From Haloplasmatales bacterium 4B (lineage in GTDB: Bacteria; Bacillota_I; Bacilli_A; Haloplasmatales; Haloplasmataceae), in the NCBI GenBank assembly GCA_003586005.1, contig NSKI01000015.1, positions 1-54,798 on the forward strand: a stretch of DNA of 54,798 nucleotides, in the 5' to 3' direction. How positions within the stretch are numbered: the first letter of the stretch is position 1; each line of letters starts with the position of its first letter. Below, piece by piece: positions 1 through 54,798 of this stretch. A program made the translations under genes and the position numbers. The notes under the pieces are model-generated. The model worked only from the letters and a program-made list of their open reading frames with translations. It was not told the origin of the DNA and ran no database searches.

Positions 1-82
1 CTTTTTTTTTTTAATGTTTCTGCGACCTCCGAGATCTTCACCTTAGCCTTCGTCGTCAGCGTCAGATGTTTTTAAGAGACAG
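1..82 (+). other. Illumina P5 / i5 / Nextera adapter read-through (assembly artefact)
   Basis: After a leading T homopolymer, bases 13-41 match the 29-base P5 flow-cell sequence with five substitutions. Bases 42-49 match the 8-base i5 index known as S508 with one substitution. Bases 50-82 match the 33-base Nextera read-1 transposase adapter with three substitutions, ending in the mosaic-end tail AAGAGACAG. All nine mismatches are changes to T, as expected for poor read-end base calls. The order P5-index-adapter is that of a library molecule end, so these bases are not chromosomal and real sequence starts at 83. Confidence 0.95.
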
Positions 83-84
83 AT

Positions 85-1257
85 TTTCTAGTTGTTATAT
101 TATTTTCTGTTATGAGCTTACAGGGTAATTCAGGTGTATTTGAAATGGAGTATACCTTAGTAAGCATTCTTTTTGCTTATGTAGTATTTCTTAATATTAA
201 AAACAAAACAATTGTCGTTGGTAATATCCTTATACCCTTATTAATATTTTTATTGTATAGCTTATTATCAATTACTTGGACACCTGTGAAACCTGATGGC
301 TTTAAAGGTTTTCTTGCGATGCTTGAAGGTTATATGGTTTATTATATTTTAACAAATGGCTTCTTTAAAATAAAAAAGAAACATTTATTAAATATTTCCA
401 AAATAGCTACTTATGTGATGATTTCCTTATCATTTGAGATTATTTATATCTATTCTTATTATGGATTTGAAACAGTTATTCATAGTAAAAATCTGGTTCA
501 TTTGGGCTGGGGGTATTCTAACTTTATTGCGGTTATTTTTGTCCTCTTAATACCTGTTGCCCTATATAAATATTTGGACAATAAAAGGTATTATTTGCAA
601 TATTTTTTATTGGATATTATTAGTATAATTTCGCTTATTTTAACATTATCAAGAGGGGCAATCGTCGGAGCTGCAGTAGCATTAACTTTATTTTTTATTA
701 TATATGTTAGAAAATATTTTCTAATAAGATATGGTAGTATTATTGGAGTTATAAGTTTAATTGTCATTAAAATCCAAAAAGTTAATAGTTTTTATAGTTC
801 AATTATAGACCGCTTTTTTACAGGTGAATTTATGGATAATAATGGCCGCTTCCCCCTTTATAAATTAGCATTTGAAAAATTTGTTGATAAAATTTGGTTT
901 GGGAATGGACTTAGGTCAAGTAAATACATGATCAGTCACTTTCTTGATGGACACAACTCGCATTATCATAACTTTATTTTACAAATTGCGGCTACACTTG
1001 GTATCGTGGGACTAATTTTATTTTCATTTATCGTGTTTAGATGGGTAAAAGTATTATTTAAACCATATGATAAATTTGTTGTTTGTTCAGCAATTAGCAT
1101 TATTGGAGCACTAGCACATCAAATGGTTGATGTAAGTTTTGATTTATTTTATTTCGGGGTTTATTTTTATACAATAATTGCAACAGTAGAAATATATCGA
1201 CATAACTTGAAATCTGATTCCTTAAAATTAAAATATATTGGAAAAATAAAAAGCTAA
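85..1257 (+). CDS. O-antigen ligase/polymerase-like membrane protein (Wzy_C family), 5'-truncated by contig end
   Basis: Polytopic membrane protein, mostly hydrophobic helices, with the Wzy_C-type signature in the C-terminal half: SRGAIVG near the middle, then GNGLRSS, then HNSHYHNFILQ followed by a GIVGLILF helix. The family polymerises or ligates lipid-linked surface polysaccharide repeat units at the outer face of the membrane. The ATG at 112 has no ribosome binding site, and the frame stays open upstream through hydrophobic codons to the adapter junction at 82/83. The true start is therefore missing and the gene is a 3' fragment of a larger one. Its presence suggests the rest of a capsule or exopolysaccharide cluster lies off the left edge, which fits the CpsB-like and heparinase-like genes at 7-9.7 kb. 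Which polysaccharide it acts on cannot be told. Confidence 0.75.
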   Translation, partial: FLVVILFSVMSLQGNSGVFEMEYTLVSILFAYVVFLNIKNKTIVVGNILIPLLIFLLYSLLSITWTPVKPDGFKGFLAMLEGYMVYYILTNGFFKIKKKHLLNISKIATYVMISLSFEIIYIYSYYGFETVIHSKNLVHLGWGYSNFIAVIFVLLIPVALYKYLDNKRYYLQYFLLDIISIISLILTLSRGAIVGAAVALTLFFIIYVRKYFLIRYGSIIGVISLIVIKIQKVNSFYSSIIDRFFTGEFMDNNGRFPLYKLAFEKFVDKIWFGNGLRSSKYMISHFLDGHNSHYHNFILQIAATLGIVGLILFSFIVFRWVKVLFKPYDKFVVCSAISIIGALAHQMVDVSFDLFYFGVYFYTIIATVEIYRHNLKSDSLKLKYIGKIKS

Positions 1258-1283
1258 GTTAAATTAGTAATCTTTTATAATTC

Positions 1284-1312
1284 AGGTGCATATTGTATAG
1301 TAGTACGCACCT
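1284..1312 (+). terminator. Possible terminator of the Wzy-like gene
   Basis: AGGTGC is paired with GCACCT across a 17-base loop that can add a GTA/TAC pairing. It lies 27 bases after the stop codon. The following T-tract is short, so efficiency is uncertain. Confidence 0.4.
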
Positions 1313-1629
1313 TTATTAAAGCTATCTGTTAATTTAGTAGTTTAGGATGATTATATAAGAAAGATGGTGAAGTTTGTATTTAGTTACTACCCTAATGTAG
1401 AAAAAACTATATTAGTTGTAATTGTAACAAATATCAACTCTAATTCTTAAATAATCAAAAAAGTGATTAGTTACTTAATTTTAATAACAAATGTTATGTT
1501 CTCCTAAGTTAAAATCATAAATTATGATCGTTAGGGTTAAAACCATATTTTATTTAATTGATTGCTTCAGATGTTTATTCTGGATTTGCTTTCCTCTTGA
1601 ACCCTTTGATAATTAGTGGTGCGTACTTT

Positions 1630-1661
1630 AGGTAATGTCTCAAAAGAGATATTACCTTTTT
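1630..1661 (+). terminator. Intrinsic terminator-like hairpin
   Basis: AGGTAATGTCTC pairs with GAGATATTACCT over an AAAA loop (one mismatch), followed by TTTTT. No intact gene lies directly upstream on the plus strand, so it may end transcripts of a deleted gene or read-through from the Wzy-like gene. Confidence 0.65.
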
Positions 1662-1806
1662 AGTTATTTTAGTAAATAATAAGATTTTATTAATAAAATT
1701 GTCTAATAACCGCACATAGTGTATGATGGAAAAAATAAAATAATCACATGTTTTTAGGAAATTATAGTAAAATATAATAAAATTTTATATTTGAAACATG
1801 AAAAGG

Positions 1807-2075
1807 GTGAGTAAATTGCTTCTCTATAAATATACGAATTATTTTCAAAAATTAGATCGAATATCTGAATTCACTATAAAAGTAACAGACATTTAGGCTG
1901 TGTAAAAGAATTATTAAAACATGGTGCTGATTTTGAAATTGTTGATTTGCTTTTAAAATACGGCGCAAATGCCTTACAGGCAGACTGTGATAATGAAAAT
2001 GCATTGATGCTTGCTTATAAAAGTGGTAGTTATAATATAATAAAACTAATAAAAAACAAGGTATTGATTAAATGA
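1807..2075 (+). pseudogene. Ankyrin-repeat protein remnant (frameshifted)
   Basis: From GTG 1807 (or TTG 1816) one frame runs to about 1875 and then meets a stop. A second frame continues from there to TGA 2073-2075 and encodes two ankyrin-like repeats, with motifs such as LGCVKELLKHGAD, LLLKYGANAL and NALMLAYKSGSYNIIKLI. Ankyrin repeats are protein-binding helical hairpins. A one-base shift near 1870-1880 joins the frames. Even when joined the product is only about 89 residues with degenerate repeat spacing, so this looks like a decayed, internally deleted copy of a longer gene. It ends in a strong bidirectional terminator. Confidence 0.65.
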
Positions 2076-2108
2076 TACTAGTATCATTTCTAATTACCTT
2101 GTTTTTTT
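2051..2108. terminator. Long bidirectional terminator
   Basis: Outer arms AAAAAACAAGGTA (2051-2063) and TACCTTGTTTTTT (2095-2107) enclose a second perfect pairing, AAATGATAC with GTATCATTT. It is symmetrical, with A- and T-tracts on both sides, and serves the convergent ankyrin remnant and the YkvA-like gene. Confidence 0.8.
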
Positions 2109-2505
2109 ATACCTCAACAAATTCTTTTTGTGAATTTTTCCATAATTCATACCTAATTAAATCTTGTTTAAAGGATTTGATAATCATCGTAATTACACCG
2201 ATTCGCTTAAACAATTTAACACCAGGAACTTTATCAAGAAAAGTTTCTTTTGGATTAACAATATAATATAATGATGTAATAATAATCATTATCGTTTTTA
2301 TAGGAATTTTCCGATAAATACCTTTTGACCAATCATTAATTAATGAAACTAATAACTCTCCATAATGTGATAATTCTTTTTCATCACTATTTTCAATTTG
2401 ATCGTTACCAAGTAATAATAAACATGATGCTTTATTAGGATGATTTATACATAGGGTAGCAAAATTGTTAAATTTGAGTTTATGTAATTCATCAAAATAT
2501 TCCAA
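2107..2505 (-). CDS. YkvA-like DUF1232 protein (divergent)
   Basis: A 132-residue protein. Its C-terminal half follows the DUF1232/YkvA pattern: a hydrophobic segment ending YYIVNP, then a KVPGVKLFKRIGVI segment and the closing KSFKQDLIRYELWK, similar to the SxKxDLxxYxxW tail of the family. The usual PxDxIPD acidic residues are replaced here (NPKETFLDKVP), so it is a divergent member. Molecular function of the family is unknown; members are small, often membrane-associated proteins. The start is TTG at 2505, preceded by AGGTGA at 2512-2517; the nearest ATG is followed at once by an in-frame stop. It faces the ankyrin remnant and shares its terminator. Confidence 0.6.
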   Translation of the reverse strand: MEYFDELHKLKFNNFATLCINHPNKASCLLLLGNDQIENSDEKELSHYGELLVSLINDWSKGIYRKIPIKTIMIIITSLYYIVNPKETFLDKVPGVKLFKRIGVITMIIKSFKQDLIRYELWKNSQKEFVEV

Positions 2506-2638
2506 AATAAGTCACCTCATTTTATATTGCCAGAGATATTAAAAATCATACATTGATTTGTTAAATTATTTTATTAACATATTTAAATGTAGTGAATAAA
2601 ATATAGTATAAATATTTTTTTTAAGACGGGGAAGTATA

Positions 2639-2666
2639 AAAAAATGAACTTTTTAGTTCATTTTTT
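2639..2666. terminator. Orphan symmetrical terminator hairpin
   Basis: AAAAAATGAAC pairs perfectly with GTTCATTTTTT over a six-base loop. It lies upstream of the minus-strand YkvA-like gene and before the manA remnant, so no intact gene obviously ends here. It may be left from a lost gene or end a short untranslated transcript. Confidence 0.65.
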
Positions 2667-2685
2667 ATGTTAAAAGTTGTTTTAA

Positions 2686-2856
2686 ATAGGAAGTATAAAA
2701 AGAAAAAATTCAACATTTCTACTTGTTTCAGTTCTAAAAGGTCAAGGAACCTTCTTAGATGAACCTGTAAAAAAAGGTGATCATTTTATTATCACATCAG
2801 TAAATAGAGAAGTATATTGTCAAGGGAATATGGAGCTAATTGTTTCTTATATTTAA
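2686..2856 (+). pseudogene. manA: 3' remnant of a class I mannose-6-phosphate isomerase gene
   Basis: The reading frame encodes VSVLKGQGTFLDEPVKKGD, then HFIITS and a closing GNMELIVSYI. This matches the C-terminal cupin strands of type I phosphomannose isomerases (consensus: sVLeGeGxl, then kKGDxFiIP, then the final S). Only the last ~50 codons remain, with no start codon or ribosome binding site, and the frame is closed by a stop upstream. The intact enzyme interconverts mannose-6-phosphate and fructose-6-phosphate and feeds GDP-mannose synthesis, which would fit a former polysaccharide locus. A strong terminator directly after the stop is still present. Confidence 0.6.
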
Positions 2857-2863
2857 AATTATT

Positions 2864-2899
2864 GATTACTTTAATTTTTCAGTAAAGTAATCTTTTTTT
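2864..2899 (+). terminator. Intrinsic terminator after the manA remnant
   Basis: GATTACTTTA pairs perfectly with TAAAGTAATC over a nine-base loop and is followed by TTTTTTT. Confidence 0.85.
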
Positions 2900-2953
2900 A
2901 TGAACAAATCTTTAAATTATAAATATGATACTATAGATAAAGGAGGAGATTGC

Positions 2954-3157
2954 ATGTTTTACCAAGGAAGCCATTATCTAATTTATAGTAAGGATAGTTT
3001 AGAATCATTCATAAAAGAAGGTGAAAATTTTTATAAACTACTAAATTATATAAAACTCAAGTTCGCTGCTTTTGTGAAATCTTTTTTAAACCTGTATACC
3101 CATTTTCCACAAATGATTGATTTGTTCAGTTTTATAGTGCAAAAAACTCAAAAATAG
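2954..3157 (+). CDS. Orphan small protein, 67 aa, unknown function
   Basis: Start ATG 2954 is fixed by an excellent AAAGGAGGAG ribosome binding site at about 2939-2948; an upstream in-frame ATG at 2900 lies in the preceding terminator and has no such site. The product begins MFYQGSHYLIYSKDS, has a mixed charged middle (IKEGENFYKLL) and an aromatic, hydrophobic C-terminal half rich in F, L and Y. No signal peptide or clear membrane helix, and I do not recognise a family. It lies about 90 bases before the promoter of the paired HTH-TPR regulators. RRNPP receptors are often encoded beside a small peptide gene, so a partner role is possible but there is no direct evidence. Confidence 0.5.
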   Translation: MFYQGSHYLIYSKDSLESFIKEGENFYKLLNYIKLKFAAFVKSFLNLYTHFPQMIDLFSFIVQKTQK

Positions 3158-3187
3158 TAAAAAAATGTAAAAATATCTAGAAAAATC

Positions 3188-3216
3188 TTGAAGACAATTA
3201 AGTTTTAAAGTAAAAT
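3188..3216 (+). promoter_or_regulatory. Sigma-A type promoter for the HTH-TPR operon
   Basis: TTGAAG (3188-3193), a 17-base spacer and TAAAAT (3211-3216), 33 bases before the ATG at 3250. Confidence 0.6.
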
Positions 3217-3249
3217 AAATACGGTTAATGATTAATTGCGAGGATAACA

Positions 3250-4479
3250 ATGAAAAAAAATTTTGATTTAAAATTAATTGGTCGTATTATTAAAGAAGAA
3301 AGAAAATTTAAAAATTTAGCTCAAAAGGATTTAGCTAGTCTTTTTTCGATTAATCAAAGCACAATATCAAGAATAGAAAAAGGGGAAAATATATCACTCG
3401 AATTATATGAATTAATTCTAAAACTTTTTGATATTAATTTATTTGGTGATGAAATCTTTATGATGTCCCTGTTAAATGAAATATACATAGCAATAAAAAG
3501 TAATAATAAAAATCATGTAGAAAAAATATATGAGCATGTTATAACTTTTGATAATTTATCAATAAATGAGCACTATCTTAAATTAATCATTAAGGGTTTA
3601 TACTTAGTTTTTAATAATAAATTTACTGAGTTAGATGCATATATTCCCTATTTAAATAGGATGAAGTTTGTCTTTGAAAAACCTATATTAAAGTATTATC
3701 ATCTGATTAGGGGCTATTACTTTTATTATTTTCGTCATTATGAAAAAGCAATTAATGAATGTAACATAATTTTAACTAATGCTTACCATGATGATTTTAA
3801 AGATAATTTTTTTAATTATCTTTTTATAAATATTCAAATCCATTTTAAAAATTACGGTATTGCTCAGGAAATTTTAGAAAAAGCAAATGAATTAAATAAA
3901 AATAATAACATAATTATTAACTTGCATATTAAACACTTATTGGCTTATATATATTTTGTTGATTCAAACTATCAAGAATGTATCCAACTAATAGAAAATT
4001 GTGAGCCAGCTAACATCGAAATAAGCTTTGAGTTAAATTTTTTACTTGCTGCCTCACTTTTAGTATTAGAAAAATATGATGATGCCTATAAATACTTTGT
4101 AAATATAGTCGAAACTGATTTGTTAATTGTTAAAGAAAAAATCCATTTGTATTACGCTTACTTACTTTATTGTTTAAAATTAAATGACGATAAACTCTAT
4201 TCATATTATTATGATAAAGCAAAGTTAGAATCTTTTTATCAAAATATCAAATTGCGTAGCATATTTGAAGCCATAGTTTTATATGAACCAGAATTAAAAA
4301 ATAGTGTTTATTATGAAAATATTAATTACTTACTATTAGAAAATTGCTTAATTCATGTAAAATTACTTTATTCAATTTCAAAAACAAAAAACTGTTATAA
4401 AAAGAAATGTGCCTTTTATATGAAAATACATGAACTAATGAATAATAAAGAGATGGGGTGTTCATTTCATGATTTATAA
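3250..4479 (+). CDS. HTH-TPR transcriptional regulator, RRNPP-like (first of a pair)
   Basis: A 409-residue cytosolic regulator. Residues ~10-62 form an XRE/Cro-type helix-turn-helix: IGRIIKEERKFKNLAQKDLA, then the recognition helix NQSTISRIEKGENIS. The remaining ~340 residues are helical with TPR-like A/B pairs such as YHLIRGYYFYYFRHYEKAI and LLAASLLVLEKYDDAYKYF. This HTH plus multi-TPR layout is that of Rgg/PlcR/PrgX-type receptors, where the TPR domain can bind a short peptide and switch DNA binding; ligand binding here is inference. Ribosome binding site GAGGATAACA precedes ATG 3250. Its 3' end overlaps the next gene by 11 bases, indicating translational coupling with a second regulator of the same build. 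Confidence 0.75.
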   Translation: MKKNFDLKLIGRIIKEERKFKNLAQKDLASLFSINQSTISRIEKGENISLELYELILKLFDINLFGDEIFMMSLLNEIYIAIKSNNKNHVEKIYEHVITFDNLSINEHYLKLIIKGLYLVFNNKFTELDAYIPYLNRMKFVFEKPILKYYHLIRGYYFYYFRHYEKAINECNIILTNAYHDDFKDNFFNYLFINIQIHFKNYGIAQEILEKANELNKNNNIIINLHIKHLLAYIYFVDSNYQECIQLIENCEPANIEISFELNFLLAASLLVLEKYDDAYKYFVNIVETDLLIVKEKIHLYYAYLLYCLKLNDDKLYSYYYDKAKLESFYQNIKLRSIFEAIVLYEPELKNSVYYENINYLLLENCLIHVKLLYSISKTKNCYKKKCAFYMKIHELMNNKEMGCSFHDL

Positions 4480-5674
4480 TAATGAATACACCCTAAAAGC
4501 AAAGCTTGGTAATATTATCCAGTTTAAAAGAAATGAAGCTGCTATGTCTCAAAAAGCACTAGCTAAAGTATTAATCTATGATCAAAGTGTAATTAGCCGG
4601 ATAGAAAAAGGTTATGAAGATATAAATATTGATTTGTATATAAAGGTATTAAATTTTTACCAGACAGAAATGGTTATTAACAAGGCTTTAGAATTAGAAA
4701 TTACGCGAATTACCGAAATGATTTTTACTTCATATGAATTCTTAAACATAAATGATTTTAATGTATACTTGATTAATATTAATAATTTAATAAGAAGAAA
4801 TCGCAATATAATTAAAGCATATGATCTATTTTGCTTAAAAATGGTTTGTTTATATATGTTGCGAAATAAACAAGCTAGGACTTATTTAAATAATCTTAAA
4901 AAGCTTTATATAATTTGCGAGCCAAAATGTAAAATTTTATACCATATGATTGAAATTCAATACTATTTATATGACCGCAAAAGAAAAGACATAAATATTG
5001 AACTTAAATTTAATAGTAATGATTATGATCATGGCTTGATTCAATATCTATGGGGAAAATATTATTTTGAAACTTATAGTTACTCAAAAGCTATCGAATT
5101 TTTATCACGTGCATTAATAAGTTTTAAAAAGGAAAATAATGTCCAAAGAATTGTCAGATGTGAAATAATGAAAAATGAAATATTTTTAAGGGAAAATCAA
5201 TTTCATATTGTTAGAATTAAATCAATAGCTTTATTAAAGATAAAGGGAATTATTATTAATAATGATAAATTTACCATTTTGTTTCATTTAGGATACTGTC
5301 TATACAATTTACACGAATATCAAAAAGCACTAGCAATATTTACGAGTCTTATAGACAAAGACTTTAGTGAACATGATTTTATTTTACACCTTACTAATAA
5401 ATGTTTAGTTAAATTAAAAAAAATTCAAAGTAATGATATAGTGGAATATCATATCTTGGACAGATTATATTTTAAATATGGTGAAACATTAAACATAAAC
5501 GATGAGTATTGTGAACTAGTTGAAAAGCTAATGTATGATATTGAGTCTAATTTCTACAAAAAAGAATATCGATATTACTTAATCAATTTGCTTAATTATT
5601 ATTTTAATAATAAAAAATACTCTAAATTTCTTCAGTTATCCCATAAAATTGACAAAATTACGCATATTTTTTAA
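4469..5674 (+). CDS. HTH-TPR transcriptional regulator, RRNPP-like (second of a pair)
   Basis: A 401-residue paralog of the preceding protein. An N-terminal XRE helix-turn-helix (residues ~12-68) contains FKRNEAAMSQKALAKVL and DQSVISRIEKGYEDI. TPR-like helices follow, e.g. WGKYYFETYSYSKAIEFL and FHLGYCLYNLHEYQKALAIF. ATG 4469 lies 11 bases inside the previous gene behind a GGGGTG site, so the two are probably made together, possibly as a heteromeric pair. Sequence similarity is clear in the HTH and low in the TPR part, which would allow different ligands. No obvious hydrophobic pro-peptide gene follows; the only short frame (20 codons near 5698) lacks a ribosome binding site. Confidence 0.75.
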   Translation: MIYNNEYTLKAKLGNIIQFKRNEAAMSQKALAKVLIYDQSVISRIEKGYEDINIDLYIKVLNFYQTEMVINKALELEITRITEMIFTSYEFLNINDFNVYLININNLIRRNRNIIKAYDLFCLKMVCLYMLRNKQARTYLNNLKKLYIICEPKCKILYHMIEIQYYLYDRKRKDINIELKFNSNDYDHGLIQYLWGKYYFETYSYSKAIEFLSRALISFKKENNVQRIVRCEIMKNEIFLRENQFHIVRIKSIALLKIKGIIINNDKFTILFHLGYCLYNLHEYQKALAIFTSLIDKDFSEHDFILHLTNKCLVKLKKIQSNDIVEYHILDRLYFKYGETLNINDEYCELVEKLMYDIESNFYKKEYRYYLINLLNYYFNNKKYSKFLQLSHKIDKITHIF

Positions 5675-5731
5675 TTATATTACCTATTTTTTAATTATGT
5701 TTCAAAATTTATTCAAGATTGATATCATTTA

Positions 5732-5760
5732 TTGTCTTTTTTACTTAGAATATGTATAAT
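5732..5760 (+). promoter_or_regulatory. Sigma-A type promoter with long structured leader
   Basis: TTGTCT (5732-5737), a 17-base spacer, and a perfect TATAAT (5755-5760). Transcription from here would give a leader of about 120 nt before ATG 5890, containing an early ATCTTAA/TTAAGAT pairing (5782-5788 with 5811-5817) and the 21-bp hairpin at 5836-5888. Confidence 0.7.
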
Positions 5761-5835
5761 AATATTCGTGAAGTATTACCGATCTTAATCAAAAGAGCTT
5801 ACAACTTTTTTTAAGATTCACATATACTTTTCCCT

Positions 5836-5888
5836 AAAAGTCCTTCTTTAGTTTATTTTTATTATAGATAAACTAAAGGAGGACTTTT
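5836..5888 (+). promoter_or_regulatory. 21-bp leader hairpin that buries the ribosome binding site
   Basis: Arm 5836-5856 and arm 5868-5888 are complementary over all 21 positions (20 Watson-Crick pairs plus one G-U), with an 11-base loop. The 3' arm contains the AAGGAGGA ribosome binding site of the gene starting at 5890, so translation should be blocked while the stem is closed. The stem is followed by a run of five T (5885-5889) running straight into ATG, so it could also act as an intrinsic terminator. The sequence shows the structure; whether it is a thermosensor, an attenuator or a protein-opened switch is inference. Confidence 0.8.
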
Positions 5889-5889
5889 T

Positions 5890-6684
5890 ATGCAAATAAA
5901 TGCCTTACTAAAAAAAATCATTCCTACTATTTCTGATGATACAAGCTATTATTATATTAAAACAAATAATGGACATTTTTATCATCAATATAAACAAGAA
6001 AGTATTGTTGGACTTAATAATGTTGATGTTAATTTAAGTCCCAAGCCAAAGTACTTAAAGATATTCATTGATTATTTAAAAATTAGTGACTTTGTTCTAA
6101 TAGCTAACTTTAGACATAAAAATTTTTATATTGGCGAAATAACCTCTGACATATATTATGAAAATGAGAAAATATATCGGAAAGTAAAGTGGTTGAAAGA
6201 AGTAGAATGTTTTGACTTAGGTGATAAAGCCTATAAATATATAAGTAAAGCTAACCCTATTATAAATATCAATTGTCTAGCAACAGATATAAATCGATTA
6301 CTATATCCAATATACGATAAATCTCATGTTTATCATTTTGTTTTTAAAGTTAAGCAAGAAGAAAATATTTTATTTAAAAGCTTATATGGTCTTCACCAAT
6401 TATTTGATCAAGATGAAATTATTGATGAATTAAAAATTAAAATTAGTGTTCAAAGTCCTGGAATTGTTGAACTAATTACCAATAATTTGGATATTATTAT
6501 CATGATTATTAAAACAATTAAAGTAATAAATTTACTTACAAAAAATGAAACTCCATCTAATTCCAAACTTATAAAAAAATATAATGATATTAAAAATATA
6601 TATCAGCAATATGAAATTGAAAGATTAAAACTCATTCCCCCTAAAGTAGATGATGAAATATACGAAAAATGTAAAGAAATTTAG
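5890..6684 (+). CDS. Protein with N-terminal EVE/PUA-like (Mrr N-terminal-like) domain, unknown function
   Basis: A 264-residue soluble protein. Residues ~20-115 follow the pattern of the PUA/EVE-like domain found at the N terminus of some Mrr-type and other modification-sensing proteins: YYYIKTNNGHFYHQY, then ISDFVLIANF, then FYIGEITSDIYY and YRKVKWL. The usual IaIGW motif is reduced to IVGLNNV. The C-terminal part has an SPGIVELI motif, a hydrophobic helix (~residues 195-212) and a charged tail. No nuclease domain or catalytic motif is visible, so it may read a nucleic acid or ligand without cutting. The gene has its own promoter and the occluding hairpin directly before its start, indicating tight post-transcriptional control. 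Domain recognition is by pattern only. Confidence 0.5.
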   Translation: MQINALLKKIIPTISDDTSYYYIKTNNGHFYHQYKQESIVGLNNVDVNLSPKPKYLKIFIDYLKISDFVLIANFRHKNFYIGEITSDIYYENEKIYRKVKWLKEVECFDLGDKAYKYISKANPIININCLATDINRLLYPIYDKSHVYHFVFKVKQEENILFKSLYGLHQLFDQDEIIDELKIKISVQSPGIVELITNNLDIIIMIIKTIKVINLLTKNETPSNSKLIKKYNDIKNIYQQYEIERLKLIPPKVDDEIYEKCKEI

Positions 6685-6729
6685 AGAATTTGTCGTATAT
6701 AAGATTACGTATTAGTTTGGAGGTTTATA

Positions 6730-6987
6730 ATGAATGAAATTCATACAAATTTTTTTGAAAAAGTGTTGCGAGAAAAAGAATGTTTAATATTGTTATGTAT
6801 AAAAGATGTGGCACAAACAAATAAGGCAGAACTTGGCAAATTATATGAAGTAGGTATTTTTGTGTTATATTATGTTTACAAATTTTATTGTTGTAAAAAA
6901 CTAAATCATCAAAATTTTGATTATTTAGCCTTTCAATTGATTAAAAATAGAATGCTTGATTATATTCGAAATGATGTAAATACATAA
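6730..6987 (+). CDS. Small protein resembling sigma factor region 2, 85 aa
   Basis: Start ATG 6730 follows a good GGAGG site. The product is a small helical protein; its C-terminal half, with FDYLAFQLIKNRMLDYIRND, recalls the end of sigma-70 region 2 (iKNxilDyiR), while region 4 and the rest of a sigma factor are absent. It could be a truncated sigma-like gene, a regulator that mimics region 2, or a chance resemblance. It is 45 bases behind the EVE-like gene with no terminator in between, so the two may be co-transcribed and share the leader control. Confidence 0.4.
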   Translation: MNEIHTNFFEKVLREKECLILLCIKDVAQTNKAELGKLYEVGIFVLYYVYKFYCCKKLNHQNFDYLAFQLIKNRMLDYIRNDVNT

Positions 6988-7037
6988 TTTGGAATATTTA
7001 ACAAAAGTTTGAAAAAACTATTGTTATGGAGGATATA

Positions 7038-8864
7038 ATGAAAGTATTTAATATAAACACTGAAATTGATAAACAAAACTTAAACAAAATTATTTCTCTA
7101 TTAAAAAACAATAAAATCATAGTAAGTCCACATTCAAAGGTCTTTCCTTATCAAAAAAAATTATGGTTTGAAAATCCGTTAAATTCAAGATATTATACAT
7201 TTCAAATGCAAAGCCTAAATATGGTCGATTATTTATTAATGTATTATGAAAAATATGCTGATGATGAGTGTTTAGCTAAAGCGATGCAATTATTTTATTT
7301 ATGGTATGATGATAATTTTGTTTCAAAAACAAGCAAAAATTTTACTAGTATTGCTTATCATAATGAGACAATTGCGATTAGATTATTAATTGTCGTTCAC
7401 TTACTAAGTATTTGTTTAGATAAGGATTTATGTCTTTTAGAAGAAACATTTTTAAAAGTCATTTCTAGTCATTGTCAATTGCTTAGTGACGAATATGTCT
7501 ATATTAATGAACATCATTATGGAATTGACCAAGATATAGCACTATTAGTAGCTTCAAAGGTTTATAACCATTATTATATTAAAGATGCCTATCTTCAATA
7601 TATCCAATTAGCTAAAAAAAGGTTAAAGGCTCAACTTGAGTATTTCATCGGTGAAGATGGTTCTTTTTATGGACATTCACTACAAATTGCTTATATAATA
7701 AGTTTGCGAATAAATAACTTATTAAATTTTATTAATAAATATGATGAGGATAAAGATTTTAATTTATATATAAAAAGCAAATTAGAAAGTTTATTGGTTT
7801 TTATTTATGCTATGACAGAACCATTCGGGTATTTACCGCCAATTGGGGATAGCTCTTATATTAAAATGAATAAACATGCAATATTAAAGTGTAATTATTT
7901 ACAACCCCATTTTGAATACTTATTTAGTAACGGTAATAATGGGAAAAAATTAATTTCTAAACATGCATTTTTTAAAAAAGCAAACTATTTTATCACTGCA
8001 TCAGACGAATCTTTACATGATGATTTTTATAAATTACTTTTTTATAGTGCTAATCATTCAAATTTTCATAAACACCCAGATGACTTAGCTTTTATATTAT
8101 ATTATAAAAATTTACAACTATTTATTGATTCTGGAAAATATAATTATCAATCGGAAAATAATTATCGTAAATGCGTAACAAGTATTTATGCTCATAACAC
8201 AATATGTGTTGATTATGAACCTTACCCACTTGAAGCAAATAAAACAAACCATAGTGGAATTATTAATGTTGTTATTGATGATGATTTTGTTTATGCCAGT
8301 GGAATTAGTTGTTTATATGAAAATGTGATAATAAGAAGGAATATAATTCAATTACCATATAATTTATTGATAATCGATGATATAGATGCCAAAAGTAAAC
8401 ATGATTATGAAATTAATTTTAATTTAAATCCATTAATAGATATGAAAAGAGTAGATAAAGAATATTTTGGGTATTTAAAAAGTGAACAGGTAGTGCAAAT
8501 TAAAAACCTTTATTTTTCTAATAATTTAGATAGTCAATATCATTATGGCAATAGAAATGAATTAATAGGTTTTATGAGTAGAGAGTTGAATAAATTTGAA
8601 CCTAGTCATCATATAACGTACCATACTGAGGACAAAAAAACATTAATTATTACCCAGGTCATTTTAGGTAAACATCCTATGGATTTTGAAATTGAACAAA
8701 TTGATGGATATATAGTAATATGCGCTAACAAAACTGATGTTTACAAAATTAAAAAAACAATGTATTATCAGGAAATATATAAAAATAATGTAAAGTTAGA
8801 TGATATTAAAAATAAAAATCAATTTTTAATAAATAGTATTTATAAATTTTATCAGAACAGATAG
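7038..8864 (+). CDS. Heparinase II/III-family protein (polysaccharide lyase-like)
   Basis: A 608-residue protein with an N-terminal alpha/alpha-toroid-like helical part (residues ~20-330) and a C-terminal beta-rich heparinase II/III domain. The domain start is recognisable by NHSNFHKHPDDLAFILYY, then LFIDSGKYNY and SIYAHNTICVDYE, which is the H-D...DsG.Y...HNt pattern of the family. Such proteins cleave uronic-acid polysaccharides or sit in exopolysaccharide clusters. No signal peptide is seen, so it may act in the cytoplasm or the substrate may be intracellular. ATG 7038 is chosen because an upstream ATG at 7026 overlaps the GGAGGA ribosome binding site that serves 7038. The next gene is a CpsB-type phosphatase, again pointing to surface glycan metabolism. 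Confidence 0.7.
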   Translation: MKVFNINTEIDKQNLNKIISLLKNNKIIVSPHSKVFPYQKKLWFENPLNSRYYTFQMQSLNMVDYLLMYYEKYADDECLAKAMQLFYLWYDDNFVSKTSKNFTSIAYHNETIAIRLLIVVHLLSICLDKDLCLLEETFLKVISSHCQLLSDEYVYINEHHYGIDQDIALLVASKVYNHYYIKDAYLQYIQLAKKRLKAQLEYFIGEDGSFYGHSLQIAYIISLRINNLLNFINKYDEDKDFNLYIKSKLESLLVFIYAMTEPFGYLPPIGDSSYIKMNKHAILKCNYLQPHFEYLFSNGNNGKKLISKHAFFKKANYFITASDESLHDDFYKLLFYSANHSNFHKHPDDLAFILYYKNLQLFIDSGKYNYQSENNYRKCVTSIYAHNTICVDYEPYPLEANKTNHSGIINVVIDDDFVYASGISCLYENVIIRRNIIQLPYNLLIIDDIDAKSKHDYEINFNLNPLIDMKRVDKEYFGYLKSEQVVQIKNLYFSNNLDSQYHYGNRNELIGFMSRELNKFEPSHHITYHTEDKKTLIITQVILGKHPMDFEIEQIDGYIVICANKTDVYKIKKTMYYQEIYKNNVKLDDIKNKNQFLINSIYKFYQNR

Positions 8865-8910
8865 TTTACATAATAGCCATAATCAGTTACAATAGGTTTT
8901 GGTGATGAAA

Positions 8911-9681
8911 TTGAAATTTATAGACATGCATAACCATATAATGTATGGAATTGATGATGGAGCTAAAACTTTAGAAGAAACAATTCAATTGTTAAAATTA
9001 GCAGCAAATACAAATGTTGAGCAATTAATTGTGACACCGCATTTTAAAGAAAATATCTTTCATAATCAAAAAAACAACATAGAAACCAAAGTAAATGAAA
9101 TAAAACAAATTTTACTTGAACATAATATTGATATGAATATATATCCTGGTAGTGAAATATTTTTATCAAAAAATACTTTGGATTTATTAAATAATCAGAA
9201 ATTACAAACCTTAAATAATTCTCAATATGTATTAATTGAAACACACATGGTTAAAGATTATCAAATGATTAATGTCAGAGAAGAATTATACAATCTAAAA
9301 ATTGATGGTTATCAAGTAATTTTAGCTCATCCTGAGAGATATGAAAATACTAGAATTGATCCTAATTTTGTTTATGATTTAGTAAGTGATGGCTATTATA
9401 TGCAAATAAACGTAAATAGTTTAAAAGAAAATCATCCTAATCATAAAATTGTTAAAAAATTATTAGACAATAATCTTGTTCACTTTGTTGCTAGTGATTC
9501 ACACAATTTAAGCAATCGACCACCCTTGTTAGATAAGGGCTATCAATTTGTCGAAAAACATTACGGAAAAGATTACGCTAATGATTTATTTTATAATAAT
9601 CCATTAAGTGTTATAAATAACGAACAAATTAAAATTCGTGATTTTCAAAAAATTAAAAGCAAGAAATTTTTCTTTTTTTAA
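8911..9681 (+). CDS. PHP-family protein-tyrosine phosphatase, CpsB/YwqE type
   Basis: Residues near the start give the PHP metal motif FIDMHNHI followed by YGIDDGAKT, the hallmark of CpsB/CapC/YwqE. Further motifs are VTPHF, PGSEIFL, LAHPERY and VASDSHN, which supply the remaining metal ligands. These manganese-dependent phosphatases dephosphorylate the bacterial tyrosine kinase of capsule/exopolysaccharide systems. No CpsC/CpsD kinase pair is in the window. The start is probably TTG 8911, placed 5 bases after GGTGA (the common ribosome binding site style in this contig) and giving MKFIDMHNHI; ATG 8905 would abut the GGTG. The lysine/phenylalanine-rich tail ends in a run of phenylalanines. 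It closes the left polysaccharide-related region. Confidence 0.85.
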   Translation: MKFIDMHNHIMYGIDDGAKTLEETIQLLKLAANTNVEQLIVTPHFKENIFHNQKNNIETKVNEIKQILLEHNIDMNIYPGSEIFLSKNTLDLLNNQKLQTLNNSQYVLIETHMVKDYQMINVREELYNLKIDGYQVILAHPERYENTRIDPNFVYDLVSDGYYMQINVNSLKENHPNHKIVKKLLDNNLVHFVASDSHNLSNRPPLLDKGYQFVEKHYGKDYANDLFYNNPLSVINNEQIKIRDFQKIKSKKFFFF

Positions 9682-9684
9682 AAA

Positions 9685-9715
9685 ATGGACACTCTATTTT
9701 AAATAGAGTGTCCAT
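9685..9715. terminator. Bidirectional terminator
   Basis: A 15-bp perfect inverted repeat (ATGGACACTCTATTT and its complement) around a one-base centre sits between the convergent CpsB-like and GGDEF-EAL genes, with A/T tracts on both sides. Confidence 0.85.
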
Positions 9716-12433
9716 TTATAATATTTGAACTAATCTTGATACCTGGTTAAAGCGAATTGGTTTAGAAAAATAACTTCCTTGACCACCATCAAGTTTTAAG
9801 CTTTTTAATATCGTAAACTGTTCTAATTGATTTATTCCCTTAGCTATTAAATCAATATTCATAATTTTAGAATTTAAGCGAAAAATTTTTATGAACTGAT
9901 AATGCATACTGTCAATAGTTAGGTTTCTTAGTAAGTTTTTGTCTAATTTAATTTTTTTGATATTGTAATGTTTTAATTGAGCTAGCGAAAAATTATCCTC
10001 ACCAAAATTATCGAGAGTGAAATTAAACCCTAAGTTTGATAAATCTTGAATATTTTTGGCTATCCGATTTGAATGAATGGCAAAGTTGATAGTAAATTCA
10101 AATTCTATGAGTTTTGGATTAATTGGATATTTTTTTATTATTTCTTTTAGTATAAATATAAATTGATCTTGTTCTAATTGCTCAATTGAAATGTTTATAG
10201 ATATAGGAACAGTGAAATTCTTATTATTTGTCAACTGTTTACATACCTCTTCAAAGGTAAAGGTAAAAATTTTGTTTATTTGACCTGTTTCTAAAGCAAT
10301 TTTAAAGTATTTTTTTGTTGATAAGTTTAATTGACTTTGTTTCCACTTGATTTTGGCTTCAACTGATATAATTTTGTTTGTGTTAAGGTCATAGAGTGGT
10401 TCGTATAAAATTGTATATGCTTTTTCTTCAATAGATTTACGCATCAAGTTCGCAATTTTAAAACGTTCATCTATCCTTTTTCGCATTTTTGGATTATAAT
10501 ACACTATTTTTTTATCAAAACTTTTCTTGGCAGCATACATGGCAATATCTGCATTTTGAATTAATTCATCGCTTGTATTGCCGTCTTTAGCATATATCAC
10601 AATCCCAATACTTGCTGAAACTTGTAAATAATTATCATGATAAATATATGGTTCATTAATAGTAGAAAAAATCTTTTTTGCCATGTTCATTATCCTAATT
10701 TTATTATTAAATCCCTTAAGTAATATGACAAATTCATCGCCACCAAATCGAGCGATTAAGATGTTATCTGAGCTAATTTGTTGAAATCGTTTTGATAATT
10801 CAACTAATAATTGATCGCCAATACAATGTCCTAATGAATCATTAATCTCTTTAAAATAATCGAGATCAATAAATAGAAGGGCGATATCATTTGTTTTTTC
10901 AGTATTGAGAATATAATTTAATTTTTCGGTAAAATAAACACGATTATATAATCCTGTTAAGGCATCCTTTTGTGCTAATATTCGCATTTTCTGGTCAATC
11001 GTTTTCATTTCACTTAAATCTTTAAAAATACCAACATAATGAGTAGTAATATTTTTGCTTGTTATGGCATAAATATTTAACCATTCCGGATAAATCTCAC
11101 CCAATTTATTCTTATTCCATATTTCACCATGCCAATGATGATCATGAATTATATGATGCCACATATCCTCATAAAATGCTTTGTTTTGCAAATTAGATTT
11201 CAAAATATTGGGATTACTACCGACAATCTCAGCAAGAGTATAACCCGTAATTTTCGTAAATGCGTGATTAATCCAATCAATATGACCAAAAGAATCGGTA
11301 ATAACGATGCCTTCGTTACTGTTTTCTAATACTTTTTTAAAGACATCTAGTTGATTTTTATCCTTGATTTTTTGTGTAATATCAATGTAATGAACATAAG
11401 CACCAATAATTTTATCATTATATGTAATAGGAAAGGCAACAATCTCGACATTAATGAGCTTATTATCTTTTCTTTTTCTCAAAGTATTAATCCTAATGAA
11501 ATTTTCTTTAAATACGTTTTCAATATTATTATTTAGTTCATCATGGTATTCATTAGAAGTAATTAAGTCATTTAAATTTTTACCAAGAACCTCTTCTTTT
11601 TCATATTGAAATAAACTAGTAAATTTTTCATTGATATTAATTACATGTTGTTCATTATCTAGAATTACTATTGGGTATGGCGATTGTGTTAAGAAAGTAC
11701 TGATAATAACATTTTGTTTAACTTTTTCTGTAATATCATAAACAATGTTAAATAAAAATTGCTTATTGTTTAGAGTAATTGGGAAGCAATTTACCTCAAC
11801 ATCACGAATTTCGTTATTTTTATTGATGTGTTTTAATGAAAAGAAGTTTTGCTTATAGGCTAAAATTGATTTAATATATTTATGTATAGCATCTTCACTA
11901 CTTATAGTTAAATCATTGATTTTCATTGTTTTAAGTGTTTCTAAATCATAACCATAGTAGTCTAGAGCTGCATTATTGGCATCAATAATGTAATTAGTAT
12001 TTGGATCAAATAAATACATGACATTATTATTTTCTTCAAACAATTTTCTATAAATATAATCTTTTTCTTTAATAGTATCTTCTAACCGTCTGATCTCACT
12101 AATATTTGTTATTAAGGCAAATAAAACATTATTAATATAAACTAAATTAATGTATGCTAAAAAAGGGTCTCCATTTTTATTTAAATGAAGCCACTTGAAA
12201 TTAACGTTTTTTTCGATATAAGCTTTTTTAATAAATTCCCTACCTTTAATGTCAGACCTAATGCCATCGTCTTGATAAACTGGTGAAAGGGAAGATGGTT
12301 TTAACCCGATTATATCTTGTTTAGATTCATATCCAAACATATTTACAGCGGCTATGTTACAATCAACTATAACATCTTTATCGATAATGTAAAAAGAAAT
12401 CGGAAAATTATCAATAGTATCAATGTTAATCAC
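9716..12433 (-). CDS. PAS(x4)-GGDEF-EAL protein: likely diguanylate cyclase with degenerate EAL domain
   Basis: A 905-residue soluble sensor. Four PAS domains (about residues 1-110, 125-235, 245-355, 365-480) precede a GGDEF domain (~490-650) with DALTGLYNR and an intact RFGGDEF, the catalytic signature for making cyclic di-GMP. The RxxD product-inhibition site usually found five residues before GGDEF is absent. The EAL domain (~660-905) is degenerate: EAL reads EAK, DDFGTG reads DNFGED, EGVE reads KGIN, and the second acid of ElTE is lost; the K-D and QG motifs remain. It therefore probably does not hydrolyse cyclic di-GMP and may bind or sense it. No membrane helix is seen. The start is GTG 12433 behind AGAGGTGG, since the nearby ATG runs into a stop. 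Input signal is unknown. Confidence 0.85.
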   Translation of the reverse strand: MINIDTIDNFPISFYIIDKDVIVDCNIAAVNMFGYESKQDIIGLKPSSLSPVYQDDGIRSDIKGREFIKKAYIEKNVNFKWLHLNKNGDPFLAYINLVYINNVLFALITNISEIRRLEDTIKEKDYIYRKLFEENNNVMYLFDPNTNYIIDANNAALDYYGYDLETLKTMKINDLTISSEDAIHKYIKSILAYKQNFFSLKHINKNNEIRDVEVNCFPITLNNKQFLFNIVYDITEKVKQNVIISTFLTQSPYPIVILDNEQHVININEKFTSLFQYEKEEVLGKNLNDLITSNEYHDELNNNIENVFKENFIRINTLRKRKDNKLINVEIVAFPITYNDKIIGAYVHYIDITQKIKDKNQLDVFKKVLENSNEGIVITDSFGHIDWINHAFTKITGYTLAEIVGSNPNILKSNLQNKAFYEDMWHHIIHDHHWHGEIWNKNKLGEIYPEWLNIYAITSKNITTHYVGIFKDLSEMKTIDQKMRILAQKDALTGLYNRVYFTEKLNYILNTEKTNDIALLFIDLDYFKEINDSLGHCIGDQLLVELSKRFQQISSDNILIARFGGDEFVILLKGFNNKIRIMNMAKKIFSTINEPYIYHDNYLQVSASIGIVIYAKDGNTSDELIQNADIAMYAAKKSFDKKIVYYNPKMRKRIDERFKIANLMRKSIEEKAYTILYEPLYDLNTNKIISVEAKIKWKQSQLNLSTKKYFKIALETGQINKIFTFTFEEVCKQLTNNKNFTVPISINISIEQLEQDQFIFILKEIIKKYPINPKLIEFEFTINFAIHSNRIAKNIQDLSNLGFNFTLDNFGEDNFSLAQLKHYNIKKIKLDKNLLRNLTIDSMHYQFIKIFRLNSKIMNIDLIAKGINQLEQFTILKSLKLDGGQGSYFSKPIRFNQVSRLVQIL

Positions 12434-12580
12434 ATTACCACCTCTTTAATTGTTAGAGATATTATATCATAAATTTGTAGAAATAAAAGGAAAAGTATGG
12501 TAAAATATCCTAAAAACCCCAAAATTTTTATTGTTTTTTACATATCTAAATAATATTTGATGTAATTTAAGGAGAATTTA

Positions 12581-13255
12581 ATGAGAGAAAAAATAATTAT
12601 AATGATTTCAATTATAGCTTGTTTTATTTTATATTTATTAGAACAAGTATTTTCTGTCAATTACGCGACAAAGACAATAGCAAAGTTACTTTTATTTACG
12701 ATAATACCGTTAATTATTTTCTATAAAATTGATAATAAAACCTTGATTTCCGCTCTTAATCTTAAAAAGATTCATCCAAAACAATTTCTTGTGGGAATTA
12801 TTTTCGGATCACTTTCATTTATCGTAATTATTGTTAGTTATTTATTATTAAAAAACTTTATCAACTTAAATCAAATTAAAGATGAGCTTATAACAAAGTC
12901 AAATATTACTAATTCAAATTTTATTTATGTAGGATTATATATTATTTTTATTAATGCCTTTTTTGAAGAATTTTTCTTTAGAGGATTCATCTTTTTAAGT
13001 TTCTACGAAAAAATCAATAAAAAATTTGCTTATCTTTTTTCAAGTATTTTATTTGCAATCTATCATATCGCTATTTTTAAAACATGGTTCAATATTTATT
13101 TGATTTTATTAGCGTTAATTGGTTTAATTACTATCGGGATTGTTTTTAATTATCTAGATACATTTTCAAAAAATTTTATTAATTCTTATTTAGTTCATAT
13201 GTTAGCTGATATGGCAATTATTTTAATTGGTTTAAGAATGTTTGGTTTATTATAA
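12581..13255 (+). CDS. CPBP-family intramembrane metalloprotease (CAAX protease-like)
   Basis: A 224-residue protein with about six to seven membrane helices. The conserved active-site motifs of the CPBP/Abi family are present: EEFFFRG (E129, E130, R134), FAIYH (H162) and a final helix with HMLAD (H206). These are membrane-embedded zinc proteases; in Bacilli members take part in bacteriocin maturation, immunity or regulated membrane proteolysis, but the substrate here cannot be inferred. The ribosome binding site is AAGGAGAATTT before ATG 12581. The gene stands alone between the GGDEF protein and the convergent EF-G-like gene. Confidence 0.8.
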   Translation: MREKIIIMISIIACFILYLLEQVFSVNYATKTIAKLLLFTIIPLIIFYKIDNKTLISALNLKKIHPKQFLVGIIFGSLSFIVIIVSYLLLKNFINLNQIKDELITKSNITNSNFIYVGLYIIFINAFFEEFFFRGFIFLSFYEKINKKFAYLFSSILFAIYHIAIFKTWFNIYLILLALIGLITIGIVFNYLDTFSKNFINSYLVHMLADMAIILIGLRMFGLL

Positions 13256-13281
13256 AAATCTTTAGGAAATAAGAAATAAGA

Positions 13282-13307
13282 GGGATACTTTCAGTTGAAA
13301 GTATCCC
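13282..13307. terminator. Bidirectional terminator-like hairpin
   Basis: GGGATACTTTCA pairs with TGAAAGTATCCC (12 bp, tight turn) between the convergent CPBP and EF-G-like genes. T-tracts are only moderate on both sides. Confidence 0.65.
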
Positions 13308-13315
13308 TTAATAGT

Positions 13316-15394
13316 TTATTTATTTTCTTTAGTCTCTTTAGCTTCATTAATAATTTTTTCTTGCATATTATTTGGTACTTCATCATAGTGATCAAATTTT
13401 ATCGCAAATAAACCACTAGCTTGGGTCATTGCTTTTAAGTCAATTGAATATTTTAAAGATTCTGCTTGAGGTACTAAAGCTTGAATAGTTTGCCAACCTT
13501 GATATTCAGATGGTGCCATTCCTAATAAACGTCCACGGCGCTTATTTAAATCGCCCATAATATCGCCAATGTATTCATCTTTTACACTTACTTCTATTTT
13601 CATAATTGGCTCAAGTATGGTCGGCTGAGCTTTTTTACATCCTTCCCTAAACGCTAATTGAGCAGCTAGTTTAAAGGAAATTTCATTTGAGTCTACATTA
13701 TGATATGAACCATCAAAAAGGGTAGCTTTTAAACCAATAACAGGGAAACCAGCTAATATACCATGTTCACAAGCTTCTCTAAGCCCTTTTTCTACAGCTG
13801 GGAAATAGTTTCTAGGTACAGCTCCACCAAAGATATCTTCTTCAAAAATAAAATCTTCCTCGCAATGTTCAAAACGAATATGTACATCACCGTATTGTCC
13901 AGCTCCACCTGATTGTTTTTTATGTTTTCCTTGAGCTTCTGCTTTTCCTTTAATTGTTTCACGATAAACAACTTTTGGATCTTCAGTTGTTACTTCAACA
14001 TTAAAATTACTTTTTAATTTATCAATCAATACTTCAAGATGCATTAATCCTTGTCCACCAAGTAAAAATTGTGCTGTCTCACGGTTTCGGATAAGTTCAA
14101 ATGTTACATCTTCCTTATTTAATTTATTTAATGATTCAGATAATTTATCTTCATCATTTTTATTTTTTGGATTTATCGCTAAATAGAAAGAGGGTCCTGG
14201 ATTTGGAATTTCTCTGTATTGTATTAGTGAGCTTGGGTCACAAATCGTACAGCTTGTAAATAAATCTGACATTTTTACGACAATTCCAATATCACCAGCT
14301 GTAATTTCATCAGTTTGAATTTGTTCCTTACCTCTTAAGAAGAAAATTTGTCCCATTTTCAATTTTTTTCCATTATTAGCGATTACTATTTCTTGATCTC
14401 TTATTACTTTACCAGATCTAACTTTAAATAAACTAATTTGCCCTAGAAACGGGTCCATTATTGTTTTAAAAATAATTGCTGAAAATGGTTCACTATTACT
14501 AACTTCTCTTGAAACTTCTTCATTAGTTTCAGGGTTAATACCAATAGGCTTCTTAATTTCTTCAGCTCCTGGCATGTACTCCCAAATCATATCAAGTAAT
14601 GTATTTATACCAATATTTTTTAGAGATGAACCCACAATTATTGGAGTTAATTCACCATTAACTACACCTTGACGAAGACCCTGGTGAACTTCTTCTTCCG
14701 AGAAAGTTTCACCTGCAAAGTATTTTTCCATCATTTCTTCATTAGTTTCAGCTACAGACTCAACAATTAGTTCATGTAGTTGATCTACTTTTTCTTTCTT
14801 TTCCTCCCAAATTTCTGCATCTACACATTTTTCGCCATCATAAATTCGAGCTTTCATATCTACAACATTAACAAACCCTTCAAAATCTTCACTACGACCA
14901 ATTGGAGTTGCAAATGGCACTGCTCGTTTTCCTAATTTTTCTCTAATTTCTTTTAATAAATTCTCGTATTTTATATTTTCTTTATCCATCTTATTGATAA
15001 AAATTATCGCTGGAATTTCTTTGCGTCGTACATATCGCCACGCTGCCTCGGTTCCAACTTCAATACCTTTTGTTGCATCAATGACAATAATTACTCCTCG
15101 GGCTACTCTTAATGCACTATTTACTTCACCTACAAAATCACTGTAACCTGGAGTATCTAAAAAGTTGTATTTATGGTTGCTATATTCAACTGGTAATATA
15201 GATGTTGAAATAGAAATATGACGTGCTTTTTCTTCTTTTGTATAATCAGAAACAGTTGCCCCTTTCTCAACTTCTCCTTTCTTCACTATCACTCCGGCGA
15301 TGTTTAGGATTGCTTCTGTCAAAGTGGTTTTTCCAGAGCTTTGATGTCCTAATATAGCTATGTTACGAATGTCTTTCGCTTCAAATTTGTTCAT
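13316..15394 (-). CDS. EF-G-like translational GTPase (EF-G2 / TTHA1498 type)
   Basis: A 692-residue GTPase with the five-domain plan of elongation factor G. The G1 loop reads GHQSSGKTTL, G3 reads DTPGYSDF and G4 reads NKMD; a domain IV region with GGAGQYGDV and a domain V region with EVSVKDEYIGDIMGDLNKRRG follow. Canonical EF-G has AHIDAGKTT and DTPGHVDF; the His to Tyr change after the DTPG and the altered P-loop place this in the EF-G-like branch rather than the housekeeping fusA. The position of the catalytic histidine is thus tyrosine, so GTP hydrolysis may be slower or differently triggered. GGAGGG precedes the ATG. A cre-like site lies in the leader, suggesting carbon-source control. 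Not next to rpsL/rpsG/tuf, which also argues against fusA itself. Confidence 0.85.
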   Translation of the reverse strand: MNKFEAKDIRNIAILGHQSSGKTTLTEAILNIAGVIVKKGEVEKGATVSDYTKEEKARHISISTSILPVEYSNHKYNFLDTPGYSDFVGEVNSALRVARGVIIVIDATKGIEVGTEAAWRYVRRKEIPAIIFINKMDKENIKYENLLKEIREKLGKRAVPFATPIGRSEDFEGFVNVVDMKARIYDGEKCVDAEIWEEKKEKVDQLHELIVESVAETNEEMMEKYFAGETFSEEEVHQGLRQGVVNGELTPIIVGSSLKNIGINTLLDMIWEYMPGAEEIKKPIGINPETNEEVSREVSNSEPFSAIIFKTIMDPFLGQISLFKVRSGKVIRDQEIVIANNGKKLKMGQIFFLRGKEQIQTDEITAGDIGIVVKMSDLFTSCTICDPSSLIQYREIPNPGPSFYLAINPKNKNDEDKLSESLNKLNKEDVTFELIRNRETAQFLLGGQGLMHLEVLIDKLKSNFNVEVTTEDPKVVYRETIKGKAEAQGKHKKQSGGAGQYGDVHIRFEHCEEDFIFEEDIFGGAVPRNYFPAVEKGLREACEHGILAGFPVIGLKATLFDGSYHNVDSNEISFKLAAQLAFREGCKKAQPTILEPIMKIEVSVKDEYIGDIMGDLNKRRGRLLGMAPSEYQGWQTIQALVPQAESLKYSIDLKAMTQASGLFAIKFDHYDEVPNNMQEKIINEAKETKENK

Positions 15395-15415
15395 TTTATC
15401 AACCCTCCTAAATTA

Positions 15416-15429
15416 TTAAAGCGCTTTCA
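15416..15429. promoter_or_regulatory. cre-like site (candidate CcpA operator)
   Basis: TTAAAGCGCTTTCA matches the 14-base Bacillus cre consensus TGWAARCGYTWWCA at 13 of 14 positions. It lies between a TATAAT-rich promoter region (15455-15475, minus strand) and the EF-G-like start, which would fit road-block repression. Binding by CcpA is inference. Confidence 0.5.
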
Positions 15430-15617
15430 AAAGGTATTATCAATATACCTATAAACACATTATATATTATATTTTAGGTAAAAAATAGTAATTTTTCAAA
15501 AAACCTAAAAAAATCAATTTTATATTTTCTGTGGTATGTTATAATTATTGAAAAAAATAGATTGTTTTATACGCATATTTTAATAAAATAGTCAAAAACT
15601 GGGAACTAGGTGATAAT

Positions 15618-16166
15618 ATGCGTTTATTTATTGGAATTCAATTTAATACAGATGTAAAAAACTATTTGCAGGATGTACAATCGAAAATTAAACATTGTGC
15701 AAATAGTGGTAATTATACATTAAATAATAATTTTCATATTACATTACGCTTTATAGGTGAAGTAAAAGAAAGCGAAGTAGATTTTTACTATGATATCTTA
15801 GATGAATTAAGGAATCAAAAATCATTTCCAATTAAAATTGGTGATATCTCTTCATTTAAAAAAAATAATCGACATTTAGTGTATGTTGAGGTTATAAAGA
15901 ATAAAAATTTAGTTGTAAATTTAGCTAGTGAATTAGATAAAATTATCGATGAAAAAATAGGAAGTAAACGTGAACAGAAGTTTAAACCTCATATTACTAT
16001 TATCCGCAATGCATTATTTTCAGACATTTCAGCTACAAGTCAAATTACTCCTTTTGCTCATGAAATTATGATTGAAAGTGTATCGCTTATGCTAAGTAAT
16101 AGAAATAAACAAAATATCTTAACTTATACACCTTTATACACAGTAACGTTAAATGGCAAGTTGTAA
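15618..16166 (+). CDS. thpR: RNA 2',3'-cyclic phosphodiesterase (ThpR/LigT family)
   Basis: A 182-residue 2H phosphoesterase. The N terminus MRLFIGIQF is typical, and the two catalytic HxT motifs are present as HITLRF (residue ~41) and HITIIR (residue ~124), roughly 80 residues apart as expected. The family opens 2',3'-cyclic phosphates on RNA ends; its role in the cell is poorly defined. ATG 15618 follows TAGGTGATA. The gene is followed after 80 bases by a lipoprotein gene in the same direction with no terminator, so co-transcription is possible but a functional link is not evident. Confidence 0.85.
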   Translation: MRLFIGIQFNTDVKNYLQDVQSKIKHCANSGNYTLNNNFHITLRFIGEVKESEVDFYYDILDELRNQKSFPIKIGDISSFKKNNRHLVYVEVIKNKNLVVNLASELDKIIDEKIGSKREQKFKPHITIIRNALFSDISATSQITPFAHEIMIESVSLMLSNRNKQNILTYTPLYTVTLNGKL

Positions 16167-16246
16167 CTATTTTAAAAAAATATCACCTGATTATCACATT
16201 TGTAATGTATTATAAAAATAAAAGAAGAAGAAAGGTGATGAAAATA

Positions 16247-17203
16247 ATGAAAAAATTATCTATGTTATTTTTGATTTTCGCATTTGGTTTACTAGTGGGT
16301 TGTTCAACTATTGAAAATGATTCTACTAATCAAACAGTTTCTTTATCTAGTGATCAATCATTGGCTCTTTCTGCTTATTTAGCAAGTGGTTTAATGCCTA
16401 GTACTACAAATGAGGTGAATTTAGGTACACTTAATGAAAATCAATATAAAATGAGTTTATTATCAACAAATAATGAAGCATTACAAATTGAATCTGAATT
16501 AGATGAAGTAAACATCTATTTTGATAAATTAAAAGTATTTATGGATGAAGGTATTGATTCAGCATTAGATATTTCTGAACAATCGTCAACTAGAGAAGGG
16601 TATGATACAGTTTTAACATACACTATAGAAGAGGTAACTTATACAATTTATTATTCATTTGTCGATGAATTAATAGAAACTGAATATTTTGAAAATGAAG
16701 AAAATGAGGAAGAACAAGAATTCAAATTAGAAGGTTTAATGATTATTGATGAAGTAGAATATCAATTAACTGGAGCTAATGAAATTGATGATGAAGAACA
16801 AGTTATGTGGTTTAAGACAATTGATTCAAATAACACTGGTAATGAAGTAAAAATTGAAATTAAAAACGAAAATGAAGAACAAAAATTCAAAATTTTTACT
16901 TTAATTAATAATGTTGAAAAAAAGGCAGAAATTAAGTTTGAAAATGAAAATGATGAAACAAAAGTGGAACTTAAACTTCAAAATGACGATCAAGAAAGTA
17001 AATATAAATTTAAAAAAGAAATTGAGGATGACCAAACAGTTTATAAATTTGAATATGAAGTTAATGGTGTAAAAGGTAAGGTAAAAATATTAGAAATTAT
17101 TGATGAATTTGGAAATGTAACATATAAGTATAAAATCGAAGAAAATGGTAGAAATAAAGAAATAGACAAAGATGATGAAGAAGATGAAGAAAGCGAAATT
17201 TAA
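16247..17203 (+). CDS. Acidic lipoprotein, unknown function
   Basis: Start ATG 16247 is set by AAAGGTGA at 16231; the upstream ATG at 16205 has no site. The N terminus is a lipoprotein signal: MKKLSMLFLIFAFGLLVGC, where LVGC is the lipobox and the cysteine is lipidated. The mature ~300 residues are extremely rich in E, K, D and N, low in aromatic content, and contain repeated beta-like strands of the type KFENENDETKVELKLQN and KVKILEIIDEFGN. The C terminus is a poly-acidic tail. It is anchored to the outer face of the membrane. I recognise no family; the strand repeats suggest an extended beta structure that could bind cations or wall material. Confidence 0.7.
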   Translation: MKKLSMLFLIFAFGLLVGCSTIENDSTNQTVSLSSDQSLALSAYLASGLMPSTTNEVNLGTLNENQYKMSLLSTNNEALQIESELDEVNIYFDKLKVFMDEGIDSALDISEQSSTREGYDTVLTYTIEEVTYTIYYSFVDELIETEYFENEENEEEQEFKLEGLMIIDEVEYQLTGANEIDDEEQVMWFKTIDSNNTGNEVKIEIKNENEEQKFKIFTLINNVEKKAEIKFENENDETKVELKLQNDDQESKYKFKKEIEDDQTVYKFEYEVNGVKGKVKILEIIDEFGNVTYKYKIEENGRNKEIDKDDEEDEESEI

Positions 17204-17214
17204 AGAGCTATATA

Positions 17215-17247
17215 AAAAACTAGCATCAATTATTGATGCTAGTTTTT
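17215..17247. terminator. Bidirectional terminator
   Basis: AAAAACTAGCATCAAT pairs with its complement across a minimal centre, giving a long stem with A- and T-tracts at both ends between the convergent lipoprotein and ABC exporter genes. Confidence 0.85.
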
Positions 17248-17254
17248 AACTTTG

Positions 17255-19120
17255 TTAAGCACTTACTAAATCAAAGTTCTTTAAGTCATTATCATCTTTA
17301 GCGTTATGTAATTGATAATAAATGCCTTTTAAATCTAATAATTCATTGTGATTACCTTGTTCAACTATTTTTCCGTTTTCCATAACGATGATTAAATCAG
17401 CATTTCTGATTGTCGATAAACGATGAGCTATAATAAAACTTGTTTTATCTGTTGTTAAGTTTTCTATAGCTTTTTGTATCTTAATTTCAGTTAAAGTATC
17501 AACGCTACTTGTAGCTTCATCTAAAATCAAAATATCAGGGTTTTTAAGGATAGTTCTGGCAATAGATAATAATTGCCTTTGTCCAAAACTAATATTTGCT
17601 CCATTTCTAGCAAGTACAGTATTATACTTTAGTGGTAATTCCATTATAAATTTATGACAATTAGCTAATTTACATGCTTCAATAATTTCTTCATCTGTTG
17701 CCTCAAGTTTTCCAAAGCGAATATTGTTGTAAATAGTGTCAGAAAAAAGATTAGTGTCTTGTAAAACAATGCCAATTTTATTAAGTAAATTTGCTTGTGT
17801 GACATTTTTAATATTTATGCCATCAACTAATATTTCGCCTTTATCGATATCATAAAAACGTGTAATTAGGTTAATAATTGTTGTTTTACCAGCACCAGTA
17901 TGACCAACTATAGCAATCTTCATTCCAGGTTTAGCATCAATAGAAACATCTTTTAAGATGGGGGTATCCTCTAAATAACTAAAATTAACATTTTTTAATT
18001 CAACATGACCTGAGATGTAATCTAATTTTATGGCATCTGGGCTATCATTAATAAAAGTTGTATCATCTAGAATATCAAAGACACGTTCAGCTCCTGATAA
18101 GGCGTTTTGAATCTCTGTATACATGTTAGCTAAATTATTAATTTGTTGGCCAAACCTTTCAGCCAATGTAATAAATACCGCAATAGTACCAATACTTGCA
18201 CTTTTATCACCATTTATCGCAAGAATTGCACCTGCAGTAATAATGATTATATAGCGCATTTTATTTAATAAACCAATAACGGGATTCATTAAACTTGCCC
18301 ATGTCATTGCTCTAACAGTAATCCGTTTTACCCTTTTGCTTTCGATAATAAATTCGTTTATAATTTCTTCTTCTTGGCAAAATGATTGGATTACTTTAGC
18401 TCCATTAATTTGTTCAGCTACAAATCCATTTAAAGCTCCCATTTCATAGCGCATTCTTCTAAATCTTTTTCTTGAGAACTTCGAGATAGTTTTAGCAGTG
18501 TAATAAATTAAGGGAATGGTTATCATAGCAACAATTGTTAATTTCCAACTCATCCAAATCATAACTGAGATTGTAAAAATCAAAGTCATCATACTAGTGA
18601 TAAAGGATATAAATGTTTGTGTCATCGTAGTACTAATATTATCAACGTCATTAGTAATTCTGAGCATTAAATCGCCATCTCGATTCCTATCAAAGAAGCT
18701 AATAGATAATGATTGTAGTTTTGCAAATAGGTTTTTTCGCATATTTTTTAAAGTTCTTTGCGTGATACCGATCATAAGTAAATTTCCTGAAAAAGACATT
18801 AATATTTCAAAAATAAATAAAGCCATTAAAATGACTATAAATAATGAGAAGCCATTAGAAGTCTGTTTATCCAAAAAATTATCAAATATGTAACGGTTAA
18901 CAGTTTGACTGGCTAAAGATAGTAAAATTGCTGCCATGATGAAAAAGATAACTAAATACAGTTTTTTCTTTTCGGCAAAAATGTATTTAACAACCCTTAA
19001 TGTTGTTTTTAATGCCCTTTGGGGCTTCTCATTGCGTCTTCTAAAAGTTGATCGTTTGTATAATTCTATTCTTGATTTGTAATTTTCTGTGTTAGATGGC
19101 ATCTCTTTTTGTTTACTCAT
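17255..19120 (-). CDS. ABC exporter half-transporter, catalytic-site subunit of a heterodimer
   Basis: A 621-residue protein: a ~45-residue basic N-terminal extension, six membrane helices (residues ~50-340), then a nucleotide-binding domain. Walker A is VGHTGAGKTT, Walker B ends LILDEATSSVD with the catalytic glutamate, and the switch histidine is in IAHRLSTI. The signature is ISFGQ instead of LSGGQ. Together with its neighbour it forms the BmrC/BmrD (TM287/288)-like class of heterodimeric exporters used for drug, lipid or peptide export; the substrate cannot be read from sequence. ATG 19120 is chosen (GGGGGTGG six bases upstream), which overlaps the upstream gene by 8 bases and shows translational coupling. 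Confidence 0.85.
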   Translation of the reverse strand: MSKQKEMPSNTENYKSRIELYKRSTFRRRNEKPQRALKTTLRVVKYIFAEKKKLYLVIFFIMAAILLSLASQTVNRYIFDNFLDKQTSNGFSLFIVILMALFIFEILMSFSGNLLMIGITQRTLKNMRKNLFAKLQSLSISFFDRNRDGDLMLRITNDVDNISTTMTQTFISFITSMMTLIFTISVMIWMSWKLTIVAMITIPLIYYTAKTISKFSRKRFRRMRYEMGALNGFVAEQINGAKVIQSFCQEEEIINEFIIESKRVKRITVRAMTWASLMNPVIGLLNKMRYIIIITAGAILAINGDKSASIGTIAVFITLAERFGQQINNLANMYTEIQNALSGAERVFDILDDTTFINDSPDAIKLDYISGHVELKNVNFSYLEDTPILKDVSIDAKPGMKIAIVGHTGAGKTTIINLITRFYDIDKGEILVDGINIKNVTQANLLNKIGIVLQDTNLFSDTIYNNIRFGKLEATDEEIIEACKLANCHKFIMELPLKYNTVLARNGANISFGQRQLLSIARTILKNPDILILDEATSSVDTLTEIKIQKAIENLTTDKTSFIIAHRLSTIRNADLIIVMENGKIVEQGNHNELLDLKGIYYQLHNAKDDNDLKNFDLVSA

Positions 19121-20846
19121 CAATTGCCACCCCCATTTGTTTTACATAAATGTTTTGGTAGAATTGGTTTGTATTTAATAATTCTTGATGTGTGCCAAAA
19201 CCAGTTATTTTACCATTTTCTAAAATTAATATTTTATCACATTTCATTACTGAACGAATTCTTTGAGCAATAATAATAATCGTTGTATTAGTCACATTAT
19301 TTTTAAGGGATTTTAAAATTTTACTTTCTGTAGTCATGTCTACGGCACTAGTACTATCATCAAAGATTAAAATCTTTGGTTTAGGTAGTAGTGACCTCGC
19401 CATGCTAAGACGTTGTTTTTGTCCACCAGAGAGATTTATCCCTCTTTCTCCTAAAATAGTTTGATATCCCTCATTAAAATTAGTAATAAAATCAATTGCT
19501 TCAGCGTTATTAGTAGCATCTAGAACATCAGCTTCTTCACTATCCATCCTACCAAATTTAATATTATCTTCTATTGTACCTGCAAAAAGAAGGGCTCTTT
19601 GCATTACTGTACTAATTTGTGAGCGTAGTGTATATAAATCATATTTTTTAACATTTATATCATCAATTAAAATTTCACCCTCACTAATATCATAAAAGCG
19701 GGGGATTAAATTAATTAGTGTTGTTTTGCCAGAACCAGTAGTTCCTAAAACCCCAAGTTTTTCACCAGGATTAACGACAAACGAGAGGTTTTTAAGTGAT
19801 GGTTTTTGGGAAGGATAATTAAATGAAACATTTTTAAATTCAATTTTTCCCTTGATTGCTTTATCATTTATTGGGTTTTGATCTTTTTGTAATTCTGAAT
19901 CAACATTTAAGAGTTCTAAAATTCTTGTAGATGATGTAGCTGCCCTGGGAATAATATTAATCATGCTAGTAATCATTGATAAGGCTCCAGATATTTGTCC
20001 TAAATAACCTAAAAAGGCAACAATATTTCCAACTTCAAGGTCATCACTAATAACATCCATACCACCAAACCATAAAACAGCGACAATACACATGTTCATG
20101 ATAAACATAAATATGGGATTATTAAATGATGAGATAACGTTAGCTTTAATGGTTGAATTAGAAAGCGCTTCTATATGTTCATCAAATTTAGCATTAGCAT
20201 ATTCGCTTCTATTAAACGCTTTAATGACTCTAATGTTTTCAAGATTTTCTTGGGTAAAGATATTAATGGCCTCTAAATCCTCTTGAACTTGACGATATTT
20301 TGGATAAGCTTTTTTAACAATAATATAATTGGATAAAAAGAGGATAGGCACAATTAAAATAAGTAACATCGCAAGTTTAGGACTTAAGCCAACAACAATA
20401 AAAATAGCTCCAAAAAGCATATATGGTGCTTTAAAAATAGTTCGGAGAAAATTTCTTGTCATATAGCGGAGTGAGTTTGAATCCGATGTTACTCTTGTAA
20501 TTACTTTACCAATTCCAAACTCATCTAAATTAACAAAAGACATATTTAGTGATTTAGAAAAAGTGGCGATTCTTAAGTCATTTGACATCTCAGCACTTGA
20601 CCAATTAGCAAAAAAGTTACTAAGAAAGGCAAAAACGACGCTTAATAATGTATATAAAAGCATCATGAGACTTAGGTATTTAACTTGTTCTAAATCTCCT
20701 TGTTTAATTCCATAATCAATAAGCTCACCACTAGTTTTTGGAATTAATAATGTTACACTGACTTCGGCTAATAAAAAAATAGGTGCCATGGCGGCGATAA
20801 GCCAATAAGGCTTTAAAAAGCCCATGATTTTAATAAAATTCTTCAT
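19113..20846 (-). CDS. ABC exporter half-transporter, degenerate-site subunit of a heterodimer
   Basis: A 577-residue protein with six membrane helices (residues ~15-300) and one nucleotide-binding domain. Walker A is LGTTGSGKTT and the signature is a canonical LSGGQKQR, but Walker B reads LIFDDSTSAVD (Asp in place of the catalytic Glu) and the switch loop reads IAQRIRSV (Gln in place of His). These changes are known from the non-hydrolysing subunit of heterodimeric exporters: its own Walker site is the degenerate one, while its intact signature completes the partner's active site. First gene of a two-gene operon, with GAAAGGATT before the ATG and a promoter at 20878-20905. Confidence 0.85.
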   Translation of the reverse strand: MKNFIKIMGFLKPYWLIAAMAPIFLLAEVSVTLLIPKTSGELIDYGIKQGDLEQVKYLSLMMLLYTLLSVVFAFLSNFFANWSSAEMSNDLRIATFSKSLNMSFVNLDEFGIGKVITRVTSDSNSLRYMTRNFLRTIFKAPYMLFGAIFIVVGLSPKLAMLLILIVPILFLSNYIIVKKAYPKYRQVQEDLEAINIFTQENLENIRVIKAFNRSEYANAKFDEHIEALSNSTIKANVISSFNNPIFMFIMNMCIVAVLWFGGMDVISDDLEVGNIVAFLGYLGQISGALSMITSMINIIPRAATSSTRILELLNVDSELQKDQNPINDKAIKGKIEFKNVSFNYPSQKPSLKNLSFVVNPGEKLGVLGTTGSGKTTLINLIPRFYDISEGEILIDDINVKKYDLYTLRSQISTVMQRALLFAGTIEDNIKFGRMDSEEADVLDATNNAEAIDFITNFNEGYQTILGERGINLSGGQKQRLSMARSLLPKPKILIFDDSTSAVDMTTESKILKSLKNNVTNTTIIIIAQRIRSVMKCDKILILENGKITGFGTHQELLNTNQFYQNIYVKQMGVAIDE

Positions 20847-20877
20847 AAAACTATCTCTAAAAATCCTTTCACATTTT

Positions 20878-20905
20878 ATTTTATCAGTTATATTTTTTTA
20901 GTCAA
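20878..20905 (-). promoter_or_regulatory. Promoter of the ABC exporter operon
   Basis: On the minus strand: TTGACT, a 16-base spacer ending in TGA, then TAAAAT. The TG before the -10 makes it an extended -10 element. It lies about 30 bases upstream of the start codon at 20846. Confidence 0.65.
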
Positions 20906-20975
20906 TGAGTTGAGAAATTATAAACTTGAAATAGTAAACCATATTTAAATAAATTTTTTAAGAGTTAAATATTAC

Positions 20976-21005
20976 TTGACTAAAAGTAGCAATTTGGAAT
21001 ATTAT
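20976..21005 (+). promoter_or_regulatory. Promoter of ktrA
   Basis: TTGACT (20976-20981), an 18-base spacer and TATTAT (21000-21005), about 30 bases upstream of ATG 21037. It is divergent from the ABC operon promoter. Confidence 0.6.
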
Positions 21006-21036
21006 ATAAATATTAAGTATGGAAAGGATTGATATT

Positions 21037-21699
21037 ATGCCACGCAAAAAGACATTTGCGGTTATTGGTTTAGGTCGATTTGGAAGTAGTGTTTTAAAGG
21101 AATTAATTAAATTTGATTATGAAGTTCTTGCGATTGATATAAATGAAGAAAGAATAAATGCGGTTGCAAATATAGCGAGTCATGCTATTATTTGTGATTC
21201 AACAGATGAAGAGGCGTTAGTAAACATCGGAATTAAAAACATTGATCATGTAGTAGTTGCAATCGGTGATAATGTTCAAGCTAGTATCCTAACCTCGCTT
21301 ATTATAAAAGAACTTAATGTATCAGAAATTACAGTCAAATCACAAAACAGTTATCATGAAAGAGTTTTGAAAAAAATTGGTATAACTGATATTATTCACC
21401 CTGAACAAGATATGGGTAAAAAAATAGCTCGAAGAATTTCTTCTAGTTTTGTTTCTGAAAGATTAGAACTGTCTAAAGATCATAGTTTATTAGAACTTAG
21501 AGCAACTGGCAGAATTATTAATAAAACATTACTTGAATTAAATTTAAGAAATAAAATGGGGATTAATATTGTCGCGATTCAAAGAGACAATAAACTAATT
21601 ATACCTGATGCTGATGAAACCATAAAAAATGAGGACTTGTTAATATTGGTTGGAAGCAATGTCTCATTAGAGAAATTTGAAAAACAATTGTTACTATAG
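21037..21699 (+). CDS. ktrA: Potassium uptake regulatory subunit KtrA/TrkA-family
   Basis: A 220-residue peripheral membrane-channel gating protein. The RCK-N Rossmann fold begins KTFAVIGLGRFGSS, with the GxGxxG nucleotide motif and the acidic strand end LAIDINEERI. An RCK-C domain follows from about residue 140. In Ktr systems an octameric KtrA ring binds ATP/ADP or cyclic di-AMP and opens the KtrB potassium channel. No ktrB is adjacent, as is often the case in Bacilli. ATG 21037 is chosen since AAAGGA (21023) sits 9 bases ahead; the earlier ATG at 21019 overlaps that site. Confidence 0.85.
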   Translation: MPRKKTFAVIGLGRFGSSVLKELIKFDYEVLAIDINEERINAVANIASHAIICDSTDEEALVNIGIKNIDHVVVAIGDNVQASILTSLIIKELNVSEITVKSQNSYHERVLKKIGITDIIHPEQDMGKKIARRISSSFVSERLELSKDHSLLELRATGRIINKTLLELNLRNKMGINIVAIQRDNKLIIPDADETIKNEDLLILVGSNVSLEKFEKQLLL

Positions 21700-21705
21700 A
21701 AATTT

Positions 21706-21729
21706 GGGATTATTACAATCCCTTTTTTT
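21706..21729 (+). terminator. Intrinsic terminator of ktrA
   Basis: GGGATT pairs with AATCCC over a five-base loop, followed by seven T. Confidence 0.9.
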
Positions 21730-21796
21730 ATGATTAAGTGAATTAAATCTATTACAAGATACAAACTATGTATATATTATAAGATAGGATGTCTTT

Positions 21797-22429
21797 ATGA
21801 AAAAGTTAAAAGATAACGTTTATTGGGTAGGTGTTAGTGATTGGGAATCCCGATATTTTCATGGTTATGAATTATCAACACATCGTGGGACAAGCTATAA
21901 TGCCTATTTAATTATGGACAAAAAAATGTTTTAATTGATAGTGTTTGGGCACCACAAGTAATATTTTTTTAGAAAAGGTAAAATTTTTAATTGATTTAAA
22001 GAAGATAGATTATGTTGTAGTTAATCATGCAGAGCCAGACCATTCAGGTGCTTTGCCACAAATTATGGCTGAAATTCCAGAAGTTCCGGTAATTGTCTCA
22101 CCTAAAGGTGTAGAATCAGTTAAGCGCCATTGAAATTTTTAAAGCTAAAGGGTTAATTTGTGGTTCATCAACAGTTAATAATGGAATCTTGCCTTCAATG
22201 GCTCCTGTTCTTGATTAGCTAATTGGTTTGAAATATGTAAATAAATATGGAACTACACTTTGGTTGGAGTCCTGATTCACCGAAAGTATTAGAGGAATAT
22301 TTGAAAAAAGCACGTGTTCAAATTATCCAAGATCCAATTACGGTAAAATATAACCCAAATGAAGAAGACATGATGGCTTGTGTCGAATTTGGTGAAGCAT
22401 TTGGCAAGAAATTTTTAGTTCAAACATAA
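21797..22429 (+). pseudogene. Flavodiiron protein (A-type flavoprotein / rubredoxin:oxygen oxidoreductase), decayed
   Basis: AGGATG precedes ATG 21797, and the first ~46 codons encode [20 protein letters not shown] and [12 protein letters not shown], the family's start. A missing A in an A-run near 21923 shifts the frame; the sequence resumes with VLIDSVWAP, shifts again near 21960, then gives the metal motif NHAEPDHSGALP of the beta-lactamase-like diiron domain. After about 22135 a third disruption comes with loss of a large middle segment, a stop near 22216, and another shift before the flavodoxin-like end (FGWSP...). About 630 bases remain of the ~1200 of an intact gene. The intact enzyme reduces oxygen or nitric oxide in anaerobes, so its decay is informative about lifestyle, unless it reflects assembly errors. 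Confidence 0.85.
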
Positions 22430-22435
22430 AGAAAA

Positions 22436-22471
22436 AAAACGTAAGGAAAACAATGACAATCCTTACGTTTT
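22436..22471. terminator. Terminator hairpin after the flavodiiron remnant
   Basis: AAAACGTAAGGA pairs perfectly with TCCTTACGTTTT over a 12-base loop. It has survived the decay of the gene. Confidence 0.85.
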
Positions 22472-22473
22472 AT

Positions 22474-22502
22474 TTGAAAAATTAATTTCTAAATGTTATA
22501 AT
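22474..22502 (+). promoter_or_regulatory. Promoter of tRNA-Arg
   Basis: TTGAAA (22474-22479), a 17-base spacer and a perfect TATAAT (22497-22502), ending 8 bases before the tRNA. Confidence 0.8.
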
Positions 22503-22510
22503 AACTATAT

Positions 22511-22586
22511 ACGGTTGTAGCTCAATGGATAGAGCAACAGTTTCCTAAACTGTAGGTTGTAGGTTCGAGTCCTATCATCCGTGCCA
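22511..22586 (+). tRNA. tRNA-Arg (anticodon CCU)
   Basis: A 76-base cloverleaf with encoded CCA. D stem GCTC/GAGC; anticodon stem ACAGT/ACTGT around loop TTCCTAA, giving anticodon CCT that reads AGG; T stem GTAGG/CCTAT with loop TTCGAGT. The acceptor stem ACGGTTG/CATCCGT pairs except for a U5-U68 mismatch. It has its own promoter and terminator and stands alone. Confidence 0.95.
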
Positions 22587-22603
22587 ATAAAAAATTTAAC
22601 TAG

Positions 22604-22633
22604 GTAGTTATTAATTAATGACTACTTTTTTTT
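22604..22633. terminator. Bidirectional terminator (tRNA-Arg and convergent small membrane gene)
   Basis: GTAGT pairs with ACTAC around the palindromic ATTAATTAAT, followed by eight T. The minus-strand gene's stop codon at 22622-22624 overlaps the 3' arm. Confidence 0.85.
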
Positions 22634-22801
22634 ATTCATATTATTTTCTTCAAATTGAAAAAAATCTTGAACAGGTTGTTTCGTTTTATTACGATGTAAT
22701 AAAAGCTTTACAATTGAGTAGCTAATTAGTATTAATACAAATAAAGGAATTAATATAACGAAAATTACTAATATAGCTTCGGGTATTCCAAATAAATACA
22801 T
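22622..22801 (-). CDS. Small single-span membrane protein, 59 aa
   Basis: Starts at ATG 22801, nine bases after AAAGGA; a TTG at 22810 would overlap that spacing. MYLFGIPEAILVIF begins a long hydrophobic segment (residues ~5-33), followed by a basic patch (HRNKTKQ) and a charged tail ending NNMNKKK. The topology would be a single membrane helix with a cytosolic tail. No family recognised. It lies 21 bases downstream of a second membrane protein gene in the same direction, so the two probably form one transcript. Confidence 0.65.
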   Translation of the reverse strand: MYLFGIPEAILVIFVILIPLFVLILISYSIVKLLLHRNKTKQPVQDFFQFEENNMNKKK

Positions 22802-22822
22802 ATATCGCAATCCTTTCTTTTA

Positions 22823-23308
22823 TCATTCATAATATGTATAATCATTCGTATCTTCATTATATGTATAATGGCCTTTTTTAGGATTATTAGTTTTGAATCG
22901 TATATTAAAAACATTAAACAAATTAGGTTTAACATTAGTTTTAACTTTTAGATATTGATAAAATCCAATTAAATATGTAAAAGTAATAAAAGAAAAAACA
23001 TAACTTGAGAGTAAATTGTTTTTAAATAGAAAAAACCAAAGTTCTATATCATAACTAGGGCTTACATATATGATGATTATTATATTAATTAATAACGCAA
23101 AGATGATGTCTAGCCCGATAATATAAACAGTTTTTGTTAACAATAAATAAAATGTGTATAATGAACTCTCAATCAATAATTTTAAGGTATAACGAAAAAA
23201 AGCTAAGGTTGTATTAATTGCCTTACTAATATTAGGAAAGAAATTAGGATTAAATAATTTAACAATAAAAACACCTAAGAAAAACAATGCGGCATATTTT
23301 GAAAACAT
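22823..23308 (-). CDS. Multi-span membrane protein, unknown function, 161 aa
   Basis: ATG 23308 is preceded by GAAGAGGTGAAATC. The product has about four hydrophobic stretches (residues ~5-22, 30-75, 76-95, 105-125) and a soluble tail rich in N, K, T and Y that ends TNDYTYYE. I recognise no domain. It is divergent from polC across a ~130-base intergenic region that holds the polC promoter, and is followed by the single-span protein at 22622-22801. Confidence 0.65.
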   Translation of the reverse strand: MFSKYAALFFLGVFIVKLFNPNFFPNISKAINTTLAFFRYTLKLLIESSLYTFYLLLTKTVYIIGLDIIFALLINIIIIIYVSPSYDIELWFFLFKNNLLSSYVFSFITFTYLIGFYQYLKVKTNVKPNLFNVFNIRFKTNNPKKGHYTYNEDTNDYTYYE

Positions 23309-23379
23309 GATTTCACCTCTTCGCAAATTATATCATAAAAATGTTTATTTTAAAATAATTAAAAATTATTGCCAATTTA

Positions 23380-23388
23380 TGATATAAT
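23380..23388 (+). promoter_or_regulatory. Extended -10 promoter for polC
   Basis: TGATATAAT, i.e. TG-n-TATAAT, about 50 bases upstream of the polC start, with no good -35 at the standard distance. Confidence 0.55.
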
Positions 23389-23439
23389 ATAACATGATTT
23401 GGATAAAAATTTGGTAGGTTTTTTAGGAGTGTGAATATT

Positions 23440-26400
23440 GTGAATAATAATTTTATAATACTTTTAAAACAAATTAATATGATTAATGAAATAGATTCAT
23501 TTAATGAATGTAGTTTAGATAGACTAGTTATAACTAAGGATGAGGGGGAATATCATTTTTATTTTACCTTTCCGCAAATTTTAGAAAAAAATCTTTGTTT
23601 TCGCTTTTATCAACAATTAATAATTCGATTTTCTAATATAAAAGGTGTAAAAAAAATTAAATTTACAACAACATTAAAAAAACAATTTGATATATCTGTT
23701 TATGATTATTTTGAGGTTGTAATAGATTTATTATGCATTAATAATTCTGCAATTAAAGCAATAAATGATTATGATGTTAAGTACGATGGTAATGAATTAT
23801 ATATTAACATTAAAACTGAATCGGAAAAGAATTTATTAGAGAAACAATTTAAAAAAATTATTGAACAAATGTATTTGGATTTAGGGATGAAGGTCGTATT
23901 TAATGTTCATTTAAATGAGCTAGGTCATTGTACTATGGAAGAAATTGATAAAAGAAAAGCAGAACAAGACCGGTTGTTTCAACAACAACTTAATGAATTA
24001 AAAAAAGAGTTTGTAGAAGAAGCTAAAGTTGAAAAAGTTAAGGAACCCTTTGTTTACCGAAATAAAAGTGCTAATTACACTGAAAATAGTGTCGGTAGCT
24101 CCATAAAGACAGTTAGTGAACCAATTTCAAATATCCCTGTAACTCAAGAAGAATTACAAGTTGCGAAAATTGAGTATGTTATAGAGGGCTATATTTTTGA
24201 ATGTGATGCTAAAAAAACATCTAAAGGTACGCATATGATTGACTTTGCGATTACTGACTATAATGATTCCATTTCCGTAAAAGTATTCGTTAAAAATCCA
24301 GAACATGTTAATTTTTATAATTCTGTTTTTAAGAAGGGAAATTACGTAAAATTAAAAGGTAACCCTAAATATGATGAATATAAAAAAGAAGTTATTTTGT
24401 TTTCTAATTCAGGTGAAGTCCTAGATAATAAAGTAAATAAAAAATTAATTTGTGATAATGGTTATCAAGGAGAAAGACGCATTGAGCTACATGTTCATAG
24501 TAATATGTCTAATTTAGATAGTGTTACACCAATAGGTAAATATGTAGAGAGAGCTTTGAAGTATCAACATGAAGCAATTGCCCTTACTGACCATAATGGA
24601 ATATATGCATTACCTGAATTGTTTCATGCGGCAAAAAACAAATTAATTAAACCAATTTACGGAGTTGAAGTTAATTTAGTTGAAGACAAAGCCAATATTG
24701 CTTGGAATGATTCACATGTATTATTAAATGATGCAACTTATGTTGTTTTTGATTTGGAAACAACTGGATTTTCTGTTAATTTCGATGATATTATTGAAGT
24801 TTCAGCTGTAAAAATTAATAAAGGTCAAACTATCGGTGAGTTTAGCTCATTTTGTAACCCGCATCGGAAATTAAGTTCAAAGACGATGGAATTAACAAAT
24901 ATAACTGATAGTGATGTTTTAAATGCTCCAGAAATTCCAGAAGTATTAGCTGATTTTAAAGCTTTTTGTGGAGATGCTATTTTAGTTGCTCATAATGCCA
25001 ATTTTGATATGTCACACATTGTTAATAGTTATGACAAATACGGGCTAGGAAATTGTGATAACCCTGTAATTGACACATTAGAATATGCTCGGAACCGTTT
25101 TGGTGAAGGCTTAAAACGCTTTAATTTAAAAGCTTTAAGTAAATTTTTTAAGGTTGAATTAACTCAACATCATCGGGCAATTTATGATGCAAAAGCTACC
25201 GCTGAGATTTTTTTACATATATTACGAGATATGTCTAAGCAAGATATTAATTATCATGATGAAATAAACTCTCTAGTTGGTGAAAATGAAGCTTATAAAT
25301 TTCAAATCCCTAAACATGTAACATTGTTAGCTAAAAATAAATTAGGCTTAAAAAACATCTTTAAGATTATTTCAGATAGTCATACTGTTCATTTTTATAG
25401 AGAACCACGAGTTACAAGGACTTTTTTAGATGCTCATAGGGACAATATATTAATAGGTAGTTCTTGTGTTGAAGGGGAAATATTTAAAACTGCATTTGAA
25501 AAAAGCTATGATGAGTTACTGACTAAAGCAAAATATTATGATTATTTAGAAGTTCAGCCACCGGAGGTTTATTCACATTTAATCACCATTAATGGTAATG
25601 AAAATACTAAAGATCACATTATAGAAACTTTAAAAACAATTATTAGAGCGGGAAATGAGTTAAAAATTCCTGTTGTCGCAACAGGGGATGTTCATCATTT
25701 AGATCGAGAAGACAAATTATACAGAGAAATTTATATAAGTACTCCACAGGTAGGTGGCGGACTACATCCTTTATCAGATTCATCAATTAAAGAAGTACCT
25801 TCTATGCATTTTCGAACAACTGAAGAAATGTTTCAAGATTTCAACTTTTTACCAATAGACCTTGCAAAAGAAATTATTATTGATAATCCTAAAGATATCG
25901 CTAGTCAAATTGAGAATATTAAAGCTCTTAAAGATGATTTATATACGCCAAATGATGATTTTCTTAAAGAAAAAGGTATTCCAAGTATAGATAAACAAAT
26001 AACTACTCAATGTATAGAAAAAGCGAAAGCATTATATGGAGATGTCTTACCACAAATTGTTCAAGATCGTTTGGATAAAGAATTGAATAGTATTATAAAG
26101 CATGGATTTGGAGTAATCTATTATATTTCCCATATGCTTGTTAAGAAATCCCTAGATGATGGATATGTTGTAGGATCACGAGGGTCTGTCGGCTCAAGTT
26201 TTGTAGCTACATTGATGGATATTACTGAAGTAAATCCATTATCACCACATTATAGATGTCCTAGTTGCAAATTTTCAACATTTAAAATGAATGATGAAGA
26301 TAAGAAAAATTATTCAGTAAAACCTGAGGAAATAGAATTACAGAAAACGCTAGACAACTACGATTCAGGATATGATTTACCTGATGCTGTATGTCCTGTC

Positions 26401-27939
26401 TGTCACACACCCCTTAAAAAAGATGGACATGATATACCTTTTGAAACCTTTCTTGGTTTCGAAGGGGATAAGGTACCCGATATCGATTTAAACTTTTCAG
26501 GTGAATATCAACCAGTTGCTCATGCCTATTGCCAAGAAGTGTTTGGAATCGATAATGCATTTCGGGCAGGAACTATTGGTACAGTAGCTGAAAAGACAGC
26601 AATCGGTTATGTTTTAGGTTATTTTGAAAAGCATAATATTTTAAAAAGAGCACCAGAGATTAGAAGAATCGCCCATATGTGTGAAGGTGCAAAACGAACA
26701 ACAGGGCAACACCCAGGGGGAATAATTGTTGTACCAGATTATATAGATATTTATGATATTACCCCAATTCAATACCCTGCAGATAATACCGATAGTCCAT
26801 TTAGAACTACCCATTTTGATTTCCATTCTATCCATGATAATTTACTGAAGCTTGATATTTTAGGTCATGATGATCCAACTATGTTAAGGTATTTAGAAGA
26901 TATTACTGGTATGTCACCTAAGAATATTCCCATTGATGACCCAAAGGTTTATCAATTGTTTAACTCAACGATTAGTTTAGGAGTTAGTCCCGAACGAATC
27001 AAAGCAAATACAGGAAGCTATGGTATCCCTGAATTTGGGACGCTATTAACACGTAGGATGTTAGAAGAAATTAACCCGCAAACATTTGCGGAATTAGTAA
27101 AAATATCAGGGTTATCACATGGTACTGACGTATGGTCTAATAATGCGCAAGATTTAGTAAATAAAAAATATGAACAATATGGGGATATTGATTTTAAATC
27201 TCTTATTGGCTGTCGTGATGATATTATGGTCCGTTTAATGTATTATGGACTAAAACCTAAAGATGCCTTTGACATTATGGAATTTGTTCGAAAGGGTAAA
27301 GCTAGTTTAGATAAAGAAAAATGGGAAAAGTATAGTGATATAATGCGTCAAAATAATGTTCCTGATTGGTTTATTTGGTCTTGTAGCCAAATAAAATATA
27401 TGTTCCCTAAAGCCCATGCAACTGCATATGTATTAATGGCAGTTAGGATTGCCTGGTTTAAAGTGAATATGCCAATTTACTACTACGCTGCATATTTTTC
27501 TAAACGAGCAAATTCATTTGATGTTACAGTTTTAGTAAGAGGAAATGATACGATTAGAAATAAAATTGAAGAGATAAATCAAAAAGGCTATAGTGCAACG
27601 GAAAAAGAGAAATCGCTAATAACTGTATTAGAATTAGCTTTAGAAATGACAGAACGCGGTTATTATTTTAAGCAGGTAGACATAGATAAATCACTGGCCA
27701 ATGAATTTGTGATAACAGAAGATAAATTAGGACTTATTATACCGTTTAAAGCCATAGATGGGCTAGGTGATAATGTCGCTAATTCAATTATTGTCGCTAG
27801 AGACACTAAACCATTTATGTCAAAAGAAGATTTATCAAACCGAACAAGTTTATCAAAAACACTAATGGAACGTTTATCTGACTTAGGAGTTCTTGATCAT
27901 TTATCAGAATCAAACCAAATTAGCTTATTTGATTTATAA
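23440..27939 (+). CDS. polC: DNA polymerase III PolC-type alpha subunit
   Basis: A 1,499-residue replicative polymerase of low-GC Gram-positives, acting at the fork with the beta clamp. Order of parts: an N-terminal region (~1-200); an OB-fold (~240-330); a PHP start with ELHVHSNMSNLDS (~350) and ALTDHNG; an inserted DEDDh 3'-5' exonuclease (~430-600) with VFDLETTGF, HNANFDMSH and HRAIYDAKAT; the second PHP part; then the polymerase palm with VGSRGSVGSS and the catalytic PDIDLNFSG. A zinc knuckle CPSC...CPVC lies between. Length and motifs are those of an intact enzyme. GTG 23440 is preferred because AGGAG at 23425 directly abuts the earlier GTG 23431. Monocistronic. Confidence 0.97.
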   Translation: MNNNFIILLKQINMINEIDSFNECSLDRLVITKDEGEYHFYFTFPQILEKNLCFRFYQQLIIRFSNIKGVKKIKFTTTLKKQFDISVYDYFEVVIDLLCINNSAIKAINDYDVKYDGNELYINIKTESEKNLLEKQFKKIIEQMYLDLGMKVVFNVHLNELGHCTMEEIDKRKAEQDRLFQQQLNELKKEFVEEAKVEKVKEPFVYRNKSANYTENSVGSSIKTVSEPISNIPVTQEELQVAKIEYVIEGYIFECDAKKTSKGTHMIDFAITDYNDSISVKVFVKNPEHVNFYNSVFKKGNYVKLKGNPKYDEYKKEVILFSNSGEVLDNKVNKKLICDNGYQGERRIELHVHSNMSNLDSVTPIGKYVERALKYQHEAIALTDHNGIYALPELFHAAKNKLIKPIYGVEVNLVEDKANIAWNDSHVLLNDATYVVFDLETTGFSVNFDDIIEVSAVKINKGQTIGEFSSFCNPHRKLSSKTMELTNITDSDVLNAPEIPEVLADFKAFCGDAILVAHNANFDMSHIVNSYDKYGLGNCDNPVIDTLEYARNRFGEGLKRFNLKALSKFFKVELTQHHRAIYDAKATAEIFLHILRDMSKQDINYHDEINSLVGENEAYKFQIPKHVTLLAKNKLGLKNIFKIISDSHTVHFYREPRVTRTFLDAHRDNILIGSSCVEGEIFKTAFEKSYDELLTKAKYYDYLEVQPPEVYSHLITINGNENTKDHIIETLKTIIRAGNELKIPVVATGDVHHLDREDKLYREIYISTPQVGGGLHPLSDSSIKEVPSMHFRTTEEMFQDFNFLPIDLAKEIIIDNPKDIASQIENIKALKDDLYTPNDDFLKEKGIPSIDKQITTQCIEKAKALYGDVLPQIVQDRLDKELNSIIKHGFGVIYYISHMLVKKSLDDGYVVGSRGSVGSSFVATLMDITEVNPLSPHYRCPSCKFSTFKMNDEDKKNYSVKPEEIELQKTLDNYDSGYDLPDAVCPVCHTPLKKDGHDIPFETFLGFEGDKVPDIDLNFSGEYQPVAHAYCQEVFGIDNAFRAGTIGTVAEKTAIGYVLGYFEKHNILKRAPEIRRIAHMCEGAKRTTGQHPGGIIVVPDYIDIYDITPIQYPADNTDSPFRTTHFDFHSIHDNLLKLDILGHDDPTMLRYLEDITGMSPKNIPIDDPKVYQLFNSTISLGVSPERIKANTGSYGIPEFGTLLTRRMLEEINPQTFAELVKISGLSHGTDVWSNNAQDLVNKKYEQYGDIDFKSLIGCRDDIMVRLMYYGLKPKDAFDIMEFVRKGKASLDKEKWEKYSDIMRQNNVPDWFIWSCSQIKYMFPKAHATAYVLMAVRIAWFKVNMPIYYYAAYFSKRANSFDVTVLVRGNDTIRNKIEEINQKGYSATEKEKSLITVLELALEMTERGYYFKQVDIDKSLANEFVITEDKLGLIIPFKAIDGLGDNVANSIIVARDTKPFMSKEDLSNRTSLSKTLMERLSDLGVLDHLSESNQISLFDL

Positions 27940-28021
27940 TTAATAAATTAAGCATAAAGCATTAAACTATTAGTAATTGCATAAACTAGAAAATAAATCA
28001 ATTCTTCAAAAATTAATATAC

Positions 28022-28050
28022 TTGAGGAATTATACTAATAGTGTTATAAT
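28022..28050 (+). promoter_or_regulatory. Promoter of the YccA-like gene
   Basis: TTGAGG (28022-28027), a 17-base spacer and TATAAT (28045-28050), about 30 bases upstream of the TTG start. Confidence 0.7.
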
Positions 28051-28081
28051 AATGTAAATATAAATTATTGGAGGTTATAAA

Positions 28082-28837
28082 TTGGAATTTAAATCAAAAA
28101 ACCCAGTATTAAATAAAATTAATCAAAGAGTTGAAAGTGGTAGTCAGCCATATGTTACAGGTAAAACAGCTACTTTTACTGGAATAGCTGTAAAAACAGG
28201 AATTCTGCTTTCAATTATTCTTGGTATTTCATTAGTCATCTGGACTAATTTAGAAACATTAGATCCTTATTTAGGAGCATTATTGATTCCGGCAATGATT
28301 GTTGGATTTATCTCAGTGATTGCTTCTGGATTTTCGAGAAGAGCTGTACCTTTTTTCACTATTTTATACGCTATAAGTGAAGGAGTTGTGTTAGGAACTA
28401 TATCAGCAATAGTTGATACAATGCTTCCTGGTATTGTTGCTAACGCTGTGTTAATCACATTTGTAATCTTTTCCTTCTTATTAATTGCTTATTCAACAGG
28501 AATTTTTAAAGTAGGATTTAGATTCCGTAAAATAGTTTATACAGCAATGTTTAGTATAGTAATCTTTTACTTATTTAACTTTATCTTAAGACTATTTGGA
28601 ATTGATATCTTAGGTCAAGCTAGTATGGGTGTATTACTGGTATTAACAATTGCGATGGTAATACTTGCATCATTTAATCTACTAATAGATTTTGATAATT
28701 GTAAATTATCGGTTCAAAGTGGGGTACCTAGTAAACATGAATGGTTCTTATCACTTGGTTTATTAGTATCATTAGTGTGGCTATATATTGAAGTATTGCG
28801 TTTATTAATAATTCTTTCACATTACCTTAGAGACTAA
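28082..28837 (+). CDS. Bax inhibitor-1/YccA-family membrane protein (COG4760-like)
   Basis: A 251-residue integral membrane protein with about seven helices. The N terminus SKNPVLNKINQRVES followed by GKTATFTGIAVKTG is the typical opening of this bacterial subfamily, and the last helices with LASFNLLIDFDNC carry the conserved D/N cluster. Members are proposed calcium- or pH-responsive channels or stress modulators; function in Bacilli is not settled. The start is TTG 28082 behind GGAGG, with no closer ATG. The gene has its own promoter and terminator. Confidence 0.8.
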   Translation: MEFKSKNPVLNKINQRVESGSQPYVTGKTATFTGIAVKTGILLSIILGISLVIWTNLETLDPYLGALLIPAMIVGFISVIASGFSRRAVPFFTILYAISEGVVLGTISAIVDTMLPGIVANAVLITFVIFSFLLIAYSTGIFKVGFRFRKIVYTAMFSIVIFYLFNFILRLFGIDILGQASMGVLLVLTIAMVILASFNLLIDFDNCKLSVQSGVPSKHEWFLSLGLLVSLVWLYIEVLRLLIILSHYLRD

Positions 28838-28843
28838 TATTTA

Positions 28844-28871
28844 GAGGAACAAACTTGTTCCTCTTTTTTTT
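28844..28871 (+). terminator. Intrinsic terminator
   Basis: GAGGAACAA pairs with TTGTTCCTC over a two-base centre, followed by nine T. Confidence 0.9.
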
Positions 28872-29053
28872 TACATTTTTCCTAGTTCTCTACAGCTTTA
28901 AGACAATTCAGACAAATTTTTGCCCTATAAGAAATTGAATAAATATTTTTACTCATCATTTAAGAAAAAGTGCTTATGCCTTTAATAATTTGTAAAATAT
29001 TACCAATAATATAAATAGAGTAATATAAAACAAATTTAAAAGTAGGTAAAATT

Positions 29054-30700
29054 ATGAGTCAGAAAACAATGTTAAAACAAGCATTTATCCTTACATCAGG
29101 AAATATAATCTCCCGCTTTTTAGGATTAATATATGTATTTCCATTTGCTTGGTTAGTTGGTCAAGAAGGACAAGCTTTATTTTCTTATGCTTATGTGCCC
29201 TATGTAATATTTATTGACCTAGCTACACTAGGTATTCCATTAGGAGTTTCAAAATTTGTTTCCATCTATAATGCTCAAAATGATTATGAAACGAGTTATA
29301 AAATTTTCAAAAAAGCATCAATATTGATGCTTATAATTGGTATTATCATGTTTGTTATCATGTTTTTATTGTCTAAACCAATTGCATATCAAGTCTTAGG
29401 AGGACAAAGTAAATTAATTAATAATGTTAATGATGTCACACTTGTGATTAGATTTATCAGTTCAGCTTTAATTATTGTGCCATCAATTGCAATATTAAGA
29501 GGCTTTTTTCAAGGTTTTAAACTAGCTAGACCTAGCGCCTTAAGTCAAATTATTGAACAATTTACCCGTGTATTGTTTATTTTAGTTTCAGCATTTATAA
29601 TTGTAAAAGTTTTAAAATTAAATTATACTTATGCAATATTTTTTGCGGTATTAAGTGCAACAATTGCAGCTCTTTCAGCTTATATATTACTAAGAGTGCA
29701 ATTACACACTTTTTTCCGAAAATTAAAACCACTTCTTAAACTTAGTGTAAAAAGTCACAATAAAACGACAAAACAACTATTTGTGGAATTATTTAAATAC
29801 GCAATTCCGATTGCGATGGTTGGTTTAGCAACTAGTCTATATATATTTATTGATACATTAACATTTAATAAAGGTTATTTACTAAAAGGTGATAACTTAT
29901 CAGAGATTATCTATGGAACTTATGCTTTTGAAATTAATAAATTAATTATGATTCCTGTCAGCTTAGGGATGGGTCTTGCTGTATCTTTATTGATTTACAT
30001 TTCAGAAGCTTTTACTAAAAAAGATTATAATAGTATAAATAATCATATATATAAAGCCTTACAAACTTGTAGCTTTATTATTTTACCAATTGTTGTTTTA
30101 ATGATGATTTTCCCAAAGGCAGTTTATAGTTTGTTTTATCAGGCTAACAACATTTATGGACCACAAATACTATTATCATTTGCTCCACTTGCGATAATTT
30201 TAAGTTTTGGACATATAATAAATTCGGTTATGCAGGGGATAAATAGACAACGTTTCTTAATGATTTCATTAGTAATTGGTGTAAGTTTAAAATATCTATA
30301 TAATGAATACTTAATTTCTAAAATGGGATTTAATGGAGCTATTTTGGCAACATCAATATGTATTTTAATATCTTTAATTATTAACTTATTTGAAATAATA
30401 AAAACAACTAAGTTTAGTCATTTCTATATTGTCAGAAGGTTAGTGATTATATTTACATTAAATGTATTAATTGGAGCAATATTGTATTTGCTCAATTTCA
30501 CAATTTTAAAGATAAACTTGGATTATTTAGATCGCTTTAACTGTTTTGTGTTTTTATTAATTAATACAGGCTTATATTTATTTATTTATTTTACCATAAG
30601 CTATGTAACAGGATTACTTGATATAATTTTAGGAAAAGAATTTAAACTTAGAAAATTAATAACTCTCTTAAGAAATAAATATGTTATAAATATCTTTTAA
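29054..30700 (+). CDS. murJ: Lipid II flippase, MurJ/YtgP-type (MOP superfamily; SpoVB-like)
   Basis: A 548-residue membrane protein with about fourteen helices. The start MLKQAFILTSGNIISRFLG, then SYAYVPYVIFIDLATLGIPLG, is the signature of the YtgP/SpoVB branch of polysaccharide exporters; positive residues in the first helix and in ARPSALSQIIEQ line the cavity in MurJ-type flippases. The B. subtilis homologue flips lipid-linked peptidoglycan precursor across the membrane. Its position 39 bases before rsmH, next to the cell wall cluster, supports a lipid II role over capsule export. It takes the place where mraZ usually precedes rsmH. Confidence 0.75.
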   Translation: MSQKTMLKQAFILTSGNIISRFLGLIYVFPFAWLVGQEGQALFSYAYVPYVIFIDLATLGIPLGVSKFVSIYNAQNDYETSYKIFKKASILMLIIGIIMFVIMFLLSKPIAYQVLGGQSKLINNVNDVTLVIRFISSALIIVPSIAILRGFFQGFKLARPSALSQIIEQFTRVLFILVSAFIIVKVLKLNYTYAIFFAVLSATIAALSAYILLRVQLHTFFRKLKPLLKLSVKSHNKTTKQLFVELFKYAIPIAMVGLATSLYIFIDTLTFNKGYLLKGDNLSEIIYGTYAFEINKLIMIPVSLGMGLAVSLLIYISEAFTKKDYNSINNHIYKALQTCSFIILPIVVLMMIFPKAVYSLFYQANNIYGPQILLSFAPLAIILSFGHIINSVMQGINRQRFLMISLVIGVSLKYLYNEYLISKMGFNGAILATSICILISLIINLFEIIKTTKFSHFYIVRRLVIIFTLNVLIGAILYLLNFTILKINLDYLDRFNCFVFLLINTGLYLFIYFTISYVTGLLDIILGKEFKLRKLITLLRNKYVINIF

Positions 30701-30739
30701 TTGGTAATTATGTTATAATTTACCAGGAGTGTGAAAAGT

Positions 30740-31678
30740 ATGAAATTTAAACATTTTAGTGTTTTGTTAAAAGAATCAATAGATGGTTTGAACATAAACC
30801 CAGATGGAATTTATGTTGATTGTACATTAGGCGGTGGGGGACACAGTAGTGAAATTCTAAAAAAACTTAAAAAAGGATTCTTATATGCATTTGATCAAGA
30901 TGAACAGGCGATTGAAGCTGCTAATAAGCGTTTAGAAGCTATTAGTAACCGTTATGAAATAATAAAAAGTAATTTTGTTAATTTAAAAGAAGAATTAGAA
31001 AACAGATCTATATTTAGGATAAATGGTATTATTTTTGACTTGGGTGTTTCGTCCCCGCAATTTGACATTGGTGAACGAGGTTTTAGTTATAACTTTGATT
31101 CAAGGCTTGATATGCGAATGGATTTATCTCAAAGTTTATCTGCTTATGAAATTGTTAATGAATATTCTTTTAACGATTTATATTATATTATTAGTCGATA
31201 TGGTGAAGAATTTTATGCTAAAGGTATCGCCAGAGAAATTGAAAGAACGAGGTTAAAAAAACCAATTGAAACAACGTTTGAATTAGTTGAAGTAATTAAA
31301 AGAGCAGTACCAGCAAGAGCGAGAAGAGAAAAACATCCAGCAAAAAGAACATTTCAAGCTTTGAGAATTGAAACAAACAAGGAATTAGTTGTATTACCAA
31401 AGGCTTTAGAACAGGCTATAAATATGCTTGAAATAGGAGGAAGGATTTGTGTAATTAGTTTTCATTCATTAGAAGATAAATTAACGAAGGATATCTTTAA
31501 AAAGTATTCAACACCACCAGTCGTTCCAAGGGGACTACCTGTTTTACCAAGTAATGAAGAGACTGTTTTAAAAATCATCAATCGAAAGGTGATTACTGCT
31601 AGTTTAGAAGAACTTAATGAAAATAATCGTTCACATTCAGCAAAATTAAGAATAGCCGAAAAAAGAAAAGAAAAATAA
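30740..31678 (+). CDS. rsmH: 16S rRNA (cytosine1402-N4)-methyltransferase
   Basis: A 312-residue SAM-dependent methyltransferase that modifies C1402 in the ribosomal P site. The SAM motif is DCTLGGGGHSSEIL; other hallmarks are DLGVSSPQFD, GFSY, HPAKRTFQALRI and FHSLEDK. Complete in length. ATG 30740 is chosen: AGGAGT at 30725 lies about ten bases upstream, while the GTG at 30731 overlaps it. It normally heads the division cluster with mraZ before it and ftsL after it; here neither is present, and a terminator and 7 kb of unrelated genes follow. Confidence 0.95.
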   Translation: MKFKHFSVLLKESIDGLNINPDGIYVDCTLGGGGHSSEILKKLKKGFLYAFDQDEQAIEAANKRLEAISNRYEIIKSNFVNLKEELENRSIFRINGIIFDLGVSSPQFDIGERGFSYNFDSRLDMRMDLSQSLSAYEIVNEYSFNDLYYIISRYGEEFYAKGIAREIERTRLKKPIETTFELVEVIKRAVPARARREKHPAKRTFQALRIETNKELVVLPKALEQAINMLEIGGRICVISFHSLEDKLTKDIFKKYSTPPVVPRGLPVLPSNEETVLKIINRKVITASLEELNENNRSHSAKLRIAEKRKEK

Positions 31679-31725
31679 GCGATGATATGAAAAAAGTGTT
31701 TATTTGTTCTAAAAGTCATATTAAT

Positions 31726-31754
31726 AGTTTATTGATTTAATCAATAGGCTTTTT
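31726..31754 (+). terminator. Terminator of rsmH
   Basis: AGTTTATTGAT pairs with ATCAATAGGCT (two G-U pairs) over a TTA loop, followed by TTTT. Confidence 0.6.
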
Positions 31755-31854
31755 AATATTAAATATAAATATATAACTTCAATAATTTTACAATTTATGA
31801 TATCATAATATTATTGTGAAATTTATAATAAGTTACTAAATTAGGTGGGGTAAT

Positions 31855-34317
31855 GTGAAAAAGAAAATATTTTTAAGTGTCTCTATATTATTAAATATAA
31901 TAATTATAATTTTTGTTCTGTTAAAAATAAATTTGTCTGATGATGACCCTTTTAATCATGTTTATATTAATGAAGTTATGCCCGCGAATAAAAAGACAAT
32001 TAAAGATGTTAATGGAAAATATTCAGACTGGATTGAAATATATAATGACTCAGATACTGTTGTTAATTTAGCTGATTATTATCTAACAGATAATGAAAAT
32101 AATTTAGTTAAGTGGAAATTTACTAAAAACGTAAAGGTACCCTCTAAGGGATTTTTATTAGTATGGGCAACAGGTGAAAATAAAATTTTCCCTAACAATG
32201 AGATACATACAAATTTTAATATTAGTTCAGATGGTGAATCAATAATATTGGTAGCTCGAGACGGAAAAACTATTATTGATTCTTTGAAAACCACTCGAAT
32301 TGGTGCTGATGTATCTTTTGGAAGATTACCAGATGGGACAAGTACTTGGAAGACTTTTACTTCTTCAGCTACTACACCTGGACAATCTAATATGCATTCA
32401 AATGATCTAACTCAGACACCTACTTTCTCACATCTAGGTGGTTTTTACAAAAATGATTTTAGACTTTCCTTAAATTCAGATCCTGAAACAACTATCTATT
32501 ATACTCTAGATGGTTCTATACCAACAAAAGATTCATTGGTGTATCAAGAAGATATCTTGATTAAGTCAAAAAAAGGCGATGGTAATCAATTATCTAAATT
32601 ACCAACATCATTAACTCACTGGTATGGCCCTCCTAATGAAGAAGTATTTATGGGAACTGTTGTAAGAGCCATTGCGGTAAAAAATGAAATCAGTAGTGAT
32701 ATTGTTACTCATACTTATTTTATTGATGAGGAAATTGATGACAAATATCAATTACCGGTCATATCTATATCAACTGATACTAAGAATTTATTTGATGATG
32801 AAACTGGTTTATTCGCAAATGATAATTATTTTAATAGAGGTAGTGATTGGGAAAGAGAGGGAAATATTGAGTTTTTTGATAAAACAAAGCAATTAGGTTT
32901 TTCGCAAAAAATCGGGATAAGAATACATGGTAATTCATCCCGTGCTTACCCAATCAAATCACTTAGAATATATTCTAGGGGTTATAAAGGGTATTTTAAT
33001 TATCAGTTGTTTCCTGATAAATCAATAGATGAATTTAATTCCTTTATTTTAAGAAATGGAGGATCTAATTGGGCAAATGTACCATTTAGGGATTCACTTT
33101 CACAAAGTATTATTAAAGATGTTGGTAATTTAGATATCCAATATTCACAACCATCGATTGTTTTTATTAATGGTGAATACTGGGGTATCCATAATATAAG
33201 AGATCGTTTTGATGACGATTATATATATAACCATTATGGTACAAGAGAAATTGATATGATATCTGATATAAATAAAGTAGAATATGGATCGTATGATGAT
33301 TATGATAGATTGCTCCAATTTTTACTAAAAGATCTAAATAGTAAGATTAATTATGAATATGTTAAAAAATTGATTGATATTAAAAATTTTGCTGACCTTC
33401 ACATCACCCACATATTTTCAATGAATATTGACCAACCAAGTAGAAATGTGAAAGTTTGGAAAACAGTAGAAGCCTTTGAAACTGGTTATGAACAAACCGA
33501 TGGAAGATGGCGGTGGATGCTTTATGACACTGATCAAGGTTATTTGTTTGGTGATTTTTCTAATTATGACCGAAATGGTTTGATTTTTAGTACTAACTTG
33601 GACTATCACGGAGCTCCTACAGTTAATCCAAAATCTACCTGGCCATCATGGTCTGGTAATAGACCAGAGGCTACATTTCCGTTACGAGCAATGTTAAAAA
33701 GTGATGAATTTAGAATTTATTTTATAAATAGATTTGCTGATTTATTAAACACAGCATTTCAATCAGAATTAATAATTGAAAAAACAGAAACAATGAAACA
33801 ATTATATTTACCATATATGGAAGAACATATTAACAGGTGGAAAAGACCTGTAAGCATCGAAGTATGGGAAAATAATATAGATAAAATAAAACTTTTCGCA
33901 AAAGAGCGGCCTGCTTATATGAGGCAGCATATTATTGATTATTTTGGATTATCTGGAGATTATGACTTAACAGTAATGGATGATTCGTCTAGTGGAACGA
34001 TTGAAGTTAATACATTAAATATAAATGAAGAAATGTTTAAAAATAAACAAGCCTTTAGTTGGACTGGTACTTATTTTAAAGATGTACCAGTAAAAATAAC
34101 CGCAAAAGCTAAAGAGGGTAAACAATTTGTCCATTGGGTTAGTAATAATGAAAAAATAAATGGTGCTAATGAATTGACACTAACAGTTATGTTAGATGGT
34201 GATACGACGATTTCGGCAATATATGAAGATAGTAATAATATTTCAACTTCAGTACCTGTATTTACTATTCCGAATACATTAAACAACAAATATAAACTTG
34301 TAAATCAATGGTATTAG
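31855..34317 (+). CDS. CotH kinase-family secreted protein with lamin-tail domain
   Basis: An 820-residue exported protein. An N-terminal membrane anchor/signal (residues ~4-25) is followed by a lamin-tail domain (~35-165) with INEVMPANKKTI, SDWIEIYNDS and FLLVWATGEN. Next are a chitobiase C-terminal-like segment (~185-235) with IYYTLDGSIPT, a CotH domain (~290-690) with IRIHGNSSRAYPIKSLRIY and YWGIHNIRDRFDDDY, and a C-terminal InlB/bacterial-repeat-like strand region (~705-790). CotH proteins in spore formers phosphorylate coat proteins; many non-spore CotH proteins have unknown substrates. GTG start behind AGGTGGGG. First gene of a three-gene operon with VTC and DUF4956 genes. Confidence 0.85.
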   Translation: MKKKIFLSVSILLNIIIIIFVLLKINLSDDDPFNHVYINEVMPANKKTIKDVNGKYSDWIEIYNDSDTVVNLADYYLTDNENNLVKWKFTKNVKVPSKGFLLVWATGENKIFPNNEIHTNFNISSDGESIILVARDGKTIIDSLKTTRIGADVSFGRLPDGTSTWKTFTSSATTPGQSNMHSNDLTQTPTFSHLGGFYKNDFRLSLNSDPETTIYYTLDGSIPTKDSLVYQEDILIKSKKGDGNQLSKLPTSLTHWYGPPNEEVFMGTVVRAIAVKNEISSDIVTHTYFIDEEIDDKYQLPVISISTDTKNLFDDETGLFANDNYFNRGSDWEREGNIEFFDKTKQLGFSQKIGIRIHGNSSRAYPIKSLRIYSRGYKGYFNYQLFPDKSIDEFNSFILRNGGSNWANVPFRDSLSQSIIKDVGNLDIQYSQPSIVFINGEYWGIHNIRDRFDDDYIYNHYGTREIDMISDINKVEYGSYDDYDRLLQFLLKDLNSKINYEYVKKLIDIKNFADLHITHIFSMNIDQPSRNVKVWKTVEAFETGYEQTDGRWRWMLYDTDQGYLFGDFSNYDRNGLIFSTNLDYHGAPTVNPKSTWPSWSGNRPEATFPLRAMLKSDEFRIYFINRFADLLNTAFQSELIIEKTETMKQLYLPYMEEHINRWKRPVSIEVWENNIDKIKLFAKERPAYMRQHIIDYFGLSGDYDLTVMDDSSSGTIEVNTLNINEEMFKNKQAFSWTGTYFKDVPVKITAKAKEGKQFVHWVSNNEKINGANELTLTVMLDGDTTISAIYEDSNNISTSVPVFTIPNTLNNKYKLVNQWY

Positions 34318-34326
34318 GAGGATAAG

Positions 34327-35019
34327 GTGCAAATTATATATCGAAATGAAGAGAAACATTTAATTAATAAAAGACAATATGAAATTATTAAAAAAAGAAT
34401 TGAAAAATTATTTTCTGTAGATAAATTTACAAATGAAGATAATGAATATTTAATTAGAAGTGTCTATTTTGATGATTATATAAAGAAATCTGTGAGAGAT
34501 AATATTCAAGGACTTAAAGAACGATATAAATATCGAATTAGATATTATAATTCAAATACAAACGTAATCAAATTAGAAAAAAAAATTAAAAACAATGAAC
34601 AAGGTTATAAACAGGTAATAAATTTAAGCAAAGAAGAGTATAAGGAATTAACAAATGGCAAGTTCGATCTTTTAGAAAGGAGACAAGAACCACTAGCTAA
34701 AGAGTTTGTTTTAAGTATGAAGATAAGATTATTAAAGCCATTGATTTTAATAGAGTATCAACGTGAACCCTTTACACTGCCATTTAATGATACTAGGATT
34801 ACTTTTGACAAAAATATAACTTATTCAACTAAGAATCTATTTAGTGAAAAACGAATAAATCAGGAATCAATTCTTGATATGATTGTTTTAGAAATAAAAT
34901 ACAATGGTTTTTTACCATACCATATAAAAAAATTATTTCACGTTGATTCAATACAAAAAATGTCAATATCTAAATATTTAATATGTTATAAACATTCAAT
35001 TGGAGAGGGATTATTATGA
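34327..35019 (+). CDS. VTC-domain protein (polyphosphate polymerase-like)
   Basis: A 230-residue cytosolic protein of the VTC superfamily, the catalytic tunnel domain of eukaryotic polyphosphate polymerase. Visible tunnel elements are RNEEKHLI at the start, YLIRSVYFDDY, ERYKYRIRYYN, IKLEKKIKNN, ILIEYQREPF, and the closing MIVLEIKYNGFLP. The conserved alternating basic and acidic residues that bind triphosphate and metal are present, so catalysis is plausible but not proven. GTG start behind GGAGGATAAG, 9 bases after the CotH gene. It overlaps the next gene as ATGA, so all three products are likely made together. Confidence 0.85.
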   Translation: MQIIYRNEEKHLINKRQYEIIKKRIEKLFSVDKFTNEDNEYLIRSVYFDDYIKKSVRDNIQGLKERYKYRIRYYNSNTNVIKLEKKIKNNEQGYKQVINLSKEEYKELTNGKFDLLERRQEPLAKEFVLSMKIRLLKPLILIEYQREPFTLPFNDTRITFDKNITYSTKNLFSEKRINQESILDMIVLEIKYNGFLPYHIKKLFHVDSIQKMSISKYLICYKHSIGEGLL

Positions 35020-35690
35020 TGAAAAATATTTTAATGAATTTTATGATAGGGAATATATTAAGAGATTCCTTTAATCGGATAATATTAAATTCAATTTCTA
35101 TAGCTGATTTAGTTGTCGCATTAATAGCCGCAATTATTATTGGTTTATATATTTTTATAATTTATAAGATAACTTTTAGATCAACAGTATATAGTTATAC
35201 CTTTAATTTGTCATTGGTGTTAATTACTATTATTACTACATTGATTATCTTAACAGTAAGCAGTAATAATTTAATTGTTACACTTGGGATGTTAGGGACA
35301 TTAGGGGTAGTTCGATTTAGGTCATCACTTAAAGAACCACTCGATATTATCTATGTATTATGGGCATCAACTGTAGGATTTGCAATTGGTGCAAATCAAT
35401 ATTTAATTGCCTCATTGGGGTCATTAATTATTGGAATTGTAATTTTTTGTTTATCTAATTTTAGAATCAAATTTAAATCTTATATAATTGTTGTAAACTA
35501 TCCATTATCTATTGATCATAAAGTAAATAATATTACTAAAATGAGAAGAATTAAAGTTAAATCAAAATATATCAAAAAAGAAAATGTAGAATTAACTTTA
35601 GAAGTTAACAACAAATATCAACAAACTTTAGACAAATTCAATCAAGTAGAATTAATTGATAGTATTTCATTATTAACTTTTGAAGATTAA
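35016..35690 (+). CDS. DUF4956-family membrane protein
   Basis: A 224-residue protein with about four membrane helices in residues ~25-150 and a cytosolic domain at the end. The signature of the family is the helix-loop GMLGTLGVVRFRSSLKEP followed by LDIIYVLWASTVGFAIG. Function is unknown; DUF4956 genes recur beside VTC-domain and CotH genes in many bacteria, suggesting a membrane partner of the VTC enzyme, possibly moving or sensing its product. ATG 35016 overlaps the preceding stop by the ATGA junction. A good terminator ends the operon. Confidence 0.85.
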   Translation: MMKNILMNFMIGNILRDSFNRIILNSISIADLVVALIAAIIIGLYIFIIYKITFRSTVYSYTFNLSLVLITIITTLIILTVSSNNLIVTLGMLGTLGVVRFRSSLKEPLDIIYVLWASTVGFAIGANQYLIASLGSLIIGIVIFCLSNFRIKFKSYIIVVNYPLSIDHKVNNITKMRRIKVKSKYIKKENVELTLEVNNKYQQTLDKFNQVELIDSISLLTFED

Positions 35691-35705
35691 TATATAGAAA
35701 ATTTT

Positions 35706-35736
35706 AAAACGTAGTGATTTGTTCACTAGGTTTTTT
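35706..35736 (+). terminator. Terminator of the CotH-VTC-DUF4956 operon
   Basis: AAAACGTAGTGA pairs with TCACTAGGTTTT (one mismatch) over a five-base loop, followed by more T. Confidence 0.8.
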
Positions 35737-35798
35737 ATTAAATCGACAAAATCACTTATAATTCGACAAAAAGTAATAATTTAATTGATATCATATAA

Positions 35799-36996
35799 AA
35801 AAGCATCCCTAATGTTAAAAATATATACCTTAGTACAGTTGTTTTCCCATGTATCGAGTTTGATAAAAATGTAGACATCGAAAGTCAAATTATAATGGAT
35901 GGGAAGAATACCCCTTTTGAAATACCTACATATATGCTAGATATTAATTCTTCAATTAATATATTATATGGGACAGATTTAAAATATAAAAATGAAATAT
36001 TAATTGACAAAACGACAGCTAGAAATTTAGTATACGAATATTATTTAAAAAATGAATTGGACACTAATCAAGTGTTTGAATTAACTGATGAAGAAATATT
36101 TAGTTTTTTAAAGAATAAAGATATTACCTTCTTTACAGAACATAGTGAAGATGGTGAAAATCGATATGAAACAATATATAATTATGGTTACTTAAAACCT
36201 TTATCTACTAAAATAGTTACTGCTGGTATTGTTGATGATAAAATAATATCTTCTTATTTTAAAAGTAATAACAAAATAGGAGATGTAGGATATTATCCAA
36301 TTATATTTGTTTTACCTGAATTATATTATGAAATTAGGAACCAATATATTGATTATTCAGCTGATTATGATATTATGGAATATTTTCGACCAAGTATTTT
36401 TTTAAGTCATCGAAAATACAGAAGTTAATGATATATTTATCTATATAAGTGATATCAACAAAGATTCAAGAGAAAAAGTGAAAACCCCTATTTTATCAAT
36501 TAATAATAATTTTCTTCTAAATCTGGACATTGAAAATAATGTAAATTCAGAATATGATAAAATAATGTCAACGATTTCGGTAGTGAAAGTTATATTAATT
36601 ATTTTTATAATAATTACAATTATTTCGATTATTGCCTTAATTAATTTTAATATATATACACGGATGAAAGAAATAGGCATTTATAAATCAATTGGTACAA
36701 GTTCCAAAAATATAAAACGAATGTTTACTTATGAAATTACTATGTTAGCTATTATTTCTTGCATTTTTTGCTATCCAATTGCTTTATTATTTATTAATCT
36801 ATTTTCAATAGTTACCAATAAATTATTTTCCACAAATAGTTTGCATTTCAAAAATGAGGTTATTTACCCGGATATTTCTTCATATTCAATGGTTATCTTG
36901 GCTGGATTATTACTAATTTATATATCTAGTTTTATTCCAATTAGGAATATTACCAAATTACCAATTGTAGAAACTTTAAAAGAAAATAAAATGTAG
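35799..36996 (+). pseudogene. FtsX/MacB-type ABC transporter permease, 5'-deleted and frameshifted
   Basis: Frame one is open from 35799 (no start codon or ribosome binding site) through the extracytoplasmic domain, with FPCIEFDKNVDIESQ and FEIPTYMLDI, to a stop at 36428. The sequence then continues in another frame from ENTEVNDIFIYISD to the C-terminal FtsX domain with three membrane helices, including MKEIGIYKSIGTSSKNI and the end IPIRNITKLPIVETLKE. The shift can be repaired by one A in the A-run near 36415. The first membrane helix, the ATP-binding partner gene and the start are missing. Intact relatives work with an ATPase to export peptides or sense antibiotics. The gene follows the DUF4956 operon after its terminator and is most likely dead. 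Confidence 0.85.
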
Positions 36997-37036
36997 TTAA
37001 AATAGCGTAGTAATTTATCACTACGCTATTTTAACT
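36995..37036. terminator. Bidirectional terminator with 17-bp perfect stem
   Basis: Arm 36995-37011 (AGTTAAAATAGCGTAGT) is fully complementary to 37020-37036 with an 8-base loop. It covers the ends of both the FtsX remnant and the convergent MFS gene. Confidence 0.9.
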
Positions 37037-38238
37037 CTAGTTTTTTTGATGAAATATAAATAGATTACTATAACAGGTGCAAATATTATGGCTGAAACTA
37101 AAAGCCCAATAGAAGTACTCGTTTTAAGAGCGATATAGCCAATAATTGGTCCACCTATTATTTGACCTAAAGAATCTAATTGTCCATAAGTAGATAGAAC
37201 AGTAGCTCTAATATTGGGTTCAATATTTTGATTAATCCAAGCTCTATAAACAGGTTGATTAATTTTTCTTACAATATAAAATGAGATATAAAGACTTGCT
37301 GAAATATAAAATTGACCTGCTAATGAAAATAATAATAAAGTAATAAACATTAAGATGTTTATAATAAATAATAACCAAACTTTATTCATTTGTTTAGTTC
37401 TTTTAAGTTGTCTTTTAATATATTCTACAGCTATAATACTAAGAAATAGGGCAACTAAATTAACAAATATACTTATTGATAAAAAGGGATTTATGTTAAT
37501 TTTGTCTATATTTTCTAGTAAATGCAAGGTATACATTCGATCTGGACCTTCACTATATAATCCATAAAATAAAGTTATCCAGACCATTAATACTAATACA
37601 GGTTTAGCTTTAATATTATTTTTCACTAATTTAATTGAATTAAACATTTGTTTATAAGAGTTTATCTCACTTGAGGATTTAAAATAATTTTCTTCCATAA
37701 AGAAGATTAAAAATATAGCTAGCATTGAAAAGAGAACGCCACTTATTAAAAATGGTAAATTTATGATTACTAATCCTAAAAAAGTACTTATGATAATACC
37801 TAATATCGAAAAGATTTGGCCAATTTGAGTTCCTTTTAATAAAACAAGATCTAATTCTCCTTCATTTAATTCATCAGCTATCCAAGCCTCATCTGCTCCA
37901 CTTGTGAAGGTATCTCCAAGTCCTAAAATAAATTGACTAATTAAAATAGCGGAAAAAAGTGGGACAACACCTTCTAAAATAAAAGCAATACTAACTAAAC
38001 ATAAACCAATAATTACTGATAACTTTCGACTATATCGATCAGCCACAATACCTGTTGGTATTTCAAAAATAAAACTAGTTAATTCTAAAGTTGTTCCTAT
38101 TAATACTAGTTGAAATGGATTTAAATGAGCGATATCGATTCGATAAAATTCCCTTACATTTCTCATTCCTTGGAATAAAAGTGCTGATACACCCGTATAA
38201 ATTAAATAGATTTGTGTTGCTGATAGATTTTTCTTCAT
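37021..38238 (-). CDS. MFS transporter (drug-efflux-like)
   Basis: A 405-residue membrane protein with about twelve helices in two halves. The family loop between helices 2 and 3 is EIPTGIVADRYSRKLSV, matching the MFS GxxxDRxGRR pattern, and helix 4 has LGLGDTFTSGADEAWIAD, an arrangement typical of MFS members annotated as multidrug or tetracycline-like exporters. Substrate unknown. GAGGTATAT lies directly before the ATG. The gene is convergent with the FtsX remnant and divergent from the SpoVD-type PBP gene. Confidence 0.8.
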   Translation of the reverse strand: MKKNLSATQIYLIYTGVSALLFQGMRNVREFYRIDIAHLNPFQLVLIGTTLELTSFIFEIPTGIVADRYSRKLSVIIGLCLVSIAFILEGVVPLFSAILISQFILGLGDTFTSGADEAWIADELNEGELDLVLLKGTQIGQIFSILGIIISTFLGLVIINLPFLISGVLFSMLAIFLIFFMEENYFKSSSEINSYKQMFNSIKLVKNNIKAKPVLVLMVWITLFYGLYSEGPDRMYTLHLLENIDKININPFLSISIFVNLVALFLSIIAVEYIKRQLKRTKQMNKVWLLFIINILMFITLLLFSLAGQFYISASLYISFYIVRKINQPVYRAWINQNIEPNIRATVLSTYGQLDSLGQIIGGPIIGYIALKTSTSIGLLVSAIIFAPVIVIYLYFIKKTRVKIA

Positions 38239-38287
38239 ATATACCTCGACAAGTTTCCTTCTATTTCATTATAAATTATATTTATTG

Positions 38288-38326
38288 AAAATGCATAGTA
38301 ATTTTTAAAATTACTATGCATTTTTT
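38288..38326. terminator. Orphan 18-bp perfect hairpin with T-tracts
   Basis: Arms 38288-38305 and 38307-38324 are exact complements around a single base, with A- and T-tracts on both sides, like the bidirectional terminators elsewhere in the contig. Neither neighbouring gene ends here; one strand would end a transcript from the degraded coding-like stretch at 38411-38509. Confidence 0.6.
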
Positions 38327-38410
38327 ATTAAAACATTTTAAATAAGACACTGTTTTTTAAATATATATGAATAAATAAATCTTTTTTTAAGGAGTTAATT
38401 TTTTGATAAA

Positions 38411-38509
38411 CTAGTCTGTATGTGTTTCAAATTCATTTGTTACTTCTTCGATTTCTTCAAGAATTTCTCCAACTTCATCTTGTTTTCTTTCAGTTTCTTC
38501 AATAAATTG
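38411..38509 (-). pseudogene. Coding-like C-terminal remnant, unidentified
   Basis: The minus strand encodes QFIEETERKQDEVGEI, then LEEIEEVTNEFETHTD and a stop: a strongly acidic, coiled-coil-like peptide with protein-like composition. No start codon or ribosome binding site, and a stop lies just upstream. It is followed on the same strand by the 18-bp terminator hairpin, as the tail of a lost gene would be. Family not recognised. Confidence 0.3.
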
Positions 38510-38545
38510 TCAAAAAAATTTAATTTTATAAATATATTATTTATT

Positions 38546-38574
38546 TTGACTATCTTCTTTTAAACTATAATAAT
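38546..38574 (+). promoter_or_regulatory. Promoter of the PBP/mur operon
   Basis: TTGACT (38546-38551), a 17-base spacer and AATAAT (38569-38574), about 57 bases before the ATG. Confidence 0.55.
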
Positions 38575-38630
38575 TTTGGCAATATTCGAATATTTATATA
38601 AAAGATAGTAAGGAAAATGATGGTGATTTT

Positions 38631-40547
38631 ATGAATGATTTTATATTTATTATGCAAAAGAGATTAAAGTTTTTAATGATTTTGTTTTCAGCATTAGTGA
38701 TTGTCTTAATCTTTAGGTTGTCATTTATCCAATTTGTAAATGGAAGTGACATCACAAATAGAGCAATTAACTTATGGAGCAGAAATATTCCTGTTGAAGG
38801 TCAAAGAGGCACTATATATGACCGTAATGGTAAACCAATTGTCAATAATAAATTAGCCCCTAGTGTGGCACTTATACCCAGGCAAGTAGAGAAAAAAGAA
38901 GAGGTTGCTAAATTTCTTAGTGAGGTACTTAGTATTAGTTATGAAGATAGTTATAAACATGTTACAAAAAATGTAAATGTAGAATTAATTAAACCTAAAG
39001 GTAAAAAAATCACACTAGATCAAGCTAAACAAATTATTAATAAGAATTATAAAGGTGTTTATTTAGTTGGTGACACAGTAAGAAACTATCTCTATGATTC
39101 GTATTTAGCTCATGTTTTAGGGTTTGTTGGTATTGATAATCAAGGAATTACAGGCATTGAATATATGTATGAAGATTATTTAATGGGAGAAGGTGGAGCA
39201 AGCAAATATTTTACAGATGCTAAAGGTTATAGTTTATCAAATTTATATGGTATATATGATGCACCTTCAAAGGGGATGGACATTTATTTAACAATCGATA
39301 TAGAGTTGCAAATTTTATTAGAAAGGGTATTAGAAAACGCTAATGCGAGATATCGTCCTGATCAAATGTTGGGTCTCATTATGAATCCTAAAAATGGAGA
39401 AATTTATGCCATGGCTAGCTATCCATCTTATAACCCTGCTGAATATCAAAACTATGACCAAGAAATTTATAATCGTAATTTACCAATTTGGATGAGTTAT
39501 GAACCTGGTTCAACTTTTAAAATAATAACTTATTCAGCGGGAATTGAAGAAGGGGTTTTTAAACTAGATGAACATTTTTATGACCCAGGTTATACAATGG
39601 TCGATGGTACTAGAATTAAGGATTGGAAAGCGGGAGGTCATGGTGATCAGACTTTTCTTGAAGTTATTCAAAATTCATGTAATCCAGGATTTATGGAAAT
39701 TGGCAGACGTTTAGGTACTGAAAGACTTTTTGATTATATTGATAGATATGGATTCGGGAAAAAAACGGGAGTTGATTTATTGGGTGAGTCATCAGGTATT
39801 GTTTTTGATGTTGAAGATGTAGGCCCTGTTGAACTTGCGACTAGTTCTTTTGGTCAAGGAAATTCAGTGACTCCAATACAATTAGTGACGGCAACAAGTG
39901 CCGCAATTAATGGGGGGTTACTTTATCAACCCTATGTGTTAAAAGACATTAGAATGCCTATAACAAATGAATTAATCTATGAATCAACACCAAAAGAAGT
40001 AAGAAGGGTTATTAGTGAAGAAACCTCAGATGTAATGCGTTATGCGCTTGAGAGTGTTGTAGCTAGAGGGACAGGTAGAAATGCTTTTATTGACGGGTAT
40101 AGAGTCGGAGGTAAGACTGGAACTGCCCAAAAGGCTGTTAACGGAGTATATTTAGAAAATAACTATATCGTTTCTTTTATCGGGGCAGCACCAATGAACG
40201 ATCCAGAACTAGTTGTTTATTTCGCAATTGATAATCCTAAAGATACTATTCAGTATGGTGGTGTTGTTGCAGCACCAATTGTTAAAGAAATTTTAAAGGA
40301 AGCATTACCAATTTTAGGTATTAATCGACAAGATAATCAAATCGAAAAAGTATATCGCTGGGGCATGGATTTAAGATATCATCCTGTTCCCGATTTAATT
40401 GGTAAGAAAAAAAATAAGTTACCTTATCAAATTTATTATAAATATGAGTTTTTTGGAGAAGGTGAGGTTGTAAAGTATCAAAGTCCTAGCCCGGGTGAAA
40501 AAGTTGTTGAGGGAGGAATGATTCTTGTATATTTAGGAAAGGAGTGA
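38631..40547 (+). CDS. Class B penicillin-binding protein with PASTA domain (SpoVD/FtsI type)
   Basis: A 638-residue septal peptidoglycan transpeptidase. One membrane anchor (residues ~13-35), then the dimerisation domain starting RGTIYDRNGKPI (~60), the transpeptidase domain with the SxxK motif in EPGSTFK, the SxN motif in NSCNPG and KTG in GGKTGTAQKA, then one C-terminal PASTA domain (~575-638). A single PASTA domain and this cluster position match SpoVD; as the only class B PBP seen here it may serve as the division enzyme. GGTGA lies four bases before ATG. First gene of the resumed cell wall cluster; its UGA stop is 4 bases from murE. Confidence 0.9.
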   Translation: MNDFIFIMQKRLKFLMILFSALVIVLIFRLSFIQFVNGSDITNRAINLWSRNIPVEGQRGTIYDRNGKPIVNNKLAPSVALIPRQVEKKEEVAKFLSEVLSISYEDSYKHVTKNVNVELIKPKGKKITLDQAKQIINKNYKGVYLVGDTVRNYLYDSYLAHVLGFVGIDNQGITGIEYMYEDYLMGEGGASKYFTDAKGYSLSNLYGIYDAPSKGMDIYLTIDIELQILLERVLENANARYRPDQMLGLIMNPKNGEIYAMASYPSYNPAEYQNYDQEIYNRNLPIWMSYEPGSTFKIITYSAGIEEGVFKLDEHFYDPGYTMVDGTRIKDWKAGGHGDQTFLEVIQNSCNPGFMEIGRRLGTERLFDYIDRYGFGKKTGVDLLGESSGIVFDVEDVGPVELATSSFGQGNSVTPIQLVTATSAAINGGLLYQPYVLKDIRMPITNELIYESTPKEVRRVISEETSDVMRYALESVVARGTGRNAFIDGYRVGGKTGTAQKAVNGVYLENNYIVSFIGAAPMNDPELVVYFAIDNPKDTIQYGGVVAAPIVKEILKEALPILGINRQDNQIEKVYRWGMDLRYHPVPDLIGKKKNKLPYQIYYKYEFFGEGEVVKYQSPSPGEKVVEGGMILVYLGKE

Positions 40548-40551
40548 TTTA

Positions 40552-42039
40552 ATGGAGTTATATATGCTGCTAACAAAAGCTCGTATCCATTTTGATAAAG
40601 CAAAAATAGTTAACCATGTCATAAATAACATAGAAAACAATTCGAAAAATATTAGTAGTGATGATATATTTGTCGCTATTAAAGGTGAAGATATTGATGG
40701 TCATGAATTTATCCCTGAAGCAATTGAAAACCACGCAAAAACAATAATTTACGAAGATAAATATTATAATTATCAAAATTTTAACAATGTAAACATGATT
40801 AAAGTTCATGACTCTAAAAAAGTTTTAGCAATACTTATAAATTATTTTTATAATGAGCCTTCTAAAAAAATAAATTTAGTTGGTGTTACTGGCACTAATG
40901 GTAAAACAACTATTACCTCTTTGATACAACAAATGTATAAATTAATGGATATTAAAAGTAGTTTAATTGGTACTACAGGAATTAATTTAGCGGGAATTGA
41001 TATTGTTAGTGATAATACAACACCATCTACAATAGTTATCGGTAAGGTTATAAATGATTCGATAAATTTAGGCATTAAGAATCTGATTATGGAAGTATCT
41101 AGTCATGCTATTAAACAACAAAGAGTATCTCAATTAGATTTTAATACAGTTATTTTCACTAATTTTACTCATGACCATCTTGATTATCATAAAACTTTTG
41201 ATGATTATTTTTATTCAAAAGGATTACTTTTTGCTAGTTTAGGTAATTATTTAAATGAAAAAAAAGTATTATTAAATGGTGATGATAAATATTACAAGCG
41301 CTTTTTAAGATTAACAAATGTGGAACACTATACATATGGTCTTGATATCGAAAATGATTTTCAAGCAAGAAACATCATTTGTGATGTTGATAAAATTGTA
41401 TTTGATTTTTATAGTTTTAATGAATTCATTGGTACGGTGAATACTAATAATATCTTTGGCTTTTTTAATATTTATAATTTGCTTGCAATTACAACCTATT
41501 TTTATATTAATAATTATAAAATGGATTTAGTGTTTTCTTGCTTAAGTAAATTAAATGGTGTAGTTGGAAGAATGGAAAAAGTAGAAAATGAGCATGGGTT
41601 AAATATCTTTATTGATTATGCTCATACTCCAGATAGTGTATATCGAGTACTTAATGAGATTAAAATGATTTCGAAAAAAAATATAATTTGTATAATAGGT
41701 TGTGGAGGTGATAGAGATGCGTTAAAAAGACCGATTATTGGTAAAATAGCCACTAATTTAGCTGGTTACGTTATTTTCACATCAGATAACCCAAGGTGGG
41801 AAGATGCTTTTCAAATAATTAGTGATATTGTGAGAGGTGCATGTAATAATAATTACATTACAATTGAAAATCGAAGTTTAGCAATAAAGTATGCTGTTGA
41901 TATATCAACAAATTCAGATATAGTTGTAATTCTTGGGAAAGGGCATGAAAATTATCAAACAATTAAAAATGAAAAAAAATATTTTAGTGATTATGAAGAA
42001 GTGATGAACTGCATTGATTTGCGTTATAAAAGCAAATAG
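40552..42039 (+). CDS. murE: UDP-MurNAc-tripeptide synthetase (meso-DAP adding type)
   Basis: A 495-residue Mur ligase adding the third stem-peptide residue to UDP-MurNAc-dipeptide in the cytosol. The ATP site is VTGTNGKTTITSL (~residue 120), with the metal/substrate motif NFTHDHLDYH and the carbamylated-lysine neighbourhood. The DNPR motif (TSDNPRWED) is the known marker for meso-diaminopimelate as substrate; lysine-adding MurE enzymes differ there. GGAGTGA precedes ATG 40552, and the gene starts 4 bases after the PBP stop. Confidence 0.93.
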   Translation: MELYMLLTKARIHFDKAKIVNHVINNIENNSKNISSDDIFVAIKGEDIDGHEFIPEAIENHAKTIIYEDKYYNYQNFNNVNMIKVHDSKKVLAILINYFYNEPSKKINLVGVTGTNGKTTITSLIQQMYKLMDIKSSLIGTTGINLAGIDIVSDNTTPSTIVIGKVINDSINLGIKNLIMEVSSHAIKQQRVSQLDFNTVIFTNFTHDHLDYHKTFDDYFYSKGLLFASLGNYLNEKKVLLNGDDKYYKRFLRLTNVEHYTYGLDIENDFQARNIICDVDKIVFDFYSFNEFIGTVNTNNIFGFFNIYNLLAITTYFYINNYKMDLVFSCLSKLNGVVGRMEKVENEHGLNIFIDYAHTPDSVYRVLNEIKMISKKNIICIIGCGGDRDALKRPIIGKIATNLAGYVIFTSDNPRWEDAFQIISDIVRGACNNNYITIENRSLAIKYAVDISTNSDIVVILGKGHENYQTIKNEKKYFSDYEEVMNCIDLRYKSK

Positions 42040-42054
42040 AAAAGGAGATGCACG

Positions 42055-43047
42055 ATGGTACTTAAAATCATTTATTTTGGGATGTTAGTCTCGTTTATTA
42101 TCTCGATTATATTAATACCTATCATTATTCCATACATGAAAAGAATAAAATTTGGTCAAATAATCCGAAAAGAAGGACCTCAATCGCACCTTGCTAAAGG
42201 CGGGACACCAACAATGGGGGGAGTAACTTTCAGTATTGTTACACTTTTTACCGTAATTTTATTTTTTCAATTTTATAATCATGATTTAATAGATATTAAT
42301 ATTAAAACTTGGATTCTCTTATTTATTCCGTTATTTGGTTTTAGTATCATTGGATTTATTGATGACTATCTAATTGTTGTCAAAAAAAATAACGAAGGGT
42401 TAAGACCATTCTATAAATTTTTACTGCAAATTTTAATCGCTGTTGTTTTCTTTGCAATTTATCTAATCCAAGGCTTCTCAACAGAAGTAATTTTTACAAA
42501 TAATTTTTCACTCGATTTCAAATGGTTTTATGGTATTTTAATCTTTTTTATGTTAGTAGGAGGAACTAACGCGGTTAATTTAACTGATGGATTAGATGGA
42601 TTAGCAGCCGGTCTATGCACATTTGCACTCTCAACTTTTACATTTGTTGCTTTTATAACTAAACAATATGATGTCGTCTTATTTGGCTCTGCCATTTTAG
42701 GCACGGTATTAGGTTTTTTAATCTTTAATTCACATCCCGCTAAAATATTCATGGGGGATGCTGGATCATTAGCTTTAGGTGCAGCAATTGCTTCAATGGC
42801 AATAATAACTAAACATGAACTATTATTAATTATAGTTGGTGGGGTATTTGTTATTGAAACAATGTCAGTTATTTTACAAGTTTTTTATTTCAAAAGGACT
42901 AAAGGTAAAAGGTTATTTAAAATGGCGCCACTACATCACCACTTTGAATTAAGTGGACTCAGAGAGTCTACAGTTGTTTTGTTGTTTTATTCATTTGGTT
43001 TATTCTTCAGTTTGTTAAGTATCGCAATTGTTTTAATTGCGAAATAA
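42055..43047 (+). CDS. mraY: Phospho-N-acetylmuramoyl-pentapeptide transferase
   Basis: A 330-residue membrane enzyme with about ten helices that makes lipid I from UDP-MurNAc-pentapeptide and undecaprenyl phosphate. Active-site signatures are all present: GGTPTMGG, FIDDYLIVVKKNNEGL, NAVNLTDGLDGLA, FMGDAGSLALG and PLHHHFELSG. GGAGATG lies before ATG 42055, 15 bases after murE. Confidence 0.96.
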   Translation: MVLKIIYFGMLVSFIISIILIPIIIPYMKRIKFGQIIRKEGPQSHLAKGGTPTMGGVTFSIVTLFTVILFFQFYNHDLIDINIKTWILLFIPLFGFSIIGFIDDYLIVVKKNNEGLRPFYKFLLQILIAVVFFAIYLIQGFSTEVIFTNNFSLDFKWFYGILIFFMLVGGTNAVNLTDGLDGLAAGLCTFALSTFTFVAFITKQYDVVLFGSAILGTVLGFLIFNSHPAKIFMGDAGSLALGAAIASMAIITKHELLLIIVGGVFVIETMSVILQVFYFKRTKGKRLFKMAPLHHHFELSGLRESTVVLLFYSFGLFFSLLSIAIVLIAK

Positions 43048-43072
43048 TTATGTCATGTGACTAGGGGGAAAA

Positions 43073-44416
43073 ATGATTGAGTTTAATAATAAAAGAGTTT
43101 TAGTTTTAGGTCTAAAAAAGAGTGGAAGAGCGGCGATTCGTTTACTTAAAAAATTAAATGTTAAAATTTTTATAACTGATATTGCCCAAGAAAAAAATTG
43201 TGAAGAGCTTTTCCAAAATACAACATTTATTCCCTATAATGATGTAGTAAATGAGTTAGGAAAAATTGATATCATTGTTAAAAGCCCAGGTATTAAATCA
43301 GATATTGAAATATTAAAAAAAGCTAAAAATAAAAAAATAGTTATTATTTCTGAAATTGAGTTAGCTTACCATTATATTGATAAAAGTAAAGTTATAGTGG
43401 GAATTACGGGAACAAATGGCAAAACCACAACAGCTAAATTAATTACCAAAATTTTAATTGATAGTAATATTTTGGCGGTAGCTGTAGGTAATTATGGATA
43501 TAGTTTTAGTGATGCCATACTTGACAATAATGATGCAGATGTATTTGTTGTTGAATTATCATCATTTCAATTGTTGGATATCGTTCATTTCCGTCCACAT
43601 ATTGGGGCTATTTTAAATTTATCCGTAGCTCATCTTGATTATCATAAGAGCTATGGAGAATATATTAATGCAAAAATGAATTTGTTTAAAAACATGAAAT
43701 ATGGTGACTTCTTAATTTATAACGTAGATGATCCTTTAATTAAAAAAAGGATCAAAAAGTTTAAATGCAATAAATACACCTTTTCTTTAAGAAATAGATT
43801 GGCTGATACTTTTATTGAAAATGAGCAAATAATTCATAGTGGTAGAGTAGTATTAAATAAAACTGATGTTAAACTTATTGGAGAACACAATTTATATAAT
43901 ATTTTAGCTGCTGTAAGTATCGCAAAAGTGTTTTATATTGAAGCAGAAAATATTAAAAATTCAATAAAATATTTTGAAAATTTACCTCATCGGATTCAGT
44001 ATGTAAGAAAAGTAAATAATGTTACCTACTATAATGATTCAAAATCAACTAATGTTTTATCGACAATATGCGCAATTAATGTATTTAAAACTCCTGTTAA
44101 TTTAATAATAGGGGGATTAGATAGATTACAAAATTTCACTGATATTATAACCCATAAAAATGTGAAAACAATTATTGCTTATGGAGAAACAATGGCGAGA
44201 ATCGAAAAACTCGCCAAAGAATATAATAAAGAATGTTTAGTAAGTAATAATTTGGCCGATGCGATAACCCTAATTAAGGGTAGAGAAGATGTTGAGGAAA
44301 TCGTTTTATTTTCTCCTGCAAGTGCTAGTTGGGATCAATTTAAAGATTATGAAGAACGGGGAAATCAGTTTATTGAATGTGTTGAAAGTATTGAAGAATT
44401 GAAGGCAATTAAATAA
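43073..44416 (+). CDS. murD: UDP-N-acetylmuramoylalanine--D-glutamate ligase
   Basis: A 447-residue cytosolic Mur ligase. It has an N-terminal Rossmann domain with LVLGLKKSGRAA, the ATP loop GITGTNGKTTTAKL (~residue 112), the central motif SVAHLDYH, and a C-terminal domain with YYNDSKSTN and SPASASWDQF, which are MurD-specific. It adds D-glutamate to UDP-MurNAc-L-alanine. A hairpin overlapping its last codons (44397-44430) looks like a terminator, splitting it from ftsW. Confidence 0.95.
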   Translation: MIEFNNKRVLVLGLKKSGRAAIRLLKKLNVKIFITDIAQEKNCEELFQNTTFIPYNDVVNELGKIDIIVKSPGIKSDIEILKKAKNKKIVIISEIELAYHYIDKSKVIVGITGTNGKTTTAKLITKILIDSNILAVAVGNYGYSFSDAILDNNDADVFVVELSSFQLLDIVHFRPHIGAILNLSVAHLDYHKSYGEYINAKMNLFKNMKYGDFLIYNVDDPLIKKRIKKFKCNKYTFSLRNRLADTFIENEQIIHSGRVVLNKTDVKLIGEHNLYNILAAVSIAKVFYIEAENIKNSIKYFENLPHRIQYVRKVNNVTYYNDSKSTNVLSTICAINVFKTPVNLIIGGLDRLQNFTDIITHKNVKTIIAYGETMARIEKLAKEYNKECLVSNNLADAITLIKGREDVEEIVLFSPASASWDQFKDYEERGNQFIECVESIEELKAIK

Positions 44417-44430
44417 GCCTTCAATTTTTT
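44397..44430 (+). terminator. Terminator overlapping the end of murD
   Basis: AATTGAAGGC pairs with GCCTTCAATT over a ten-base loop that contains the murD stop codon, followed by TTTT. It would reduce read-through into ftsW, which lies 82 bases on. Confidence 0.75.
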
Positions 44431-44498
44431 GTAGTAAATAAAAAGATTAATAATAATTATACAATCTGTTCAATATATTATATAGTGAGGTGTTTTAA

Positions 44499-45596
44499 AT
44501 GGGAGAAAGTGGGAAAATAAATACTCTTTTATTTGTGACAACACTATTACTAACATTTATTGGTGTCGTAATGGTTTATAGTGCTAGTCAAGTTTGGGCG
44601 CAATTTAAATATAATAATGAATATTATTATTTATGGAGACAATTGATATTTGCGGGAATTGGAATTATAGGCATGATATTTATTTCTAAAATTGATTATC
44701 ATCTTTATAGGAATAACGCATCAAAAATTTTTTTATTTGTCTTTTTTTTGTTAATAATTGTTTTAATTCCAGGCATTGGAATAATTAGAGGAGGAGCAAG
44801 AAGTTGGATTGGAATAGGCAGTTTTTCTTTACAACCATCTGAATTCATGAAAATTGCTTGTATAATTTTGCTTAGTAAATATTTATCAGATTATTACAAA
44901 GATATGAAAAAACCAAAATATATAATAATGTTATTAGGAGTGATTATCTTAGTATTTGGGGTTATAATGTTACAACCGGATTTCGGTACAGGAATGATAA
45001 TAATTGCTACCGCAATTCTTATTTTGTTTGTGTCGGGAGTTAATTTAAGTTATTTTTTATATTTAGGTTTAGCTGGAGCAGGAGGTATAGTATTACTTAT
45101 TATTTCTGCCCCTTATCGCTTACAACGAATTTTTGCCTATTTAGATCCGTGGAGTGATCCTTTAGGAGCGGGATTTCAAATTATCCAATCTTTATATGCG
45201 ATTGCTCCTGGTGGTGTTTTTGGGGTTGGTTTTGGAAATAGTATTCAAAAATCTTTTTATTTGCCAGAACCACAAACTGATTTTATTTTTGCAATTATTT
45301 TAGAAGAATTAGGTTTTATTGGAGGAGTTGCAATAATCATTCTGTACCTAATTTTTTTACTTACTAGTTTAAAGATTAGTTATCATGCAGTTGATTTGTT
45401 TGGGAAGTTTTTGGCTCTAGGCATAACCTTAACTATTTTTATTCAATTTTTTATAAATATTGGCGTTGTAATAGGCTTACTTCCAGTTACAGGAGTCACA
45501 TTACCATTTTTAAGTTATGGCGGATCGAGTTTAGCAGTCACATTATTAGGAGTAGGTATCATTTTAAACGTAAGTAAATATCAACATGATGATTAA
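44499..45596 (+). CDS. ftsW: SEDS peptidoglycan glycosyltransferase (FtsW/SpoVE type)
   Basis: A 365-residue protein with about ten membrane helices. SEDS motifs are RSWIGIGSFSLQPSEFMKI, GFGNSIQK followed by YLPEPQTDFIF, and LPFLSYGGSS near the end. It polymerises lipid II together with a class B PBP. Location between murD and murG supports FtsW or SpoVE over RodA. AGGTG lies before ATG 44499. Confidence 0.88.
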   Translation: MGESGKINTLLFVTTLLLTFIGVVMVYSASQVWAQFKYNNEYYYLWRQLIFAGIGIIGMIFISKIDYHLYRNNASKIFLFVFFLLIIVLIPGIGIIRGGARSWIGIGSFSLQPSEFMKIACIILLSKYLSDYYKDMKKPKYIIMLLGVIILVFGVIMLQPDFGTGMIIIATAILILFVSGVNLSYFLYLGLAGAGGIVLLIISAPYRLQRIFAYLDPWSDPLGAGFQIIQSLYAIAPGGVFGVGFGNSIQKSFYLPEPQTDFIFAIILEELGFIGGVAIIILYLIFLLTSLKISYHAVDLFGKFLALGITLTIFIQFFINIGVVIGLLPVTGVTLPFLSYGGSSLAVTLLGVGIILNVSKYQHDD

Positions 45597-45640
45597 GTAT
45601 GTTTATGATAAATTTGACAAACATATGAAGAGGTGATTAA

Positions 45641-46723
45641 ATGAAAATAATTTTTAGTGGTGGCGGTACAGGAGGGCATATTTATCCTGCTATCGCTTTA
45701 ATAAAGGCACTTAATAAAAGCGATGAATCAATTGAAATATTATATATTGGTAAAATAGGGGCACAGGAAGAGAAAATTTGTCGACAAGAAAACATCCCCT
45801 TTTTCGGAATTAATGTAAGATACTTTTATCGTAAATTAATTTATAAAAACATATTGACAATGTATGAATTTATTAAAGCTTATCGCTCTGTAAAGAAACT
45901 AATTAAAAAATTTAAGCCTAATTTTATCATTGGAACAGGAGGCTATGTTAGTGCTCCAGTTGTGTATGCAGGGTCAAAAAAGAAAATTAAAATAATTATT
46001 CATGAACAGAATAGTGTTCCTGGTTTAACTAATAAATTTTTATCTCGTTACGCTAATGTTGTTGCGATAAGTTTTATTACTAGCAAAAAATATTTTGATG
46101 AAAAAAAAGTTGTACTAACTGGTAATCCCCGAGCCCAAGAAGTAGTTGAGACAAAAAAAATATCTAAACTGAAATTAGGAATTTCTGAGGATAAAAAAAT
46201 AATTTTATTTTTTATGGGGTCTCTAGGTGCCAAATATGTAAATGAAACGATTTTAAAAGCTTTACCTATTTTAACAAAAAGAAATGATATTCAAGTGATT
46301 TTTGTCACGGGTAAGAATCATTACAATAATATAGTAAGTGAGGCCCATAAACTAAATATTAATCAAAATGTCTTTATCAAACCTTATGTTGACAACATGC
46401 CAGAACTATATAAAATTTGTGATCTGGTGATTTGTCGAGCTGGAGCAACTAGTTTGGCAGAAACATCTGCGCTTGGTTTGCCAAGTATCTTAATTCCATC
46501 ACCATATGTTACCAACAATCATCAAGAAAAAAATGCGCTTGACTATGTGCGCGCAAATGCTGCGCGAATGATTTATGAAAAAGATTTAACAGAGGTGAAA
46601 TTAGTTAATGAAGTAACAGAATTACTTGATGATCCAGTTGCGCTCATGAATTTGAAAATAAATTGTAAAAAGAAAGGTATTCCTAATGCATGTGATAAAT
46701 TCATTGAATTAATTATCGGTTAA
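45641..46723 (+). CDS. murG: UDP-N-acetylglucosamine--lipid I transferase
   Basis: A 360-residue membrane-associated GT-B glycosyltransferase that makes lipid II. Motifs are SGGGTGGHIYPA at the N terminus, GTGGYVSAPVVYA, HEQNSVPGLTN, and the donor-binding CRAGATSLAE and NHQEKNA. Complete in length. AAGAGGTGATTAA precedes ATG 45641; murB follows after 19 bases. Confidence 0.95.
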   Translation: MKIIFSGGGTGGHIYPAIALIKALNKSDESIEILYIGKIGAQEEKICRQENIPFFGINVRYFYRKLIYKNILTMYEFIKAYRSVKKLIKKFKPNFIIGTGGYVSAPVVYAGSKKKIKIIIHEQNSVPGLTNKFLSRYANVVAISFITSKKYFDEKKVVLTGNPRAQEVVETKKISKLKLGISEDKKIILFFMGSLGAKYVNETILKALPILTKRNDIQVIFVTGKNHYNNIVSEAHKLNINQNVFIKPYVDNMPELYKICDLVICRAGATSLAETSALGLPSILIPSPYVTNNHQEKNALDYVRANAARMIYEKDLTEVKLVNEVTELLDDPVALMNLKINCKKKGIPNACDKFIELIIG

Positions 46724-46742
46724 TTTATTTATAGGTGATTAT

Positions 46743-47648
46743 ATGATTGAAGTGGAGAAGTATTTAAAAGAAAATCATTATCAAAACATAAAATATGACG
46801 AGCCTTTATCAATTCATACATCATTTAAAGTAGGAGGGATTGCTAAAGTAGTAGTTACACCATCTAGTAAAAAAAAAATAATTGACTTAATACTATTTTT
46901 AAAAGAGAATAATATCCCTTTTAAAGTTATCGGGAAGGGATCTAATATCTTAGCTTCCGACAAATTATATGAAGGTGTAGTGATTAAGTCCCATTTGGCA
47001 TTAGGTAATTTAAAAGTCAATAACAATGAAATAATTGTCGGAAGTGGGTATTCGCTTGTGAAATTAGCTTATGAAATGGCAGAATATCAATTAACTGGAC
47101 TAGAGTTTTTAGGAGGCATACCCGGAAGTATTGGTGGAGCGGCCTATATGAATGCTGGGGCTTATAAAAAAGAGATGAAGGATATCGTATCTGAGGTAAC
47201 CTTAATTAATAATCAAGGAAAATTAGTTACATATAAAAATAAAGATTTGAAATACAGTTATCGTAAATCAATATTACAAAAGGAAAAACCGTTGTTAATT
47301 ATTGAAGCAAAATTGCTCTTAGAAAAAGGTAAAAAGCAAGATATATTAGAGATTTTAAAAAAAAGACAAAAAAGAAGAAGTGAAACCCAACCACTAGAAT
47401 ACCCTAACGGAGGAAGTACATTTAGAAACCCCAAAGATACCCAAGCATATATTTTAATCGACAAAGCTGGTCTGCGGGGATACAAAATTGGTGGGGCTAT
47501 GGTAAGTGATAAACATTGTAATTTTATTATCAACTATAACAAAGCAAATAGTCTTGATGTTAAAAAATTAATTGATCATATCAAGAAAACAGTTTATCTA
47601 AAAGCAGGAAAGCGGTTAAGAACTGAAATCGAGTTATTTAATTGGTAG
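46743..47648 (+). CDS. murB: UDP-N-acetylenolpyruvoylglucosamine reductase
   Basis: A 301-residue FAD-dependent reductase making UDP-MurNAc. FAD motifs are HTSFKVGG, GKGSNIL and GSIGGAAYMNAGAY; the catalytic serine lies in NGGSTFRNP, and the end HCNFIIN ... LRTEIELF is typical of the shorter type II enzymes. GGTGA lies four bases before ATG 46743. It ends the murG-murB transcript, with a strong terminator after it. murC, which often lies here, is absent from the window. Confidence 0.94.
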   Translation: MIEVEKYLKENHYQNIKYDEPLSIHTSFKVGGIAKVVVTPSSKKKIIDLILFLKENNIPFKVIGKGSNILASDKLYEGVVIKSHLALGNLKVNNNEIIVGSGYSLVKLAYEMAEYQLTGLEFLGGIPGSIGGAAYMNAGAYKKEMKDIVSEVTLINNQGKLVTYKNKDLKYSYRKSILQKEKPLLIIEAKLLLEKGKKQDILEILKKRQKRRSETQPLEYPNGGSTFRNPKDTQAYILIDKAGLRGYKIGGAMVSDKHCNFIINYNKANSLDVKKLIDHIKKTVYLKAGKRLRTEIELFNW

Positions 47649-47652
47649 ATGC

Positions 47653-47693
47653 AAAAAAACTTATATTTTTAAATAAAAATATAAGTTTTTTTT
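47653..47693 (+). terminator. Terminator of murB
   Basis: AAAAAACTTATATTTTTA pairs with TAAAAATATAAGTTTTTT over a tiny loop, followed by more T. AT-rich but a long stem. Confidence 0.8.
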
Positions 47694-47819
47694 AATTGTT
47701 TAAACAATAATAAATGTTATAATAAAAATATATTTTATGTTTATCTTAAAAAATCTTTTTTTAAATAGGAAAATAGTGTAAAATATACTAAGATGTGGAT
47801 ATTGAAAGATGGTGGAAAG

Positions 47820-48998
47820 ATGAAACGAAATATTTATGCATCAATTGAATATGGATCACATTCAATTAAATTATTAGTTTCAGAATTTTATGAAGAGAAA
47901 CAAAATATTTTATTTATTGATGAAATGGTTTGCAAAGGAATTAAAGCAGGAATTATTTTTGATAAAACGTTAATTTATAATGATGCCAAAAAATTAATAG
48001 CAAAATGTGAGGACTTCCTTTCAATAAAAATAGAATCAATCGTATTGATGTTACCTAGTGTAGAATTAACCACTAAAGAAGTAAGTTATGATATAACAAT
48101 CCCTGAAAACAAAGTTAAAGGGCAACATATTAAAAACTTGTTTAACAAAATCTATGCAGAAAAAGCGAAAGAGACTGATAAATTAGGGGAAATTGCTTAC
48201 ATTTATCCTAACAGTTTTACATCATTAAAAACGAATAAAAGCATTGATAATCCAGTTGGAGAAATTACAAGGCAACTTTATGCAAATTTGGAGATAGTAT
48301 ATGAGAATCAGCAAATGATTATTGATTATATTTCTGTTATCGAACAATTAGGAATTGAAGTTATAGAGATTATGCCTAATGTTGTTGGTTATAAGAAGTC
48401 GTTACTTACTCCAGAGGAGATTAAAAATTGTACTTGTGTTATTAATATCGGCGCACAGACAACTACTATTACTATTTTTAATGATCAGTTAATTAGTCGA
48501 AGTGATTCATTTAAAATTGGCACCAAAATGGTTACAGAGGCAATACAAGAACGATTTAAATTATCTTATGAAGATGCAGAAGACTTCAAAATAACTCATG
48601 GATTTTGTTTATCTAAAGTGGCTACTGAAGAAGTTGTTTTTGAAGAAAGATATGCTGATGGGTCTATTACCTATATAACAAACGAATATCTAGCTAAACT
48701 AATTGAAAAAAAATATTTAGAAATAATCAGAATTATTAGAAGATATTTATTTGAAACAGGATTAAAGAATAAGATTGATAAATATGTTCTTATTGGCGGG
48801 GGAGTTGCAATAGAAGGTTTCGAGAAATTATTTAAAAATAATTTTGGTGAAAATGCGACAATTAGAACCCCAAATTTAATTGGGACAAGACACCCTAAAT
48901 ATTCTTCAATAATAAGTGGACAATACAATATTCTACATTTTGAAAGGTTATTTGAAGTAAAATATCAGATGGTTTCGTTTAAAAATTCAGAAATATAG
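47820..48998 (+). CDS. ftsA: FtsA-like cell division protein, divergent nucleotide site
   Basis: A 392-residue actin-fold protein next to ftsZ, where FtsA tethers the Z-ring to the membrane. The fold is recognisable by the adenosine motif VLIGGGVAIEGF (~residue 330), the segment LGIEVIEIMPNVVGY and the phosphate-2 region CVINIGAQTTTITIF. Two positions differ from canonical FtsA: phosphate-1 starts IEYGSHSIKLL with Glu for Asp, and phosphate-2 reads NIGAQTTT for DIGGGTTD. No clear amphipathic membrane-targeting helix is seen at the C terminus, which ends FKNSEI. ATG 47820 has a GGTGG site; an upstream ATG at 47793 has none. SHS2 region present but diverged. Function could be altered or ATP-independent. 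Confidence 0.75.
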   Translation: MKRNIYASIEYGSHSIKLLVSEFYEEKQNILFIDEMVCKGIKAGIIFDKTLIYNDAKKLIAKCEDFLSIKIESIVLMLPSVELTTKEVSYDITIPENKVKGQHIKNLFNKIYAEKAKETDKLGEIAYIYPNSFTSLKTNKSIDNPVGEITRQLYANLEIVYENQQMIIDYISVIEQLGIEVIEIMPNVVGYKKSLLTPEEIKNCTCVINIGAQTTTITIFNDQLISRSDSFKIGTKMVTEAIQERFKLSYEDAEDFKITHGFCLSKVATEEVVFEERYADGSITYITNEYLAKLIEKKYLEIIRIIRRYLFETGLKNKIDKYVLIGGGVAIEGFEKLFKNNFGENATIRTPNLIGTRHPKYSSIISGQYNILHFERLFEVKYQMVSFKNSEI

Positions 48999-49078
48999 GA
49001 ACTATTTATAAATAAATGATGAAAAATTTATGTTTTTAATTTATAATTATACTAAGATTGTTTAAGGAGGAAACTACG

Positions 49079-50200
49079 ATGTTTGGTTTTGATAACGACT
49101 TTGATCAAATGCCTAAAATAAAAGTAATTGGTATCGGCGGTGGGGGATCTAACGCTGTTGATCGTATGATAGAAAATGAAGTTCAAGGAGTTGAATTTAT
49201 CGTTTGTAATACAGATGCGCAAGTATTGCGCTTATCAAAAGCAGAGACGAGAGTTCAATTAGGAAAAGAATTAACTAGGGGATTAGGAGCAGGTGCAAAT
49301 CCTGAAATAGGTAAAAAAGCTGCTGAAGAAAGTTATGAAGAATTAGAAAAAATGATTGATGGAGCAGATATGGTCTTTTTAACAGCTGGTTTAGGTGGAG
49401 GAACAGGAACAGGCGCAGCACCAATTATCGCAAAAATTGCAAAAGATTCAGGGGCTTTAACTGTTGGGATAGTTACAAAACCTTTTACATTTGAAGGAAA
49501 AAAGCGTTATACGCATGCTAACGTTGGCTTAGAAGAATTGCGTGTGAACGTTGATACTATGATCGTAATTCCTAATGATCGGTTATTACAAATTGTGGAA
49601 AGAAATACACCAATGTTAGAAGCATTCCGAGAGGCTGATAATGTATTGCGCCAAGGTGTCCAAGGAATATCAGAAATTGTAGCGATTCCAGGGTTAATAA
49701 ATCTCGACTTTGCCGATATTAAAACTGTTATGGCTAATAAAGGGACTGCTTTAATGGGAATTGGTATTGCCAGTGGAGAAAATAGAGCAGTTGAAGCAGC
49801 AATGAGAGCAATTAACAGCCCATTACTAGAAACTGATATTGATGGCGCTACAGACGCAATAATTAATATAACTGGTGGCACATCACTAACTTTATATGAA
49901 ATAAACGATGCTGTTAATGCCATTCAAAACGCTGCTAACACTGATATAAATATAATCCATGGGGCAGCTATTAACACAGATTTAGATGATGAAATTATTG
50001 TCACAGTAATCGCAACAGGTTTTGATTATAGTAACACTAAACCTGCTGATTTAAAATCATTAAGAACAAACACTGTGATTAAAGATACTGAACCAGAGGA
50101 AAAATTATTTAACAAAAAAGATGAAGACATTAAAGAAAAAGATGAAAGCGAAGATGATGATTTAGAAGTACCTGCTTTCTTTAGAAGACGTTTTAAATAA
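49079..50200 (+). CDS. ftsZ: Cell division GTPase FtsZ
   Basis: A 373-residue tubulin homologue forming the Z-ring. GTP-binding motifs are [15 protein letters not shown], the tubulin signature [10 protein letters not shown] (~residue 105) and [14 protein letters not shown]; the T7 loop region has [11 protein letters not shown]. An acidic linker (~residues 335-360) leads to the C-terminal peptide [12 protein letters not shown], which binds FtsA/SepF-type partners. ATG 49079 is chosen because AAGGAGGA lies at 49063-49070; the upstream TTG at 49058 overlaps that site. Confidence 0.97.
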
Positions 50201-50215
50201 AAGATTTCATAATAC

Positions 50216-50249
50216 AAACAGGACAAATTTTACTTTATCCTGTTTTTTT
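50216..50249. terminator. Terminator of ftsZ
   Basis: AAACAGGA pairs with TCCTGTTT across a partly paired loop, followed by a T-tract. Lies in the convergent gap to the minus-strand paralog pair. Confidence 0.75.
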
Positions 50250-50294
50250 GTTTATTAGAATATGAAAAAGATGTATTTTTAAATTAGGACTTCT

Positions 50295-50771
50295 TTAAAC
50301 TTTTATTAAACTTAATATTTCAATTAAATCTTTAAACTCTTTCGGATTTAAAATTTGATATTTTGGATCCTCGATTACTTTATTAGGGATTAACATCATC
50401 GTAAATAACTTTTGTGTCATGTAATCTAATTTCGTTAAGTAAAGTAATTCGTCTTCCCCATCAGGAATTTTTTGATAGAATTCAATTGCTAGTACTCCAT
50501 ATTCATCGTTAAGTTGCATGTAAACATCATTATTTATTTGTATTTCTTTTCCATATAAATTATGTTTTTTTTCTTTATCTTCAATATAATCAATAGAATT
50601 AGTATATTCTTGTAGTACTTTAAATAGAGTATAGATTCGTCTTCTTAGTGAAAATTGCTCTATTTCTACATCATTTTCATAAATGATTAAATTTTCTTCA
50701 AGCTCGTCAACTTGCATTGAATATGTATCATCAATTTGAATTCTATTCAAAAATAGTTCTCTTTTTTTCAT
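50295..50771 (-). CDS. Conserved-looking protein of unknown function, paralog B (158 aa)
   Basis: Starts at ATG 50771 behind AAAGGTGATTGCA. Soluble, mixed alpha/beta composition, no membrane helix or cysteine cluster. It shares a set of positions with its upstream neighbour: MKKRELF at the start, RRRIYTLFKVLQEYT, YGKEIQINNDVYMQLN, FYQK, YLTKLDYMTQKLFTMMLIP and a final F.D.IEIL. I recognise no domain. Tandem duplication beside ftsZ, with the pair convergent to the division genes, suggests a two-subunit or diverging function; a division role is only a guess from position. Confidence 0.65.
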   Translation of the reverse strand: MKKRELFLNRIQIDDTYSMQVDELEENLIIYENDVEIEQFSLRRRIYTLFKVLQEYTNSIDYIEDKEKKHNLYGKEIQINNDVYMQLNDEYGVLAIEFYQKIPDGEDELLYLTKLDYMTQKLFTMMLIPNKVIEDPKYQILNPKEFKDLIEILSLIKV

Positions 50772-50791
50772 TGCAATCACCTTTATTATTT

Positions 50792-51304
50792 TTATATGAT
50801 TTCATTTAGTTTATTCATGTTATTTTTAGGTTCTTCATACCTTAGGATTTCAATCATATCTATAAATTTAAAAACGTTAGTAACGTAATAACTTGGTTTA
50901 GTTTCTAATTTTTCAGGTATTAGCATCATATAAAATAGCTTTTGAGATGTATAAATTAATTTTGTTAAATAAACAAGTTTAATTTCATTATCGCTTTTTT
51001 TTTGATAAAAATCTAATGTAAGGCATGCCCGAAAGGCATTAATTTTCATAAATACATCTTCAGATATATAAATTTCCTTTCCAAAAATTTTTACCCCGTT
51101 ATCCTCGATGATTATATAATCATCGTCTTTTGTATAATCTTGAATTATTTTGAAAAAGGTATAAATCTTTCGATTTAATTTAAATTTTTCTACTAATTTA
51201 TTCTTTATATATATATTTATATATTCATCATTATTCTCATCAATTTGGAAACTAAGTTCTTTGTTAACTTTAATCTTTTCCCTAAACAATTCTCTTTTTT
51301 TCAT
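50792..51304 (-). CDS. Conserved-looking protein of unknown function, paralog A (170 aa)
   Basis: First gene of the tandem pair, ATG 51304 behind GGTGATTAG. It has the same layout as paralog B: MKKRELF start, LNRKIYTFFKIIQDYT, FGKEIYISEDVFMKIN, FYQKKSD, YLTKLIYTSQKLFYMMLIP and IDMIEILRYE, then an extra 13-residue charged tail. The most conserved block is the YLTKL...QKLF.MMLIP helix region, a candidate functional surface. The two genes are 20 bases apart and co-directional, so one transcript is likely. No known family recognised. Confidence 0.65.
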   Translation of the reverse strand: MKKRELFREKIKVNKELSFQIDENNDEYINIYIKNKLVEKFKLNRKIYTFFKIIQDYTKDDDYIIIEDNGVKIFGKEIYISEDVFMKINAFRACLTLDFYQKKSDNEIKLVYLTKLIYTSQKLFYMMLIPEKLETKPSYYVTNVFKFIDMIEILRYEEPKNNMNKLNEII

Positions 51305-51456
51305 CTAATCACCATCTTTATTTTTTAACCAAATCTTGTAAATATTCATTTACAGTAATAGTAAAACATTTAGCACAAAAATTAATAAATGAATAAACTT
51401 GATTAAGTTTAATATTTATTTTAAAATAACAATATATATAAAACTTGGAGGTGAAT

Positions 51457-52014
51457 ATGAATAACAAATTAGATTATGCGATTTTAGATTGGATTAATGG
51501 TAATTTACGTTCCCCTTTTATGGATAAGTTGATGGTCTTTTTTACTCATCTTGGTGATTCAGGTTTAATATGGGTTATTATTTGTGCATTGCTTTTAATC
51601 AGCAAGAAAACAAGATATGTTGGTTTTGTTGCTCTCTTTTCACTATTACTTTCACATATATCAGTAAATTTTATTCTTAAGGACCTTTTTCATAGAGCGA
51701 GACCCTTCGCAGCCTTCCCAGATATGGAATTGCTGATAGGTAAACTAGAATCTTACTCATTTCCATCTGGTCATACCGCTGCATCATTTGCGTTTGCATT
51801 TGTTTTTGGTAAATACTTTAATAATAAATATTCAATATTAACTTATATTTTAGCAATATTAATCTCATTTTCAAGATTATATTTATATGTTCATTTTGCA
51901 TCAGATGTCTTTTTTGGATTTATAATTGGAAATTTATGTAGTGTTTTAGCAATATTACTATTTGATCAATATAAACGATATCAAGAAAGAAATTTAAATA
52001 CGAAAAAGGATTAA
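51457..52014 (+). CDS. PAP2-family membrane phosphatase (BcrC-like)
   Basis: A 185-residue membrane protein with about five to six helices. The three phosphatase motifs are complete: KDLFHRARP, SYSFPSGHTA and SRLYLYVHFASDV (SRx5HxxxD), with catalytic histidines in the second and third. Such enzymes dephosphorylate undecaprenyl diphosphate or phosphatidic acid at the outer membrane face. Proximity to mur genes makes recycling of undecaprenyl diphosphate attractive, but this is inference. ATG 51457 is chosen over TTG 51445, which overlaps the GGAGGTGA site. Confidence 0.85.
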   Translation: MNNKLDYAILDWINGNLRSPFMDKLMVFFTHLGDSGLIWVIICALLLISKKTRYVGFVALFSLLLSHISVNFILKDLFHRARPFAAFPDMELLIGKLESYSFPSGHTAASFAFAFVFGKYFNNKYSILTYILAILISFSRLYLYVHFASDVFFGFIIGNLCSVLAILLFDQYKRYQERNLNTKKD

Positions 52015-52041
52015 CTAGTAATTAAATAGTTAATCCTTTTT
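52003..52041. terminator. Bidirectional terminator
   Basis: AAAAAGGATTAACTA pairs perfectly with TAGTTAATCCTTTTT over nine bases. Overlaps the PAP2 stop codon and serves the convergent amidase gene. Confidence 0.85.
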
Positions 52042-52043
52042 AC

Positions 52044-53018
52044 CTATCTTAGTCCTAATTTAACTTGATTTACAAAATCATCCCATAGTCCATCGGTTTG
52101 TAACATGATAGTAGGGCAATTCTTGCCACTTGCATCATTATGACTTTTCAGGGCAGAAATATCTAAATCTAGCTCTTTCATTAATTTAATTGTTAAATCA
52201 ATCGCGTTTTGACGAGCAACAGTATAATCGCCATCAGCATTTACAGCAATTTCGATTCCGACTGAATTGAAGTTTGTGATGTCAGAATACCCATTGTCAT
52301 TATCGCCAACGTGCCAACCCGCTTGGCTTAACTTAAGCATCTGGTAAATCTGTGTATTATCAACTACAAAGTGAGTTGAAGCGTAAGCCTTTGGGTCACG
52401 ATTCCAATAACTATAATGGGCAAATGCGTCGGCACCAATAGCAGTATTGGCTGTTTCATGAATTACTACATAAATTGGTTTAATGTTTGAATCTTTATAA
52501 TAATTGTATTGGATTTGTTCTTTATAAAAAGGAATAAATCCTGTTTTTGATTCAATGAATTTTTGTGTATATACAGAACTATCATTTTCAATTTCAGCTA
52601 TTAAATAATATGAATTTAATGTTAAGTCTGTAATTGAACCAGACATTCTTGTAAATAGGTAAGGTGTACCATAATTTTTGATAGAATTATTTTCAACTGC
52701 GAAAGTTTGCATGTAAGGTACATTATCTTTTTCACCTAAAGCAATATATTGATTATTAATTAACATAATGTCATTAACCTTTATACCATTTTCAAATACT
52801 AGGTTTGATAATGGATCTTCATTTGACTCTTCATCAATAGTTTCCTTATCAAGATTTTCTAAATCATCTGGTATATCTTGATTTTCAATTATATCAACTA
52901 TTTTTTGTTTATTATCAGCCTCTATGTTTTCAAGATTGTTTTTATCTATTCTATTTGTTAAAACGATAATGAAAGAGATTAATAACATTACCATAATTAG
53001 TGATAGTTTTTTTCCCAT
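52044..53018 (-). CDS. Membrane-anchored N-acetylmuramoyl-L-alanine amidase (Amidase_2 family)
   Basis: A 324-residue protein with an N-terminal signal anchor (KKLSLIMVMLLISFIIVLT), an acidic linker (~25-75), a beta-rich spacer (~75-165) and an Amidase_2 zinc domain (~170-320). Zinc and catalytic residues lie in YVVIHETAN, THFVVDN, GIEIAVNADG and LKSHNDASGKNCP. It cleaves the bond between MurNAc and L-alanine in peptidoglycan at the cell surface, for wall remodelling or daughter separation. The SHxxxxxxKxCP end is that of XlyA/CwlA-like enzymes. No prophage genes surround it, so it is probably a host autolysin. Confidence 0.88.
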   Translation of the reverse strand: MGKKLSLIMVMLLISFIIVLTNRIDKNNLENIEADNKQKIVDIIENQDIPDDLENLDKETIDEESNEDPLSNLVFENGIKVNDIMLINNQYIALGEKDNVPYMQTFAVENNSIKNYGTPYLFTRMSGSITDLTLNSYYLIAEIENDSSVYTQKFIESKTGFIPFYKEQIQYNYYKDSNIKPIYVVIHETANTAIGADAFAHYSYWNRDPKAYASTHFVVDNTQIYQMLKLSQAGWHVGDNDNGYSDITNFNSVGIEIAVNADGDYTVARQNAIDLTIKLMKELDLDISALKSHNDASGKNCPTIMLQTDGLWDDFVNQVKLGLR

Positions 53019-53163
53019 TTTCTTAATCCTCCCTAATCAATTGTCTGTTGCATAAAGACTATAACATATTTTATACAGTAACTCTATAACCAATATAATC
53101 CACATGTATATAAATAAATAATAGCTAATAGATTTTTATATTGTTAATAAATTACAAATTACT

Positions 53164-53193
53164 CTTTATTATTAATTATCAAAGATAATAAAG
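53164..53193. repeat. Inverted repeat in the amidase-cysK gap
   Basis: CTTTATTAT and ATAATAAAG, 9 bp exact, 12-base spacing. Purpose unknown; could be structural in a leader on the minus strand. Confidence 0.4.
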
Positions 53194-53220
53194 TAACATA
53201 TAATAAAATACGCTAATTTT

Positions 53221-53243
53221 AAAGAATATAAGTCATATTCTTT
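53221..53243. promoter_or_regulatory. Inverted repeat abutting the cysK promoter (candidate operator)
   Basis: AAAGAATAT and ATATTCTTT, exact 9-bp arms with a 5-base spacer, overlapping the -35 of the cysK promoter by two bases. The position fits a transcription factor site controlling cysteine synthesis; the regulator is not identified. Confidence 0.5.
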
Positions 53244-53270
53244 TACAATTTATAAGATAAAAATTATAAT
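53242..53270 (+). promoter_or_regulatory. Promoter of cysK-cysE
   Basis: TTTACA (53242-53247), a 17-base spacer and TATAAT (53265-53270). The leader before the ribosome binding site is only a few bases, leaving no room for a riboswitch or T-box. Confidence 0.7.
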
Positions 53271-53292
53271 TTATAGAGAAAGGATGATAAAA

Positions 53293-54210
53293 ATGATCTA
53301 CAAAAGCATAGATGAATTAATTGGCAATACCCCAGTTATAAAATTAGATATGTTACCGGAAGAATATGCTGATATTTATGTTAAGCTAGAGTACTTTAAT
53401 CCAGGAGGCTCTGTTAAAGATCGGATAGCTTTGAAAATGATTGATGCAGCGGAGGATAGTGGTGAGTTAAAACCAGGAGATACAATTGTGGAGCCTACTA
53501 GTGGTAATACAGGAATTGGCATAGCGATGGTAGGTGCAGCTAGAGGATATAATGTTGTAATTGTGATGCCAGAGACAATGAGTATTGAACGTCGTAAAAT
53601 TATGACAGCCTTTAATGCGTTTATTGTCTTAACTGAGGGTGCTAAAGGCATGAATGGGGCTGTCGAAAAAGCTCAGGAGTTAGCAGACGAAAATGGCTAT
53701 TATATGCTTAAACAATTTGAAAATGATAATAATAAAAAAGCTCATGAAGAAACAACAGCGAAAGAATTATTAAGTGATTTTCCAAATGGTTTTGATGCCT
53801 TTGTCGCCGGTGTTGGAACAGGAGGAACAATTACAGGTGTTGGAAATGTCTTAAAAAAACAATATCCTGATACTTACCTTGTGGCTGTAGAACCAGTAGA
53901 TTCACCAGTATTATCAGGTGGAAAATCAGGTCCACATAAAATTCAAGGAATTGGGGCGGGATTTATCCCAAAAATATTAAATACGCAAATTTATAATGAA
54001 ATTATCCAAGTTGCTACAGATGATGCATTTGATATGGCAAAACATCTAGCGCGTGAATATGGTATATTAATTGGCGGTTCATCTGGAGCTGCAATTTATG
54101 CCGCATTTCAAGTTGCAAAGCGCTTAGGAAAGGGAAAAAGTGTTGTAGTTATTGCTCCTGATAACGGTGAGAGGTATTTAAGTACCCCATTATTTGATTT
54201 AGGAGAATAG
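53293..54210 (+). CDS. cysK: Cysteine synthase A (O-acetylserine sulfhydrylase)
   Basis: A 305-residue PLP enzyme making cysteine from O-acetylserine and sulfide in the cytosol. The PLP lysine is in GGSVKDRIA, the substrate loop is PTSGNTG, and the phosphate loop is [10 protein letters not shown]; the end [15 protein letters not shown] is typical. ATG 53293 is selected behind AAAGGATGATAAAA; the ATG at 53284 overlaps that site. Five bases separate it from cysE, so the two steps of cysteine synthesis form one operon. Confidence 0.94.
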
Positions 54211-54215
54211 GGGAA

Positions 54216-54737
54216 ATGCTTAAGAGTGTGAAGTCATTCATAGCTTCTGTTAAAGAACGTGATCCATCAGCAAGAAATTTTATGCAAATAATCTTTTTAT
54301 ACCCAGGAGTTCAAGCAGTTTTTTGGTTTAGGATTGCTCATTTTTTATATAAATTTAAATTAAAGTTTTTAGCCCAATTAATAATGTATACTGTAAGAAA
54401 TGTTATAAATATCGAGATTCATCCAGCTGCGAAAATTGGCAAGCGATTATTCATAGACCACGGTACAGGAGTAGTGATAGGTGAGACAGCTTATATTGGA
54501 AATGATGTTCTCATTTTTCATGGAGTAACATTGGGAGGAACAGGTAAACATCATGGGAAAAGACATCCTACAATAAAAGACAATGTAATGATTGGATCTG
54601 GAGCTAAAATATTAGGTCCAGTTACAGTTGGTGAAAATAGTAAAATAGGTGCTAACGCTGTAGTTTTACATGATGTACCTCCAAACTCATTAGCTGTCGG
54701 AATACCAGCAGTAATAAAAGAAAAAAAGGGGCTGTAA
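54216..54737 (+). CDS. cysE: Serine O-acetyltransferase
   Basis: A 173-residue left-handed beta-helix acetyltransferase making O-acetylserine. Signatures are [24 protein letters not shown] with the catalytic Asp-His pair, and [12 protein letters not shown]. It is shorter than typical CysE (about 210-270 residues), mainly at the N-terminal helical domain and the C-terminal tail, as in other compact Bacillota enzymes. The C-terminal Ile that inserts into CysK is not obvious (ends EKKGL), so complex formation with CysK is doubtful. AGGGGAA lies before ATG 54216. Confidence 0.92.
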
Positions 54738-54753
54738 AAAAATAAATTGCCCC
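54726..54753 (+). terminator. Weak terminator-like hairpin after cysE
   Basis: AGGGGC (inside the last codons) pairs with GCCCCT over a 16-base AT loop, without a strong T-tract. The last 45 bases of the window hold no recognisable gene. Confidence 0.35.
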
Positions 54754-54798
54754 TAATATAAAAAAGGAACTAAATTCTAGATAATAAATCTGGAAAGA

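Follow-up and report, generated by a model that had tools for sequence, protein, structure and literature searches.

How is a gene expressed when its ribosome binding site (RBS) is buried in a long hairpin that runs, through a tract of T, directly into the start codon? The question is raised by gene B of Haloplasmatales bacterium 4B, which lies in a 54,798-nt stretch of contig NSKI01000015.1 (the window). The original prediction, made from the letters of this stretch, described a 21-bp stem with one G-U pair that combines RBS occlusion with a terminator-like shape, preceded by a good promoter. The elements of the leader are as follows.

5732–5760, + strand: sigma-A-type promoter TTGTCT-17 nt-TATAAT, recognised as a motif, with a similar arrangement in genomes G001 and G003
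5768–5821, + strand: conserved 5′ leader domain GTGA...AGCTTACAA...TCAC of uncertain structure, from alignment and pattern search
5830–5837, + strand: short conserved stretch TTCCCTAA (UUCCCCAA-like) just before and at the stem base, from alignment A3
5836–5858, + strand: 5′ arm of the lock hairpin, from folding, carrying the anti-Shine-Dalgarno segment 5841–5848
5853–5858, + strand: apex motif TTATTT, invariant in six genomes, which fits the NusG pause motif TTNTTT, with a predicted pause 3′ end at 5863
5859–5865, + strand: hairpin loop TTATTAT, 7 nt, from folding and alignment, containing a −10-like TATTAT at 5860–5865
5866–5888, + strand: 3′ arm of the lock hairpin, from folding and fold comparison
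5876–5883, + strand: Shine-Dalgarno (SD) sequence AAGGAGGA, all bases paired in the predicted fold
5885–5889, + strand: terminator-like run of five T between the stem base and the ATG at 5890
5890–6684, + strand: gene B, 264 aa, predicted PUA/YTH-like fold with weak PADLOC PDC-S02 matches, from homology, profile and model searches

A long hairpin over the start region of gene B

In the window copy, the leader stem (5836–5888) comprises 23 bp including two G-U pairs. Omission of the two apical pairs leaves the 21 bp with one G-U originally described, and folding likewise bears out the RBS in the 3′ arm and the T-run leading into ATG. The MFE of 5770–5900 is −39.5 kcal/mol (z −8.3); dinucleotide-shuffled versions give −14.8 ± 3.0, and not one of 200 reaches the native value. 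Among the 35 ORF starts tested in the window, gene B has the most stable leader, at −28.1 against −16.9 for the runner-up, and no other start has a helix of more than 11 bp running through its SD, compared with 23 bp here. Its hairpin is also the only terminator-like site between 5400 and 7100, where 0.1 would be expected.

The SD of the window leader is unpaired with a probability of 0.0005 at 37 °C and 0.005 at 65 °C. Folding at several temperatures had been proposed at the outset as a check, and opening by heat is not supported up to 65 °C. An RNA thermometer was rejected because the SD stays closed up to that temperature in the leaders of the window genome and G001 (unpaired probability at most about 0.01 at 65 °C); the value of about 0.2 found for G003 at all temperatures corresponds to one unpaired base of five.

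Transcription is predicted to start at about 5767, which gives a leader of about 123 nt to the ATG at 5890. The promoters of G001 and G003 read TTGTAT-17-TATAAT, so that the consensus with the window genome is TTGTNT-17-TATAAT, and in all three the −10 element is located 69–75 nt ahead of the hairpin. The predicted start agrees with the anticipated upstream promoter and places the 5′ arm in the mRNA. The objection foreseen in the original prediction, that transcription might begin inside the hairpin, fails because transcripts from the upstream promoters include the 5′ arm.

Conservation of the hairpin in Haloplasmataceae

Gene B was found in six of the eight genomes searched from the order (G000, the window genome, and G001, G003, G004, G006 and G007); 60 relatives were covered. 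The homologs outside the window belong to five other Haloplasmataceae genomes and are about 33–43% identical. In a wider contig scan, the named contigs matching gene B were mostly Haloplasmataceae, and the viral contigs scanned gave no match.

The start region lies under a hairpin followed by T-rich sequence in all six gene-B genomes. When each genome's own fold is used, two-sided (compensatory) differences occur at 12 stem positions, a count drawn from six sequences in a flexible register. Near-perfect palindromes kept by templated (quasipalindrome) mutation can imitate such change. Alignment A3 is gap-free on the 5′ side from CCCC to the loop and contains indels on the 3′ side; the stretch at 5830–5837 takes the form TTCCCCAA in G001 and G006 and appears as variants in the other genomes. 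Halves exchanged between genomes usually pair less well than native halves. The arms of G007 have almost no letters in common with those of the other genomes and pairing is kept, its own halves giving −24.7 kcal/mol and combinations with foreign halves −4 to −8.5. The G004 stem is short and interrupted, having lost most of the inner helix. The complementary arm is thus kept in six of six, and the compensatory change expected of homologous leaders is supported at these positions.

A covariance model (R1) returns one confident copy per gene-B genome and no confident copy elsewhere, where, besides the same sites on the opposite strand, weak matches have E above 0.08. Seven of the weak matches (E 0.09–0.7) were examined and contained no lock-like hairpin. 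Genome G005 has the heparinase gene and lacks gene B; no such hairpin occurs near its heparinase gene. The leader hairpin is very probably a real, conserved cis element.

The SD is covered in all six genomes, the paired segment in G007 being GGATGA, not AGGAGG. The terminator discriminant (after the d'Aubenton-Carafa formula) is positive in all six, but only narrowly in G007, whose T-run is interrupted. RBS occlusion is therefore the more constant feature, the terminator the less constant one. Folding and the homologous leaders together support the proposed combination of RBS occlusion with a terminator shape: judged from sequence, one hairpin is both.

The upstream leader

The 5′ domain GTGA...AGCTTACAA...TCAC is common to G000, G001 and G003. 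A search of 395 genomes from the class located the exact pattern at gene B in these three only, its other matches being scattered single sites. GTGA and TCAC are paired in the G001 and G003 folds and unpaired in the MFE fold of G000. No pairing between the domain and the lock hairpin was found in the folds of the three leaders. The domain is missing in the G004, G006 and G007 leaders and for this reason cannot be a universal opener. HTH-TPR regulators were rejected as its partner because the two are distributed differently, with the domain alone present in G003 and the gene alone in G006.

An alternative fold involving ATCTTAA/TTAAGAT had also been suggested. This pairing is present in the predicted fold as a separate upstream stem, which neither overlaps nor competes with the lock. 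No competing fold that frees the SD was found in the G000, G001 and G003 leaders, in either nascent or SD-free folds, and an antiterminator built from the upstream leader was rejected, there being no such pairing with the 5′ arm in the three. A leader-peptide attenuator was set aside by inspection of the same leaders, which have no SD-equipped start codon before the hairpin; their sole start candidate is a 5′-terminal GTG whose frame is not conserved. The G004 leader (L027:5860-5975) differs from the others in that candidate short ORFs accompanied by SD-like sequences occur ahead of its hairpin. No Rfam family or known riboswitch matches at the gathering threshold, sub-threshold matches resembling generic hairpins. 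Control by LoaP was likewise rejected, with no match above the NF033641 cut-off in the eight genomes, most of which contain one ordinary NusG-like match each.

The apex and possible NusG-type pausing

The apex, TTATTT followed by wTATT, is near-identical in the six genomes, with a TATA-A variant in G004. G004 retains TTATTT despite the loss of most of the inner helix. Such conservation, kept even where the motif is unpaired, would not be needed for a purely structural loop.

The NusG pause motif is TTNTTT at −11 to −6 relative to the RNA 3′ end and is insufficient for pausing by itself; an Asn-Thr pair has been linked to pro-pausing NusG (PMC12288461). In the six genomes TTATTT fits this motif at the matching apex position, and in the window the motif predicts a pause end at 5863, in the loop. 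The NusG of the window genome, aligned by eye, has Asn-Thr within VRNTP at the pause-specific residues. Around the hairpins TTNTTT occurs 2–8 times per 210 nt of AT-rich DNA, and a hairpin 11–12 nt upstream of the predicted paused end is weak in G000, G001 and G006 and poor or absent in G003, G004 and G007. The invariant TTATTT-w-TATT apex appears compatible with a NusG-type pause site.

Genes B and C and the surrounding locus

Gene B is followed in the window by the genes listed here.

6730–6987, + strand: gene C, 85 aa, stand-alone sigma-factor region-2-like, from model and profile searches
7026–8864, + strand: heparinase II/III-like gene in the same apparent operon as gene B
8899–9681, + strand: CpsB/CapC-type phosphatase gene in the same apparent operon as gene B

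The gene-B protein has no Pfam or NCBIfam match and nothing significant in a sequence search of the PDB; weak PADLOC PDC-S02 matches occur in all six members. For its AF2 model (pLDDT 69), the best Foldseek PDB matches are YTH domains (E 1.5e-4, TM about 0.5 by target). Gene B is uncharacterised, was found here only in Haloplasmataceae, and heads a polysaccharide operon despite its weak matches to defence candidates. The three-helix model of gene C is confident (pLDDT 88.6), and sigma-factor domain 2 accounts for most of its top PDB matches, at weak E-values of 0.5 and up. TIGR02895 (sigma-I) gives 0.0012 against the window gene C, and the gene-C profile also picks sigma-like proteins of 166–172 aa in G002, G003 and G007. 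The gene recalls RsoA of the two-part sigma factor SigO-RsoA of B. subtilis.

The conserved run behind gene B comprises gene C (adjoining it in four of the six genomes, G000, G001, G004 and G006), a large membrane protein, the heparinase II/III-like gene and the CpsB/CapC phosphatase. By ORF comparison, the membrane protein lies behind gene B in G001, G006 and G007; in G003 it apparently follows directly. Together, these neighbours point to an exopolysaccharide- or capsule-type locus.

Several other features flank the locus. Two adjacent HTH-TPR regulator genes of Rgg/PlcR-like architecture occupy 3250–5674; G001 carries a related pair close to the locus, and in G006 a homolog of the second gene is located some 7 kb ahead of gene B. 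The apparent remnant of a mannose-6-phosphate isomerase-like gene is found at 2690–2856 (...KGDHFIITS...ELIVSYI stop); the gene is intact in G001, G004 and G007, where it is located upstream of gene B. Gene A (2900–3157), a small conserved ORF, directly precedes the leader in G001 and G006 and is separated from it in the window by the HTH-TPR genes. On the opposite strand, a PAS/GGDEF/EAL-like gene (9716–12433) flanks the polysaccharide locus and has homologs beside it in G001, G006 and G007; a c-di-GMP linkage of the locus is possible on this sequence evidence.

Proposed mechanism and alternative readings

The hairpin with its SD occlusion and terminator shape, the two-sided conservation, the upstream promoter and the invariant apex are features of the sequence itself, from which we infer termination in vivo, pausing and a trans-acting opener. 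The hairpin is very probably an off-by-default switch. We favour, by a modest degree, a conserved default-off double lock on gene B that is opened co-transcriptionally by a putative factor; the full pause-and-capture mechanism deserves that much confidence at most. Transcription would begin about 123 nt upstream, and the hairpin would act both as an intrinsic terminator and as a cover over the gene-B SD. With the hairpin closed, most transcripts would stop in the T-run that adjoins the start codon, and read-through products would be untranslatable as long as the SD is covered. The exopolysaccharide-type genes behind gene B would probably be damped too. Expression would need the 5′ arm to be held open while the polymerase is still within the hairpin. 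A NusG-dependent pause at TTATTT would leave the 3′ end of the RNA within the loop. Since the polymerase encloses about 14 nt of RNA, the anti-SD segment (5841–5848) would by then have only just left the enzyme, ahead of any synthesis of the SD, which would let the putative factor decide.

A regulator encoded by genes B and C themselves is conceivable from their predicted folds. The gene-B protein might bind its own leader hairpin and stabilise or open it: it is predicted to be PUA/YTH-like, a superfamily that includes RNA binders, its model matches YTH RNA-binding domains best, and confident hairpin copies occur only at gene B, the heparinase locus of G005, without gene B, having none. Such autogenous control is nonetheless unlikely, as the confidence of the model is moderate, the fold region also matches PDC-S02 defence candidates and may serve another nucleic-acid role, and co-occurrence is weak evidence given that a leader always accompanies its gene. 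The gene-C protein could instead ride on the elongating polymerase, bind the loop TATTAT, hold the complex before the SD arm and commit it to read-through, in a Q-like manner. TATTAT or TATAAT is the loop sequence in the four genomes where gene C adjoins gene B, against TATTTT (G003) or TATTGT (G007) in the two where it does not, a link that rests on six genomes, too few to establish it; this role for gene C is a long shot. The same loop sequences in four genomes would also suit a guard against read-through, in which the hairpin forms only in transcripts from upstream genes and the productive mRNA starts in the loop with a free SD, and in G006 and G007 another gene does directly precede the hairpin. 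This too is improbable: in none of the six genomes does a −10 in the loop have a −35 partner with which it would form a promoter-like pair, and the consensus-like promoters 69–75 nt upstream in G000, G001 and G003 place the 5′ arm in the mRNA.

Control by a cis-antisense RNA, in the style of plasmid pT181 repC, would account for a terminator/RBS layout equal to that of pT181 (PMC5435934). It is rather improbable, since the antiterminator segment for the terminator 5′ arm that pT181 needs is absent from the three leaders and a promoter scan with inspection revealed no convincing conserved minus-strand promoter. Nuclease cleavage frees the SD of some toxin mRNAs, and a stem of at least 20 bp with a conserved AU-rich apex would be a plausible substrate for an RNase that cuts the stem or apex of the gene-B messenger; the short, interrupted stem of G004 speaks against this, and we give such processing little credence. 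Least probable is a DNA-level palindrome, an operator or recombination site with no RNA element. The inverted repeat is equally perfect in DNA and the HTH-TPR regulator genes adjoin it, but the arm letters of G007 differ completely while pairing is kept, the position is fixed relative to the SD, and G003, G004 and G007 have the hairpin but no HTH-TPR homolog.

Relation to known leaders

The original prediction knew of no described element with this exact layout. The pT181 repC attenuator has it: its terminator hairpin stands shortly before the start codon and includes AGGAG in the 3′ half (PMC5435934). As in this Staphylococcus plasmid, the default-off double lock proposed here consists of one hairpin able to block both transcription and translation (PMC5435934), and in the gene-B leader, too, the RBS forms part of the 3′ arm of a terminator-like hairpin that precedes the start codon. 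However, pT181 relies on an upstream antiterminator, which was not found in the three leaders analysed here, and on an antisense RNA, for which no convincing minus-strand promoter was seen; the leader does not belong to the pT181 type because the antiterminator was not found. The SD-to-start spacing is 12 nt in pT181 and about 6–7 nt in the gene-B leader; moreover, the former is plasmid-borne, whereas the latter sits on a chromosome and is conserved within a single bacterial family.

The leaders of B. subtilis tlrB (yxjB) and vmlR also combine terminator and SD-sequestering structures with NusG-dependent pausing, and in tlrB the pause hairpin lies at the apex of the terminator and SD-hiding hairpins (PMC6851288). 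Both work through ribosome stalling and a leader peptide, whereas no plausible ORF of this kind is present in the promoter-bearing leaders of G000, G001 and G003, and vmlR uses separate terminator and SD hairpins where the gene-B leader has a single one. In the B. subtilis trpE leader, controlled by TRAP, a NusG-dependent pause buys time for the decision on an SD-hiding hairpin (PMC12288461). The proposed lock would resemble it in a pause that gives a factor time to decide on such a hairpin, and differs in that its default fold is closed. LoaP/EAR antitermination of polysaccharide and antibiotic operons likewise places a leader element before a long biosynthetic operon; unlike it, the present system has no LoaP above the cut-off and no Rfam match at gathering. 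The layout itself is thus known, and what is new is a chromosomal version that heads an exopolysaccharide-type operon, has no evident antiterminator and carries an invariant apex.

Few natural examples have been documented of one hairpin serving as both terminator and RBS cover, pT181 repC among them. The locus may also draw attention to proteins B and C, an uncharacterised pair with predicted nucleic-acid-binding and sigma-like folds. A chromosomal double lock conserved across several genera of one family would offer a testable case for the role of pausing.
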